From positions 1 to 52,198 of the forward strand of contig JAJVIA010000093.1 in NCBI GenBank assembly GCA_022072245.1: a stretch of DNA of 52,198 nucleotides. Direction: 5' to 3'. Position 1 is the stretch's first letter. Every line of letters begins with the position of its first letter. This stretch comes from Anaerolineae bacterium. Lineage in GTDB: Bacteria; Chloroflexota; Anaerolineae; UBA4142; SHND01. The notes beneath the pieces are model-generated. The model searched no databases. It was not told where the DNA came from and saw nothing but the letters and a program-made list of their open reading frames with translations. Both the position numbers and the translations under genes were made by a program. Below are positions 1 to 52,198 of this stretch, in pieces.

Positions 1-80
1 ACCTGCCACGCGTGCAGGTAGGCGCGCGTGAGCAGGGCGTTGTCGTACAACATTTTCTCGTAATGGTGTACCCAATCGTA
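1..80 (-). pseudogene. Truncated YyaL/DUF255 paralogue (fragment at window edge)
   Basis: Read on the minus strand this stretch encodes DWVHHYEKMLYDNALL followed by TRAYLHAW. It matches the middle of the DUF255/YyaL family, and the neighbouring intact gene has [20 protein letters not shown] at the same place. The N-terminal thioredoxin-like part (over 200 residues) cannot be present, because the stop codon of the intact gene lies only 60 bp upstream. This is therefore either an N-terminally deleted duplicate or the start of a shortened gene that continues beyond the window. The frame stays open to the edge. GTG or TTG codons around 80-100 could serve as starts, but no convincing ribosome binding site is visible. 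Confidence 0.6.
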
Positions 81-138
81 CAAACGGAGTTGTGTTTTCA
101 GCACGGTTATCAGTCGGTAGTTATGGTTTGATGGCTCA

Positions 139-2199
139 CTAAGGATTTGAGTTACCCGCCAGCTGGGACTCCATCTCAGTTGGCGAATTGACTGGTTGTA
201 AACAAACAAATCCTTGACACACATAAGCTGTTGGAAGATCATTCAATAAAGGTCTATCCTTCAGCAAGGCTGGCGCATCCGGCTCCGGTGGGTAAGCGGA
301 AATCGCTGTTACCTGTCGGGGCCGGAACGTTTTCCAGAGGGTATTCAACAATTCTTTGGTTTCGCTATGCTGTGCATCGCCGATAATTGCCACCTCACGA
401 GTTGGACCGACAGCAAAGTCAGCCGCGCACAGCCACTGGGCGAAAGCCGTTGGATAGCGTAGCATCGCTCCATATACTGAGGAAAGCATCTCCTCGGCAA
501 GATCTCGCCAATCCGTCCGATCCCCATACGCTGCTAACTCGAGGAGGGCAGCAACAGCAAGTGCATTTCCAGATGGGGTGGCATTGTCCTGAATATCTTT
601 CGGACGTACAAGGAGGGTTTCATGATCATCGCGTGTGTCGAAAAAACCTCCATTGGGGTCAGCAAAGTGTTCAACCATTTCATCGGCGAGTTTTAAAGCC
701 GAAAGATACCATTCCTTATTCGGATCGGATTGATACAACGCCAAAAGCGCCAAGATCAGACCGGCATAATCTTCCAGGTAGCCATTATGCCTTGCCTGTC
801 CCTCCCGCCAGGATCGGTGCAGCCGATCATTTGCATATAGATTATTCAACAAGAATCGTGCGTTACGAATGGCAACCAGTAGATAATCCTGCCTATTCAG
901 ATAACGTCCTGCCTCTGCAAAGGCTTTGAGCATCAGGGAGTTCCACATCACCAGCACTTTGTCATCGGTGGTAGGGCGGATGCGTGAACTTCTTGCTTCT
1001 AAAAGTTTTGCGTGACATTTGGACAATTTCTGCCAAAGTTCTTCTTGCTCCATTTTGAAGCGGGCTGCAAGTGTTGAATCATCCAGAGCACGTTGCAGGA
1101 TGGTTTTGCCTTCCCAGTTCCCTGATGGGTTAATGCCATAAGCAGTTTTGAAAATGTCGAAGTCCGAACCGAGTACTCCCTCGAGTTCGTCTTGTGTCCA
1201 GACATAGAATTTCCCTTCTTCACCATCTGAGTCGGCATCCAAGCTACTGAAAAATCCGCCTTCTGAATGGGTTAATTCGCGCAGGACAAAATCCAGTGTC
1301 TCCTCGCAAACCCTGCGATAATCAGTGTTGCCAGTGACCAAATACCCATGTAGATATGCCAGGGCTAATTGGGCGTTATCATATGTCATTTTTTCAAAGT
1401 GAGGCGTTCTCCAAAAATTATCGACACTATAACGGGAGAAACCGCCGCCGACAACATCATACATCCCGCCGCGTGACATGGCTCTCAATGCATGGGTGAC
1501 AGCCCTGATTATTTGTTCGCGTTGAGTTGTATCGATGGTAGCTCGACGTAAAAGAAATTCGATGGTCATGGGTTGCGGAAACTTCGGCGCCGAGCCCCAG
1601 CCTCCATACCCCCAATCGTAGGAATCGAGCAAGCTTTTTATTGCTGCTTCAAGAACTTCAGTGGTAATTTCATTCCTGTTCTCGGGGCTGTGTAGAGGTG
1701 GGCGAATATGTTCGAGTACCTGATTCCCAACTCGATCCACTTCCTGAACATCTTCACGCCATGCTTTGGCAATATTACTTAAGACTTCCTTGAAGGAAGG
1801 CATGTTGTAGCGTCGAACGGGTGGGAAGTAAGTGCCGGCAAAAAAAGGACGCAAGTCGGGTGTGAGGAAGACGGACATGGGCCAGCCACCAGAGCCAGTC
1901 ATGGCAACGGTAGCTTGCATATATATTCCGTCTACATCTGGACGTTCTTCCCGATCAACTTTGATATTTATAAATTCCTGATTCATCAGTAAAGCGGTTT
2001 CAGGATCTTCGAAACTTTCCTCCCTCATGCGATGACACCAGTGACAGGCAGCATAACCGATACTCAGAAAAATTGGCTTGTTTTCAACTTTGGCTTTGCT
2101 CAGTGCTTCTTCACCCCAAGGATACCATTCCACAGGATTGTTTGAGTGTTGAAGAAGGTAGGGAGAGTTTTCCGAGATAAGATGGTTAGGCATAGGCAA
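139..2199 (-). CDS. Thioredoxin-domain protein of the YyaL/DUF255 (SSP411) family
   Basis: A 686-residue cytosolic protein, full length for the family. The N-terminal 170 residues form the DUF255 thioredoxin-like domain with the diagnostic ACHWCHRM motif (C52, C55). The rest is the alpha/alpha-barrel, glycosidase-like domain, with [20 protein letters not shown] and the [21 protein letters not shown] region near residues 330-350. There is no signal peptide. The biochemical role of the family is unsettled; the Cys pair suggests redox activity. The gene stands alone, with 239 bp to the next gene upstream, and a fragment of a paralogue lies directly downstream. ATG at 2199 is the likely start, with an alternative ATG two codons later. 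Confidence 0.93.
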
Positions 2200-2438
2200 C
2201 CTCTATAGTAGACACAAAGTGAACTTGCAGAGGATTATAGCCCATGCGAATAGGCGGTAACTGATAAAATTGAATCAGGATTTATGTTGGGTGTTATTGT
2301 ATACGGATATTTATCATGATATATGCCACACTGGGTTGCTCCAAATACGATTATAGGATCATCTGCCTCGTCTCATTTAAAAAATGATAATAATGATAAT
2401 GATGCATGAGTGTTTCAAACATGTCGCGAAGTTTAAAT

Positions 2439-3533
2439 TTAGAATTGCTTCTTTTCCACACTGACCTTAGTCCCACCTGGCATCTCCACGGTAACATCCC
2501 CAGGGTCGTAAGATACAATTGGTTGAGACCAGCGAAAGATCCATTTTGCATCCTCCGGACTGGCGTTAACACATCCTCGTGAGGAGGGTTCCCCATAATT
2601 ATTATGCCAATACGTGGAATGGATTGCCACACCTGACCCGACGAACAAGCTTACCCATCCAACTGCCGGCAGACTCCAGCCTGCTGATGCGCTTCCACCG
2701 CTTAATGGCAAGGAGATCGCCTTCCGCCAGATCGGGAATTCGCCTACCGGGGTCGCCCACGCATCCACAGGATTGCCCCATGCATCGTACAGTGCGCCGC
2801 TGGAAATACGCGCAAAATACACCTCATTCCTTCCCTCGTAGCACGATAAGGTTTGGTAATCAATGTTGACCACGATCCTTTTCTCTTCGGCTTCCGGATT
2901 AATGGGAGCGATTTCATCCGGAGTCAATGGGCGAAACGCCTCCGCCGGACCCCAGAACAGGTCGCCGGACCCGAAGCGTTCATTTAGCCGATACCAGACT
3001 CTTCCATCCGCCTCAGTGCGGAACTGATCCACCCAGACCACCTGACTATAGACAAAGCGCGCTGGCAGCCCAATCGATTCGCGGTATTGGAGCCACGGTG
3101 CGCGCGATGGCGGGGTATCGAGAATCAAGTCTACATACGGGACTGTGACTTCAACCCACATACCGGAACCCAAACTTGTATTTGGCAAGTTGGATACTGG
3201 CGAGTTCGGCAAGTTGCGAACAGGTTGCAGGTTTCCGCCCCACACATAACCATAGGGAGTCTCGACCCAGCGTTGATTGATCCTGCCGGGCATGGTTCCA
3301 ACCACTTCCCGAATCCAGGGAACAATTTGATCCTCATACAGGGCACCAACGATCTGTTCATCCCCATCAGGGCGGGCATACACGTCCACCATGCCGACCG
3401 TAACACGCCCCAATAATTCCGACGGTTGCAGTTCGGAAAATCCCTGCCAAACAAAAGGGCGAAAGGCGAGTGTGCCAATACCCAGCGCAGAGATTTTTAG
3501 AAAATCACGGCGAGTGAGTGGATGTTTTGTCAT
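2439..3533 (-). CDS. L,D-transpeptidase (YkuD domain) with Tat-type signal
   Basis: A 364-residue exported protein. The N-terminus [20 protein letters not shown] carries the twin-arginine motif RRDFLK followed by a hydrophobic stretch. The C-terminal YkuD domain shows [20 protein letters not shown], with the catalytic Cys at about residue 321 and His at 305 and 310. The family forms 3-3 peptidoglycan cross-links or attaches proteins to peptidoglycan. The middle of the protein is probably an SH3-like wall-binding region. Its start overlaps the upstream 77-residue gene by 29 bp, so the two are probably co-transcribed from the promoter near 4772. Confidence 0.9.
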
Positions 3534-3738
3534 GGACGGAATGATTGTGACGCTGATCCGGCTGGTGGTTGTGGTTGTGCATGTTGCCCATCATGAAGAA
3601 ATGCGCCAGCGGGCAAAGCAATGCCAGCCCCACATAAACCACGGTATTGACAGGGATTTTCAGGAGAAAGACGGCTGCCAATCCCAGAATGGGAAGCAGG
3701 CAGCAAAGCAACATGATCCATTTATGTAGTTTATTCAT
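3505..3738 (-). CDS. Small His-rich membrane protein (DUF2933-like)
   Basis: A 77-residue protein with two membrane segments (about residues 8-26 and 31-50). The second ends in [19 protein letters not shown] and leads into a His-rich cytosolic or periplasmic tail. The CPL-x-HxFM pattern and His-rich tail resemble DUF2933 proteins, which are common in copper and heavy-metal clusters; that assignment is from memory of the family. It overlaps the following transpeptidase gene by 29 bp. A metal-related role is inferred from the His/Met tail and the neighbours. Confidence 0.7.
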
Positions 3739-3801
3739 TTGAGCTTTCCTTTCTTCACCTTGATAGGCGGAAGAAATATTGTTAGATTACCTTATTGACT
3801 T

Positions 3802-4281
3802 CTATTTCAACTCCCATTCAAAAATGCGGGTGGGTACATCAACATCGGTGATGGTAAGGGTGAGTTTGGTCGCTCCTTCCAGGATGGGTTTGCCGTCCTG
3901 TGTTGCCGGGAAGATCAATGTTCCTTCCACATGATGCCCGCCACGTGGCGCGTCCCAGAGGGTTGAGTTGACACTGACACCCGTATCGGTCCTGAGGGTT
4001 GCGGTTGTGGCAAGGTCCATAATGAGGTCAATTGAATGGGTGGTTAAGACAATATTGAACTCAAAGGATTCAGCAGTTTGGTCAAGGTTAGGCGGGGTCA
4101 CTTCAAAGATGATCGCTCCCTGGTCGTCCATGCGGGTGGCAGAATCAAATTCAGGCGAGGTGGATTCGGTTGGAACAGGATCAGTCTGTGGTTGAGAAGG
4201 AAGCGGGGTCGAAGTTGCACTAGCGCAGGCTGTGATGATAAGGGTCAGAATCAGAAGAATGGGGATCACGAGTCGTTTCAT
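3802..4281 (-). CDS. Lipoprotein, function unknown
   Basis: A 159-residue predicted lipoprotein. The ATG at 4281 gives a clean signal sequence, MKRLVIPILLILTLIITAC, with lipobox Cys at residue 19, then a Ser/Thr/Pro linker and a beta-rich domain of about 115 residues. The open frame extends further upstream, but that part overlaps the preceding gene in another frame and is not credible as protein. The ATG at 4281 overlaps the stop of the upstream gene by 4 bp (ATGA), which supports this start and translational coupling. Phrases such as IVLTTHSIDLIMDLATTATLR suggest a domain that senses or binds something outside the membrane, but I do not recognise the family. Confidence 0.8.
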   Translation of the reverse strand: MKRLVIPILLILTLIITACASATSTPLPSQPQTDPVPTESTSPEFDSATRMDDQGAIIFEVTPPNLDQTAESFEFNIVLTTHSIDLIMDLATTATLRTDTGVSVNSTLWDAPRGGHHVEGTLIFPATQDGKPILEGATKLTLTITDVDVPTRIFEWELK

Positions 4282-4751
4282 CTTGTCTCCAGAAGAACAG
4301 GTTGTAGTTTTTGTTGTTCGCGATAAAGAACAATGAGCATGACGCCGATGCCAATCAGGTTCATGGCAATTCCGATGAGCATGAAGGGACGCTGGTAACG
4401 AGTGAGGAAACTGGCAGCCGCGCTCAGACCCAGAATTGGAAGGACATCCGTGACATGGTGAATGCAACACGCGACCATCGCAGTGGCGGATGTGCCTCCG
4501 CTCGCGCCTATCATCGAGCCGGCATGTCCCGCAGATGCGATTGGAATGAACAGGCGGAATCGCAGGATCGAATAGAGCGAGGCTTGAACACCAAAGCCGA
4601 GGATGATCGGGATGACATACCATCGGTCACGGATGAATTGAGACGAGGCGTAGTCCCAGCCCTGTGCCCAGGTGAGGATGCCAATGTAGAACGCAGCGAT
4701 AAAGGTTGAACCAAGCAGGAATGCCACTAAGGGAATGAGAATTCGTTTCAC
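4278..4751 (-). CDS. Four- to five-helix membrane protein with Cys-Cys-x-His-His motif
   Basis: A 157-residue integral membrane protein with hydrophobic segments near residues 5-28, 45-62, 78-97, 103-117 and 125-143. The fourth begins just after ACCIHHVTDVLPILG. A CC-x-HH cluster at a membrane boundary is typical of small metal-handling membrane proteins such as MerT/MerC-like carriers, but I cannot place the family. Translation starts at a GTG (4751) preceded by AAGGAGAT. It is the first gene of the minus-strand operon running to 2439. It lies 14 bp downstream of the start site predicted for the promoter at 4772-4840. Confidence 0.72.
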   Translation of the reverse strand: MKRILIPLVAFLLGSTFIAAFYIGILTWAQGWDYASSQFIRDRWYVIPIILGFGVQASLYSILRFRLFIPIASAGHAGSMIGASGGTSATAMVACCIHHVTDVLPILGLSAAASFLTRYQRPFMLIGIAMNLIGIGVMLIVLYREQQKLQPVLLETR

Positions 4752-4771
4752 CGTGTATCTCCTTTGATGTC

Positions 4772-4840
4772 ATCATAGCCCCATCAATGGCAACCGTCTT
4801 GCGCCATGTGGCTGAAACAGAAATAGGCAAAAGTGCCTAT
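4772..4840 (-). promoter_or_regulatory. Regulon promoter, leftward arm of a divergent pair
   Basis: The palindrome ATAGGCAAAAGTGCCTAT (4823-4840) lies exactly 45 bp before the -10 hexamer TATGAT (4777-4772 on the minus strand). Between them are the GCC (offset 11-13) and GCGC (offset 19-22) elements shared by the other members. No TTGACA-like -35 is present. It would drive the membrane protein/lipoprotein/L,D-transpeptidase operon. The same palindrome also faces a rightward promoter. Confidence 0.72.
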
Positions 4841-4890
4841 GCCCATCTTCAATGAATCTTTATAGGTTCTTTATATTCTTCGGGTAGGAT
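4823..4890 (+). promoter_or_regulatory. Regulon promoter, rightward arm of a divergent pair
   Basis: Uses the same palindrome as the leftward promoter (4823-4840). TAGGAT at 4885-4890 is a plausible -10, one base closer than in most members. The second site over the -35 region is poor here. The downstream gene starts at 4913 after an AAAGGAG ribosome binding site. Confidence 0.55.
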
Positions 4891-4912
4891 TTGTAATCAA
4901 AAAGGAGTTCCC

Positions 4913-5179
4913 ATGTGCGGTAGAGGATTTGGCAATCTATTATTTCCGCTTGTTGCAGCAGGTGTCTTGGCGAAAGGATCGGTACAGCCCGCTCCCATAA
5001 CCGCTTCACAGGTAACATGCCCGAATTGCAACACGCGAGTTATGTCTTCCTACAATTGGTGTCCGCAGTGCGGAACGGGTTTGAAACCCCATGTCTGCAC
5101 GTTTTGTGGAACTCAAAATGAATCAAATGTGCGCTTTTGTTCGTCATGTGGCGCGCCAACAGTAGTACCAGTAAAATAA
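4913..5179 (+). CDS. Double zinc-ribbon protein
   Basis: An 88-residue protein. A short hydrophobic N-terminus (about residues 5-25) precedes two zinc ribbons, CPNC...CPQCG (residues 37-57) and CTFC...CSSCG (about 62-79). This is the double zinc-ribbon layout of DZANK-type domains. The ribbons probably bind structural zinc; no function can be named. The start has a strong AAAGGAG site. The stop overlaps the start of the YHS gene by one base (TAATG), so the two are a translationally coupled pair. Confidence 0.8.
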   Translation: MCGRGFGNLLFPLVAAGVLAKGSVQPAPITASQVTCPNCNTRVMSSYNWCPQCGTGLKPHVCTFCGTQNESNVRFCSSCGAPTVVPVK

Positions 5180-5385
5180 TGAATAGTTTCAATATGCAAC
5201 GATATTATCCAGCCGGACAGGAGTTTGAAATCGATCCTGTGTGCGAAATGAAAGTTGATCCAAAGAACCCGCCCTTTCAGGTCATACACAAGGGGAAGAC
5301 CTATTACTTTTGCTCCGAGGTCTGTAAACATCTGTTTGAACGTGTCCCCGATAAGTATATTCATATAGAAGAAGGTAAGGAATGA
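5179..5385 (+). CDS. YHS-domain protein
   Basis: A 68-residue protein consisting of one YHS domain: DPVCEMKVD, then GKTYYFCSEVCKHLFERVP. The three Cys residues are those expected for metal binding in this family, which is found alone or at the N-terminus of copper ATPases. The ATG at 5179 overlaps the upstream stop codon. An in-frame ATG at 5194 is an alternative, and a longer frame upstream runs inside the zinc-ribbon gene and is not credible. It belongs to the copper regulon by promoter and is one of five YHS or YHS-like proteins in the window. Confidence 0.85.
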   Translation: MNSFNMQRYYPAGQEFEIDPVCEMKVDPKNPPFQVIHKGKTYYFCSEVCKHLFERVPDKYIHIEEGKE

Positions 5386-5569
5386 AATCGAACACGCCGT
5401 CTCTGCCCATCGTTTTGAACTACAGGTCGCTTTATTTTGGCTACACCCTTCAACTTTCAATAAAGTAGCAAATTAGGTTCATTAACCCGGGCAAAGGGCA
5501 CATGTTTTGAGCACTTGGCAACATATATATTAGCAGGGCGCTATGTATAAGACTCGTCCAAATTAGCCA

Positions 5570-5995
5570 TCAAGAATCCCTGCTCCTTCCTTGAGTAAGA
5601 AAGTGGTTCACAGCAAGAATACCCACTCCACCCAACACACCTATCAAGTGATATGGTAAATAGTTCATTACTTCCACAGATTGCCCGGTAGCCTTCAAGT
5701 AAAAATAGGGCGCCCAGATCAAAATGCCGGCAAAAATCGCCCCATGTCCAATCATTTGTAGGCGGTTCTTTTTAGGGGATGACTGACCCAGCTCCCTGCG
5801 GGCAGATGCACGCAGGCGCGAACCACCTATGACCCCGAGAAGATGAAAAGGCAAATACCAAAATAGGGATGGTTTTTCACCCACCAACCGTAAGCCAATG
5901 AATGGCAACCAAACCGTCACGCCCAGCCAAATCAATACAGACCCCAGGTGATATCGTGCCAATGCCCCTGAAGATGTTTTTTCCTCTGTTACCAT
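5570..5995 (-). CDS. Duplicated two-helix membrane protein at the end of the hem operon
   Basis: A 141-residue protein with four membrane helices arranged as two similar halves. The first half ends YLPFHLLGVIGGSRL and the second YLPYHLIGVLGGVGIL, so it arose by internal tandem duplication. Its start overlaps the hemL stop by 7 bp, making it the last gene of the haem operon. The family is not recognised. A haem-related membrane role is inferred from position only. Confidence 0.75.
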   Translation of the reverse strand: MVTEEKTSSGALARYHLGSVLIWLGVTVWLPFIGLRLVGEKPSLFWYLPFHLLGVIGGSRLRASARRELGQSSPKKNRLQMIGHGAIFAGILIWAPYFYLKATGQSVEVMNYLPYHLIGVLGGVGILAVNHFLTQGRSRDS

Positions 5996-7272
5996 GTGTG
6001 AAATGACTCCGTTACTGCTTCAATTGTTCTATCAATGATCTCATCTGTATGCAGGGTTGAAATAAACCCTGCTTCAAATTGCGACGGCGCAAGATAAACG
6101 CCATTTGCCAACATCTTTTGAAAGAACTTCCCGAACTGAACCTTATCCGCCACTTTAACCGTATTCCAATCTACAGGCTTTGTTTCGCTAAAGAAAGTTG
6201 TGAACATCGTGCCGACCCGCGTTTGCTGAATGGGGACTCCCGCATGTTTTGCCACGGATGAAATTCCCGCTTCTAACTTTGCTGCAGCCTGTTCCAGTTT
6301 TCTCCAAACTTCCTCTCCCCGAATCAGATTCAATGCCGCGATCCCAGCGCTCATCGCCAGCGGATTTCCCGAAAGCGTCCCTGCCTGATACATCGGTCCA
6401 AGCGGCGCGACCATCTGCATGATTTCCTTCTTCCCACCATATGCGCCAACGGGCAGACCGCCGCCGATGACCTTGCCCAGCGTAGTCAAGTCGGGTTTGA
6501 TGTTGTAGAGAGTTTGCGCCCCACCTTTGTGAACGCGGAAACCAGTCATCACTTCATCGAAGATCAGGACTGCACCATAGTCAGTGGTTAATTTTCGCAA
6601 ACCTTCGAGGAAGCCAGGTTGCGGCGGGACAACTCCCATATTCCCAGCCACAGGTTCAACGATCAGCCCCGCAATTTGGTCAGGATATTTTTTGAACAAA
6701 GCTTCGACGGATTCCAAATCGTTGAATTGCGCCACCAACGTGTCCGAGGCGACCGCGCTCGGCACGCCAGGTGAATCGGGCAACCCTAAAGTCGCCACGC
6801 CCGAGCCTGCCTGCACAAGCAACATATCTGCGTGACCGTGATAACAGCCATCGAATTTGATGATCTTCTCGCGCTTGGTGTACGCGCGAGCGAGTCTCAG
6901 CGCCGACATGGTCGCCTCCGTGCCCGAATTGACGAAGCGGATCATCTCGATGTTCGGCATGAATTCCATGATACTCTTTGCCAATTCCAATTCCAGCGGA
7001 CTTGGCGCGCCGTAGGATGTCCCTTTAAGTGCGGCTTCCTGGATGGCCTTCACCACATCAGGATGCGCATGCCCTGTGATGAGCGGACCCCATGACAAAA
7101 CATAATCAATGAAACGATTTCCATCCACATCGAAGAGGTATGGACCCTCGCCGCGTTCGATGAAGAGCGGCTGTCCGCCCACCGCGCGGAAGGCGCGTAC
7201 GGGCGAGTTCACCCCGCCAGGGAACAGGGTTTGTGCTTCTTGAAAGAGAGAAGTGGATTTAGTGATATTCAT
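5989..7272 (-). CDS. hemL: Glutamate-1-semialdehyde 2,1-aminomutase
   Basis: A 427-residue PLP enzyme that converts glutamate-1-semialdehyde to 5-aminolevulinate, the step after HemA. Visible signatures are the N-terminal LFPGGVNSPVRAF, the aminotransferase block LIFDEVMTGFR, and the PLP-lysine motif TTLGKVIGGGLPVGAYGG. ATG at 7272 is chosen because GGAGGACT lies just upstream and homologues start close to this point; the open frame further upstream is part of a repeat. The gene is separated from hemY by a 22-bp inverted repeat, the only sizeable gap late in the operon. Confidence 0.96.
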   Translation of the reverse strand: MNITKSTSLFQEAQTLFPGGVNSPVRAFRAVGGQPLFIERGEGPYLFDVDGNRFIDYVLSWGPLITGHAHPDVVKAIQEAALKGTSYGAPSPLELELAKSIMEFMPNIEMIRFVNSGTEATMSALRLARAYTKREKIIKFDGCYHGHADMLLVQAGSGVATLGLPDSPGVPSAVASDTLVAQFNDLESVEALFKKYPDQIAGLIVEPVAGNMGVVPPQPGFLEGLRKLTTDYGAVLIFDEVMTGFRVHKGGAQTLYNIKPDLTTLGKVIGGGLPVGAYGGKKEIMQMVAPLGPMYQAGTLSGNPLAMSAGIAALNLIRGEEVWRKLEQAAAKLEAGISSVAKHAGVPIQQTRVGTMFTTFFSETKPVDWNTVKVADKVQFGKFFQKMLANGVYLAPSQFEAGFISTLHTDEIIDRTIEAVTESFHTW

Positions 7273-7293
7273 AAGTCCTCCAGTTTTTTTCAC

Positions 7294-7352
7294 CACGAAG
7301 GGCACAAAGAGACACAAAGTGCTTAACTTCGTGTCTCTTTGTGCCCTTCGTG
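7294..7352. repeat. Inverted repeat between hemY and hemL
   Basis: Perfect 22-bp arms at 7294-7315 and 7331-7352 surround a 15-bp spacer whose inner bases also pair (AAGT/ACTT). The sequence is built from ACGAAG/GGCACAAAG-type units. As I recall, such units recur as dispersed intergenic repeats in environmental bacteria and give spurious KGTKRHE-like peptides. The left end of hemY's coding sequence runs into it, so the last residues of HemY (KHEGHKETRS) come from the repeat. It could also form an mRNA hairpin that tunes hemL expression. Confidence 0.8.
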
Positions 7353-8765
7353 TTTAAGAATCTTTTCAACCGCCAATTCACCCGAATGAATGCAGTCAGG
7401 GATGCCGATGCCGCGATAGCCGTTGCCAGCCAGCACCAAACCAGGGTGTTTTTCGAGTGCCGTATCAATGCGCTTGAGAATTTCAGGATGACCAAGATTG
7501 TATTGTGGCATGGCTTTATCCCACATGAAGACGCGCGAGAGTAGTGGTGCCTCGGTGATACCGAGTGTCAGTTGTAGTTCTTCTTTTGCCAGTTCAAGCA
7601 ACTCATTTTCATCCCACGGAATATCCTGCCCTGCCCGACCAACGAACACGCGAATAAGTGCATATCCCTCTGGCGCGCGGTGCGGGAATTTAGTGGAAGT
7701 CCATGTGCAGGCGAGGGCTTTGCGTCCTTCGCGGCGCGGGATGACATAGCCATAACCGTCGAGATCGCGGGGAACATCGCTCAGACGATATGCGAGAGAA
7801 ACGGTGGCGGTCGAGGCGTAGGGAATGCTTTGCAGGGTGGAACCAAGTTCGGGGTCGAAAGAGGCGAGTAATTGTCCGCTGATGTAGGCGGGAGTGGCGA
7901 GGATGATTCCTTCAACGTCAAGTGTTTCGGTGTCAAGTGTCACGTTCCACTGCCGCTGCTTGGCGCGGCGTCCAAGGTCCAAATTTCGGTTTATGGAAGT
8001 GACGCGGGTGTTAAGTCGCAAACTTGCACCCTTCAATCTTAAACTTTCAACCAATGCTTCAACAATTTCGGCAAGCCCCGTAGTGGGTGTGAGAAACGCA
8101 GAGCGCGAGCCCTGCACAGCTTTGCCGCTGGATTTTTTGCGCATTTCGAGCGCACCGCGCGCGAGGCTGCCGTGTTTGGTTTCGAGATCGCGCAGATATG
8201 GGAACGTGGAGGCAAGGCTGAGTTGATCGCCGTCACCCGCATAGATGCCAGACATGAGCGGCTCGATGAGATTCTCGTACGCTTCACGCCCAAGCCGACG
8301 ACTGACAAATGAACCCAAACTTTCATCGCCATTGACGCTTTTCGCAGGGAGCAGGAAATCGAGTCCCATACGCGTTTTGCCAAACCATGAAATGAGACGT
8401 GAGCGCAGAATGGAGGGCACATCCGAGGGGATCATCATGGCGAGACCTTCGGGCAGTGGCAACAAACGCCCTTTGTTTAAAACATACGTGTTCTTCTTGT
8501 TTTGATTCGTGCCATGCAGTCGTTCGTCGAGACCGAGTTCCTTGCACAGCGCCACGCCCCAAGGTTTGGATGCAAGGAAGGTATCGGGTCCGCCTTCGAT
8601 GATGAATTGACCATCATCAAAAGCGACGCGGTCTGTGGTGATCTTGCCGCCCCATTGCGAAGCGGACTCGATCAGAGTGATGTGCGCGTCGGGGATGTTC
8701 TTTTGTGCGTAATACGCGGCGGAAAGACCTGCGATCCCGCCGCCGACGACGATAATGCGATTCAT
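7323..8765 (-). CDS. hemY: Coproporphyrinogen/protoporphyrinogen oxidase, FAD-dependent
   Basis: A 480-residue FAD enzyme. The Rossmann motif IIVVGGGIAGLSAAYYA is at the N-terminus. Further markers are GGPDTFLASKPWG near residue 60 and the C-terminal GNGYRGIGIPDCIHSGE that closes the FAD site. Because hemQ is in the same operon, the likely reaction is oxidation of coproporphyrinogen III to coproporphyrin III (CgoX role). ATG at 8765 forms an ATGA overlap with the hemH stop; an upstream TTG is possible but weaker. The C-terminus is encoded by an invading repeat. Confidence 0.93.
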   Translation of the reverse strand: MNRIIVVGGGIAGLSAAYYAQKNIPDAHITLIESASQWGGKITTDRVAFDDGQFIIEGGPDTFLASKPWGVALCKELGLDERLHGTNQNKKNTYVLNKGRLLPLPEGLAMMIPSDVPSILRSRLISWFGKTRMGLDFLLPAKSVNGDESLGSFVSRRLGREAYENLIEPLMSGIYAGDGDQLSLASTFPYLRDLETKHGSLARGALEMRKKSSGKAVQGSRSAFLTPTTGLAEIVEALVESLRLKGASLRLNTRVTSINRNLDLGRRAKQRQWNVTLDTETLDVEGIILATPAYISGQLLASFDPELGSTLQSIPYASTATVSLAYRLSDVPRDLDGYGYVIPRREGRKALACTWTSTKFPHRAPEGYALIRVFVGRAGQDIPWDENELLELAKEELQLTLGITEAPLLSRVFMWDKAMPQYNLGHPEILKRIDTALEKHPGLVLAGNGYRGIGIPDCIHSGELAVEKILKHEGHKETRS

Positions 8766-9676
8766 AGCCAACCTGCTTCTTTCGCCTTCTCGTGGATCAA
8801 TCCTGCCAGCCCATCGATCATCTCTGGCGCGGTGTTGAGCATTTCGATGCGTTCGAGATGAATGCCAAGTGATTTGGCAAGATTTTGATAGACGATGTCA
8901 ATGTCATACAGAATTTCAACATGCTCGCATACGAACCCAATGGGGCAAAGCAGGATATGTTTTTTGCCTTCCGCCACAAGGCGTTCGATCACTTCGCCGG
9001 CATCGGGTCCAAGCCAGGGGATGGTGGAGATGGCGGCAGATTGGAATGCAAACTCATGCGGTTGTGAGCTGAGTTTTTCCATCACCGCCGAGACGGTTTC
9101 ACACAGTTGCACGGGATAGGGATCATTCCATTCCAGAATCTTCTCGGGCAGGCTGTGCGCGGTAAAGATGACAGGAACATCTGCGCGGATTTCTTCGGGA
9201 AATCGTTTCAACGCTTCACGCACGCGTCCCGCAAGTGCATTGATGTATCCCGCATCCAGATGCCAGTTTTCGATACGGGCAAATGCAATCGGCGCGTTGA
9301 CTTCATCGAGCCGTAGATAATATGCGCCGATGCTCATGCGCGAATAATGCGGCGCCATGACCACGCTCACCGCCTTCTCAATTCCTTCCGCTTGCATGTT
9401 TGCCAGTGCATCCTTGATGAAGGGATGCCAGTGACGCATTCCGATGTAGGCTTTGAATTGACCGCCACTCTTGTTCAACACAGACTCGAGCGCGTCTGCC
9501 TGCGCTTGCGTTTGCTCCAGAATGGGGGATCGTCCGCCGATCTCGCGGTAGCGTTCGCGCACTTCGTGGATGATCTCCTGCGAAGTGGGACGATAGCCAC
9601 GGACATCCAGGAGGTATGGCTCAACATCCTCCAGTTTATCGGGACCTCCATATGCCATTACCAATAATCCGATCAT
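8762..9676 (-). CDS. hemH: Ferrochelatase (probably coproporphyrin ferrochelatase)
   Basis: A 304-residue enzyme that inserts ferrous iron into the porphyrin. It begins MIGLLVMAYGGPDKLEDVEP, the usual ferrochelatase start. FTAHSLPEKI carries the catalytic His, and CPIGFVCEHVEILYDID the conserved Glu and His region. No C-terminal membrane anchor or Fe-S cysteines are seen, which fits the soluble coproporphyrin-type enzyme. The ATG at 9676 gives an ATGA overlap with the upstream DUF4491 gene; an in-frame ATG at 9694 would add six residues. Its place between hemE and hemY, with hemQ upstream, supports the coproporphyrin route. Confidence 0.94.
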   Translation of the reverse strand: MIGLLVMAYGGPDKLEDVEPYLLDVRGYRPTSQEIIHEVRERYREIGGRSPILEQTQAQADALESVLNKSGGQFKAYIGMRHWHPFIKDALANMQAEGIEKAVSVVMAPHYSRMSIGAYYLRLDEVNAPIAFARIENWHLDAGYINALAGRVREALKRFPEEIRADVPVIFTAHSLPEKILEWNDPYPVQLCETVSAVMEKLSSQPHEFAFQSAAISTIPWLGPDAGEVIERLVAEGKKHILLCPIGFVCEHVEILYDIDIVYQNLAKSLGIHLERIEMLNTAPEMIDGLAGLIHEKAKEAGWL

Positions 9677-10005
9677 AGATGAGGAGCCTTCCATTTCCTA
9701 ATGATTTCTTCATAGGGCGGTTTTATCTTTTTTGAATTGAACGGGAACCAGCCCAACTCCGCACGGACAGCCTGCTCCTTAAGTTCAGTCGAGCCCCAGA
9801 CGAAGGTTGCACCCAGTACGCCAACGACAATAGACAACCAATCTGATGAAATGAAGAGGGATGTAAACACGATTAGGAAACCCAGACCCATCATGTAGGG
9901 CCACCATAGGTAGCCTAAGTATCGTTCGCCGCGGATGACAAGCGGAAACCCCAGTCCGATGATTAGCAGGGTCGCCATACCGATGATCAATCCAAAAGCG
10001 TTCAT
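9673..10005 (-). CDS. DUF4491-like membrane protein, second copy
   Basis: A 110-residue protein with three membrane segments (about residues 4-22, 33-51 and 55-70), followed by ELKEQAVRAELGWFPFNSKK. The helices plus a Glu/Arg-rich stretch ending in GWFPxN resemble DUF4491. It overlaps both neighbours by 4 bp. The upstream gene is a divergent paralogue. Function is unknown; the location among the late haem genes suggests a membrane partner of ferrochelatase or its substrate, which is only an inference. Confidence 0.7.
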   Translation of the reverse strand: MNAFGLIIGMATLLIIGLGFPLVIRGERYLGYLWWPYMMGLGFLIVFTSLFISSDWLSIVVGVLGATFVWGSTELKEQAVRAELGWFPFNSKKIKPPYEEIIRKWKAPHL

Positions 10006-10391
10006 GGTGTTTGCTGCCCAGTGATCTGTGAGCCAGTTGGTTCGCGATTGAGCAGGTCAACCGTCGTCGCGGAGGGATGTTCTTTGAGAATTCGGGCATG
10101 GCGCGGGTTGTTCGGATTGGCGGGAGCATGTCCATGCTTGACGCGGTTTTGCTGCCGCGTGAATTCAAGCGCATCCCACAGGAGAGTGATGCCTGTGATG
10201 CCGAAGGCAGTCTTCACCAACAGGTTGTCCACGATCAATGAGAAATATTCCAGCGAAACACCCAGGACAATCGCCACCACCGTTGGAACCCAAATCGTCC
10301 GTGAAGAAGCTTCAATCTTACGAACAGCCACATGACCGACCCATATGCTCAGGAAAGCGGTGGCGGCAGCAATGAGACCAAGCCAATTCAT
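10002..10391 (-). CDS. DUF4491-like membrane protein, first copy
   Basis: A 129-residue protein starting MNWLGLIAAATAFLSIWVGH, with three helices and then WDALEFTRQQNRVKHGHAPANP. The same architecture is seen in the adjacent copy (ELKEQ...GWFPFN). The C-terminal 30 residues are a polar, probably cytosolic tail absent from the other copy. Its start shares one base with the hemE stop and its stop overlaps the next start (ATGA). The pair probably arose by tandem duplication and may form a heterodimer. Confidence 0.68.
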   Translation of the reverse strand: MNWLGLIAAATAFLSIWVGHVAVRKIEASSRTIWVPTVVAIVLGVSLEYFSLIVDNLLVKTAFGITGITLLWDALEFTRQQNRVKHGHAPANPNNPRHARILKEHPSATTVDLLNREPTGSQITGQQTP

Positions 10392-11434
10392 CAGACCTCC
10401 GCCTTTTCAGCAGAAAATTCATGCACCATGTCCACGACTGCTTTGACACTATCAACGGGCGTGTGTTGCAGGATGCCGTGTCCGAGATTGAAGATGTGAC
10501 CAGGTCTGCCATTTGCGCGGCGTAATACATCATAGACACGCGCCTTGATTTCAGGGAGCGGCGCGAAGAGCGTGATGGGGTCAAGATTCCCTTGCACGGC
10601 GACATCGTCTCCGAGCAGCGACCAGCCGTCGTCAAGCAGGATGCGCCAGTCGAGCCCGATCACGTCGCCGCCCGCACGTTTCATCAGCGGCAGGAGCGTC
10701 GTCGTGTTCGTCCCAAAATGGATAACAGGCACGTTCATGGACTGCGCGGCTTTGAGCAGTTTTTGCGAATACGGCAACACGAACGTTTCGTAATCCGATG
10801 GGCTGAGCGCGCCGACCCACGAGTCAAAGACCTGTACCGCCTGCGCGCCAGCGCGAATCTGCGCCGTGAGGTAATCGCTGAACACATCGGCGAGCTTGTC
10901 CATCAGGGCATGGAAAACGTCAGGCGCGGAATACATCATCGTTTTGGTCTTGAGAAATTCGCGTGACGACCCGCCTTCGATGATGTAGGATGCAACGGTG
11001 AACGGCGCGCCGCAAAAGCCGATGAGCGGCGTGTCCGTGAGTTCCCTGCGCAGGATGCGAATCGCTTCCATGACATAGCCAAGGTCTGTTTCTGCATCGA
11101 CAGGTTTCAATGCCCTGACATCGTCCATCGTGCGGACAGGATTCTGCAACACGGGACCTTCACCTTTGGCAAACTCCAAGCCGACGCCCAGCGGAATGGC
11201 GGGGAGCAAAATATCGGCGAAGAGGATCGCCGCATCCACGCCAAACGCGCGGACGGGCTGGAGGGTCACCTCGGCGGCGAGCTCGGGCTGATAACAAATT
11301 TCAAGTAATGAGTATTTCTCGCGGATGGCGCGGTATTCGGGCATGTAACGCCCTGCCTGGCGCATGAACCAGACGGGAGTTGTATCAACGGGTTTGCGTC
11401 GGCAGGCTTGTAAAAAACGGCTGTTCATTTCCAT
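10391..11434 (-). CDS. hemE: Uroporphyrinogen decarboxylase
   Basis: A 347-residue cytosolic enzyme that converts uroporphyrinogen III to coproporphyrinogen III. It has the signature PVWFMRQAGRYMPEYR near residue 20, GFCGAPFTVASYIIEGG near 145, and FNLGHGILQHTPVDSV near the C-terminus. ATG at 11434 overlaps the hemQ stop; ATG at 11428 would instead give a simple ATGA overlap and starts MNSRFLQA, closer to many homologues. The product feeds HemY/HemH/HemQ encoded in the same operon. Confidence 0.96.
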   Translation of the reverse strand: MEMNSRFLQACRRKPVDTTPVWFMRQAGRYMPEYRAIREKYSLLEICYQPELAAEVTLQPVRAFGVDAAILFADILLPAIPLGVGLEFAKGEGPVLQNPVRTMDDVRALKPVDAETDLGYVMEAIRILRRELTDTPLIGFCGAPFTVASYIIEGGSSREFLKTKTMMYSAPDVFHALMDKLADVFSDYLTAQIRAGAQAVQVFDSWVGALSPSDYETFVLPYSQKLLKAAQSMNVPVIHFGTNTTTLLPLMKRAGGDVIGLDWRILLDDGWSLLGDDVAVQGNLDPITLFAPLPEIKARVYDVLRRANGRPGHIFNLGHGILQHTPVDSVKAVVDMVHEFSAEKAEV

Positions 11435-12120
11435 AAGGCAAGGGTCTCTTCGGCAGGGTGATAGATGGCGGTGTGTAGCGGCGTGTCGTGCAGGGTGTAA
11501 CGGCGCGCTTCGGTATCACGCAATTCGTTGACCAAATCAGAGAAGCGGGTCAGGTCGTCGGTCTCGTACACCACGACAAATTCCTGGTTTTGCAAACCGA
11601 ACGAGTAAAGGAGCAGTTGGCTGATGTCTTCGTATTGTTTGCCAATGCGGATGTGTTCGTTCATCATGCCCTGACGTGCGTCGCGGCTCATCAGATACCA
11701 TTCGGTCGTTTTGGAGAACGGATAAATGATCAGGTACGGCTTGTGCTCATCGGAGAACGGATCAATCTCCTGCTTCGAGCGTGCCTTTGAATACTGAGAC
11801 GGACGCGTAAAACCCCAGAGCGAATCCTTTTGTTCGATCAGATGGCGATAGGGAGCCAGCGCCTTTGCAAACTTCTCGAAAAAGACGGCAGCATCCTGAT
11901 TATTTTTCACAGTTAAAGCAGACCATACGATCAGGTCCACATCATGTTCGGTGCCTTGAAACAGGTCCACTTTTTGGGCGGAGGCGCGTAGGGCAGCCAG
12001 CCAATTTTTATGAAATTCTGCACGTTCATCCACGCTCAAAGACCAATACGCGTCCTTGAAAGAAAATAAAGAGTAGTGGTTGAACGTGCGCAGGGATTGT
12101 TCGGCCGTCTCCGTGGTCAT
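11425..12120 (-). CDS. hemQ: Coproheme decarboxylase (HemQ/ChdC, chlorite-dismutase fold)
   Basis: A 231-residue protein of the chlorite dismutase superfamily. Recognisable stretches are FNHYSLFSFKDAYW at the N-terminus, KPYLIIYPFSKTTEWYLMS in the centre, and RQGMMNEHIRIGKQY, which is the conserved region before the haem-facing His. It decarboxylates coproheme to haem b, the final step of the coproporphyrin pathway. The chlorite-degrading members carry an extra distal Arg that cannot be judged here, but the position between radical SAM and hemE strongly favours HemQ. It starts one base after the radical SAM stop. Confidence 0.92.
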   Translation of the reverse strand: MTTETAEQSLRTFNHYSLFSFKDAYWSLSVDERAEFHKNWLAALRASAQKVDLFQGTEHDVDLIVWSALTVKNNQDAAVFFEKFAKALAPYRHLIEQKDSLWGFTRPSQYSKARSKQEIDPFSDEHKPYLIIYPFSKTTEWYLMSRDARQGMMNEHIRIGKQYEDISQLLLYSFGLQNQEFVVVYETDDLTRFSDLVNELRDTEARRYTLHDTPLHTAIYHPAEETLALWK

Positions 12121-13266
12121 TTACGCTCCTTGGGGAATATACAAACAGGCTGGGTCGGATTCAAGATAATCTCCAGTCACACCATACGCGCGCCCGCGCT
12201 GACCACCGCACACATCGCGGTATTCGCAGATACCGCAACGTCCCTTGATCTTGTCAGGGGTCCGCAGGTCGGTGAATAACTGTGAGTTGCGGTACACATC
12301 GATCACATCATCCGTGCGGACATTACCTGCCGTGAGCGGCAGGAAGCCAGAAGGTTGAATATCACCCACATGGGAGATAAACAAGAAACCGTTTCCGTCA
12401 TTGACGCCGCGTGTTGGGCGATTGAGTCCATCTGCATATTGAAAACCAGCGCCCTGAAAAGTGACGGGGTTATCACCGCCCTGTTCTGCGCGTTTACGCT
12501 CGATCGCCACACGGCGATACATAGGTGCAGCCGTGGATTTAATGTCAAATGGAGCAGTCTTGGAAAGGTCATACAGCAAATTGAAAGTACGCTCGTGTTC
12601 TTCAGCGGAGATCATGTTTTTGACCTGAGCACGTCCCGTCGGCACAAGGAAGAACAGCGACCATTGCACCGCACCTACCTCCTGAATGAATGGCACCATT
12701 TCATCGAGAATATCGACATTATGTTTTGAAATGGTCGTATTCACCTGCACACTGATCCCGATCTCCTGAGCACGGTGCAAAATATCCATCGTGCGCTGCC
12801 ATGAGCCGGCAACCTGACGAAAATTATCGTGGATCTCTGCGCTGGGCGCATCCAGTGAGAGTGCAATGCGGCGAATCCCTGCATCACGCACTTTCTCAAG
12901 CCGTGCGGTTGTTGGCAGTGCGGTGGCGGTCGGGGTTAACGAACAACGTAGACCTTTTTGCGTGGCATACGCGATCAACTCATGCAAATCCTTGCGCATC
13001 ATCGGGTCGCCACCTGTGAAGATCAGGATCGGGGAACCAAAATCCGCCAGACGGTCGATGAGGTGAAGCGCTTCTTCCGTGTTCAATTCGTTTGGGTCGG
13101 GCGTGTGCATCGCATCCGCGCGGCAATGAACACAGGCATACGCGCAGGCACGTGTCACTTCCCAGGCGATGGTGAAGGGCGCCAGATTGAAATCGGCATG
13201 CACCATGCGTTCGTTGTGCATCGTTCGCTCAGATGCGGCGCGGGGAGTTAGATTTTCTAATGACAT
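12121..13266 (-). CDS. Radical SAM/SPASM protein of the haem-associated TIGR04053 type
   Basis: A 381-residue enzyme. The radical SAM cluster motif CAYACVHC lies near residue 40 and is followed by ILIFTGGDPMMRKDL. A C-terminal SPASM-like region CGICEYRDVCGGQRGRAY suggests at least one auxiliary Fe-S cluster. It resembles the AhbC/AhbD/NirJ-related family often found beside haem genes (TIGR04053 from memory). Its substrate is unknown; the pathway is already complete without it. It may act on a porphyrin side chain or serve haem-requiring enzymes under anoxia. Confidence 0.85.
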   Translation of the reverse strand: MSLENLTPRAASERTMHNERMVHADFNLAPFTIAWEVTRACAYACVHCRADAMHTPDPNELNTEEALHLIDRLADFGSPILIFTGGDPMMRKDLHELIAYATQKGLRCSLTPTATALPTTARLEKVRDAGIRRIALSLDAPSAEIHDNFRQVAGSWQRTMDILHRAQEIGISVQVNTTISKHNVDILDEMVPFIQEVGAVQWSLFFLVPTGRAQVKNMISAEEHERTFNLLYDLSKTAPFDIKSTAAPMYRRVAIERKRAEQGGDNPVTFQGAGFQYADGLNRPTRGVNDGNGFLFISHVGDIQPSGFLPLTAGNVRTDDVIDVYRNSQLFTDLRTPDKIKGRCGICEYRDVCGGQRGRAYGVTGDYLESDPACLYIPQGA

Positions 13267-13279
13267 GATATTTTCCTTT

Positions 13280-14320
13280 TTATTTCAACCACTTCGCCGC
13301 ATCGACGGCATGGTAGGTAATAATTACATCTGCGCCTGCACGCTTGATCGAAGTCAATGTTTCGAGTGTGACTTTTGCTTCGTCCACCCAGCCATTCGCG
13401 GCGGCGGCTTTAATCATCGAATACTCACCGCTGACGTTGTACGCCGCCATCGGTAATTCTGGGAACGCATCCTTCACCACACGAATGACATCAAGATAAG
13501 CCAGTGCAGGTTTCACCATTAACATATCCGCGCCTTCTTCCACATCCAACGCGGCTTCACGCAAGGCTTCATGCACATTGGCAGGATCCATTTGGTGAGA
13601 TTTTCTATCGCCGAACTTCGGAGCGCCTTCTGCCGCATCGCGGAACGGACCATAGAACGACGATGCGTATTTCACGGCATACGACAGGATCGGCAGGTTC
13701 TCATACCCAGCACCATCCAACCCTTCACGGATCGCCGTTACCATTCCATCCATCATGCCTGATGGTGCGACAATATCTGCACCACACTCGGCATGTGAGA
13801 TTACCACCTTCGCCAGCACATCCAGTGTCGGGTCGTTCAACACATACCCCTCAGGTAGACCAGCATGAAAATGTTTACCCGTATTCAAAATACCGCAATG
13901 TCCGTGATCGGTGTATTCGCACAGGCACACATCCGTCACCACAACCATCTCAGGAATTTCCTTCTTGATCGCCCGAATCGCCTGCTGGACAATTCCATCT
14001 TCTGCAAAATTCTCCAGCCCGATCGGATCCTTCTCTTTGGGTATTCCAAACAGGATGACAGCGCTCACACCCGACTTTGCAGCTGTTTCTGCTTCTCGAA
14101 CCGCTTCCGCCACGGATAGTTGATACACGCCAGGCATCGAGCCGATGGCAGTCCGTCCCGTTCCATGCCGCACGAAGAGTGGGTAAATAAAATCATGCGA
14201 GTTGAGTTCCGTCTCCCGTACCATCGCGCGGATGGCAGGGTTGGCACGTAAGCGGCGCGGACGAACCAATTTACGATTAACGATTAACGATTGACGATTT
14301 TCAAGTTCAATCAGAGTCAT
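13280..14320 (-). CDS. hemB: Delta-aminolevulinic acid dehydratase (porphobilinogen synthase)
   Basis: A 346-residue enzyme that condenses two 5-aminolevulinate molecules. The Schiff-base lysines lie in [18 protein letters not shown] and [25 protein letters not shown] provides the three zinc-binding Cys, so this is the zinc-dependent type. The first 17 residues ([17 protein letters not shown]) precede the usual start region [20 protein letters not shown] and are encoded by a short tandem repeat, so the enzyme has an accidental N-terminal extension. The start overlaps the hemD stop by 4 bp. Confidence 0.95.
14270..14299. repeat. Short tandem repeat in the 5' end of hemB
   Basis: Units of TACGATTA, ACGATTA, ACGATT and GACGATT follow one another on the plus strand. 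They encode QSLIVNRK at the N-terminus of HemB, before the region where homologues begin. This looks like expansion or insertion of a dispersed ACGATTA-type repeat at the hemD/hemB junction, read through in frame. Confidence 0.7.
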
Positions 14321-15063
14321 AATTTCTCCGTATGTGTGATGGCTTCGATCAAGCCTTCGGTTGTGTATTCTTTTGCAACAACAAGTTTGAGCAACCCTTC
14401 CTCTTTTGCAGCTTGTTCGGTAATGGGACCGATGCAGGCAAATAACGGATTGTTTGGAAGGTTCAATGGATCGAGTCCGTTTTGTTTCGCAATCGCGAAG
14501 AAGTTTTCAACGGTTGACGCGCTGGTGAAGGTGATAACATCCACGCCTGACTTCAATGCGCTCAATCCATCTTCATCAACTTGAGCGGGCAAGGTTTGAT
14601 AAACGATGATCTCGTGTGCAATACCACCTGCATTGGCAATCGCTTCAGGCAGCACCTGACGGGCGATCTCAGCGCGTGGGAGCAGGACCCACTTACCTTG
14701 CAGATCACCCAAGCCAGGCAAAATGGCTTCTGCAACATATTCCTCGGGGACAAAGTCTGGTTCGATGCTGTATTTGCGTAATGCCTCGGCGGTTTTTGGT
14801 CCAATGGCGGCGAACCTCACGCCTGCGTTCTCTTTCAAAAAGAAGACGGAATACTCATCAAACACAACGTCCACGGCATTGACCGATGTGAACACGACCC
14901 ACTCATAGCAGTTCAATTTCTCAAGAGCGCGTTCCAGTGCAACATTATTTCCAATCGGTTGGATTTCGATGACTGGGAAAAAGTTCGGTTCGAAGCCCGC
15001 AGAACGCAGTTTTTCTGCGAATTCATCGGCTTGAGTACGGGGGCGGGTGATGAGGACTTTCAT
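14317..15063 (-). CDS. hemD: Uroporphyrinogen-III synthase
   Basis: A 248-residue protein with the bilobed HemD fold. The N-terminal [19 protein letters not shown] and the central [17 protein letters not shown] are typical. The second domain has [18 protein letters not shown] and [16 protein letters not shown]. It cyclises hydroxymethylbilane from HemC. The sequence of this family is poorly conserved, but these blocks and the position between hemC and hemB are convincing. Confidence 0.94.
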
Positions 15064-15075
15064 AAGAACCAGTTA

Positions 15076-15996
15076 TCAATGGACAGTGATCAGTTTGAGG
15101 ATTTTGTCTGCACCATTGTTAATTGCCTTTTGTGCAAGTTCATTACCAAGTTCAAGTGCATCAATCTCTTCACCAGTCACTTTCACAACCTTTTTTCCAT
15201 CTTCTGAAATTACCAGACCAGTCAGACTGATCACTGATGACTGGTCACTGTTTGTTGCATACGCTGCCACAGGCACGGCACACCCACCACCTAACCCTTG
15301 CAAAAATGCCCGTTCCGCCGTGACTGCTTTGCGGGTGGCTTGATCTTCGAGTTTGGAAAGCAGTGTGAGCGTTACTTCGTCGTCCGCGCGGCATTGGATC
15401 GCGAGAGCGCCTTGCCCAGGCGCGGGGAGCATGACGTCGAGTGAAAGCCATTCGGTGACGTGACCATCCAAGCCGAGGCGGGTCAACCCTGCACCAGCAA
15501 GAATGATCGCATCGTACTGACCGTCCAATGCTTTGCGCAGGCGGGTATCCACGTTGCCGCGCAGAGATTGGATGCGAAGGTCTGGACGGAGGGAAAGGAT
15601 TTGGGCAGCACGACGCAGGCTTGAGGTCCCAACTGAAGCGCCGGTTGGAAGGGTGGCGAGGGTGTATCCGTTGGCAGAGATCAGCGCGTCACGCACTTCG
15701 GCGCGGGCGGGGATACATCCGACTGTTAATCCAGCGGGGTTTTCAACGGGCAGGTCTTTGAGCGAGTGAACCGCGCAGTGGACGCCGTCATTGAGTAATT
15801 CAGATTCAAGTTCTTGTGTGAAGAGTCCCTTGCCGCCAATCTCGGGCAAAGGCTTGTCGAGAATTTTATCGCCCTGTGTAGTGATGACTTTTTCTTCACA
15901 TTCAAGGTTGGGATAAATATTTTGCAGGACATTGATGACCCATTGGGTTTGCCAGCGGGCGAGGGCGGAGGGGCGGGTGGCGAAAGTAAGTTTCAT
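15076..15996 (-). CDS. hemC: Hydroxymethylbilane synthase (porphobilinogen deaminase)
   Basis: A 306-residue cytosolic enzyme that polymerises four porphobilinogens. Visible motifs are FATRPSALARWQTQWV at the N-terminus, VHSLKDLPVE, GTSSLRRAAQI, and GLGGGCAVPVAAYA, which carries the Cys that anchors the dipyrromethane cofactor. Two repeat-like sequences lie inside the gene: one encodes SDQSSVISLTG around residue 255, the other the C-terminal LITVH. The start is 6 bp after the hemA stop. Confidence 0.96.
   Translation of the reverse strand: MKLTFATRPSALARWQTQWVINVLQNIYPNLECEEKVITTQGDKILDKPLPEIGGKGLFTQELESELLNDGVHCAVHSLKDLPVENPAGLTVGCIPARAEVRDALISANGYTLATLPTGASVGTSSLRRAAQILSLRPDLRIQSLRGNVDTRLRKALDGQYDAIILAGAGLTRLGLDGHVTEWLSLDVMLPAPGQGALAIQCRADDEVTLTLLSKLEDQATRKAVTAERAFLQGLGGGCAVPVAAYATNSDQSSVISLTGLVISEDGKKVVKVTGEEIDALELGNELAQKAINNGADKILKLITVH
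15216..15246. repeat. Inverted repeat inside hemC
   Basis: Perfect 9-bp arms GACCAGTCA (15216-15224) and TGACTGGTC (15238-15246) enclose further CTGATCACTGA units. The element encodes SDQSSVIS in the last third of HemC. A related CAGTGATCAGT unit occurs at the gene's 3' end (15080-15092). Both resemble dispersed intergenic repeats that have been read into protein. Confidence 0.6.
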
Positions 15997-16002
15997 GATT
16001 AC

Positions 16003-17325
16003 CTAATCAGCAGCATTTGAGATGGGGCAGGCTTGACCCGAGAAACCGCACAAGCCTTCGCTTTGTAAACCGAACAAGGTGCGGGCGACGGCGGCATATT
16101 CGGGCGCATGAGGACAAGACGCTTCAGCACGCAGACGGTTGGTGGGCGCGTGCAAAATTTGTTTGACCAGCGCCTGAGTCATGGCTTCGATGCGGGAACG
16201 TTCGGCTTCGGTCAGGTCGGGCAGGCGGCGCAATGTTTTCTCGAGCATCTCTTTACGGATACCCTCAGCTTGTTGGCGAATATCGGAGATAATCGGAATC
16301 ATCTCAAGTGATTTCATGTATTCAGAAAACTCTTTGATCTCTTCATCGAGAATGGATTTCACTTGCGGCACTTCTGCCATGCGTTCGGCAAGCGCACCTT
16401 CGAGTTTTTCATTCAGGCTATCGATGTCATACAATTTGACGTGGGGAATATTTGCAGCATCAGGGTCAATGTCGCGCGGCACAGCGATGTCGATCAGTAC
16501 CAACGGACGCTGCACACGCGCTTGCATTGCATGTTTGACCATTTCGGCAGACAGGATCGTGTGTGGTGCGCCAGTGGAGGAGATCAAGATGTCGGCAGTC
16601 ACCAGTGCAGAATCAAGATTTTCAAAGGTTGTGATTTCAGCCCCCCAGCGGTCTGCAATGGTGTGGGCGCGTTCCAAGGTGCGGTTGACAACCAGGATGC
16701 GGTTCGCACCGCGCTTGCGCAAGGCTTCCACTGCCAATTCCGCCATCTCGCCCGCGCCGAGGATGACCACCTGCGCTTCAGAGATGGGATGAACGACTCG
16801 CTCCGCCAATGAAGCGGCAAGGGACGATACCGAGGCAGGGTTGCGGCTGATAGCAGTCTCTGTGCGAGCGCGCTTCCCCGCATGGATGGCGGATTGGAAG
16901 AGGCGGTTCAATACGGGTCCTGCCATGTTCTGTCCACGGGAGAGTTCCAGTGAACGGACGATCTGTCCCAAAATTTGCGGCTCGCCAATGACGAGCGAGT
17001 CGAGTCCTGCCGCAACTTTAAAGAGATGACGGGCGACATCGAGATCTGCGTATCGGTAGGCATGAGTGCAGAACTGCTTCGCGGGCACGCCACTTGCGTC
17101 TGATAAAAAAGCCTCCAATTCGGCAATTGCCATATGACTGGAGGCGGCGTAGAGTTCAGTACGATTACAGGTGGAGATGATGACCAGTTCCGCGATGGAT
17201 GCAGAGAGATGCCCGCATGAAAGACGGGCCAATGCAGAACGGATCGCATCCTCGCTGAGCGAGAATTGTTCCCGAAGTTCGACTGGTGTGGTGTTGTGAT
17301 TGAGGCCGAGACAGTAGATGTGCAT
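16003..17325 (-). CDS. hemA: Glutamyl-tRNA reductase
   Basis: A 440-residue NADPH enzyme that begins tetrapyrrole synthesis. MHIYCLGLNHNTTPVELREQ is a typical start. STCNRTELYA holds the catalytic Cys. The NADP-binding domain shows VVILGAGEMAELAVEAL, and a C-terminal dimerisation helix follows. ATG at 17325 is chosen; an upstream TTG adds two residues. The C-terminus has extra Cys (CPHAPEY, LCGFSGQACPI) outside the core, which could be a metal or haem-sensing tail. It is the first gene of the operon, with a strong hairpin in its leader. Confidence 0.95.
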   Translation of the reverse strand: MHIYCLGLNHNTTPVELREQFSLSEDAIRSALARLSCGHLSASIAELVIISTCNRTELYAASSHMAIAELEAFLSDASGVPAKQFCTHAYRYADLDVARHLFKVAAGLDSLVIGEPQILGQIVRSLELSRGQNMAGPVLNRLFQSAIHAGKRARTETAISRNPASVSSLAASLAERVVHPISEAQVVILGAGEMAELAVEALRKRGANRILVVNRTLERAHTIADRWGAEITTFENLDSALVTADILISSTGAPHTILSAEMVKHAMQARVQRPLVLIDIAVPRDIDPDAANIPHVKLYDIDSLNEKLEGALAERMAEVPQVKSILDEEIKEFSEYMKSLEMIPIISDIRQQAEGIRKEMLEKTLRRLPDLTEAERSRIEAMTQALVKQILHAPTNRLRAEASCPHAPEYAAVARTLFGLQSEGLCGFSGQACPISNAAD

Positions 17326-17331
17326 AACCAA

Positions 17332-17375
17332 CCGCTTTTGATAATGAATGTCCCAACTGTATTATCAAAAGGCGG
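17332..17375 (-). promoter_or_regulatory. Hairpin in the hemA leader
   Basis: Arms CCGCTTTTGATAAT (17332-17345) and ATTATCAAAAGGCGG (17361-17375) pair over 14 bp with one bulged base. The hairpin ends 6 bases before the hemA start codon, covering the place of a ribosome binding site. No good Shine-Dalgarno sequence is visible outside it. It could repress hem operon translation when folded. There is no T-run, so it is not a terminator. Confidence 0.55.
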
Positions 17376-17694
17376 ATGGGGCTAGAGAGTTTTGTGATGG
17401 ATTTCTTTAACAATGAATGAGAGTATTTAGATTTACGTTGGGTAGATAGAACTATCTGTAGAATTATGTCATCTGTCAGAAAAGAATGAATATTTGTCAT
17501 TATCAATTGCACGAATTAATGCAGGTGATGATTTATGTTCAAGGTGTTTACAATTCAAGACACACAGTAACAAAAATCGGGAGGTTACGCCACACCATAT
17601 CAAAGCAGTGGCTGGAGCATCTTGGTTTAGGAGCGCATTTGAGGTTTCTGGATAGGGGATGTGGGAGAACCTGCCCCAAAATATGATCCGACAG
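17376..17694. other. Intergenic stretch between hemA and the copper regulon
   Basis: No gene is recognised here. The hemA promoter should lie in its left part. A short palindrome AGATAGAACTATCT (17444-17457, 6-bp arms) is a possible operator. The right part contains open frames on both strands with no recognisable protein and no ribosome binding site. Confidence 0.5.
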
Positions 17695-17763
17695 ATAGGC
17701 AATTTCGCCTACCCGGAAATACGCCACGCGGCTCTCCAATCCAAATGGGAACCTGTCTACAAT
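17695..17763 (+). promoter_or_regulatory. Regulon promoter upstream of the CPC...CDC protein
   Basis: ATAGGCAATTTCGCCTAC (17695-17712) is followed after exactly 45 bp by TACAAT (17758-17763). The second site over the -35 region reads ATACGC-N6-GCTCTC, whose left half matches the main palindrome. No TTGACA-type -35 is present. Confidence 0.75.
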
Positions 17764-17791
17764 GGAGAACATCCAATAAAAGAGGCGTTCC

Positions 17792-18145
17792 ATGACCACA
17801 CTTTCCTTCCTGATTGTTGACTTACCCTGCGATATGGCTTTGCAGACGGCGAAGAAAAAATTATCGCAGAATGGATTGCGGGCTTTGCAAACTTTTGATC
17901 TGCACACAGCGCGACATATCCAGCAGGATTGTCCCTGCCCAAATCACGGCACAACAGAATGCGACTGCCAGATGGTCGTCCTGATGATCTATGGGGAGTC
18001 TGCTGAACCTGCCACCTTGATCCTGCATGGAAGTGACGGACAAACGCGCTTCTCCATTGCGGATGACCCATCCCAACGGGCGGACAGAAAACTGGTTGCC
18101 TCCATCAAAGAAGCATTGGATATCAAGGCGGTAGTATCTGTCTGA
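17792..18145 (+). CDS. Small cytosolic protein with Cys/His cluster
   Basis: A 117-residue protein without signal peptide or membrane segment. The centre contains CPCPNHGTTECDC (C47, C49, H52, C57, C59), a likely metal-binding cluster between a helix (MALQTAKKKLSQNGL) and a hydrophobic strand (MVVLMIYG). The helix-strand layout recalls DUF302-like alpha/beta proteins, but the match is by eye only. It has its own copy of the shared promoter and lies just before the multicopper oxidase operon, so a copper-binding or sensing role is a reasonable guess. Confidence 0.7.
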   Translation: MTTLSFLIVDLPCDMALQTAKKKLSQNGLRALQTFDLHTARHIQQDCPCPNHGTTECDCQMVVLMIYGESAEPATLILHGSDGQTRFSIADDPSQRADRKLVASIKEALDIKAVVSV

Positions 18146-18152
18146 CATTCAC

Positions 18153-18221
18153 ATAGGCAATATTGCCTATATATTCCCGCGTCAAATTGCGCTGGATTGA
18201 TCAAGGGGAAATCCTTATATT
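18153..18221 (+). promoter_or_regulatory. Regulon promoter of the multicopper oxidase operon
   Basis: ATAGGCAATATTGCCTAT (18153-18170) is a perfect palindrome and the best copy in the window. TATATT at 18216-18221 follows after 45 bp. TTGCGCTGG at 18187-18195 is the second-site element, identical to the one before 36275 in eight of nine bases. Confidence 0.8.
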
Positions 18222-18254
18222 TAAGCGCTATTCCAACTTTGCAGAGGAACCATA

Positions 18255-19331
18255 ATGAAGAATATTTTATTTTTTACAATTACGAGTCTCGCTTTGATAT
18301 TGTCGGCTTGCGCGCCAGCCACAACCTCCAATGGGGACATGCCAATGAACAATGACAATTCAGGCATGGCGGATGGGACGCCCACCCCGGGCAGTATGAT
18401 GATGGACAACCCTGAAGCGGCTCATATGATGGAGCCGATCACTGCGCCAAACGTCCAGCCTGCCACCGAAACAGAAGGCGGACAGCCCCTGGATTACCGG
18501 CTGGAAGAAGGGGTCAAGGTCTTTGAGTTGACCACCAAGGCTGTTCAATGGGAAATCCTGGATGGTGTGACCGTCACAGCCTTCACGTATAACGGAACCG
18601 TGCCTGGACCGATGATCCGCGTGACCGAGGGGGATCAGGTGCGGGTGATCGTAAAGAACGAATTACCCGATCCAACCACGATCCACTGGCATGGAGTCGA
18701 AGTCCCCAATGCGATGGATGGCGTACCGGGTGTCACTCAGGACCCCATCGAATCTGGCGAGACGTTTACCTATGAATTCACCGCCAAGCCGGCAGGAACC
18801 TTTATGTATCACTCCCATTATGAAGGTGATGTGCAGGTGGGCGCGGGGCTTTATGCGCCATTCATTATTGACCCCAAGGAACCTCTTGCCAATCCACCCG
18901 CTGTGGATAAGACCCTGATGATCTCGGAATGGCGTATGACGGATGGAACGACCTATGCCGCCATGCCCATGAGTGGGATGGAACCCAATTACTTCACGAT
19001 CAACGGCAAATCCTTCCCTGCCACCGAAACCATCACCGTCAAGAAAGGGGATCTGGTGCGGCTACGCTTCATTGCTATTGGTCAGTTCATACACCCTATG
19101 CATCTGCATGGTGTGCCCTTCAAGATCGTGGCGACGGATGGGCATCCTGTCCCCGAGGCAGCGCAGTTGACCAAGGACACGGTCAGCGTTGCTCCGGGTG
19201 AACGCTACGACATCGAGTTCGTCGCCACAGAGACCGGGCAATGGATGTTGCACTGTCACATCCTGCACCACACTACCAACGATAACGTCGAGCCGGGCGG
19301 CTTGATGTTGATGATCAACGTTGTTGACTAA
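18255..19331 (+). CDS. Two-domain multicopper oxidase lipoprotein
   Basis: A 358-residue exported lipoprotein (lipobox LSAC, Cys 19) with a Met/Asp-rich linker (residues 28-60) and two cupredoxin domains. Copper ligands are HWHG (H144, H146), HSH (H186, H188), HPMHLHG (H280, H283, H285) and HCHILHH (H333, C334, H335, H339). These cover the trinuclear and type-1 sites of multicopper oxidases; with only two domains, oligomerisation may be needed to build the trinuclear sites. Likely a cuprous or ferrous oxidase outside the membrane. It heads an operon of lipoprotein, DUF3105, DUF2085 and two-component genes. Confidence 0.9.
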   Translation: MKNILFFTITSLALILSACAPATTSNGDMPMNNDNSGMADGTPTPGSMMMDNPEAAHMMEPITAPNVQPATETEGGQPLDYRLEEGVKVFELTTKAVQWEILDGVTVTAFTYNGTVPGPMIRVTEGDQVRVIVKNELPDPTTIHWHGVEVPNAMDGVPGVTQDPIESGETFTYEFTAKPAGTFMYHSHYEGDVQVGAGLYAPFIIDPKEPLANPPAVDKTLMISEWRMTDGTTYAAMPMSGMEPNYFTINGKSFPATETITVKKGDLVRLRFIAIGQFIHPMHLHGVPFKIVATDGHPVPEAAQLTKDTVSVAPGERYDIEFVATETGQWMLHCHILHHTTNDNVEPGGLMLMINVVD

Positions 19332-19355
19332 AAATACTCAAGGAGAGAGTAAAAC

Positions 19356-19757
19356 ATGAGAAGGATGTTCTTTATCAGTATGTACTTTGTATTGGCGGCT
19401 GTATTGGCGGCTTGCGGTGGATCTGCACAGCCTGCCGCGCCGGTCGAGTCAGGATCGTCGAATCTGGTAAATATCCAGGTGGAGACCAATCCCAATCCTG
19501 CCATGATGGGCGACATGGAATTGATCCTGACCATCACGGATGGAGACGGCAAGCCCATCGAGGGCGCAACAGTGGATGTCTCTGCCGATCATACGGACAT
19601 GACCGGCATGGGGATGAGCGGTCTTGCCACCGAGCAGGGTGGAGGGCACTATTCCATCAATGCCAATTTCAGCATGAGCGGCAACTGGAAAATAACCGTG
19701 TATGTCCGCAAGGATGGTCTGGATTACAAGGAAGATATCGAGTTCAAGGTGCAATAA
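19356..19757 (+). CDS. YtkA-like lipoprotein
   Basis: A 133-residue lipoprotein (lipobox LAAC, Cys 20) whose body is an immunoglobulin-like domain of the YtkA/FixH kind. NPNPAMMGDMELILTITDGD is followed by Met-rich DMTGMGMSG and a C-terminal YSINANFSMSGNWKITVYV. Such domains occur beside copper oxidases and often carry exposed Met residues that may bind Cu(I). It lies 24 bp after the oxidase gene with an AGGAGAG site. Confidence 0.82.
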   Translation: MRRMFFISMYFVLAAVLAACGGSAQPAAPVESGSSNLVNIQVETNPNPAMMGDMELILTITDGDGKPIEGATVDVSADHTDMTGMGMSGLATEQGGGHYSINANFSMSGNWKITVYVRKDGLDYKEDIEFKVQ

Positions 19758-19820
19758 TGAGCCATCGGAAGCAGGTGTCACTCCATGTGGCATCTGCTTT
19801 CCAGCCGGCAGGGTTAATTC

Positions 19821-20399
19821 ATGAACAACAAACAAAGACGACAACACATTCAACAAAGAAACAAAAAACAAAAACTGGTTTCAGGGATCATCTGGGGCGG
19901 AATTGGACTCGCTGTATTGGCGATCCTTGGCGTCATGGTCTGGCAGGGAATCAAACCGGCGGCAGGCGATGCTGTTCCGATCATGAAGAGCGATCCGCAT
20001 CTTCCCACCGACTCTGACCCAGGACAATATAATTCCGATCCGCCAACGTCCGGATTACATTATGCAACCGAAGCACAGGCGGGATTTTTTGATGAGAATA
20101 TCTATACGTATCCTGCTGGTTATCTTGTCCATAACCTGGAACACGGATATGTGATCTTCTGGTACAACTGCGACTTGTTGAATGAGACGGGATGCGCGGA
20201 ATTGGAATCACAGATCCGCACGGTCATGGATGACCTCGGTGGCGTGAAACTGATTGCGTATCCTTGGAATTCCCTTGATGCCCCCGTTGCCATGACCTCG
20301 TGGGGGCGGATACAAAAGTTCGAGAGCTTCGACGCTGAACAAGCGAAAGCCTTCTATCGCGCCAATCTTAATCGCGCGCCCGAGCCAAACGCTCCTTAA
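19821..20399 (+). CDS. DUF3105 membrane-anchored protein
   Basis: A 192-residue protein with a basic cytosolic N-terminus, one membrane helix (about residues 20-43) and an external domain. The domain has the DUF3105 marks YNSDPPTSGLHY and LVHNLEHGYVIFWY, with conserved His residues that could bind metal. Function is unknown. DUF3105 proteins are often found near copper or disulphide genes in Actinobacteria and Chloroflexota. It sits inside the oxidase operon, 8 bp before the DUF2085 gene. Confidence 0.85.
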   Translation: MNNKQRRQHIQQRNKKQKLVSGIIWGGIGLAVLAILGVMVWQGIKPAAGDAVPIMKSDPHLPTDSDPGQYNSDPPTSGLHYATEAQAGFFDENIYTYPAGYLVHNLEHGYVIFWYNCDLLNETGCAELESQIRTVMDDLGGVKLIAYPWNSLDAPVAMTSWGRIQKFESFDAEQAKAFYRANLNRAPEPNAP

Positions 20400-20407
20400 A
20401 GGAAAAA

Positions 20408-21178
20408 ATGTCCACCACCACCGCGAGCATTCATTCGAAACCAAGCATCTTCCACTGGATTAGTACACATTGGTTCGAGACTTTCCTGATCATCTATGGT
20501 TTGTGGGTGTTCGTTCCCTTTCTTGCACCGGTCTTTATGGAACTCGGTTGGACGGGCGCGGGAAAGGCGGTCTACTTCACTTACTCGTTCTTCTGTCATC
20601 AACTGCCGGAGCGTTCGTTCTTTTGGTTTGGCGAGAAGATCATGTACTCATTGAACGAAGTCCAGTCCGTGTGGCAAAACACAGACAACCCCATGATCCT
20701 GCGCCAATTCATCGGCAATCAATCGATGGGCTGGAAAGTGGCATGGTCTGATCGAATGATCTCATTTTATACAAGTGTCTGGCTGCTTGCGGCAATCTGG
20801 TATCCCTTTCGTCGAAGAATCAAGCCGTTGTCATGGTGGGGATTTGCGCTGCTCCTGCTCCCGCTTGTACTCGATGGCGGCACACATGCGATCAGCGATT
20901 TCGCCGGCATAGGGTTGGGGTTTCGTGATACAAATATATGGCTGGCTCTATTGACAAATCATGCCTTCCCTGCGACGTTTTATGCAGGCGACGCGCTCGG
21001 TTCATTCAATTCCATCATGCGCTTCATCACCGGAATTTTGGCAGGACTGGGTATCGTCTGGCTGGCATTCCCGTACATCCATCAAACGCAGGCTTATAAT
21101 CAACAACTGGACGAACTAAACTATGCCAAAGTCATCGAGCAAATCAAAACCCAAAATACGCATTCTACTGGCGGATGA
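20408..21178 (+). CDS. DUF2085 membrane protein
   Basis: A 256-residue protein with about five membrane helices. The family signature FFCHQLPERSFF (C63, H64) ends the first extracellular loop, and LDGGTHAISD follows a later helix. The conserved Cys-His-Gln suggests metal or redox chemistry at the membrane surface, but no activity is established to my knowledge. The 3' end overlaps the response regulator gene by 56 bp, an unusually long overlap that implies tight coupling to the regulator. Confidence 0.85.
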   Translation: MSTTTASIHSKPSIFHWISTHWFETFLIIYGLWVFVPFLAPVFMELGWTGAGKAVYFTYSFFCHQLPERSFFWFGEKIMYSLNEVQSVWQNTDNPMILRQFIGNQSMGWKVAWSDRMISFYTSVWLLAAIWYPFRRRIKPLSWWGFALLLLPLVLDGGTHAISDFAGIGLGFRDTNIWLALLTNHAFPATFYAGDALGSFNSIMRFITGILAGLGIVWLAFPYIHQTQAYNQQLDELNYAKVIEQIKTQNTHSTGG

Positions 21179-21812
21179 TCATCACATCGTCCGCGCGGGG
21201 GTGAGGCAACTGCTGGAAAGCGCCTCCGATCTCCAGGTTATTGCGGAGGCGGGGGACGGTGAAGAAGCACAAACGCTTATCCAGAAACATAAACCAGATG
21301 TCGCCGTGCTCGACATCCAAATGCCAAAAGCAAGCGGGATCGAGGTAACACGTTGGGTGCGTTCGCAATTTCCCGAAGTGGGTGTTCTGATTTTGACCGC
21401 GTATGATGATGACCCGTATGTGATGGCAGTCCTGCAGGCAGGCGCCAATGGCTATGTTCTTAAGACCGGGCAGGCGGATGAATTGATTCAGGCAGTGCGG
21501 GATGTCCACGAGGGCAAGTCTGCGCTGGCAGCCAGCATCACACGCAAGTTGATGTCTAATATTTTCAAAGGCCCTGAAAAGAAAATCGTTGAGCCGTTGA
21601 CCGACCGTGAACTCGATGTACTGCGCCTTGCTGCGAAGGGCTTCACGAATAAATCCATCGGCGTTCAACTTACCATCAGCGACCGCACGGTACAGGGGCA
21701 TCTCGCGCACATCTTCGCCAAACTGCAAGCCAACAGCCGCACGGAGGCGGTCATGCGCGGTGTTTCCCTGGGATTGATCTCACAGAGTTCAGGCAACATC
21801 TCCGAAGAATGA
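21123..21812 (+). CDS. NarL/FixJ-family response regulator
   Basis: A 229-residue regulator. The receiver domain starts IRILLADDHHIVRAGVRQLL, with phosphoacceptor D64 in VAVLDIQMP. The C-terminal LuxR-type helix-turn-helix is LTDRELDVLRLAAKGFTNKSI with SDRTVQGHLAHIFAKL. NarL-type regulators bind inverted repeats as dimers, which suits the 18-bp palindromes of this region. It is encoded inside an operon headed by the strongest of those palindromes. It is therefore the best local candidate for the regulon's activator, though this is not shown. The histidine kinase follows with a 4-bp overlap. Confidence 0.93.
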   Translation: MPKSSSKSKPKIRILLADDHHIVRAGVRQLLESASDLQVIAEAGDGEEAQTLIQKHKPDVAVLDIQMPKASGIEVTRWVRSQFPEVGVLILTAYDDDPYVMAVLQAGANGYVLKTGQADELIQAVRDVHEGKSALAASITRKLMSNIFKGPEKKIVEPLTDRELDVLRLAAKGFTNKSIGVQLTISDRTVQGHLAHIFAKLQANSRTEAVMRGVSLGLISQSSGNISEE

Positions 21813-23503
21813 AAAGATTTCTGCCGGGCTGGCGAGGTATTACACAACTCTTTGCTGTAACCGTTCTTCCGCTTACGTTATTGCTGTTAATCATTGCATT
21901 TGGCGGCGTCAACATGCACCAACAGGACATGCGCGCGCTTGTCGGGGAACGTGATGAGCGTGCCGTGCAGTCCGCCGCCGCAGCACTGCAATCTGAACTG
22001 CATCACCGCATGGCAACCATCACCAGTATGGCGGTGCTGGCATCCAAGGATATCTCCTTTAATGATATATTCGCCACCACCAATGATCTGGCAAAGGATT
22101 TCAATGGGGAGGTTGCCTTTCTGAACTCGGACGGACACTTGATCGAAAAAACCGGGAATGACAGATTTTGGGGATGGGTATCGCAAAATCCCAACTTGAT
22201 CAAACTCGCTTCCTCCTCCGACCTCAAACCTGTTTTTTCCGACCCCGTCATTGATCCCCACTCCAATCACCTTTTTGTCGTCATCTCAGCCTATTCTGAA
22301 ACCCGCAATGTAATCGTCGCCGGCGCATTTTCACCCGAGGCGCTGGCTTCCGAGACCCTGACGCCCACCTATCCAGCGGGCAGTCATGTGACCATCTATT
22401 TGCTGGATAATTCCCGCCGCTTGCTCTTCGTCAGCGGGGCGCTTGAGCAGGAAAGCCTGGAGGCAGATCATCCAGGGGTGATGGAAGCTCTAAGTGGAAA
22501 GAGCGGCGTGCTCTATGTGAAGAAGGATGAGACCGAACATGTGGTTGCCTACAGCCCGATTGAGGCGGTCGGCTGGGCGTTGATCACAGAGGAGGAATGG
22601 GAAATGGTAATCAGTCCCTCCCTGCAATTGACCCAGATGGCTCCGTTAGTAATGGTGCCCGCCTTCATCCTGGCATTGATCGCCATCTGGTTCGGCGCCA
22701 AACAGATCGTCCAGCCCTTGCAGAAACTTGAGTCCAAGGCGGCTGCGCTGGCATGGGGAGATTTTGAAGCCATCAAGGAACCGGTTGGGGGGATATTGGA
22801 GGTCCAGCATCTACAACAGGAGTTGACAGAAATGTCCCGCAAGGTGCAGGCAGCACAGGAGGGATTGCACGATTATATCGGTGCGATCACCTACGCACAG
22901 GAAGAGGAACGCGCCCGTCTGGCGCGTGAACTGCATGATGACACCATTCAAGCCGTGATTGCCTTGAAACAACGAGTGCAACTCGCGCAAAAATTGATTA
23001 AGGACCAGAACGGAAGGCAATCGCTCAAGGAATTGGAGACGCTCGCCGAACAGACAATAGAGAACCTTCGGCGCTTGACGCGGGCGTTGCGTCCCATTTA
23101 TCTTGAAGACCTGGGTCTGGTCACCGCGCTGGAAATGTTGGCACGGGAAATAATGCAGAACAATCAACTGGTTGTGGACTTTCAAAAAACGGGAAGTGAA
23201 CGCCGTCTCGCGCGTGAAGTAGAGTTATCGTTGTATCGCATCGCACAGGAGGCGCTCACTAATGTGGCCAAGCATTCCAAGGCGACCCATGCCGACCTGA
23301 CCATCGGATTTGATAATTCAGAAATTTCATTGGTGGTCACGGATAACGGCAACGGATTTATTGCTCCGAACAGCCCCACGGAATTTGCTCCCAATGGGCA
23401 CTTTGGACTACTGGGCATCCACGAACGCGCTGACTTGATCGGAGCGCGGCTTGATATCGAATCCACTATGGGAAAGGGAACCAGGTTGAAAGTCCGATTG
23501 TGA
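21809..23503 (+). CDS. NarL-type sensor histidine kinase (HisKA_3)
   Basis: A 564-residue membrane kinase. The first helix is near residues 12-34. An external sensor domain of about 240 residues (PAS/Cache-like by length) follows, then a second helix (about 275-297) and a HAMP region. The phosphoacceptor helix is EEERARLARELHDDTIQAV (H376), and the HATPase domain ends SLVVTDNGNGFI ... GHFGLLGIHERADLIGARL. The sensor domain is not Cys/Met-rich, so the signal cannot be guessed from sequence. Coupled to the response regulator by an ATGA overlap. The stop lies 13 bp before the next regulon palindrome. Confidence 0.93.
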   Translation: MKRFLPGWRGITQLFAVTVLPLTLLLLIIAFGGVNMHQQDMRALVGERDERAVQSAAAALQSELHHRMATITSMAVLASKDISFNDIFATTNDLAKDFNGEVAFLNSDGHLIEKTGNDRFWGWVSQNPNLIKLASSSDLKPVFSDPVIDPHSNHLFVVISAYSETRNVIVAGAFSPEALASETLTPTYPAGSHVTIYLLDNSRRLLFVSGALEQESLEADHPGVMEALSGKSGVLYVKKDETEHVVAYSPIEAVGWALITEEEWEMVISPSLQLTQMAPLVMVPAFILALIAIWFGAKQIVQPLQKLESKAAALAWGDFEAIKEPVGGILEVQHLQQELTEMSRKVQAAQEGLHDYIGAITYAQEEERARLARELHDDTIQAVIALKQRVQLAQKLIKDQNGRQSLKELETLAEQTIENLRRLTRALRPIYLEDLGLVTALEMLAREIMQNNQLVVDFQKTGSERRLAREVELSLYRIAQEALTNVAKHSKATHADLTIGFDNSEISLVVTDNGNGFIAPNSPTEFAPNGHFGLLGIHERADLIGARLDIESTMGKGTRLKVRL

Positions 23504-23516
23504 AGCGCTTTAAGTC

Positions 23517-23585
23517 ATAAGCCATTTTGCTTATTTACTTCCCCGCCATCCTGCGCTCATGCAGGGGCGGGGTTTTGCGTATCAT
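23517..23585 (+). promoter_or_regulatory. Regulon promoter of the permuted ccdA
   Basis: ATAAGCCATTTTGCTTAT (23517-23534), then 45 bp, then TATCAT (23580-23585). Second-site element CCGCCATCCTGCGCT (23543-23557). The predicted start site near 23592 excludes the open-frame start codons at 23527 and 23584 and points to ATG 23617. Confidence 0.75.
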
Positions 23586-23616
23586 GGAGTCAAATCCTTA
23601 TCGAATAGGCAGACTT

Positions 23617-24378
23617 ATGACTTCTGAAACCGTCGGCACGCAATTCCCAACCCAAACAGAAAGATTGAAAATATTTCTACATGCGCTCCTCTTCGTGCTA
23701 GGCTTCTCGTTGGTCTTTGTGATCGGCTGGGGCGGTTCGGTGACGGCGCTGGGTCAGTTATTTGGCGCGTATAAACAGGTCATCGCGCAAATTGGCGGGG
23801 TGGTCGTCATCATGTTCGGTTTGGCAACCCTGGAAGTGATCCGTATTCCGTGGTTTTATGCCGATACACGCGCCCAATACTCGGGTCAACGTGGAACGTA
23901 TGGCGGTTCAGCGTTGATGGGCATTTTCTTCGCCGCAGGCTGGAGTCCGTGTATTGGCGCGACACTCGGTGCGATCCTGACAATGGGTCTCAGCCAGCAA
24001 ACGGTGGGACAGGCAATGTGGCTGTCTTCAGGTTATTCGCTTGGGTTGGGCATTCCATTCCTCGCGATGGCAGTTGGACTGGAACGTGCTTCCGGCTGGC
24101 TCAAGCGCGTGCGCCCCTATCAAAAATATTTCAAGATCGCAAGCGGTGTTTTCATCATTGCGATAGGTGTTTTACTGTTTACGAACACCATGAGCCTGAT
24201 CGCGATCTGGGCATTCAAGAATGGTTACTTCATCGAGTCATTCACCACCTATGCGGCTGCGCCCACCTATATCACAGCCATCGTCGCAGGGTTGTTGTCT
24301 TTTCTTTCGCCTTGTGTGCTTCCACTTGTGCCTGCGTATCTCGGTTATCTAAGCGGACATACGATTCAAAAGACGTGA
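23617..24378 (+). CDS. ccdA: CcdA-like thiol:disulphide transporter with permuted helix order
   Basis: A 253-residue membrane protein of the CcdA/DsbD family, which moves reducing equivalents across the membrane. In ordinary CcdA the first helix carries SPCVLPLVPAYLGYLSG. Here the protein starts at what is normally helix 2 (HALLFVLGFSLVFVIG) and continues through IRIPWFY and WSPCIGATLGAIL. It ends with GLLSFLSPCVLPLVPAYLG, followed by only about a dozen residues. Both redox Cys are present, but the first helix has moved to the C-terminus. The start at 23617 is set by the upstream promoter. It is followed after 3 bp by a rhodanese lipoprotein. Confidence 0.85.
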   Translation: MTSETVGTQFPTQTERLKIFLHALLFVLGFSLVFVIGWGGSVTALGQLFGAYKQVIAQIGGVVVIMFGLATLEVIRIPWFYADTRAQYSGQRGTYGGSALMGIFFAAGWSPCIGATLGAILTMGLSQQTVGQAMWLSSGYSLGLGIPFLAMAVGLERASGWLKRVRPYQKYFKIASGVFIIAIGVLLFTNTMSLIAIWAFKNGYFIESFTTYAAAPTYITAIVAGLLSFLSPCVLPLVPAYLGYLSGHTIQKT

Positions 24379-24381
24379 TTT

Positions 24382-24795
24382 ATGAAAACATTGATATGCA
24401 TATTATTGTCCGCTCTTATGCTGACGGCTTGCCAATCCAAAACTGTGGCGGGCGAGACCGTCAGCGTAACAGGTGGTTCCTATCAGAATATTACGCCCCA
24501 TGAATTAAATACGATGTTGGAAGCCAAGGACTTCGTCTTCGTTAATGTGCATATCCCTTTTGCAGGGACCATTTCAAACACGGACTTGTCCATCCCGTAT
24601 GATCAGATCAGCACTTCTGAATATCTGAACCAACTCCCTACAGATAAGAATGCAAAGATTGTTTTGTATTGCCGAAGTGGGCGCATGAGCGAAATCGCGG
24701 CGACTGAGCTTGTATCACTGGGATATACCAATATCTGGAATCTGACCGGCGGCATGGTGGAGTGGGAACAGGCAGGATTCAAGATAGAGAAATAG
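24382..24795 (+). CDS. Rhodanese-like lipoprotein
   Basis: A 137-residue lipoprotein (lipobox LTAC, Cys 17) with a single rhodanese domain. The active-site loop is LYCRSGRMS (C97), after FVFVNVHIPFAGT, where most rhodaneses have D-R-x-x-x-E-x-x-x-G-H-I; the Asp is Asn here. The C-terminal GYTNIWNLTGGMVEWEQAG is typical. It probably handles sulphane sulphur or thiols outside the membrane and may take electrons from the upstream CcdA. The TAG stop is 2 bp before the next regulon palindrome. Confidence 0.9.
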   Translation: MKTLICILLSALMLTACQSKTVAGETVSVTGGSYQNITPHELNTMLEAKDFVFVNVHIPFAGTISNTDLSIPYDQISTSEYLNQLPTDKNAKIVLYCRSGRMSEIAATELVSLGYTNIWNLTGGMVEWEQAGFKIEK

Positions 24796-24796
24796 G

Positions 24797-24865
24797 ATAG
24801 GCAGAATTGCCTATAAGGCTTTGGGTAATATGGCTCTCATTGAGATTGTCTTTTGATGTGATAAT
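24797..24865 (+). promoter_or_regulatory. Regulon promoter of the YHS/secreted protein pair
   Basis: ATAGGCAGAATTGCCTAT (24797-24814) is followed after 45 bp by GATAAT (24860-24865). Second-site element GGCTCTC at 24832-24838. The gene starts at 24893 after AAAGGAG. Confidence 0.75.
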
Positions 24866-24892
24866 CAAATCCAACCAAAGGAGATAAGATCT

Positions 24893-25078
24893 ATGACAGC
24901 TACAGTACATGATCCCGTTTGCCACATGGATATTGATCCCGCCACTGCCGCCGGCACGTCTGAATACAAAGGGCAGACGTATTATTTCTGCTCGCTCGGA
25001 TGCAAGAAGGCTTTTGACAAGGAGCCTGAAAAATATCTCAGCAAACCAGCCGAGAGCGAGCACCATCACCAACACTAA
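24893..25078 (+). CDS. YHS-domain protein with His-rich tail
   Basis: A 61-residue single YHS domain: HDPVCHMDIDPATAAG, then GQTYYFCSLGCKKAFDKEP, ending in EHHHQH. Three conserved Cys and the C-terminal His cluster suggest copper or zinc binding in the cytosol. It is probably a metallochaperone or buffer for the CopA ATPase, whose own N-terminus is a YHS domain. It has its own regulon promoter and a strong AAGGAG site, and is followed 11 bp later by a secreted protein gene. Confidence 0.88.
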   Translation: MTATVHDPVCHMDIDPATAAGTSEYKGQTYYFCSLGCKKAFDKEPEKYLSKPAESEHHHQH

Positions 25079-25089
25079 AGGAGAATAGA

Positions 25090-25347
25090 ATGTTCAAGAG
25101 ACTTGCATTTGCATTTTTACTGGTTGTGGTTCTCTCTCAATTCGCAGTTTCCGCTGCGTATGCGATGGGCGAACCAAGCGGCGACTGTGCCCCAGGCTTT
25201 ACACTCGAAATGGCGATGGAACACGACAATCACCACCACAAGCATGTAGGCACGGATGCCGATCAGAATGGCGATGGTTACATTTGTATGAAACCTGTGA
25301 CGCCTGATGGGAAAATCCACGTTCATGTGGACAACAATGTACAGTAA
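25090..25347 (+). CDS. Small secreted His-rich protein with Ca-loop-like motif
   Basis: An 85-residue exported protein (signal peptide to about residue 25, VSAAYA-type cleavage). The mature part has HDNHHHKH followed by DADQNGDGYICMK, an EF-hand/Excalibur-like Asp loop, and ends KIHVHVDNN. The His clusters probably bind metal outside the cell. Family not recognised. Second gene of the 24893 operon, with AAAGGAG before its start and a strong terminator after it. Confidence 0.75.
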   Translation: MFKRLAFAFLLVVVLSQFAVSAAYAMGEPSGDCAPGFTLEMAMEHDNHHHKHVGTDADQNGDGYICMKPVTPDGKIHVHVDNNVQ

Positions 25348-25374
25348 ATATTAATATTTAGCCGAGTTCGCCAC

Positions 25375-25411
25375 GGAATGACCAGATTGAGCGGGTCATT
25401 CCTTTTTTTTT
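25375..25411 (+). terminator. Rho-independent terminator
   Basis: GGAATGACC (25375-25383) pairs with GGTCATTCC (25394-25402) and is followed by a run of nine T. It ends the YHS/secreted protein operon. Confidence 0.93.
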
Positions 25412-25509
25412 CAGGTAATGTGCCTTGAAATTTTCACAGACTCTTTGTCGAACATTTACACATTCTTTAATCACGTCTGTTATTGTTGAATCATCGAAAG
25501 GAGTACGTT

Positions 25510-25683
25510 ATGTTTCTCATGTGGATCATCCCTCTGGTACTGATCGGCTTGGTGGTTTACGGTCTGTCGGGCAACAATCCTGCCAGGGCATTCCAATCTG
25601 CTTCAAATCGCACCTGCCCGCAATGCAATCAGGCGATGCAACACGATTGGAAAAACTGCCCGCATTGCGGACAGACTTTATGA
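25510..25683 (+). CDS. Membrane-anchored zinc-ribbon protein
   Basis: A 57-residue protein: one N-terminal helix (MFLMWIIPLVLIGLVVYGLSG), then a zinc ribbon CPQCNQAM...CPHCGQTL. ATG at 25510 is chosen for its AAAGGAG site; an upstream in-frame ATG lacks one. The promoter is not of the shared palindrome type, or only a degenerate half is present near 25411-25427. The next gene, 12 bp on, encodes a larger protein with the same ribbon. Confidence 0.75.
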   Translation: MFLMWIIPLVLIGLVVYGLSGNNPARAFQSASNRTCPQCNQAMQHDWKNCPHCGQTL

Positions 25684-25695
25684 AAGGAAATCGAA

Positions 25696-26040
25696 ATGAA
25701 AAAAGTTAATTGGTGGATCGTTGGCATCGTGGCTGTTCTTGTTAGCCTGTTCCTCTTCGGGGGCGGGATGATGTGGGGCAACCGTGGTTATGGCGGACCT
25801 GGCATGATGGGCAACTGGGGCTATTCTCCCTTTGGTTGGTTCGGGATGGGACTGGGCATGTTCTTCATGTGGCTTATCCCCATCGGTATCCTCGCTCTCA
25901 TTGTGTATGGCGTTGTGGCGCTTGTCCGGAATACTGGCAATCCTCCACAGACTCCAACACAGACATCCTGCACCAACTGCGGAAAAGGCACCCAAGCCGA
26001 CTGGCAGAATTGCCCCTACTGCGGCTCTGCCTTGAAATAA
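25696..26040 (+). CDS. Gly/Met-rich membrane protein with zinc ribbon
   Basis: A 114-residue protein with helices near residues 6-25 and 50-77. Between them is a Gly/Met/Trp-rich external loop (GGGMMWGNRGYGGPGMMGN), and the C-terminus is a zinc ribbon CTNCGKGTQ...CPYCGSALK. The Met-rich loop is typical of copper-exposed proteins. It forms a pair with the preceding zinc-ribbon gene and may be its paralogue with an added segment. Confidence 0.75.
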   Translation: MKKVNWWIVGIVAVLVSLFLFGGGMMWGNRGYGGPGMMGNWGYSPFGWFGMGLGMFFMWLIPIGILALIVYGVVALVRNTGNPPQTPTQTSCTNCGKGTQADWQNCPYCGSALK

Positions 26041-26059
26041 AGACACCCACACGTTCCCC

Positions 26060-26089
26060 AAAATAGCCTGTCGAAAGATAGGCTATTTT
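26060..26089 (+). terminator. Terminator-like hairpin overlapping a regulon operator
   Basis: AAAATAGCCT (26060-26069) pairs with AGGCTATTTT (26080-26089). The T-run is only four bases and is part of the stem. The right arm is also the left half of the regulon palindrome at 26078-26095, so one sequence may serve both purposes. Confidence 0.6.
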
Positions 26090-26146
26090 GCTTATATACC
26101 ACTAGGCTGAAACCCGCTACCTTCGGTTGCCTAATGGATATACACT
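26078..26146 (+). promoter_or_regulatory. Regulon promoter of the copA operon
   Basis: ATAGGCTATTTTGCTTAT (26078-26095), then 45 bp, then TACACT (26141-26146). Second-site element CTAGGC-N6-CCGCTA at 26102-26119. The copA start codon is at 26175. Confidence 0.72.
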
Positions 26147-26174
26147 AATGGCATCTTTAAAAAGGTAGGTAACC

Positions 26175-28811
26175 ATGACTGTCCGTGACCCTGTATGTGG
26201 AATGGAAATCGAACCCCAAAATGCCTTCGCTCATCGCGAACACATGGGGCAGACGTTTTATTTTTGCTCGCAATCTTGCGTGGATCAGTTCGACGCAGAC
26301 CCGCACCATTATGTAATGACTTCGGCAACAACGGGTTTCAATCCCGAGCGGACTCTCACACGTATCGAACTACCCGTCGCCGATTTGCCGTTTTATAAAC
26401 CTGTCACCACCCTGGAATCTGGTTTGCGCGCCCTGGAGGGCGTCCATCAAGTAACCACCAATGCAGGAGCGGGCGTATTACAAGTGGAATACGATTCAGC
26501 GAAGGTGAACATCCCGCAAATGGCAGAAGTTGTTCGTGCGTCTGGCTTCCAATTGGGTGGGACGAACATCAAGATCGGAATCGAAAACTTACGCTGCGCC
26601 TCCTGCGTGAAGTTCATTGAGGATGAACTGAAATCCAAGGAGGGTGTTTTTAGCGCAACGGTCAACATTGCCACCCAGGAAGCGAGCGTGGATTATCTCC
26701 CTCAAAAGACAACGCTCTCACAGTTGAAGACAGCCATCGAGACCTGGGGTTACAAGCCCCGACCTGCGTTAACCGGTGCACCGGTGGATAAACAGGAAGA
26801 AGCACATGCGCATGAATACGGTCGCTTGATGAGAATGTTCTGGTTCTCGGCGATTGTTTCAATTCCCGTGTTGTTGTTCGCATACCCGCAGTATGTGCCT
26901 GGCATCCGGGATCTGTCAATGGAAACCATTCGCTGGGCATGGATTCTATCCGCAGCCGCTACATTGCCCGTGTTGTTCTATTCTGGGTATGACTTTTTCA
27001 CAGGCGCATGGGCGGCGTTCAAGCATCGCTCGGCAAACATGAATACGTTGATCGCGCTCGGTACGGGTGCGGCGTGGTTGTATTCAACATTCGCAATTGC
27101 TTTTCCATCCGTATTCCCCGAAGGAACCTCCGAACCGTTTTACGATGTTGTGGCAGTGGTGATTGCGTTGGTTGTGTTGGGACAGGCGCTTGAACTGCGT
27201 GCCAAGGGTCAATCCAGTTCTGCGATCAAGAAACTGCTGGGCTTGCAAGCGAAAACAGCGCGCGTCATCCGCGATGGCAAAGAAATGGATTTACCCGTTG
27301 AAGAAGTGTTGGTTGGTGATGTGATCCAGGTCCGCCCTGGTGAGAAGGTGCCTGTGGATGGAGTCATCGTCGAAGGCAGTTCGGCGGTGGACGAGTCCAT
27401 GCTGACAGGTGAATCGTTGCCTGTATCGAAGAAGCAAGGCGATGAAGTCATCGGCTCGACCATCAACAAGACCGGCGCATTCAAGTTCCGTACGACCAAG
27501 GTTGGCAAGGACACTGCCTTGGCGCAAATCGTGAAGATGGTACAGGATGCACAGAATTCCAAGGCGCCAATTGCCAGACTCGCGGATACCGTATCTGGTT
27601 ACTTTGTCCCCATCGTGATGATCCTGGCCGTGTGGACTTTTGTGATCTGGTTTGTGATTGGACCTCAACCGCAATTGGTTTATGCGCTCGTCACAAGCGT
27701 CACGGTGCTGATCATCGCCTGCCCATGTGCATTGGGACTCGCCACGCCAATGAGCTTGATGGTCGGCATCGGTAAAGGCGCGGAAAATGGAATTCTCATC
27801 CGCTCGGGGGAAGCATTACAAACCGCTCGTGCGATTCAAACGGTTGTGTTGGATAAGACGGGGACGATCACGAAGGGCAAGCCTGAAGTGACAGACACTG
27901 TGATCGCAGACGGTGGAGAATGGACGATGGAAGACCTCCTGCGTTTGACAGCCTCAGTTGAAAAGGTGAGTGAGCATCCATTGGCGCAAGCCATCGTGGA
28001 AGGCGCGCAGGCACGGAAACTGGAATTGAGCAATGTGCAGGATTTTGAAGCCATCCCTGGACACGGCGTTTCTGCGAAGGTTGAAGGACGAAACATCCTA
28101 ATTGGAAATATCAAGTTGATGAACCGCGAAAAAATTGCACTCGGTTCCCTCGAAGAAAAATCAAAAACCCTTGCCGACGACGGTAAGACTCCCATGTTCG
28201 TTGGGATTGATGGCAAAGCCGCTGGCATTATTGCCGTGGCGGACACAGTCAAAGAAGATTCTGCAGAAGCGATCAAAGCCCTGCAAAGTATGGGCATCGA
28301 AGTCGTGATGATCACCGGCGACAATCGCCGCACAGCCGAAGCGATTGCGCGCAAAGTCGGGATTACCCGCGTACTGGCGGAAGTATTACCCGAGGATAAA
28401 GCTAATAACGTTCATCTGTTACAGGCGGAAAACAAAAAAGTCGCAATGGTCGGCGATGGGATTAACGACGCGCCCGCGCTGGCGCAGGCGGACGTCGGTC
28501 TCGCGATCGGTACGGGCACTGACGTTGCCATCGAAGCCTCGGACATCACACTCATCAAGGGCAGTCTCAAAGGCGTGGTCACTGCCATTGAAGTCAGTCG
28601 CGCCACCATGACGAATATCTATCAGAACCTGTTCGGCGCTTTTATTTACAACGTGCTGGGACTTCCCGTTGCGATGGGCGTTTTGTTCCCGTTCTTTGGT
28701 TTGCTGCTCAGCCCATTGATTGCGGGGGCAGCAATGGCATTCTCCTCTGTCACCGTTGTTGGCAATGCCAATCGCCTGCGCGGCTTCAAGCCCAAATTCA
28801 GCGTAAGGTGA
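26175..28811 (+). CDS. copA: Copper-exporting P1B-type ATPase with YHS and two HMA-like domains
   Basis: An 878-residue ATPase. An N-terminal YHS domain (C8, C31, C35; FYFCSQSC) is followed by a degenerate HMA-like domain without CxxC (about residues 60-125). A normal HMA with CASC (C141, C144) comes next, then eight membrane helices. The metal site [11 protein letters not shown] (C516, C518), phosphorylation motif DKTGT (D560), the SEHPLAQAI motif and [12 protein letters not shown] are all present. CPC plus HMA indicates Cu(I) transport. First gene of a run that includes a thioredoxin-like protein, a methyltransferase, a cupredoxin and a YHS-like protein. Confidence 0.95.
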
Positions 28812-28814
28812 AAT

Positions 28815-29126
28815 ATGAAAATCGAACTGCTCTATTTCGATGGTTGCCCTTCCTGGGAAAGTGGTTTGGAAAATCTCCAAGCTGCGTTACAGGAGGAAGG
28901 CATCACCGCGGTTGTGGAAATGGTGAAAGTGGAAGGCGATCAAGACGCAACCCGCTTGAAATTTCTTGGTTCTCCGCATATTCGTATTGATGGTATGGAT
29001 CTTTGGCATGAGGAACGTGAAATGTATTCATTGAGTTGCCGTATCTATTCAACGCCAGAGGGTATCAAAGGCTTTCCAACGGTCCCCATGCTGAGGGAGC
29101 AACTCAGAAAATCCCAACAGGTGTGA
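28815..29126 (+). CDS. Thioredoxin-like small protein
   Basis: A 103-residue cytosolic protein that begins KIELLYFDGCPSWE, the strand and active-site turn of a thioredoxin-like fold with one Cys (C11). SPHIRIDGMDLW and the C-terminal GIKGFPTVPMLREQL fit the cis-Pro region and last helix. Similar small proteins accompany mercury and copper genes. It starts 3 bp after copA and 2 bp before the methyltransferase gene. Confidence 0.75.
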   Translation: MKIELLYFDGCPSWESGLENLQAALQEEGITAVVEMVKVEGDQDATRLKFLGSPHIRIDGMDLWHEEREMYSLSCRIYSTPEGIKGFPTVPMLREQLRKSQQV

Positions 29127-29127
29127 A

Positions 29128-29760
29128 ATGTCCCGTTACATCCGCGCTCTCAGTTTCAAATGGCTCACGCCGCTGTATGATCCCCTGCTTAAATGGGTCA
29201 TGCGCGAAGAGACGTTCAAGCGACGCCTCATTGAACTGGCAAACATTCAGCCGCACATGAAGATTCTCGATCTCGGTTGCGGCACAGGCACACTGACTCT
29301 CTTACTCAAGCAAGCGCATCCAACAGCCAAAGTCACAGGCATGGATGGTGATTCACAAGTGTTGGATATTGCGCGAGATAAATCGCGCGGTACGGATATT
29401 CAGTGGGATGAAGGTCTCGCCACCTCCCTTCCGTATCCTGATTCTGCCCTCGAGAGAGTGATTACAAGCCTTGCCATTCACCACCTCGTCACGGACGACA
29501 AACGGCAGGCGTTCAAGGAAATATTCCGCGTACTAAAACCGCGCGGCGAGTTGTACATTCTGGATTTCGGTGCGCCGCATATTCCGCTTACCCGCTTCAT
29601 GGCAACTTACATGCGCCGTCTCGAAGAGACTGCCGACAACTTCGACGGGCTGATCCCGCGATTCATAGCAGAGGCAGGCTTCGGCGAAGTCAAAGAGGCG
29701 CAGCACTTCGTCACACTATTCGGTCCGCTTTCCCTGTGGCGGACTGTCAAAGGAGATTAA
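29128..29760 (+). CDS. Class I SAM-dependent methyltransferase
   Basis: A 210-residue methyltransferase. SAM-binding motif I is MKILDLGCGTGTLTLLL (about residues 44-60), and later motifs are VTGMDGDSQVL and LKPRGELYILDFG. The substrate cannot be read from sequence. Relatives of the UbiE/ArsM kind act on quinones or metalloids, but the Cys residues needed for arsenite methylation are absent. It is translationally close to its neighbours in the copA run, which suggests a role linked to metal or thiol stress. Confidence 0.88.
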   Translation: MSRYIRALSFKWLTPLYDPLLKWVMREETFKRRLIELANIQPHMKILDLGCGTGTLTLLLKQAHPTAKVTGMDGDSQVLDIARDKSRGTDIQWDEGLATSLPYPDSALERVITSLAIHHLVTDDKRQAFKEIFRVLKPRGELYILDFGAPHIPLTRFMATYMRRLEETADNFDGLIPRFIAEAGFGEVKEAQHFVTLFGPLSLWRTVKGD

Positions 29761-29761
29761 C

Positions 29762-30139
29762 ATGTCCAATCTACAAATCTTTGTAATCCTTTCGGGTATC
29801 GTACTGACTGTATTGATCGCCTGGTATTTCTGGTTCGCGCCCAAGGCGCAGACCCGTGCAGCTGTTTCTGCCTCCGGCGCACAAGAGGTGGCAATCACAG
29901 TCAAAGGCGGCTACACCCCCGATGTGATCGTGGTGCAAAAAGGTCGCCCCGTGCGGTTAACGTTCACGCGTCAGGAGAGTTCCGCATGTTCCGAAAAAGT
30001 GCTGTTCCCCGATTTCAATCAAAACGCATTATTACCCGAAGGCGAACAGGTGACGTTGGAATTCACCCCTGCCAAAGAAGGTGAATATGGCTTCCAGTGT
30101 CAGATGGGAATGTTGCGGGGCAAGTTGATCGTGGAATAA
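29762..30139 (+). CDS. Membrane-anchored cupredoxin
   Basis: A 125-residue protein with an N-terminal helix (about residues 6-25) and one cupredoxin domain facing out. The ligand regions are SSACSEKVLFPDF (C76) and FQCQMGMLRGKLIVE (C113, M115, M117). This Cys/Met pattern without the usual His pair is that of the CopA-associated cupredoxins with a CxMGM motif, which probably bind Cu(I). It lies 1 bp after the methyltransferase gene. Confidence 0.85.
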   Translation: MSNLQIFVILSGIVLTVLIAWYFWFAPKAQTRAAVSASGAQEVAITVKGGYTPDVIVVQKGRPVRLTFTRQESSACSEKVLFPDFNQNALLPEGEQVTLEFTPAKEGEYGFQCQMGMLRGKLIVE

Positions 30140-30160
30140 TACCGAAAGGGATACACAAAA

Positions 30161-30367
30161 ATGAAACACGAAAAAATCCACATGCCAAACCTTTCTTGCA
30201 TCGCGGCATTTGTTATTGGCGTCATCTTGTTCGCCGTATTTTGGAGGATGATGTTTGGCTCGGCGCCCAGCCTGGTGGTTCTTGCTGGTATGATTGGCGC
30301 CGCCACCGCCGTGACTCTCTTCTGGCTCAGGAATGAAATCCAACATCATCGAAAAGACAACCAATGA
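30161..30367 (+). CDS. Small two-helix membrane protein
   Basis: A 68-residue protein with helices near residues 13-30 and 34-54 and a basic, His-containing tail (RNEIQHHRKDNQ). Not recognised as a family. Its stop overlaps the start of the YHS-like gene (ATGA), so the two are coupled. Probably an accessory subunit of the copA operon. Confidence 0.7.
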   Translation: MKHEKIHMPNLSCIAAFVIGVILFAVFWRMMFGSAPSLVVLAGMIGAATAVTLFWLRNEIQHHRKDNQ

Positions 30368-30570
30368 CACTGGATCAAAACGAAACATTCCTACCTCCTC
30401 CGCCAAAATATAAAACTGCTTGTGGAGGAATAATCAAGGATCCATCCAAATACACCAGTGCGGAGTATCGCGGCGAGAGGATATATTTCTGTACGCAGGC
30501 ATGTTTGGATGTATTTCTTTTGAACCCCGACCCTTTTATGGCTGGTGAAATCGAACACCCTCTTGATTAA
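30364..30570 (+). CDS. YHS-like small protein
   Basis: A 68-residue protein with a YHS-like core: ACGGIIKDPSKYTSAEYRG, then RIYFCTQACLDVFLLNPDPF. The normal DPVCGM is changed to a CGG sequence, but the three Cys positions remain. Likely metal-binding, cytosolic. Last gene of the copA run. The following 148 bp carry a weak hairpin (TCAGGAA/TTCCTGA at 30584-30601, no T-run) and the next regulon promoter. Confidence 0.72.
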   Translation: MTLDQNETFLPPPPKYKTACGGIIKDPSKYTSAEYRGERIYFCTQACLDVFLLNPDPFMAGEIEHPLD

Positions 30571-30609
30571 TTCAATATGACAATCAGGAAATCATTCCTG
30601 ATAAATATC

Positions 30610-30678
30610 ATAAGCAAAACAGCGTATTTCGAAACAGGTTGAAATGCGCTGTTGATTTTTCCACATGGGTTGTAAGAT
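30610..30678 (+). promoter_or_regulatory. Regulon promoter of the DoxX gene
   Basis: ATAAGCAAAACAGCGTAT (30610-30627), then 45 bp, then TAAGAT (30673-30678). Second-site element ACAGGT-N6-GCGCTG (30634-30651). Confidence 0.75.
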
Positions 30679-30718
30679 GGGTCACAGCAAGACAAAATTC
30701 ATCCTAAAAGGAGTAAAA

Positions 30719-31288
30719 ATGACTACTCAAACCATGACCCGGGATTATCAACTCGCTGATGTTCCCTTTACGAAAACCCTGTTCGAAGGCAAGGTGTTTG
30801 CCTGGCTCTGGCTCACCATTCGTCTGTACCTGGGATACCAGTGGATCGAATCGGGCTGGGGCAAGATCACCAACCCCGCCTGGATGCAGGGCGGCGAAGC
30901 GCTGAAAGGTTTCTGGGATCGCGCTGTCCTCATCCCCGATGCGCCTGCCCGTCCTCTGATCGCCTTTGATTGGTATCGCAATTTCATCCAGTTCATGCTC
31001 GATAGCGGCAACTACGTCTGGTTCGCCAAACTCGTGGCGGTGGGCGAATTACTGGTGGGCGCGGCATTGATCCTGGGTATCTTCATCTGGTTCTCCGCTT
31101 TTATAGGCGGTTTTATGAACTGGAATTTTATGATGGCAGGATCCGCCTCTGTCAATCCTGTCTTCCTGATCCTCTCGATCCTGCTTGTCCTTGCTTGGAA
31201 AACCTCCGGCTGGCTTGGTCTGGACCGCTGGCTGCTGGTACAGGTAGGCACTCCCTGGCAACCCGGTTTGTTATTCCAACGCAAGTAA
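30719..31288 (+). CDS. DoxX-family membrane protein
   Basis: A 189-residue protein with four membrane helices of the DoxX/DoxD type. LWLTIRLYLGYQWIESGWGKI is the typical first helix and WFAKLVAVGELLVGAALILG the typical third. DoxX proteins take part in quinone-linked sulphur or thiol redox reactions. ATG at 30719 is chosen for its AAAAGGAG site. It is monocistronic, between a regulon promoter and a perfect terminator. Confidence 0.88.
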   Translation: MTTQTMTRDYQLADVPFTKTLFEGKVFAWLWLTIRLYLGYQWIESGWGKITNPAWMQGGEALKGFWDRAVLIPDAPARPLIAFDWYRNFIQFMLDSGNYVWFAKLVAVGELLVGAALILGIFIWFSAFIGGFMNWNFMMAGSASVNPVFLILSILLVLAWKTSGWLGLDRWLLVQVGTPWQPGLLFQRK

Positions 31289-31307
31289 TCAATGTACTTC
31301 ATTTGAA

Positions 31308-31345
31308 CAATCATCCCCTGAATTATCAGGGGATGATTGTTTTTG
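31308..31345 (+). terminator. Rho-independent terminator
   Basis: CAATCATCCCCTGA pairs perfectly with TCAGGGGATGATTG around an ATTA loop and is followed by TTTTTG. It ends the DoxX transcript. Confidence 0.95.
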
Positions 31346-31409
31346 TGGGATTGAATTGAACAGAGATCGTTCCTGAATGATCTGTCATATATTTGCCATG
31401 ATGTTTGAC

Positions 31410-31478
31410 ACAAGTCATTCTGCCTACTCCCTTTTGCGCCATATCGCGCTACTTCGGATGGAACAATCCTTATAAGAT
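31410..31478 (+). promoter_or_regulatory. Regulon promoter of polyferredoxin module A
   Basis: ACAAGTCATTCTGCCTAC (31410-31427) has a good right half and a weak left half. TAAGAT (31473-31478) follows after 45 bp, within TATAAGAT. The second site GCCATATCGCGCTAC (31438-31452) is strong. Downstream, AATCCTTATA and CAACTTTGCAGA match the leader before 18255 closely. Confidence 0.68.
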
Positions 31479-31513
31479 AGGTCAACTTTGCAGAATAAGG
31501 AGCTGGGCTGTTC

Positions 31514-32188
31514 ATGGCTAAAAAAATTTCAGGAATCACCACCCGAATGGTCATCATCGCAATGCTTTTGATGGGCTTTCCGGGAACTGTATTTGCGGAT
31601 GGCGGAGATGGTGGATATGAAGCGACCGCAGATGGATATCATATTACGCTCGTATTTTCCGAGCCTGTCAAATCAGGCATGAATGAATTTCATGTGCTGA
31701 TCGCCGACTCGATGGGCATGCCGGTCTCAAATGCCATCGTGGAAGTAATCGCCATGCCAGCGGAAGAAATGTCCGATCATTCAGAAGAACCTGCTGAGGA
31801 AATGCATGGCATGGAAATGGCTACCGAAACCCCAGTCCCGGAAGATGTGCATGGCATGTCAGGAATGGATATGTCTAGCGAGTCTGAAACCAACGAGCAT
31901 GAAGATGTCGAAGAGGTTGCTCATGACGAAGAACCTGTTGCAGTGAAGCTCGCAAGTGGGCATGAAGCTGGCGAATATTCAGGAGAGATCCATCTGGATG
32001 CTTCAGGCAACTGGACATTCAATATCCACTTTACTCTGGATGACCAGATGACCGCAGTCGAAATTCCCATTGAAGTTCCCCGCACCATTTCCAATTATGG
32101 GATTCTGGCTGGCTTTTTCGGCATCAATGCAACGGTGATTGCCGCAGCCGCCATCACAAAACGAAAACCCATTTCTCCAAAGGCCTAA
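31514..32188 (+). CDS. Exported Met/His/acid-rich protein with FixH/YtkA-like fold
   Basis: A 224-residue protein with a signal peptide (to about residue 29), a split beta domain (GYHITLVFSEPVKSG ... ASGNWTFNIHFTLDDQ) and a C-terminal membrane helix (about 197-214). Inserted in the middle is a disordered stretch (about residues 88-142) full of Met, His, Asp and Glu, such as EEMHGMEMATETPV and HGMSGMDM. This looks like a copper-binding arm on a YtkA-like domain. It is the first gene of a set with a polyferredoxin and an HMA protein. Confidence 0.78.
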   Translation: MAKKISGITTRMVIIAMLLMGFPGTVFADGGDGGYEATADGYHITLVFSEPVKSGMNEFHVLIADSMGMPVSNAIVEVIAMPAEEMSDHSEEPAEEMHGMEMATETPVPEDVHGMSGMDMSSESETNEHEDVEEVAHDEEPVAVKLASGHEAGEYSGEIHLDASGNWTFNIHFTLDDQMTAVEIPIEVPRTISNYGILAGFFGINATVIAAAAITKRKPISPKA

Positions 32189-32200
32189 GAGGATTATTTC

Positions 32201-33580
32201 ATGACAACATCTCTTCCAACCCCACCCCCCTCCATGCTGAATGGCGGAAACCTGCTCAACAACAAATGGATCGACCGTTTCCTGCGCAGCCGCTGGTATC
32301 CCGGCATCATCCAATGGCCCACTCTGATGATCTTCATGGTCATCATGTTCGAGCTTATTCTGGGACCTGAATCGGCGCATGACAACTTCGGCACCGCGCT
32401 GACCTGGGTCTTGTGGTGGCCTCTCATCCCGATCATCTTCCTGTTCCTCGGACGGTTCTGGTGCGCCATCTGTCCGTTTGCCAAGATCAATGATCTTGTA
32501 CAAAATTTTGTCGGCAACAATCGCCCCGCTCCACGCTTCCTGAAAAAATATGGCATCTGGATCATCGATGCGCTCTTTATCTTCATCACCTGGAGTGATC
32601 ATGTCTTTGGCGTGGTGGAAAATCCGCTTGGCTCCGGTGTACTGATGTTGACCCTCACCACAGGCGTGATCGTCTCCGGTGCTTTTTACGAACGCCGCAC
32701 CTTTTGCCGCTATGTCTGCTTCCTGGGTGGTCTTTCAGGCAACTACGCCCGCAACGGCATGTTGAGCCTGCGTGGAACTCCGGAAATTTGTGCGACATGT
32801 ACCATCGCCGCCTGCTATAAAGGCACGGACCAATCCATGCCCTGCCCCTTGTATGAATTCCCCAAGACCATGACCTCCAGCGCCAACTGTGTGTTGTGTG
32901 CGGAATGTATCAAGGGCTGCCCCAACAACTCCATCCAACTGACCGTGCGTCCGCCTACCAAGGAATTATGGTTCATCCGCAAGCCGAAGATGGAAGAAGC
33001 CTTCCTTTCAGCAGTCATCATGGGCATTGTGTTCGTCCAGAATGTGACCATGCTCGAAATCTGGGAATCCATGTTGAAGTGGTTGGAGAACGTGACCGGC
33101 ACGACTAACTACGCTGTCACCTTCAGCATAACCTTTGCGACTGCCATCATCATCCCGGTGGCGTTGCTCGGGCTGACCTCCTGGATCGCAAGCAAGTTCA
33201 ACAAAGCTACGCTCGTTGAAAATTTTGCCCGCTTTGGATATGCCATCATTGCACTGGACATGGCAGGGCACATCGCGCATAACCTGTTCCACCTGCTGGC
33301 GGAAGGCAAGTCCATTCTATACACCGGTATGGCATTGTTTGGGATGGAAATCCACGGCGCGTCGCCTGCCATTCTCGGCATGCAGGAGATCCAGTGGCTT
33401 CAATTTGGCTTGATCGCTCTTGGCTTCATTGGCTCCCTTTACACCGCCTATCGCATCTCCAAATCGAATCATTCCGGCGAAAAAGTCTGGGGAACATTCG
33501 CGCCCTTTGCGGTGTTGATGGTCGTCCTGACCATCATGAACGTCGTTCTCTTCACCCTGCCGATGGCAATGAGAATGTAA
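32201..33580 (+). CDS. NapH/NosR-like polyferredoxin membrane protein (module A)
   Basis: A 459-residue membrane protein with about nine helices and several Cys sets: FWCAICPFAK (C88, C91), FCRYVC (C169, C173), then a ferredoxin-like region with CATCTIAAC (C197, C200, C205) and CVLCAECIKGCP (C230, C233, C236, C240). Members of this group (NapH, NosR, CcoG, FtrD) pass electrons through Fe-S clusters at the membrane. A second, distinct paralogue is encoded at 37187. Here it is paired with a Met/His-rich exported protein and a cytosolic HMA protein, so it probably reduces a copper or iron carrier. Confidence 0.87.
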   Translation: MTTSLPTPPPSMLNGGNLLNNKWIDRFLRSRWYPGIIQWPTLMIFMVIMFELILGPESAHDNFGTALTWVLWWPLIPIIFLFLGRFWCAICPFAKINDLVQNFVGNNRPAPRFLKKYGIWIIDALFIFITWSDHVFGVVENPLGSGVLMLTLTTGVIVSGAFYERRTFCRYVCFLGGLSGNYARNGMLSLRGTPEICATCTIAACYKGTDQSMPCPLYEFPKTMTSSANCVLCAECIKGCPNNSIQLTVRPPTKELWFIRKPKMEEAFLSAVIMGIVFVQNVTMLEIWESMLKWLENVTGTTNYAVTFSITFATAIIIPVALLGLTSWIASKFNKATLVENFARFGYAIIALDMAGHIAHNLFHLLAEGKSILYTGMALFGMEIHGASPAILGMQEIQWLQFGLIALGFIGSLYTAYRISKSNHSGEKVWGTFAPFAVLMVVLTIMNVVLFTLPMAMRM

Positions 33581-33612
33581 ATATCTCGAAATAAATAACA
33601 GGAGTAAAGATC

Positions 33613-33933
33613 ATGGATCAAAATTGTCATGTCGAACCCATTCAAAAGACTGTCTTGGATAGTATACTAAAAAGTGCAGACACAACTTTGCTGGCAGTAT
33701 CCGGGATGGGTTGCCCGAATTGTGCCGCACGTGTAAGAAATGGACTTGTTTCCCTGGAAGGTGTTCATCATGCCGAGATCCATCTTGATACAGGATTAGC
33801 GGAAGTGTATTTTGACAGCGGCAAAGTCACCCCGGAAATTCTGATCAATGCAGTTGCCGATGCTGGAAATGATGGGCGGCATCATTATGAAGCAGTGGTT
33901 GTGGCGCGATCATTCCACATAGAATCTGCGTAA
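33613..33933 (+). CDS. HMA-domain metal-binding protein, copy 1
   Basis: A 106-residue cytosolic protein with one heavy-metal-associated domain; the GMGCPNCAARVRNGL motif has C34 and C37. The N-terminus MDQNCHVEPIQK adds a Cys-His pair, a possible extra ligand. It is strongly similar to the protein at 35850 (same CHVEPIQK start and AxxDAGNDGRHxYxA end), so the two are recent duplicates. Likely a copper chaperone for an ATPase or for the polyferredoxin module. Confidence 0.88.
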   Translation: MDQNCHVEPIQKTVLDSILKSADTTLLAVSGMGCPNCAARVRNGLVSLEGVHHAEIHLDTGLAEVYFDSGKVTPEILINAVADAGNDGRHHYEAVVVARSFHIESA

Positions 33934-33941
33934 TATTCGTC

Positions 33942-34009
33942 AAAAGTCTAGCGGCGTATAGATTTACCGCCATCCTACTTTGTAGAGTATTGTGTCGTCA
34001 GACTACTAT
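33942..34009 (+). promoter_or_regulatory. Relic regulon promoter in front of a truncated lipoprotein start
   Basis: AAAAGTCTAGCGGCGTAT (33942-33959) keeps the right half. TACTAT (34004-34009) lies 44 bp downstream, one base short of the rule. CGCCATCCT and GTCAGACTACTAT match the promoters at 23517 and 36179. Confidence 0.55.
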
Positions 34010-34099
34010 GGGTATCCTCCGAATTCGGAGGATACCCATATGTTTTATAAGGGTAGAAAAATGCATAGCCCTGCTGCTTCTGCCCAACAACTATATTAA
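34010..34099 (+). pseudogene. Remnant 5' end of a PCYCGC-type lipoprotein gene with palindromic leader
   Basis: A perfect 28-bp palindrome (34010-34037, arms GGGTATCCTCCGAA) contains GGAGG, followed by CATATGTTTT, just as before the intact lipoprotein gene at 36275. The frame from 34040 gives only 19 codons (MFYKGRKMHS...) and no lipoprotein. The upstream HMA gene and promoter are also duplicates. This is therefore probably the surviving front end of a duplicated copy, cut off where the C39 protease gene now begins. A genuine tiny peptide cannot be excluded. Confidence 0.55.
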
Positions 34100-35337
34100 G
34101 GAATATCTCCTAATTGATGAAGCCGGGTTAATGCAGGTTCGAAACCGGGATGGTTATTGAGGGCAGTCCGAAGATCCGTCCTGGCTCTGTCATAATCCCC
34201 CAATGCTTCAAGGGAACGGGCGCGCCAATAATAACTTTCCTCGAGAACCGGTTCACTCATAGCCTTGAGGGTGGTGGTGGCAAGATCCATCACGTCCTGA
34301 AAACGCCCTGTGTAAAAATATGCCGAGTACGGCCCGGTCTGATACCACATCATACGCCAGGGTCTCTCTTTGTCTGGAATATCAGGATACATGGCAAATG
34401 CCTTGTCATACGCCAATGCAGCACCGGCATAATCCCGGAGTTGAACCAGACTGCTACCCAGATTGAACCATGCAAAAAATTGATCCCGTCCGGCTAATTG
34501 GACAACCTCTTCCGTTGCAACATGTGCAGAGCTGCGGTTATTGTATTCCACATCAAAATGAGGACCCAAAATTGCGATCACATCCTTCTGCCGTTCAATT
34601 GGATGAATAACAAGATACGTGAAATTAAACGCCCGCCAATTACCCTCCAAATTCTCATACTGAATAGACTGATCAGGACCGTAATACGAATCCTGGACAA
34701 TAAACTTGCGTTCGGTTTCATCCTAACCGGTCACGAGAACATAATGCCCCATCCAGCCATCAAAGTCACGACCTTCGAAGCCCTTCTCGATGATAACCGG
34801 CAATTCGGCAGCCAGTAGGCGTTTGAGCAATTTGATGTCACCGCCTGTACGGTAAACAACTTCAAGTCCGGTTTCCTCCAGAACATAATCGGACAGTTCA
34901 TAAGGCATTACATTCTTGTCCCGCGAATTGGGTTTGGTGAATGCGGCAATGGGTCGCTGATCGTCGTCCCATCCCCAGTAAGTAAGCGCCATTGCCAAGG
35001 TAGCCGGGCCGCAGTTATTCCAGGTTTGATATTCATGTTGGGCGCCAATGAGAGTTATCTTCTCAGGTAATGGTATCGGCGATATAACCAGGGTCGGTGT
35101 CGTCGCAGGCATAAGTTGGGGAGTGGGAACCGTCTCAGTCGCAGTTGGGGGACCCTCCTTTGGAACGAATAGTACTTTCTCCGGAGGCGATATTGCATAC
35201 TTAATTTGTGCCCATGCCTCATTGACTCGCCATGCAACTTTTTCACGAACGGCGGGAATGGAATAGATCAGAGGGATCACAACAATTGACCCCAGCAGGA
35301 AAAATATTGCGAGTTTGGTGTTTTTTATCTTCTTCAT
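34096..35337 (-). pseudogene. C39-family peptidase with TPR region, interrupted by one TAG
   Basis: One frame of 414 codons from 35337 to 34096 is broken only by a TAG at codon 205 (34725-34723). The front half has a membrane anchor (about residues 9-27), a Thr/Pro linker and a C39-like papain-fold domain with NNCGPATLAMAL (C109) and GHYVLVTG (H198). Directly after the TAG the frame continues DETERKFIVQDSYYGP, the expected rest of the domain with the catalytic Asp, and then TPR-like repeats. Homologues usually have Tyr where the TAG stands, one base change away. It is inserted between the two metal modules on the opposite strand. Confidence 0.82.
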
Positions 35338-35480
35338 ACGAATGATTGTTTGATCGAAAACATTTCCATGCAGGCAACATTTGGCACTCAGCTATACCGG
35401 CATTCCTGCTTATCCAAGGGTACTCATTTCAAATGATAATTACCTGAAAAACAATATCCGCAAAATGGCGCATGCCCGGA

Positions 35481-35549
35481 ATAGGCAAAATGTCTCTCGG
35501 CATGTAGCGACAGATCCTTTAGACTCCATTCTGCTGATTGAGATTACAC
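35481..35549 (+). promoter_or_regulatory. Weak candidate regulon promoter before the YHS/HMA pair
   Basis: ATAGGCAAAATGTCTCTC (35481-35498) has only the left half intact. TTACAC (35544-35549) sits at the expected distance but is a poor -10. The GCGCT element is absent. The rest of the 296-bp gap upstream of 35634 shows nothing else. Confidence 0.35.
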
Positions 35550-35633
35550 CCAGCCTTTGGCGTTGTTACTTAGTCAGTTAACTTTAAAATGGAAGAAGCA
35601 CATGAAGGAAAACAATTACCAAGGAGCATCCAT

Positions 35634-35837
35634 ATGTCATTCAAAGACCCCGTCTGCGGCAAACGCATCAATCGCGGCAAAGCCCACATCACCATTGAAT
35701 TCGAAGGCGTAAATTATTTCCTGTGCTGCCCACAATGCCAGGCTCAATTTGAACGTTCCCCGAAAACCTTTGCCAAGCCTGAATTGGGTGAGAAAGCAAG
35801 GAGAGTCCAACACTATCCCGTCAAACAACACAATTGA
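35634..35837 (+). CDS. YHS-domain protein
   Basis: A 67-residue YHS domain: FKDPVCGKRINRGKA, then GVNYFLCCPQCQAQFERSP, with an extra Cys in the second motif. ATG at 35634 is chosen because AAGGAG lies 8 bases upstream; an in-frame ATG at 35589 would add 15 residues without a site. The basic C-terminal tail (KARRVQHYPVKQHN) is not part of the domain. It is followed 12 bp later by the second HMA protein, a pairing not seen beside the first HMA copy. Confidence 0.84.
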   Translation: MSFKDPVCGKRINRGKAHITIEFEGVNYFLCCPQCQAQFERSPKTFAKPELGEKARRVQHYPVKQHN

Positions 35838-35849
35838 GAGGAAAACAAT

Positions 35850-36149
35850 ATGAGCGATAATTGCCACGTTGAACCAATTCAAAAGTCCGCGCTGGATCAT
35901 GTCATCCAATCTGCCCACCGGATCCTGCTGTCCATTTCAGGAATGGGCTGTCCAAACTGTGTCACACGAGTGCGTAATGGACTGCTGTTGCTGGATGGTG
36001 TCCATGACGCCGAAGTGCTGTTGAACATGCGCATGGCGGAGGTTTACTTCGATGAGAAAAAGGTCTCTATCGAGATGCTTGTTCAGGCAGTGACTGGGGC
36101 GGGAAACGATGGGCGTCACAATTATCAGGCGCAGGCGATCACATCGTAA
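35850..36149 (+). CDS. HMA-domain metal-binding protein, copy 2
   Basis: A 99-residue protein closely related to the one at 33613. It starts MSDNCHVEPIQKSALDHVIQ, has GMGCPNCVTRVRNGL (C34, C37) and ends GAGNDGRHNYQAQAI. Likely a cytosolic Cu(I) or Zn chaperone. Downstream, as after copy 1, comes the promoter and start of a PCYCGC lipoprotein gene, here intact. Confidence 0.88.
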   Translation: MSDNCHVEPIQKSALDHVIQSAHRILLSISGMGCPNCVTRVRNGLLLLDGVHDAEVLLNMRMAEVYFDEKKVSIEMLVQAVTGAGNDGRHNYQAQAITS

Positions 36150-36178
36150 TTGATCTTAACCGTCAGATGACATTCATC

Positions 36179-36247
36179 ATAAGCCATTTGGCGTATATCC
36201 CTATCCGCCGTACTGCGCTGGAGTTAACTTAATTGTCAGACTACTAT
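36179..36247 (+). promoter_or_regulatory. Regulon promoter of polyferredoxin module B
   Basis: ATAAGCCATTTGGCGTAT (36179-36196), then 45 bp, then TACTAT (36242-36247). Second-site element CTGCGCTGG (36213-36221) is nearly identical to that before 18255. Confidence 0.78.
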
Positions 36248-36273
36248 TGAGCCATCCGAACACGGAGGCTCAA
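36247..36273 (+). promoter_or_regulatory. Palindrome covering the start site and ribosome binding site of 36275
   Basis: TTGAGCC (36247-36253) and GGCTCAA (36267-36273) pair, with an inner CCG/CGG stem. GGAGG lies in the right part, 7 bases before the ATG. A related, perfect palindrome occupies the same place before the relic at 34040. Because the predicted transcription start is near 36254, it may act as a DNA operator or as a shortened mRNA hairpin hiding the Shine-Dalgarno sequence. Confidence 0.5.
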
Positions 36274-36274
36274 T

Positions 36275-36715
36275 ATGTTTTCTAAACCAAACAAATTTAT
36301 TTTCCTGTTGATTGTTATAACGCTGGTAAGTACCGCAGTATCAGCTTGTTCCACATCGAGTGAAGTTCATCTCGCCATGACACCACTCGATCAAATGCCA
36401 ATGGATGTTCAGTCTGCTCCAGTGGCTGTGCAGGAAGCCTACCAATTCAATACCGCCAATCCAAATATCATGCAGGATATTCCCTGCTATTGCGGATGCG
36501 GCGATATCGGTCATACCTCCAATTACGATTGCTATGTTTCGGATGTGGATGCCAATGAGAAGATCACCTTCGACAATCACGCCCTCGGCTGCTCCATCTG
36601 CGTGGACATCACCCAGGATGTGATGCGTATGTTGAATGATGGCAAAAGTCCGCAGGATGCCAGGGCATACGTAGACGCGACCTACTCCAAATACGGATCG
36701 TCCAACATCCCCTAA
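36275..36715 (+). CDS. PCYCGC-motif lipoprotein
   Basis: A 146-residue lipoprotein (lipobox VSAC, Cys 25). The mature protein has the family motif PCYCGCGDIGH (C71, C73, C75), then C86 and DNHALGCSICVD (C106, C109). These six Cys and one His probably bind a metal cluster outside the membrane. The family is known by motif but not by function. In this operon it occupies the place that the P19-type iron-binding protein has in FtrABCD systems. First gene of module B; the next gene starts 4 bp after its stop. Confidence 0.85.
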   Translation: MFSKPNKFIFLLIVITLVSTAVSACSTSSEVHLAMTPLDQMPMDVQSAPVAVQEAYQFNTANPNIMQDIPCYCGCGDIGHTSNYDCYVSDVDANEKITFDNHALGCSICVDITQDVMRMLNDGKSPQDARAYVDATYSKYGSSNIP

Positions 36716-36719
36716 TCTC

Positions 36720-37190
36720 ATGCGCTATCGTTTCTCTCTTCTCCTTCTTGTAATGGCTGGACTGGTGGTGGCATTCGCGCCCCTGCCAGTTCCAACCATT
36801 GCGCCTCAAGAACGGACCTTTGAGATTGATGCACACCAATTTGCTTATTCTCCCTCTGATCTTCATGTCAACCCTGGTGACACAATAAATATCCATCTCA
36901 CCAGTACCGATGTTGTTCACGGTCTTTACGTGGATGGCTACGATATTTCCGTGGAAGCCGACCCCGGACAAAGCGCCACATTGACTTTTGTTGCCGATAA
37001 ACCCGGCTCCTTCCGCTTTCGCTGCAACATCACCTGTGGAGCCATGCATCCCTTCATGATCGGCAAGTTGACCGTGGGCAATAATTCTTGGTTATATCGC
37101 TCGATTGGTTTGTCAATCCTTGCCGCTATCAGCTTCTTTCCTCTTTCTTCCTTTAGTGACAGAAAGACGAAAGAAGAAAGAATCAAATGA
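36720..37190 (+). CDS. CuA-site cupredoxin (COX2/NosZ-like), membrane-anchored
   Basis: A 156-residue exported protein with an N-terminal signal/anchor (about residues 5-22), a cupredoxin domain and a C-terminal helix (about 126-143). The ligands are H67 in VVHGLYVDG and C102, C106, H110, M113 in CNITCGAMHPFM. The C-x3-C-x3-H-x2-M spacing is that of the binuclear CuA centre of cytochrome oxidase subunit II. It is much smaller than subunit II and no subunit I is present. Likely an electron-transfer or metal-oxidising partner of the polyferredoxin, which follows with an ATGA overlap. Confidence 0.88.
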   Translation: MRYRFSLLLLVMAGLVVAFAPLPVPTIAPQERTFEIDAHQFAYSPSDLHVNPGDTINIHLTSTDVVHGLYVDGYDISVEADPGQSATLTFVADKPGSFRFRCNITCGAMHPFMIGKLTVGNNSWLYRSIGLSILAAISFFPLSSFSDRKTKEERIK

Positions 37191-38518
37191 ACCGCATCGA
37201 ACTTACCCGTATTCCCTTTATAAAGAACGCTCTCAAAAACCGTTACCCGCAATTGGCTGTCTTTATCGTAATGCTGATCGGATATATCTTTGCAATCCTT
37301 GCCGGACTCATCGGGACTCCAGTGGGGAGTCATAACTTTAGCATTGTCTTTGTGTGGATCGCCTGGTGGGCGATCCTGATCCTTGTCGCGGTTCCATTCT
37401 TTGGGCGGGGATGGTGCGCGGTCTGTCCGATCCCGCTGCCAGGCGAGTGGTTACAGCGCGGCGCAGTCTTGAGTCCTCCCGACAAAAAACCGAAATGGCT
37501 CAATCTCCGCGTGCCAAAGATGTTCCGCAATATCTGGTTGCAGAATATTTCATTTCTTCTTCTTGCTCTCTTCAGCAGTGTGCTGCTGACAACCCCGAAT
37601 ATTACAGGCATCGTCCTAGCTGCGATGCTCTTTTCCGCCATTGGACTTAGCACAGTCTTTGAACGCCGCGCCTTTTGTCGCTATCTCTGTCCAGTTGGCG
37701 GATTTATCGGTCTATATTCCCAAACCGCTCCCATCGAATTACGCATCAAAGATAAGCAGGTCTGTGTCACTTGTGAAGGAAAGCCTTGTTACAACGGCTC
37801 ATCAGTAGGGTATGGCTGTCCGTGGGATGTCTTCCCTGGCGGCTTGACCAAGAACACCTATTGCGGCTTGTGCATGGAATGTATCCGCACCTGCCCTCAC
37901 GATAATATCGCCGTCAACCTGCGTCCCTTCTCTGCTGATCTCACCAAACCTTCCACACGCATGGACGAAGCCTTCAAGGCGTTCATTATGCTTGGCTCGG
38001 CAATCATCTATGCAGGTGTTCTGCTTGGTCCGTGGGGCGCTTTCAAGGATGCAGCCTACAATGTTGGCTCGAGCTCATGGTTCATCTATGCCATTGTTTT
38101 TCTTGCGATCATCTTCGTTGTTCTGCCTGGCTTGTTCACACTTGGTATCGTAGACACGAAAAACGCCTTACCGCTCAAACAACGTTTTGCGTCGCTCTCA
38201 ACCGCCCTCATTCCATTGGGGTTGATGTTCTGGGTGGCATTTAGCCTGTCCTTCGTTCTCACCAACGCCTCCTACATCATAGCCGCCCTCTCTGATCCGC
38301 TGGGTCTTGGCTGGAATCTTTTTGGCACAGCCAATGCAACGTGGCAGCCGATGCTCACCTCCATGCTTGCACCCGCACAAGCATTGGCGCTGGTCGGCGG
38401 CTTGATCTGGTCTGCCCGTACCGCGCAAAAAGCCGCAGGAGAAGTGAAAGTCTCGTCCATCCCAGTGATCGTATATTGTTTTTTCGCCACATGTTTCATG
38501 CTCTGGTTGTTACTATGA
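37187..38518 (+). CDS. NapH/FtrD-like polyferredoxin membrane protein (module B)
   Basis: A 443-residue membrane protein with about nine helices. Cys motifs are GWCAVCPIPLPGEW (C77, C80), FCRYLCPVGG (about residues 167-173), CVTCEGKPC, and YCGLCMECIRTCPHD, a ferredoxin-like 4Fe-4S set. It is a paralogue of the protein at 32201 with the same layout. In FtrABCD iron uptake systems a protein of this kind takes electrons from the periplasmic oxidase step. Overlaps of 4 bp on both sides tie it to the two CuA genes. Confidence 0.87.
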   Translation: MNRIELTRIPFIKNALKNRYPQLAVFIVMLIGYIFAILAGLIGTPVGSHNFSIVFVWIAWWAILILVAVPFFGRGWCAVCPIPLPGEWLQRGAVLSPPDKKPKWLNLRVPKMFRNIWLQNISFLLLALFSSVLLTTPNITGIVLAAMLFSAIGLSTVFERRAFCRYLCPVGGFIGLYSQTAPIELRIKDKQVCVTCEGKPCYNGSSVGYGCPWDVFPGGLTKNTYCGLCMECIRTCPHDNIAVNLRPFSADLTKPSTRMDEAFKAFIMLGSAIIYAGVLLGPWGAFKDAAYNVGSSSWFIYAIVFLAIIFVVLPGLFTLGIVDTKNALPLKQRFASLSTALIPLGLMFWVAFSLSFVLTNASYIIAALSDPLGLGWNLFGTANATWQPMLTSMLAPAQALALVGGLIWSARTAQKAAGEVKVSSIPVIVYCFFATCFMLWLLL

Positions 38519-39492
38519 AGCGACCTGAACTCATCTCCCGTTTTCTGATCGTCACAGGAATTCTCCTCGCGGTTGGCGCGCCATTATTCTTTTGGGCACG
38601 CACGCCTTTGATCCACGCGCGCATGGCGGAGGACGGCGGCTGGAATCCCGATGTTATTCAAGCAGAAGTTGGCGAGCCGCTTCATCTAAAGATCACTTCC
38701 GATGACGTTGTACATGGCTTTGCAGTCGGTCAAATGGAGATGCAAAGTGTGGACATCCTCCCTGGCAAAGTCACCGAGGTCACATTGAACTTCGACAAGC
38801 CCGGGATTTACACTTTCTTCTGCACGCGCTGGTGTGGACTCAACCACTGGCGGATGCGCGGCACGATAGAAGTCAGCGGCTCACCTTTGGACCCTGAGCC
38901 TGCCACTGTTCCCCTCTACGTTTCCCTCGACCTTGACCTTGACGCTCCGCACGACGCGTCTGCTGTCCCAAATGGAAAACCTTCGGCGACCAGCGGTCAA
39001 TTACTGGAAACCAATCTGCCAATTGACCAGTCTGCCGAATACTATCGTTCTCATTCACCTTATGAGGTTTTTGAAGGTTTACAAAACACATCCCTTACCG
39101 AAGCCCAACGTTGGGACGCAGTCGCCTACTTCTGGCAATCCAACACCACCCCTGAATCCCTTGCAAATGGCAGACAGCTCTACGCCGAAAACTGCGCCGC
39201 CTGCCACGGCGAAAATGGCGCAGGGGATGGCGTTTTTGCCGACGACCTTGCTGCCGCAGGCGAGTCCTCCTTGCAAACAATGGAAGGCGCTATGGATATG
39301 GCCATGCAGACCCCTGTGGATTTCACTAATCCACAACGAATGCTTGGCGCCAGTCCTGCATTATTACAAGGGAAAATCCTGCGCGGCGGCATGGGCACAG
39401 GCATGCCCATGTGGGGGTCGATCTTCACCGAAGACCAAATCTGGGATCTGATCGCATACATCTATTCATTCCAGTTTGAATATCAACATTAA
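38515..39492 (+). CDS. CuA-domain/cytochrome c fusion protein
   Basis: A 325-residue exported protein. An N-terminal helix (about residues 8-27) is followed by a CuA cupredoxin domain: H67 in VVHGFAVGQ and C103, C107, H111, M114 in CTRWCGLNHWRM. A c-type haem domain follows, with CAACH (C227, C230, H231) and a probable axial Met in GTGMPMWG (297-299). This is the layout of caa3 oxidase subunit II, but no oxidase subunit I is near. It probably carries electrons between CuA, haem c and an outside acceptor. ATG 38515 overlaps the previous stop; the longer upstream frame lies inside that gene. Confidence 0.88.
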   Translation: MKRPELISRFLIVTGILLAVGAPLFFWARTPLIHARMAEDGGWNPDVIQAEVGEPLHLKITSDDVVHGFAVGQMEMQSVDILPGKVTEVTLNFDKPGIYTFFCTRWCGLNHWRMRGTIEVSGSPLDPEPATVPLYVSLDLDLDAPHDASAVPNGKPSATSGQLLETNLPIDQSAEYYRSHSPYEVFEGLQNTSLTEAQRWDAVAYFWQSNTTPESLANGRQLYAENCAACHGENGAGDGVFADDLAAAGESSLQTMEGAMDMAMQTPVDFTNPQRMLGASPALLQGKILRGGMGTGMPMWGSIFTEDQIWDLIAYIYSFQFEYQH

Positions 39493-39501
39493 GGAGGCTC
39501 T

Positions 39502-39963
39502 ATGAGCAAAAAACATAAGAGACAGAAACAAAAGCAAAAGTTTCCGTGGCTGCTTCTGGCGCTGGGCGGAGTGTTCGTTGCCCTTGCTGTAATCCTGTTC
39601 GCGCGTCAAGGAGGTGATGGAGGCGGTACGCCATCCATCGCGGTGGATCAACAGTTGATTGACTATGGTGACGTGAAGTTCAACGTGGAAAAAACCTTTG
39701 CCATCAAGGTCACCAACACCGGGGATGGTACACTGCGCTTCAAGGAAGAACCATATATCGAAGTATTGGAGGGATGCTGACCTCCTCAATTAACCATCGG
39801 TTCGATGGTGCTCAAACCCGGCGAAAGCACAATCGTTGAGTCTAGTATTTTCATGATGCATGAAGGCATGGACGGTCCGCATAACTTTGCAGTTCACTTG
39901 AAAACAAATGATCCTGCAAATCCTGATCTAATTGTGAACGTATTATCCAATTGGATCCCGTAA
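39502..39963 (+). CDS. DUF1573-like membrane protein, possible selenoprotein (in-frame TGA at codon 93)
   Basis: Read through a single TGA at 39778-39780, the frame gives 153 residues: basic N-terminus, one helix (about 14-34) and an immunoglobulin-like DUF1573 domain. The sequence is continuous across the TGA: YIEVLEGC-(TGA)-PPQLTIGSMVLKPGES and then MMHEGMDGPHNF. As I recall, homologues have CC-PP at this point, so the TGA replaces a Cys. A hairpin ACCATCG-GTT-CGATGGT begins 12 bases after the TGA, with its loop 19 bases after it, as in bacterial SECIS elements. Otherwise the gene is broken and only residues 1-92 are made. Confidence 0.65.
39778..39809 (+). promoter_or_regulatory. SECIS-like element behind in-frame TGA
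   Basis: TGA (39778-39780) is followed by ACCATCG (39793-39799), a GTT loop, and CGATGGT (39803-39809): seven perfect base pairs, with G as first loop base, 19 bases from the TGA. Bacterial SECIS elements, as described in the literature, have a short stem with G in the first loop positions about 16-37 bases after the UGA. Confidence 0.5.
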
Positions 39964-39983
39964 AACCTGGAGGTTTATATTCA

Positions 39984-40805
39984 ATGTTAGCAAGTTTTCT
40001 TTTATCACTGCGGGAGGGTCTGGAAGCCGCCCTTATCATCGGTATCGTGTTGGGCGTTCTGGTGAAGTTGAAACGTACCGACTTGAATGCTGTTGTCTGG
40101 CGCGGGGTGGGGGTGGCAGCCTTATTGAGTCTTTTCGCGGCTATCGCCCTTAACCTGCTTGGAATGGAATTCGAAGGCAAAGGCGAGGAAATTTTTGAAG
40201 GCATTGCCATGCTTCTTGCCGCAGGCGTTCTGACTTGGATGATCGTATGGATGAAAAATCATGGCAGGACACTCAAGCGTGAAATCGAGGAACAAACCAA
40301 TCAGGCGGCGCTGGGGAAGGGACAGAAAGCCTTGTTCGCGCTGGCATTCTTGGCTGTATTCCGTGAAGGGATCGAGCTGGCGTTGTTCCTGCTCGCTGCG
40401 AGACTGACATCCAGCCCATTGCAGACCATTTCAGGTACATTACTCGGGCTGATCGGTGCAGCCGTTCTTGGCTGGATATTGTTTACATCTACCATGAAAC
40501 TCAGCCTGCGCAAATTTTTTAGTACAACCAATCTTCTACTGATTATTTTTGCAGCAGGTTTGGTTGGATTGGGAGTTCACGAGTTTAATGAAGCAGGGAT
40601 CATTCCTTCAGTGATCGAAAATGTATGGAACATCAACTCCATTCTGAGCGATAAAAGTGAAATAGGATTGCTTCTGAAAGCCTTGATAGGCTACAATGGC
40701 AATCCCTCCTTAACTGAAATCGTCGCCTATACCATTTATTTGGCTGGTATGACCATGCTTGTCCTGTTGAAAAGGCAAATGCCCCTTCCTGTGAAAGCCG
40801 ATTAA
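39984..40805 (+). CDS. FTR1-family iron (or copper) permease
   Basis: A 273-residue membrane protein with seven helices and the two FTR1 motifs, REGLE (residues 10-14) and REGIE (127-131), which bind the metal during transport. Start ATG 39984 is chosen for its GGAGG site; the frame upstream overlaps the preceding gene. FTR1 permeases import Fe(III) delivered by an oxidase (EfeUOB, FtrABCD). Here the oxidase role would fall to the CuA proteins of the same operon. Last gene of module B, ending 23 bp before a convergent histidine kinase gene. Confidence 0.9.
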   Translation: MLASFLLSLREGLEAALIIGIVLGVLVKLKRTDLNAVVWRGVGVAALLSLFAAIALNLLGMEFEGKGEEIFEGIAMLLAAGVLTWMIVWMKNHGRTLKREIEEQTNQAALGKGQKALFALAFLAVFREGIELALFLLAARLTSSPLQTISGTLLGLIGAAVLGWILFTSTMKLSLRKFFSTTNLLLIIFAAGLVGLGVHEFNEAGIIPSVIENVWNINSILSDKSEIGLLLKALIGYNGNPSLTEIVAYTIYLAGMTMLVLLKRQMPLPVKAD

Positions 40806-40827
40806 TCAATAAAAGATAATCGGTAAA

Positions 40828-41961
40828 TTAATTTAATCTGGCAATAGGCAGTGTAAATGTGAATACACTGCCTATTGCATTTCCAGCCGACTCCACCCAG
40901 ATGCGTCCGCCCTGCGCTTCGATGAGGGCGCGGGCAATCGTCAAGCCAATGCCGCTCCCGCCGCCTGCCTGCCGTGAACGGGATTTGTCCACGCGGTAAA
41001 AACGGTCGAAGATGTGCGAGAGGTGTTCAGCGGGTATTCCTATACCCGTGTCACGAATGGAAAACTGGATATCATTACTTGTTCTCTTTGCAGAAATGGT
41101 GACTCTGCCGCCTTCTGGTGTGTATTGCAAGGCGTTGCCTGTCAGGTTGGTCAACACCTGCACGGCGCGATCTTCGTCAGCTAGAACATGTTGAAGGTCA
41201 GGATGCAGTTCAAAGTCCAGTGTGATGCGTTTTAATTCTGCATGAGGGGAAAGGCGTTTGGTCACCGTTCGCACCAGTGCGGAGGCATCCACGGGGCGAA
41301 TATTCAGTTGATAGGCGCGGGCTTCAACACGACTGAGTTCCTGCAGATCGTTTACGAGACGATTAAGCCGCTCCGCTTCCGCATGGACCTGTTGATAGGT
41401 CTCGTCGGTAGCGGGCAGGATGCCGTCCATCAATCCTTCCATCGAGCCTTTGATGGCAGTTAGCGGCGTTCGTAGTTCATGACTGACATCACCGATTAGC
41501 CGCCGACGCATGGATTCAACTTCATTCAGTTTTTCAGCCATCTGATTGAAATACACTGCAAGTTGCGCGAGTTCGTCATTACCATTGACTTGCACGCGCT
41601 CGTCGTATCGTCCATCGGCAATTCGTTGTGTGGCGAGTGACATGGCATGGACGGGAGAGATCACGCTCCGACTGAAGAACATGCTTAGAACGAATGCGGC
41701 GAACATGGCTGCAAGGGTTGCGTACATCAGGGCTTCATTGAAACTGGCGCGGTAATCAACATAGAGTTGCGACATTGCGCTATTGCCGTTCATCCCCATC
41801 ATCATGCCGTCATTTCCCATGCCCGCCATGTGGCGATTGAAAGAGGCTGGCAGGATGAACTGACTGGCAATCACCAACACGAGCACTCCGACTACAATGA
41901 TTACAAGATAGGACAGTAACAACCTTGCACCCAGGCGCCGGCGGAAATATTCAATCATCAT
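40828..41961 (-). CDS. OmpR-type sensor histidine kinase with Met-rich external loop
   Basis: A 377-residue kinase. Helices at about residues 13-36 and 77-97 enclose a short loop of about 40 residues with many Met (HMAGMGNDGMMMGMNG). HAMP follows, then the phosphoacceptor DVSHELRTPLTAIKG (H161) and a complete ATP-binding domain (TGNALQYTPEGG, IRDTGIGIP, GGGSGIGLTI). The Met-rich loop suggests sensing of Cu(I) or Ag(I). The gene follows its response regulator with a 7-bp gap. Its 3' end contains a 15-bp inverted repeat that may act as a transcription end between convergent genes. Confidence 0.93.
   Translation of the reverse strand: MMIEYFRRRLGARLLLSYLVIIVVGVLVLVIASQFILPASFNRHMAGMGNDGMMMGMNGNSAMSQLYVDYRASFNEALMYATLAAMFAAFVLSMFFSRSVISPVHAMSLATQRIADGRYDERVQVNGNDELAQLAVYFNQMAEKLNEVESMRRRLIGDVSHELRTPLTAIKGSMEGLMDGILPATDETYQQVHAEAERLNRLVNDLQELSRVEARAYQLNIRPVDASALVRTVTKRLSPHAELKRITLDFELHPDLQHVLADEDRAVQVLTNLTGNALQYTPEGGRVTISAKRTSNDIQFSIRDTGIGIPAEHLSHIFDRFYRVDKSRSRQAGGGSGIGLTIARALIEAQGGRIWVESAGNAIGSVFTFTLPIARLN
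40841..40878. repeat. Inverted repeat in the 3' end of the histidine kinase gene
   Basis: GCAATAGGCAGTGTA (40841-40855) and TACACTGCCTATTGC (40864-40878) pair over 15 bp around an 8-base loop. It encodes the last residues of the kinase and sits between two convergent genes. There is no T-run on either strand, so termination is uncertain. Confidence 0.6.
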
Positions 41962-41968
41962 TCCTCAC

Positions 41969-42652
41969 TTACAAGGGTTCATCTTCAAATCTATAGCCGA
42001 CTCCGCGTACCGTGGCGATTAAGTCATCATGCCCCAACTTCTGACGAATATGCCCGAGATGCACATCCACAACGCGCATTTCGCCGAAGTATTCGCCGCC
42101 CCACACCTTCTCCAGGAGTTGCTCGCGTGTAAGGACCCTGCCACGGTTTTCAGCCAGCGCTTTCAACAAATCGAATTCAATGGCGGTCAATTCAATCGCT
42201 TGATCGTCTACCTTGACAATACGCGCGCCAACGTCCATATGCAAGTGATGGAAAGACAACACGCTCGTTTCAGACCCCGAACCTGATCCCGTTTGAATAC
42301 GCCTGACCGCGGCTTTGACTCGTGCCACCAATTCGCGCGGACTGAAAGGTTTGGCCACATAATCATCTGCGCCGACGGAAAGACCGACGACCTTATCGGT
42401 CTCTTCGGTCTTCGCGGTCAACAGGATTACATACACTTCTGATTCGCGGCGCAAACGTGAGAGCAGTTCGATTCCATCCAGTCCAGGGAGCATGATATCC
42501 AGGATGATAAGATCGGGCTTCAATGTACGGGCAGACTTGAGACCTGCCAGACCATCTATCGCTGTATAAACCTCATAACCTTCGGGTTTGAGGTATGCGG
42601 TGACCAGATTGATGATGGATGGTTCGTCGTCGATGACCAGGATTTTTGTCAT
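41969..42652 (-). CDS. OmpR/PhoB-family response regulator
   Basis: A 227-residue regulator starting MTKILVIDDEPSIINL, with phosphoacceptor D52 in LIILDIMLPG and a C-terminal winged helix (LTAIEFDLLKALAENRGRVL, DVHLGHIRQKLG, GVGYRF). An ATG two codons upstream (42658) is an alternative. It precedes the Met-rich sensor kinase. The upstream gene, which encodes a Met-rich PepSY protein, has three CTTTAY direct repeats at 11-bp spacing in its promoter, the usual binding pattern of this regulator class. Confidence 0.94.
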   Translation of the reverse strand: MTKILVIDDEPSIINLVTAYLKPEGYEVYTAIDGLAGLKSARTLKPDLIILDIMLPGLDGIELLSRLRRESEVYVILLTAKTEETDKVVGLSVGADDYVAKPFSPRELVARVKAAVRRIQTGSGSGSETSVLSFHHLHMDVGARIVKVDDQAIELTAIEFDLLKALAENRGRVLTREQLLEKVWGGEYFGEMRVVDVHLGHIRQKLGHDDLIATVRGVGYRFEDEPL

Positions 42653-42722
42653 GTGCATCTCTTATAGTTGGATAATTGGGCGAGAAATTTGCCAATATTG
42701 TAACTTTACTTGTATGAAAGCG

Positions 42723-42756
42723 AATGCGCCGAATGGCTTATCTCGGCGCATTTTTT
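42723..42756 (+). terminator. Hairpin with T-run between the PepSY gene and the regulator gene
   Basis: AATGCGCCGA (42723-42732) pairs with TCGGCGCATT (42743-42752), followed on the plus strand by TTTTG. Both flanking genes are on the minus strand, where the T-run is replaced by TTCGCTTTC. It probably ends the PepSY transcript with low efficiency or blocks antisense transcription. Read on the minus strand it also resembles the regulon palindrome (ATAAGCCATTCGGCGCAT). Confidence 0.55.
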
Positions 42757-42771
42757 GTTTGGGACTGTATC

Positions 42772-43587
42772 TTACTCGGACTCTTCGATGAATGTGCCAT
42801 GCCAGGTGTGGAGGAAGACCTGGCCACTGTAGCCGTTGACGCTCAACATGCCGATGATCTTGCCGTCTTTTTCAAAGTCCAAAGTGTAATAACCATAGAA
42901 GTGCATCGGGTGTTCGGTGGTCGCGCCCGCAAAGTTTGCAGCGAGATATGTTTGGGCATATTCCACAGCCTGCTCGGGCGTGACGGTCATTTCGGCAGTG
43001 ACATCAAGAGGAATTGCGTTATTCCAACCTTGCATCATATTGCCAGAGCCGCCCATCATTCCATAACCATTTCCACCCATCATGTTATCGTGGTTGAGTC
43101 CGCTGTATTTCAGGTTCCACATCATATTGGGACCATGTTCGGGATATGCAGTCTGCGAAACCGGGTCAACAAGAAGTTCGAAGGCACCGACACCCGTACT
43201 GGCTTCTTTGACGATAACATAGCCGTTGTTATCAAAGATCATGATCTCGGAGATCTCCAAGCCGGAGTTGTTCAGATTCGCCAAATAATTTTCGGCGGCG
43301 GCTTTCGTCTGGTCAATGGTGAGAGGCGTGACGTTGGCGGTATTGTAGCCGTAGCTGCCCATCATCCTCTGTCCATTCATCATTCCGCCGTTGCCGCTCA
43401 TCATATTGGGTCCACGACCGTTCATCATGGAAGGTCCGTAAACATTGTTATTGCTCCAGCCGTAACCGTTCATCATGGATGAGCCAAAAGCGTTCATGCG
43501 GGCATACATACTTCCCGCGAAAAAGATGACCGCCGCCAGTGCCAGGACTGCGAGGATGGTCAAGGTTGTGGTTAAAGTTTTGTTCAT
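42772..43587 (-). CDS. Met-rich exported protein with two PepSY-like domains
   Basis: A 271-residue protein. An N-terminal signal/anchor helix (about residues 7-27) is followed by Met/Asn/Gly-rich stretches such as SSMMNGYGW, GPNMMSGNGGMMNG and DNMMGGNGYGMMGG. These surround two PepSY-like regions beginning LTIDQTKAAAENYL and VTPEQAVEYAQTYL. Met clusters of this kind bind Cu(I) outside the membrane. ATG 43587 is chosen for its GGAGA site. It is probably the target of the adjacent OmpR-type pair, whose sensor has a similar Met-rich loop. Confidence 0.82.
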   Translation of the reverse strand: MNKTLTTTLTILAVLALAAVIFFAGSMYARMNAFGSSMMNGYGWSNNNVYGPSMMNGRGPNMMSGNGGMMNGQRMMGSYGYNTANVTPLTIDQTKAAAENYLANLNNSGLEISEIMIFDNNGYVIVKEASTGVGAFELLVDPVSQTAYPEHGPNMMWNLKYSGLNHDNMMGGNGYGMMGGSGNMMQGWNNAIPLDVTAEMTVTPEQAVEYAQTYLAANFAGATTEHPMHFYGYYTLDFEKDGKIIGMLSVNGYSGQVFLHTWHGTFIEESE

Positions 43588-43643
43588 GGATAATCTCCTA
43601 TTTTGGTGTTTCACACGGTTGTGTGTTGTTGTTTTATGACACC

Positions 43644-43698
43644 AGTATAGGATTGACCATTGAAGAAGGTGTAAAGCGACTATAAAGATATAGTAAAG
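43644..43698 (-). promoter_or_regulatory. Promoter with three 11-bp-spaced direct repeats
   Basis: On the minus strand CTTTAC, CTTTAT and CTTTAC begin at 43698, 43687 and 43676, exactly 11 bp apart. TATACT (43649-43644) is the -10. No TTGACA is present and the last repeat lies just upstream of the -35 position. This is the classic layout of an OmpR/PhoB-type activated promoter. Confidence 0.75.
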
Positions 43699-43778
43699 GT
43701 TATTTTGCTGGAATCTCCTTGATTCCAAAATTTTTTAAATTACCTTATCTGGGAGGTAAAGAGGCTCTAGCCTTTGAG

Positions 43779-44576
43779 TCATGTGGACTTAATAAAATCT
43801 CCAATACCATACCCAGTTTCCATCAATTCCCGTAATCGTTTGGCAAATCGGGTGGCTGGAGCGCCATCCACAATGTCGTGATCCACACTGACCGTGAGAC
43901 TCAGATACTCACGGATTTCAATCCGCCCTTCCACCACGCCGGGTTTCTCGCCTATGCCTCCCAGCGTTACCATCAAGGTCGGGAAGGAGATGGGAATCCC
44001 CCAGCCAGCACCGTCTGCGAACATGCCAATGGCGCTCATGCCGACCGTCCCACCGAGTTTCTTGAAGATGCGAGGCTGGCTGGCAATGATCCGCCAGAAA
44101 CCACTGCGGATGAATCTCGGCAGGGAGAGAAATAATTGCATGGAGTGGTATTTCTGCTCTTCCTCCGGTTTTCCCACCTGGGAGGCACGAATCTCATTGT
44201 GAATCTCACGGAAGGATTTCCTGTTGGCGGCACGTACCACGTGCGGCTTGACGATCTTGTGTCCATCCACCTCTACTTCGATCTGCGTGCTGACATCCAC
44301 TTCATCAAAGAGAACCAGCTTGCTCCTGTCCTTTCGCATGGCATGCAGGATTTTGTTTTCATCCACAGCCTACCCCAGGCAGTGAATGACAAAAGCAGTA
44401 AAAGATGGCGTTTCGCCCGTCCTGGTTTTGTATTCTCCCAGTCTCATACGGACGTCGGTCACGTCCACTTCAAACAAGCCGTGGATGAAGCGCTTGTGCT
44501 GCCCTTCGCGCAATACATCAATGTAGCCGTGGCGGATCCTGGGAAACTCCTTGAAAACAAAAGTATCATGTGTCAT
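43779..44576 (-). pseudogene. 2-oxoacid dehydrogenase acyltransferase-like gene, interrupted by one TAG
   Basis: A single frame of 266 codons from 44576 to 43779 is broken only by TAG at codon 69 (44372-44370). Before it stands RTGETPSFTAFVIHCLG and after it AVDENKILHAMRKDRSKLVL, together the start of an E2-type catalytic domain; homologues usually have Lys at the TAG. The active-site VDHDIVDGAPATRF is intact. There is no lipoyl domain, so this is the stand-alone type of unknown acyl acceptor. The first codon overlaps the stop of the upstream membrane protein gene (ATGA). Last gene of the minus-strand operon from 49140. Confidence 0.82.
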
Positions 44577-45310
44577 GCAATTTTCTTTTCTTTTAGTTGA
44601 CGCTTGAATACCATACTCAACAATATTCCATTAATGATCAACACCAACCAATCGATGGAAATGACTGCAACCTCAAAACGATCCTGCCTGTCCAACCCAT
44701 TGTTGAATGAAATGAGAATAAACGCTATCACGGTCAGGATGAAGCTGATTACGAATACCCAGCGTATGCCAGACTCCAGGCGGTTCATGTTGACGAACAC
44801 AGGCGCCATGAACAGGAAAGAGAGACTCATCAGCAAATAGCCCAATTCCTCCAGAACGATGAAGACGCCGTGCGCATTGTATTGAGTCAACATGGTGATC
44901 CCTTCCGTTTCCCCGCTCATCAGGCTGATCGGAACGACCGAGAACTGCACAAAGTAATCGCCCACCAGAACCATTGTCGCCAGGAGCGCAAAGGATAGTC
45001 CGATCTGGCTGAAAATCTTTCTTTGGTTGGAAGCGTACACATGAATGGAAACCATGAGAATCAGATAGGATAAGGTCAGGATGATTGCAAATGGCATCCA
45101 AAGATAGTCTTTAGGAAATTGGGACAAGGTGTTCAAGTACGGATACTCGATGCAGAGCTCGCCGCAGTTGGCGCCAGAGATGGGGATGGCGGTGATCGCA
45201 AAGCCGAACGTGATTACCGTCATGATCACAGTGAAGATCGCCGTGTAGAAACCAACCGAGTTGGAAATCTTTATTTCAGAGCCGATATCAGAAACGCTTG
45301 GTGTTGACAT
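44573..45310 (-). CDS. Polytopic membrane protein, function unknown
   Basis: A 245-residue protein with about seven membrane helices starting near residues 20-43, 73-93, 101-121, 149-170, 183-203 and 215-238. The first loop has two Cys (ANCGELCIEYP) that could form a disulphide outside. No family recognised. It overlaps the following acyltransferase gene by 4 bp and lies 27 bp after the DUF6544-like gene, so it belongs to the same operon. Confidence 0.75.
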   Translation of the reverse strand: MSTPSVSDIGSEIKISNSVGFYTAIFTVIMTVITFGFAITAIPISGANCGELCIEYPYLNTLSQFPKDYLWMPFAIILTLSYLILMVSIHVYASNQRKIFSQIGLSFALLATMVLVGDYFVQFSVVPISLMSGETEGITMLTQYNAHGVFIVLEELGYLLMSLSFLFMAPVFVNMNRLESGIRWVFVISFILTVIAFILISFNNGLDRQDRFEVAVISIDWLVLIINGILLSMVFKRQLKEKKIA

Positions 45311-45337
45311 TTTTCCTCTTTTCCATATTTTGGATAT

Positions 45338-46153
45338 TCACTGTCTGCGGGCGCGAATGTATTCGCTGACATCCACGTTGTAAGTTGTTTCTTCCAGTGT
45401 GAAGAATGCCCAGGGGCTGCCCTGATCCAGCCAGGTAGCGGAGCCGACCGCGCTGATCTTCATATCAGGCAAGGTGTTGCCTGGTTCATTACGTGTGATC
45501 CACAGGATCTTGGATTTGCCCTCGCCGGCTTCGCGGTAGCGCATGGCTTCCAGTGTGTCAATCAAACCGGTTTGTGGATTGAAGCGCACAACAAAATTCT
45601 CGACTTGATCTTCGAACGGTACGAACAACAAAGCTGTGTTCTCATCCACTGACTCCCAGCGGACCCGGGTATCGGTCAGCCAGATCGAGGGGAACCATCC
45701 CGCCTCTGCCCAGACCGCCAGGTTCGCGCCCTGATTGGTGTTGGGGTCATCATAGAACGTACCCATCGGACTCTCAAAGAAACTCTCGCCGTCCAGATAG
45801 CCTTCGTTTACTTTCAGGAAAGGCAATCCAAAAAAGGTCGCCTCAATATAGTGACGGTAATCCTTTCCAGCATTATGGACAAAGACAAAACGAGCCGGAA
45901 GCCAGACCCCAAAGGGACGAATCCGTCCGTGCCCGATAAACACGGCGGTATCGATCACGGGTATTTGATCGCCATACACGGTGCGATAAAAACGTTCGAC
46001 AGGTGCAGGCAAGCCACTGGGAAGCGGAATAGTTTTCAGGTCCGTTTTTTGAAGCGCGGGCATGGCAAAAGATTTGGATTGAATATTCAATCCGATCCAG
46101 CCGATGAGGATCAGGGCTGCGAAGATCGCAGCAAGGATGTATAAGATTTTCAT
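45338..46153 (-). CDS. DUF6544-like membrane-anchored protein
   Basis: A 271-residue protein with one N-terminal helix (about residues 5-27) and an outward domain. PAPVERFYRTVYGDQIPVI, followed by a beta-rich region with YIEATFFGLPFLKVNEGYLDG, recalls the DUF6544 family (by eye, moderate certainty). It has no Cys, so it is unlikely to be a redox protein. Encoded between a DUF4386-like gene and an unknown membrane protein. Confidence 0.68.
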   Translation of the reverse strand: MKILYILAAIFAALILIGWIGLNIQSKSFAMPALQKTDLKTIPLPSGLPAPVERFYRTVYGDQIPVIDTAVFIGHGRIRPFGVWLPARFVFVHNAGKDYRHYIEATFFGLPFLKVNEGYLDGESFFESPMGTFYDDPNTNQGANLAVWAEAGWFPSIWLTDTRVRWESVDENTALLFVPFEDQVENFVVRFNPQTGLIDTLEAMRYREAGEGKSKILWITRNEPGNTLPDMKISAVGSATWLDQGSPWAFFTLEETTYNVDVSEYIRARRQ

Positions 46154-46177
46154 TTTTTTCTCTTTATGAAGGGATGG

Positions 46178-46915
46178 CTAGTTGCCATCCCTGGAATTTC
46201 CCAAGGTAAACAGGCGAATGGTAAACAGGATCATCCATACCAACAGAAGAAGACCGCCGGGCATTGCAAATGCCATCGCCATGTCCTTGACCGCTGGCGC
46301 GAAGGTGACCAGAATGACATAGATCAGCATCAAGGCGTTTCCGACAATGCCAATATAGGCATTCGCCTTGCTAAAGATATTACCCTGTACCATCACCAGG
46401 GACATCATGAGCGCTGCAAGCGTCGGCAGCAGAAAGCTGAAGAAAGAACCCAAACTGCCATGCTCGCCCCGCGCCAGCATGGCTTCACCAGCGGCGGCAA
46501 GCATTGCCTTTTGAGGTTCTTCCGCGGCGGCATACTTATTGCTTAATTCCAACATGGGCAGGGCGGTATTGTTGGCAACGAAGATCGTTGTGCCGAGCAG
46601 AAAGATGATCAAACCAAACATTGCATAGGGTTTGTTAGTCTTGCGGAGGGCTGCATACAGGGCGAAATAGACAGGGATTGAGATCAGTTGGTTGACTGCA
46701 TTCAACAGATCGAGATTGTATAAACCCAACCAGGCGTTCTGCTGGAATTGCGAGAACCTCTCCACAGCCGTTTGCGGAAGCTGGGACAGATTACCGCCTG
46801 TGGATGAGCCGATGACAATATCCGCCACGACCGCGACCAACGACAGGATGGCGGCAACCCCGCCAAAGATATAAACACTTTTCCATTGACTTTCTTTTTG
46901 TTGTAGCTCAGACAT
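46178..46915 (-). CDS. DUF4386-like membrane protein
   Basis: A 245-residue protein with six or seven helices. The region LYNLDLLNAVNQLISIPVYFALYAALRKTN resembles the core of DUF4386 proteins. Function is unknown. It lies between the prenyltransferase and the DUF6544-like gene with short gaps, consistent with one operon. Confidence 0.68.
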   Translation of the reverse strand: MSELQQKESQWKSVYIFGGVAAILSLVAVVADIVIGSSTGGNLSQLPQTAVERFSQFQQNAWLGLYNLDLLNAVNQLISIPVYFALYAALRKTNKPYAMFGLIIFLLGTTIFVANNTALPMLELSNKYAAAEEPQKAMLAAAGEAMLARGEHGSLGSFFSFLLPTLAALMMSLVMVQGNIFSKANAYIGIVGNALMLIYVILVTFAPAVKDMAMAFAMPGGLLLLVWMILFTIRLFTLGNSRDGN

Positions 46916-46938
46916 TTAGATGTTCCTTCCTGCAAGAT

Positions 46939-47802
46939 TTACTTCAGAAAACGGATAATGATGACGATCAGGATTGCCAGTGATGCACTGAGGTAGATCC
47001 AGCGAATGTACCTGCGGCGGTTTGCCAGTTTCGGGTTCAATAACTTATTGGTCGAGAATAGAATCACGCCATCCATAAACAGGAATGGCGTGACATACAA
47101 CCATTCCATCCAGCCCAATACAAACGGCACGATGCTGATGACGATCACCAGCAGGAAGATTGCTGCGCTGAAGCGAAGTGCGGTTTCCTGACCAAACAAT
47201 ACCGGCAGTGAACGGGAACCTGCCTTGCGATCGCCTTCCACGTCCATTGCATCGGCAGCGATTTCCTCTCCAAGGTTGATCAACGCTGCCAGGATGCCGA
47301 AGAACCAAACCACCGCTTCAAGGGGTTTGCCAACCGCAATTCCCCCGAAGATAAAAGTCGTGCCGACTGAAAAGCTGACCATAAGATTCCCTGGCAAGCC
47401 GCTCTTCTTGAAACGCCAGTTGTACAGAAATCCAACGGTCCATGCCAGAATCCCGACCCAGAAGGATATAAAACTTAATAATGTACTGGCAACCAGCCCC
47501 ACGAAAGTCACGCCAATGAAAAGCAGGATCACATCGCGCCCGGTCACAAGTCCAGCTGGAAGCGGTCTTTCAGGAGCGTTGATCCTGTCACTTTCAAGAT
47601 CGAAGTAATCGTTGAGGATCAGGGAGGAGGCGGAGATCAGGAACACACTGGCAAAGCCAAGCATCAATTCCCTGGCAGCGGGTATTTCGCCCAATGCCAA
47701 TAGTTCCCCAAGAACGACACATATCCCTGCTGTGAAAGGCAGTTCAAAACGAAAGAGACGAACCAATCCCTGCAGTTTTTTCCTCAACCTGACTCCAACC
47801 AA
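46939..47802 (-). CDS. UbiA-family prenyltransferase
   Basis: A 287-residue membrane enzyme with about eight helices. The two Asp-rich motifs of the family are NDYFDLESDRINAPERPLP (near residue 65) and DAMDVEGDRKAGSRSLPV (near 187). They bind the prenyl diphosphate through Mg. Members attach prenyl chains to aromatic rings, glycerol phosphates or haem (HemO/CtaB); the sequence does not resemble CtaB enough to claim haem O synthesis. It lies 4 bp after the flavodoxin gene. Confidence 0.88.
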   Translation of the reverse strand: MVGVRLRKKLQGLVRLFRFELPFTAGICVVLGELLALGEIPAARELMLGFASVFLISASSLILNDYFDLESDRINAPERPLPAGLVTGRDVILLFIGVTFVGLVASTLLSFISFWVGILAWTVGFLYNWRFKKSGLPGNLMVSFSVGTTFIFGGIAVGKPLEAVVWFFGILAALINLGEEIAADAMDVEGDRKAGSRSLPVLFGQETALRFSAAIFLLVIVISIVPFVLGWMEWLYVTPFLFMDGVILFSTNKLLNPKLANRRRYIRWIYLSASLAILIVIIIRFLK

Positions 47803-47806
47803 TGGA

Positions 47807-48328
47807 CTAACGGATCATTAGGGATGGCAATTCCATCGCCCACTGGCGGATTGCATTCCAGTCACGGTGGTCGCCTTCCTTCCAAACGCCAAAGAGTACG
47901 CTCAATCGAAATTTCAGACGGTCGCTGAACGAGGGAATTTTGTGGATGTCCAACCCGCCTGAGAACAAACCTTCACTCACGGGTCTCACCAACGCGCGGA
48001 CAGGATCCAGCCATGAGGACACATGACTGCGGTATTGCTCGCCTTTCTTCATGGTCAGCGTCATGCAAACTAAGAATGATGCAAACTGTTTATGCTTCAA
48101 TTCAGCTTGATGCCTGCGTACAAACTGCATAGCTTCAGGCAGCCATGCCCCGCCATTGACAGCACTTCCCGCGACCACCGCATCATACGGGGATAGGTCC
48201 TTGACATCGCGCATCGGCAACACATCCACCTTCGCGCCGTTTTCAGCGAGAGTCTTACCAATGGCTTCCGCCACTCCCACCGTCCAACCTGTGTTGCTGG
48301 CATACGTTACAAGGAAATTTGGTTTCAT
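47807..48328 (-). CDS. Flavodoxin-domain protein (HemG-like family)
   Basis: A 173-residue protein with the FMN-binding start FLVTYASNTGWTVGVAEAIG and the second loop AVVAGSAVNGGAWLPEAMQF. This is the flavodoxin_5 type, which includes the menaquinone-linked protoporphyrinogen oxidase HemG. A haem role is possible but not needed, as hemY is present. It overlaps the upstream membrane protein by 4 bp and is followed by the prenyltransferase, which would suit a quinone-linked reaction. Confidence 0.85.
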   Translation of the reverse strand: MKPNFLVTYASNTGWTVGVAEAIGKTLAENGAKVDVLPMRDVKDLSPYDAVVAGSAVNGGAWLPEAMQFVRRHQAELKHKQFASFLVCMTLTMKKGEQYRSHVSSWLDPVRALVRPVSEGLFSGGLDIHKIPSFSDRLKFRLSVLFGVWKEGDHRDWNAIRQWAMELPSLMIR

Positions 48329-49140
48329 CTTTTTTCACTTTCATTTTCTGGTTCCATGTTGACATAGAACAATACACTCGCGATCAGTCCAAGCGCCGTC
48401 AAAGTGCCCCAAAGAGGGAGTTCACTGGTCTTCGAGATGCCCGCATTCACAACCAGGACCGAGTTCACAGCAAGGACAAGCGTGTAGAGAGGACCCTTCG
48501 CATTGAGAATCCCGGCGATGACGTAGCCCCAAGGCTGGCGTTTCACCAGCCAGAGCGCACCAAGAATGAGCCAGGGAATTAGCAGGGTCAGGTCGAGGGC
48601 GAAGACCACATTGGTGGGATGTCCGCTCATCGTCACAATGGCGGGGACGTTGCCAGTGGCGATAAAGTTGATGGACTGGATCAGGTACACGAGTCCAAGC
48701 CCTGAGGCGACAAACAGGAAATAGCCTCCGATCCACTTGACTGGCGCTTCCTTCCGCATCCGCTGGCTGATCCTGTTTACATCGAGATTTGCCAACCCGA
48801 AGATCAAGGCGAAGATCGAGAGCGCAAGCAGGGCAGCATACAACAGAAAAAATACATTGAACGCTGCGCCGAAGAGATAGAAGGCATAGTTGTAGAGCAT
48901 GTAATCCAGCATGCCCATCCAGATCAATTGCCCTTTGGATGAGCCCTTTGCCGAATACACCAGCGCTGCGATCAATATTGGGATTGCAATAAAGAGGGTG
49001 ACTGCGTCATTACCGAGCCAGGTCGTTTTGACAAAGGAATTATCGCGGTACATATTCGGCAGAAACAAGCCGCCAATGGAGGTGAGCGCTGAAAGAATTG
49101 CGATGATCACCGAGAGAATATATGCTTTTTTTAATTTCAT
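48325..49140 (-). CDS. Eight-helix membrane protein, function unknown
   Basis: A 271-residue protein with about eight evenly spaced helices. ATG 49140 is chosen because it begins with a helix (KKAYILSVIIAILSALTSI) and has AAGGAT upstream; the frame continues to 49314 but that part reads through a terminator hairpin and is unlike a protein. Family not recognised. First gene of the operon that runs to 43779. The terminator-like hairpin at 49163-49206 lies directly before it. Confidence 0.75.
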   Translation of the reverse strand: MKLKKAYILSVIIAILSALTSIGGLFLPNMYRDNSFVKTTWLGNDAVTLFIAIPILIAALVYSAKGSSKGQLIWMGMLDYMLYNYAFYLFGAAFNVFFLLYAALLALSIFALIFGLANLDVNRISQRMRKEAPVKWIGGYFLFVASGLGLVYLIQSINFIATGNVPAIVTMSGHPTNVVFALDLTLLIPWLILGALWLVKRQPWGYVIAGILNAKGPLYTLVLAVNSVLVVNAGISKTSELPLWGTLTALGLIASVLFYVNMEPENESEKR

Positions 49141-49162
49141 ACGCGTAATATCCTTGCTGTCT

Positions 49163-49206
49163 GAAAAATAAAAAGTACATCCAGAAGCGAATCGCTGGAT
49201 GTACTT
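49163..49206 (-). terminator. Terminator or attenuator just upstream of the 49140 operon
   Basis: On the minus strand AAGTACATCCAG (49206-49195) pairs perfectly with CTGGATGTACTT (49184-49173), and the transcript then reads TTTTTATTTTTC. It is a good rho-independent terminator that ends only about 25 bases before the start codon of the 49140 gene. No promoter is visible between the two. Confidence 0.85.
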
Positions 49207-49489
49207 GATTTGGTCAAACCGTATTACCCTCTTCAACACTGAATAACGTGTGGACGGGAATTGCTCCACCCAGTGCAACGGTCGTAGCATAGAGGATCGG
49301 GGCAAGCAAATCACACAATGAGAGAGATCTGTATTTCATGTCGAAAGCGAATTTTAGATTGTCTGACAGGTGAGGTAAGGGATGAATGTAATTTGTTTTT
49401 GCGCTTACTGTCACTCCATTGGAATCTACAAAATCTTCAGTGAGTAAATGAGAAATATCATCTGAAAAATCCTTTGCATGATATACAAC
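49207..49489. other. Intergenic region with possible gene remnant
   Basis: The minus-strand frame 49414-49214 (66 codons; an inner ATG at 49339 starts MKYRSLSLCDLLAPILY) has a hydrophobic middle and stops just before the terminator. It has no ribosome binding site and no recognised family; the phrase LLAPILYATTVALGGAI could be the front of a truncated membrane protein. Nothing else is recognised here, although the promoter of the 49140 operon is expected in this stretch. Confidence 0.35.
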
Positions 49490-49530
49490 AAGCTGGTCTT
49501 CAGCGATGCTTTCAAGCTGAAGACCAGCTT
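49490..49530. repeat. Perfect 15-bp inverted repeat
   Basis: AAGCTGGTCTTCAGC (49490-49504) and GCTGAAGACCAGCTT (49516-49530) flank an 11-base loop. It lies 22 bp after the stop of the 49553 gene. There is no T-run on the minus strand, so it may be an inefficient terminator, an RNA-end protector or a small dispersed repeat. Confidence 0.7.
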
Positions 49531-49552
49531 GATCTCTTATGTATCTACAGAA

Positions 49553-50101
49553 TCATGAATATTCGTACATCCAGAGTCTGGCTGCCATTTCCAGATCACA
49601 GCCTGTCAGCGCCTTCCACGCTAGTGATAGTTCCAAGTCAAACAAATGACCTCCATTTAAGACAGACAATTCATGGACATCCACATTCCTGGGAAGAAGC
49701 AACAAGGGGTGATGCCTGGCAAATTGTGATAATCGGTTTTGTTTGCCGTCCTTAATTCGGCGTATATCCGCGGGCGAGAGCGGCGAAAAGACAACCCGTA
49801 TGCTACCGTCCCCAGAAGTACAGACCAGGGATTGCGGCTCTTCGAATATTTCTAGAACCTGCAATTTCAGATCGTAGCCGCAAATTTTTGAAGCGGTCTT
49901 ATTGAGCCAACCCAAAGGATCGGGAACCTGAACGGTCCGCGTCAGGTGTTCGCGCTTGATCTTCAGATCCTGGACTGCCCAGAGCACGACTTGTTCCCTC
50001 AACCCATCAATTGCCTTCCTCTGTCGTTCATTGCCCATGCTGATCAATGCGCCAAAGAAGATCACGGCGGATGCCACTACTATTGCAAGAAGTATTTCCA
50101 T
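49553..50101 (-). CDS. Small membrane-anchored protein, function unknown
   Basis: A 182-residue protein with an N-terminal helix (MEILLAIVVASAVIFFGALI) and a cytosolic or external domain of about 155 residues that I do not recognise. ATG 50101 is chosen for the AAGGAAAAG site and because it lies 20 bp after the surface protein gene; the upstream frame overlaps that gene. SPLSPADIRRIKDGKQNRL and ARHHPLLLLPRNVDVHEL are its most regular parts. Probably co-transcribed with the surface protein. Confidence 0.72.
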   Translation of the reverse strand: MEILLAIVVASAVIFFGALISMGNERQRKAIDGLREQVVLWAVQDLKIKREHLTRTVQVPDPLGWLNKTASKICGYDLKLQVLEIFEEPQSLVCTSGDGSIRVVFSPLSPADIRRIKDGKQNRLSQFARHHPLLLLPRNVDVHELSVLNGGHLFDLELSLAWKALTGCDLEMAARLWMYEYS

Positions 50102-50121
50102 TTTTTTTCTTTTCCTTGTAT

Positions 50122-52198
50122 TTAATTGTTTTCGATGGAGTCGTCTTTTGCGCTGGAAGACATGATCCAAAATGTCTCGCCCAATCTTTCCAACGCTTTG
50201 GGACGGGGATCCACCAAACTTGCAGACGCAATTACCATGAATAAACCAAGCAAGCCAATAATCTGCCAAAGCGGTAGGGAGGACCGACCAGGCTCAGGTG
50301 TTTCTTCTGGCACAGGAGTAATCAATACGAATGTTGGCGTCGGCGGTATTTGGGTTGCTACTGGCGTTATTGAAGGCATCAAAGTGCTGGTCGCTGTTGG
50401 AGATGGAGTCAAAGTGGCAGTCGACGTTGCCACCTCCGGGATCACGATCCTGCCCGTGTCCTGCCCACATAATCCATTCACATCACATGCCACTGCCATA
50501 ACCGGGTATTCCCCAACTGGCGCCAATGTTCCATCCCCAAAGCGCCGATCCCATTTCACGATATAGGAATTCCTGCCGGGATCGAAACTCAATTTCACTA
50601 CCGGCCAGCGGTTTTGCGGATCACGGATGGTCACCTGGATGCTGGCAATCGGAAAGTGATTGGGGGAAACCTTCAGTACGCCGACCTCCCAGATCCACCA
50701 TCGTTCTGTGATCGATACAGCGGGCAGGGCATTATCCACAGTCAACGTAGACGAAACCACATCGCCAACATTACCGGCACGATCCCTGCCGCGCATCTGG
50801 ATGATGTATTCTCCATTCGGCACTTCACCAGAATGCCAGTTGTAAGACCAGCCATCTCCTGCGCTCATCGAGACTGCCTGCCAGGTATTCCCTCCATCGA
50901 CCGAGATGTCACCGCCCTCCGGACCGGATGTGTCATCCACCAAACTTCCAATGATGCGTACATCACCCTGCACAACCTCACCATTGAAATGGGATGTGAT
51001 TTGAGCGACCGGAGGAACCGTGTCTATACGGATAACTCTGGATGCCGTCACTTCATTCCCAGCCACATCCCTGGCGTGGATCAGGACAGCATGTGACCCA
51101 TCTGTGAAGTGAATTGATGGAGTGACCCAACTTGCGCCACCATCGGTGCTAATCAAAAGGGATGCGAGTCCCGAGATCGCATCGGTCGCCGTTGCAGATA
51201 GATCCACCTCCGATACATGCCATCCGTTCCTGCCGTCCACAGGCGGAAGGCTGACTTCGAGATCAGGCGGAGTTCCATCCCGTTGCCAGGCGGATGAACC
51301 ACTGGCAATTCGCCCGCTGGTGGAAGTCGCAGTGTAATTGGCTGTGCCTGCCCCTTCTGGTAAAGGCAAGTCACATGAACTTCCGCAGGTAAACAGTACT
51401 CCGTTCAAATCACCGGTGATGGTCACATCTAACCCCTGCGGATCACTGGCGATGAGTTCCAGAGTCTCATTCCCTCGGCACCAACCGGCATCACCCCACA
51501 GATCACAAACCACGACTCCTATAATTTGCGGCGGCAGCGGGGTCGGTGTGGGCGATGGGGTATTGGTATAGGTCGCCGTGGGCGTATACGTCAGGGTCGG
51601 CGTGAAGGTCAACGTCGGCGTAAGACTGGGCGTAAAGGTCGCTGTCGGAGTGCGGGTCACGGTTGGCGTGAACGTGGGTGTCCACGACGGGATGGGTGTG
51701 GCAGTGGAAGGTGGACCGATGTATTCCACGTCGATGGAACGAAAATCCACATATCCACCTGATGCGGTTAAAGACCATGAACGACATCCTGACGGAACAG
51801 CAATCGCCATACTCACAAACCCTGGGAGTCCAGAGCCTGTCTGCAAGTACCATGTATCCACAGAGGAGCACGCCCGCAGCACTGCATTGCCCACACTTGA
51901 GTCAGGCGTAAAGCCGACCATGATCTCGAAGTATGAAACATCACGGTCAAAGGATCCGCTGGCAACGCTACCATTGCCCAGCCGCGTGACCCACTCGGAA
52001 CAATTGGAACCACAAAATGTTCCACCTTCTTCGGGTGGAAGCGAGGATCCATCGCGATGGGTGATGTACACATACTGGGCAGAACCACTCCAGTCGATGT
52101 AGCCAGTATTGTGAGCCTGGTCATAAGTGCGTCCCTCCGGCAATGAATACGCCGCCAGAGGCGCTGCATGGGTGGACGCGGATGTCCACAAAAAGAGA
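50122..52198 (-). CDS. Large cell-surface protein with Thr/Pro linkers and Ig-like repeats (5' end outside window)
   Basis: At least 690 residues; the frame is open to the window edge, where LFLWTSASTHAAPL looks like the end of a signal peptide, so a few residues are missing. An N-terminal domain (about 170 residues with paired Cys) precedes a Thr/Pro-rich linker (TPTFTPTVTRTPTATFTPSL and more). Several Ig-like modules follow: DATDAISG-type, RVIRIDTVPPVAQITSHFNG and TVDNALPAVSITERWW. A second Thr/Pro linker and a C-terminal helix (PLWQIIGLLGLFMVIASASL) end the protein. The style is typical of Anaerolineae surface proteins. Function unknown; perhaps adhesion or wall binding. Confidence 0.85.
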   Translation of the reverse strand, partial: LFLWTSASTHAAPLAAYSLPEGRTYDQAHNTGYIDWSGSAQYVYITHRDGSSLPPEEGGTFCGSNCSEWVTRLGNGSVASGSFDRDVSYFEIMVGFTPDSSVGNAVLRACSSVDTWYLQTGSGLPGFVSMAIAVPSGCRSWSLTASGGYVDFRSIDVEYIGPPSTATPIPSWTPTFTPTVTRTPTATFTPSLTPTLTFTPTLTYTPTATYTNTPSPTPTPLPPQIIGVVVCDLWGDAGWCRGNETLELIASDPQGLDVTITGDLNGVLFTCGSSCDLPLPEGAGTANYTATSTSGRIASGSSAWQRDGTPPDLEVSLPPVDGRNGWHVSEVDLSATATDAISGLASLLISTDGGASWVTPSIHFTDGSHAVLIHARDVAGNEVTASRVIRIDTVPPVAQITSHFNGEVVQGDVRIIGSLVDDTSGPEGGDISVDGGNTWQAVSMSAGDGWSYNWHSGEVPNGEYIIQMRGRDRAGNVGDVVSSTLTVDNALPAVSITERWWIWEVGVLKVSPNHFPIASIQVTIRDPQNRWPVVKLSFDPGRNSYIVKWDRRFGDGTLAPVGEYPVMAVACDVNGLCGQDTGRIVIPEVATSTATLTPSPTATSTLMPSITPVATQIPPTPTFVLITPVPEETPEPGRSSLPLWQIIGLLGLFMVIASASLVDPRPKALERLGETFWIMSSSAKDDSIENN

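Follow-up and report, generated by a model that had tools for sequence, protein, structure and literature searches.

An operon in an Anaerolineae contig encodes a membrane-anchored Ig-like (ASH/DUF1573) domain that combines a vicinal Cys-Sec pair with conserved Met and His residues. With its selenocysteine in a G-C-U motif, this Sec-DUF1573 protein is, on the sequence evidence, a new selenoprotein subfamily. The in-frame UGA at positions 39778-39780 of the window (the whole 52,198-nt stretch of DNA that was analyzed) is almost certainly decoded as selenocysteine, leaving the DUF1573 gene unbroken. The gene belongs to a conserved unit of five, encoding a PCYCGC lipoprotein, a CuA protein, a NapH-like polyferredoxin, a CuA-cytochrome c, and the Sec-DUF1573 protein. 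For this unit, an extracytoplasmic role in copper redox chemistry or CuA metallation is the favored reading, although a tentative one.

Gene layout and redox ligands

Six genes follow one another on the + strand of the window sequence (36275-40805), at successive intergenic distances of 4, -4, -4, 9, and 20 nt. Both the gene content and the overlaps or short gaps match the initial annotation of this DNA. The single promoter it had placed ahead of the operon found no support, as a promoter scan returned 8 sites in the region versus 6.2 +/- 2.1 by chance and 0 in 36150-36274. The features of the operon are as follows.

36275..36715, +: PCYCGC lipoprotein (PF13798, 94.6 bits; NF041379, 64.5 bits, under the cutoff of 90)
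36720..37190, +: membrane-anchored CuA cupredoxin, CuA1 (COX2, Cupredoxin_1; CuA ligands)
37187..38518, +: NapH-like membrane polyferredoxin, polyFd (Fer4_5; 11 invariant Cys)
38515..39492, +: CuA-cytochrome c fusion (COX2, Cytochrom_C; CuA set plus CAACH)
39502..39963, +: membrane-anchored Sec-containing DUF1573/ASH-like protein, 153 aa with Sec93 (one in-frame TGA)
39778..39780, +: TGA codon assigned to selenocysteine (Cys in 8 homologues)
39793..39809, +: SECIS-type hairpin ACCATC-GGTTC-GATGGT, beginning 12 nt 3' of the UGA
39984..40805, +: FTR1/EfeU-type permease, optional sixth gene (PF03239, 179.5 bits)

The CuA, heme, and Fe-S ligands are all conserved across the operon homologues. For example, the CuA cupredoxin (36720-37190) has the full ligand set, H67 plus C102xxxC106xxxH110xxM113, invariant in 88 homologues, and the CuA-cytochrome c fusion matches the CuA domains of solved oxidases. 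The polyferredoxin is a distant NapH relative; at E <= 0.01 it gave weak NapH/NosR matches only, with no match to the CcoG model and zero PDB sequence matches. In the PCYCGC lipoprotein, which carries lipobox C25, residues C71, C73, C75, H80, C86, H102, C106, and C109 are conserved among 92 homologues, one of which has TGA in place of C106. Its predicted fold (pLDDT 91) returned zero PDB matches at E <= 0.001, and a likeness of the model to CcmH was set aside (E of about 3). The FTR1 gene starts at 39984, not at the TTG at 39951 used by the mechanical ORF.

Selenocysteine in a DUF1573 protein

The DUF1573 protein had initially been annotated as "perhaps Sec," a suggestion with which a TGA/Cys alignment column, a covarying hairpin, and the presence of Sec machinery all agree. 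Across 55 aligned homologues, the Sec column holds 47 TGA codons and 8 Cys, and the sequence is conserved on both sides of it. TGA also occupies the Sec codon in 80/80 relatives from named genomes, a set biased toward close relatives by the single pattern ([GD]M[DEG]GPH[DEN]F) of alignment A3, the part downstream of the Sec, with which these loci were scanned. The host genome encodes tRNA-Sec, selA, selB, and selD, and SelA is also present in family f29 relatives. All 6 of the hairpin's 6 pairs form in 42 of 46 sequences, versus 6.5 expected under synonymous recoding, while the Cys forms lack the hairpin (at most 3 pairs). Its 6-bp stem covaries, with 98.6% of cells pairing and 57 double-change cells versus 24 in shuffles (0/500). 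No Rfam family attained its gathering score in the window.

Standard gene calling would terminate the ORF at this TGA, as if it were a true stop in a truncated gene or a sequencing error. The conserved TGA/Cys column, the conserved protein downstream, the covarying hairpin, and the Sec machinery make such a stop exceedingly improbable, and conservation ruled out both a pseudogene and a sequencing error. A genome-wide alternative code for TGA was rejected because TGA is the ordinary stop of CuA1 and polyFd, neighbors in the same operon, and because the cognate residue is Cys.

At E <= 0.01, 43 of 44 family members match PF07610 (DUF1573), the strongest of them with 2.4e-11; for the protein of the window, the only matches are to related ASH models and fall below the cutoff. 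A DUF1573 (PF07610) selenoprotein with a UGC (U-G-C) motif has already been inventoried (PMC13188914, PMC9312934), and it shares with the present family both the domain and a single Sec in a Cys loop. However, Sec sits elsewhere in the present family, in G-C-U, after the second Cys. The motif in ordinary DUF1573 proteins of the class is S-C-G-C-T. In the present family, the first Cys of C-G-C, which is the Sec site in the UGC type, is not Cys but mostly Glu, and Sec replaces the Thr that follows the second Cys. The Met/His residues and the operon of the present family set it further apart. Sec at different positions has been treated in review as defining separate subfamilies, and the present family is assigned to a new one because its Sec lies at G-C-U rather than at the U-G-C position of the inventoried type. 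It is not among the 119 prokaryotic selenoprotein (sub)families inventoried in 2026 (PMC13188914).

The first gene of the operon touches another (seleno)protein family. Its PF13798 product is a distant relative of OS_HP4/CYCXC (NF041379, PF13798), from which it differs in having Cys, not Sec, and in scoring 64.5 bits versus the NCBIfam cutoff of 90. One relative of the operon (L079) has a second Sec, in its PCYCGC protein, at the C106 column that corresponds to the UxxC position of OS_HP4.

Distribution and gene neighborhood

The Sec-DUF1573 protein is spread through Anaerolineae and present in other Chloroflexota classes. The window contig appears to be misbinned, from another Anaerolineae family. 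The six-gene order proposed earlier carries over to other Chloroflexota in part: the five-gene unit is widespread, with the complete set in 48 of 65 full-context loci, but FTR1 is not constant. Of 101 distinct loci, about 8 have the permease immediately 3', close relatives among them, and about 93 lack it there. The five other genes recur in its absence, and FTR1 was therefore ruled out as a core gene. Several loci (L054, L061, L071, and L153) yielded only the PCYCGC and Sec proteins, with no carriers found. Four neighboring features are as follows.

26175..28811, +: copper-type P1B ATPase (CPC, YN-x4-P, M-x2-SS motifs; upstream, on the same contig)
35634..35837, +: YHS-domain protein, upstream neighbor (PF04945, 38.2 bits; adjoins the operon in close relatives)
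35850..36149, +: HMA (CopZ-like) metal-binding protein, upstream neighbor (PF00403, 42.4 bits)
40828..42658, -: histidine kinase and response regulator, convergent neighbor (recurs in relatives)

The neighborhood consists mostly of copper genes (P1B ATPase, CopZ-like HMA protein, and multicopper oxidase), plus the two-component system. Matches of the HMA protein to NCBIfam NF041115 and CopZ were under the cutoff. Of 80 relatives, 30 have CopA-like ATPase genes close to the operon, a count to be read beside a small control of 68 kb with 0 CopA/MCO/FTR1 matches. The initial annotation had noted that a nearby oxidase subunit I would turn the CuA proteins into oxidase parts; no Pfam match to cytochrome oxidase subunit I occurred among the window ORFs scanned, and the few long unscanned ORFs look unlike one.

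Candidate functions of the five-gene unit

The assignment to copper is drawn from the neighbors (P1B ATPase, CopZ-like HMA protein, multicopper oxidase, and two-component system) and from the ligand types. The conserved CuA, heme, and Fe-S ligands and the grouping of the five genes also favor it, and several CU-motif selenoproteins of the 2026 inventory fall in metal or organometal families (PMC13188914). In a copper role, the Cys-Sec pair and its Met/His residues could make up either a Cu(I)-binding site or a redox pair, maintaining copper in the reduced state and either loading or reducing the CuA sites. At the cell surface, copper could be gathered by the PCYCGC lipoprotein, while the polyferredoxin could exchange electrons across the membrane, in either direction, with the CuA and heme c carriers. 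Taken together, the five genes would combine cupric reductase or CuA-metallation activity with electron carriers, in principle as in CcoG, with FTR1 as an optional add-on in close relatives. A more specific proposal, offered only as a possibility, is that an Ig-fold cuproselenoprotein, spread through Chloroflexota, binds Cu(I) via the vicinal Cys-Sec pair and Met/His residues and, together with CuA, heme c, and Fe-S carriers, reduces copper or metallates CuA outside the cell membrane.

CcoG, a cupric reductase, likewise joins a membrane polyferredoxin with an Ig-like extracytoplasmic domain (PMC7558416). Unlike CcoG, the present system has its Ig-like domain as a separate selenoprotein and adds CuA carriers, and the parallel is weakened by a polyferredoxin that is only distantly NapH related and matched no CcoG model at E <= 0.01. 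Another analogy is with the PCuAC and Sco chaperones of CuA assembly, which are extracytoplasmic, have a beta-sandwich or contain Cys, and deliver copper to CuA sites (PMC7558416), whereas the present protein has a DUF1573/ASH fold and a Cys-Sec pair and lies within a polyferredoxin operon.

Also against a copper role, FTR1, an iron-type permease, adjoins the operon in some loci, and CuA sites are usually electron carriers, not copper traffickers. It is conceivable, with a probability somewhat below that of the copper role, that the five genes form an electron-transfer chain from a quinol or cytoplasmic donor through polyferredoxin, CuA, and heme c to some terminal acceptor, the Sec protein and PCYCGC serving as CuA-site assembly factors. 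CuA and CuA-cytochrome c proteins are classical electron carriers, NapH-like proteins hand on quinol electrons, and all redox ligands are conserved, yet the conserved unit has no terminal reductase or oxidase gene. A pure CuA-assembly role also fits poorly, because in the four loci listed above only the PCYCGC and Sec proteins were found, with no carriers.

The initial annotation had read the operon as a rebuilt FtrBCD metal uptake system, with metal oxidation coupled to import and electrons returning via Fe-S clusters and heme c; with iron as the metal, CuA would oxidize Fe(II) for FTR1. What stands of that reading is the grouping of CuA, heme c, and polyferredoxin genes beside a metal permease, with FTR1 20 nt after the Sec gene in the window and directly after it in close relatives. 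FtrABCD (Brucella and Bordetella; iron uptake) shares with the window a cupredoxin, a NapH-like protein, and an FTR1 permease. However, a rebuilt FtrBCD is unsupported because P19 (FtrA) is absent from the operon and the neighboring genes scanned, as the annotation itself had observed, and because the cupredoxins are CuA rather than FtrB type, FtrB being a Cup-II (Asp/His) cupredoxin with copper site D118/H121 (PMC11966278). The present operon also adds a cytochrome c and a selenoprotein, is flanked by copper genes rather than iron genes, and does not conserve FTR1, making iron or metal import improbable. Less probable still is mercury or organometal handling, in which the Cys-Sec, HMA, and YHS proteins would bind not copper but other soft metals. 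The HMA protein upstream of the operon is similar to the UxxU metal-binding (seleno)proteins, a family formerly named "putative mercuric reductase" (PMC13188914), and CU motifs are present in SaoL and HgcA, but no mer or hgc genes were identified, and the CuA proteins, the Cu(I) signatures of the P1B ATPase, and the multicopper oxidase indicate copper.

Literature on PCYCGC, DUF1573 with selenocysteine, selenoprotein copper chaperones, and Anaerolinea selenoproteins yielded no description of this operon, in keeping with the earlier remark that no system of this composition was known; the search covered open-licence papers, so any description in a subscription journal may have escaped it. Gene callers unaware of the Sec-DUF1573 family would report a truncated or missing gene, and a defined five-gene set is now available for testing. 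By way of the Cys-Sec motif of its Ig-like domain, the family would tie selenium to copper/CuA chemistry, and it may be one reason for these lineages to retain Sec machinery.

The in-frame UGA and its hairpin

Translation of positions 36275-40805 upheld the six consecutive genes of the initial annotation, with spacings of 4, -4, -4, 9, and 20 nt. Predicted sites gave the single promoter proposed for them no support above the chance level. Two of the six genes recur throughout the analysis:

36275-36715 (+), PCYCGC lipoprotein
39502-39963 (+), DUF1573-related protein of 153 aa (Sec-DUF1573), with a single in-frame TGA at 39778-39780

This TGA encodes selenocysteine (Sec), which the initial annotation had offered as a possibility and which a TGA/Cys alignment column, a covarying hairpin, and the host's Sec machinery bear out. 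Homologs were found in 82 of 396 genomes of the class; close ones mostly contained exactly one TGA, while the weakest matches were ordinary DUF1573 proteins with none. In the aligned motif G-C-[U/C]-P, flanked by conserved residues, the variable column was TGA in 47 of 55 homologs and TGC or TGT in 8. TGA was present in all 80 loci from named GTDB genomes, and nine genomes from other Chloroflexota classes also carry TGA homologs. Because TGA terminates the first CuA protein (CuA1) and the polyferredoxin, the codon is read two ways within one operon.

A hairpin with a 6-bp stem and a 5-nt loop, usually GGUUC, begins 12 nt past the UGA; its position and loop led us to take it as a bacterial SECIS. 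All six pairs formed in 42 of 46 sequences, compared to a mean of 6.5 after synonymous recoding of the same proteins, and Cys forms managed just 1 to 3 pairs. Stem covariation gave 57 double-change cells versus 24 in shuffles, with none of 500 shuffles reaching the observed value; pairing dropped when the hairpin partner was slid.

The host genome encodes tRNA-Sec, selA, selB, and selD. Like known SelD proteins that contain Sec, its selD (G000:C22:39758-40690) has a TGA in frame. SelA matches occurred in 58 of 63 genomes of the class with the TGA form (two of them weak) and in 2 of 5 with Cys forms alone, a comparison of small numbers in which many genomes are incomplete. Judged by sequence identity, the contig was probably misbinned; failing that, it is a large transferred island. 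Its long matches to genomes of another Anaerolineae family (G027, G061, G213, and G223) were mostly 76 to 89% identical, with one 12-kb block at 84%, versus about 65 to 75% over short stretches only in its own genus. Since genomes of that other family holding the Sec gene also have SelA, the Sec conclusion is independent of binning.

A subfamily of DUF1573

DUF1573 matched 43 of 44 family members and the HYDIN-type Ig domain all 44 (E ≤ 0.01); the window protein lies at the weak end, below Pfam cutoffs. In the AlphaFold2 model, residues 17-37 form an N-terminal membrane helix and residues 41-153 a confidently predicted beta sandwich (block-mean pLDDT 95 to 99); Foldseek matched the model to ASH/PapD-like domains. 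C92, M119, M123, and H127 are invariant, H120 nearly so, and either Sec or Cys occupies position 93. The class's ordinary DUF1573 proteins read S-C-G-C-T; compared with these, the present family has lost the first Cys and has Sec in place of Thr. In a 2026 inventory (PMC13188914), DUF1573 appears with a U-G-C motif only, and a different Sec position counts as a separate subfamily; by that rule, the sequence places Sec-DUF1573 in a new selenoprotein subfamily. No NCBIfam selenoprotein model matched it at E ≤ 0.01. The host holds a second copy, 40% identical (G000:C43:25439-25825), and Sec and Cys paralogs lie close together in two genomes (loci L031/L057 and L082).

Gene set and neighborhood

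In gene order, the Pfam matches of the operon were PCYCGC, Cupredoxin_1/COX2, Fer4_5, COX2 plus Cytochrom_C, and FTR1. Both cupredoxins show the CuA ligands (His plus CxxxCxxxHxxM) directly in sequence; those of CuA1 are invariant (H67 in 87/87 homologs, the others in 88/88), and Cys/Cys/His are kept in 86 of 93 homologs of the CuA-cytochrome c fusion. The PCYCGC protein conserves six Cys and two His throughout its homologs. At locus L079 (G251:C1, about 5049.3 kb) its C106 codon is TGA, in HAFG-U-SICVDI with a strong hairpin behind, matching the UxxC pattern of the known OS_HP4 family; this operon thus holds two selenoproteins.

In relatives, the five core genes recurred but FTR1 seldom accompanied them. 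Full context was available for 65 of the 105 distinct loci, and 48 of these 65 had all five, mostly in window order; FTR1 lay directly 3′ at about 8 of 101 distinct loci (seven counted, plus one identical-protein group, L087/L088/L090/L091, skipped by the counting rule). Some loci showed PCYCGC and the Sec protein alone, a pair that may therefore form the functional core.

Operon neighbors included a P-type ATPase with Cu(I) signatures, HMA, YHS, multicopper oxidase, and YtkA-like proteins, and a two-component system; CopA, multicopper oxidase, and FTR1 had zero matches in control loci of the same genome totaling 68 kb. In the window, 29762-33933 is perhaps another copper-redox cluster, with a cupredoxin (29762), DoxX (30665), YtkA (31514), a second NapH-like polyferredoxin (32201-33580), and HMA (33613). 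A C39-like peptidase/TPR gene (34096-35337, minus strand) is broken by a single TAG (34723-34725). G213 contig C1 carries the region twice in near-identical form, once at each end (L046 and L066) and with a Sec-gene frameshift in one copy, which likely reflects an overlapping contig end that was not circularized.

A possible role in copper redox chemistry

Metal import, the role initially proposed, is unlikely to be the common function where iron is concerned, because most operon copies lack FTR1. Nearly as likely as a copper-handling role is a plain electron-transfer chain accompanied by its CuA assembly factors.

Beyond the observed Sec insertion signals, ligand conservation, and gene co-occurrence, copper would be the metal handled by the five-gene set: Cys-Sec together with the Met and His residues of the Sec protein would bind Cu(I), and electrons would pass via the polyferredoxin, CuA, and heme c. 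Elsewhere, a polyferredoxin is linked to an Ig-like domain in the cupric reductase CcoG, and CuA sites of other bacteria are loaded by PCuAC and Sco (PMC7558416). By analogy, the five-gene set could combine the tasks of CcoG with those of PCuAC/Sco.
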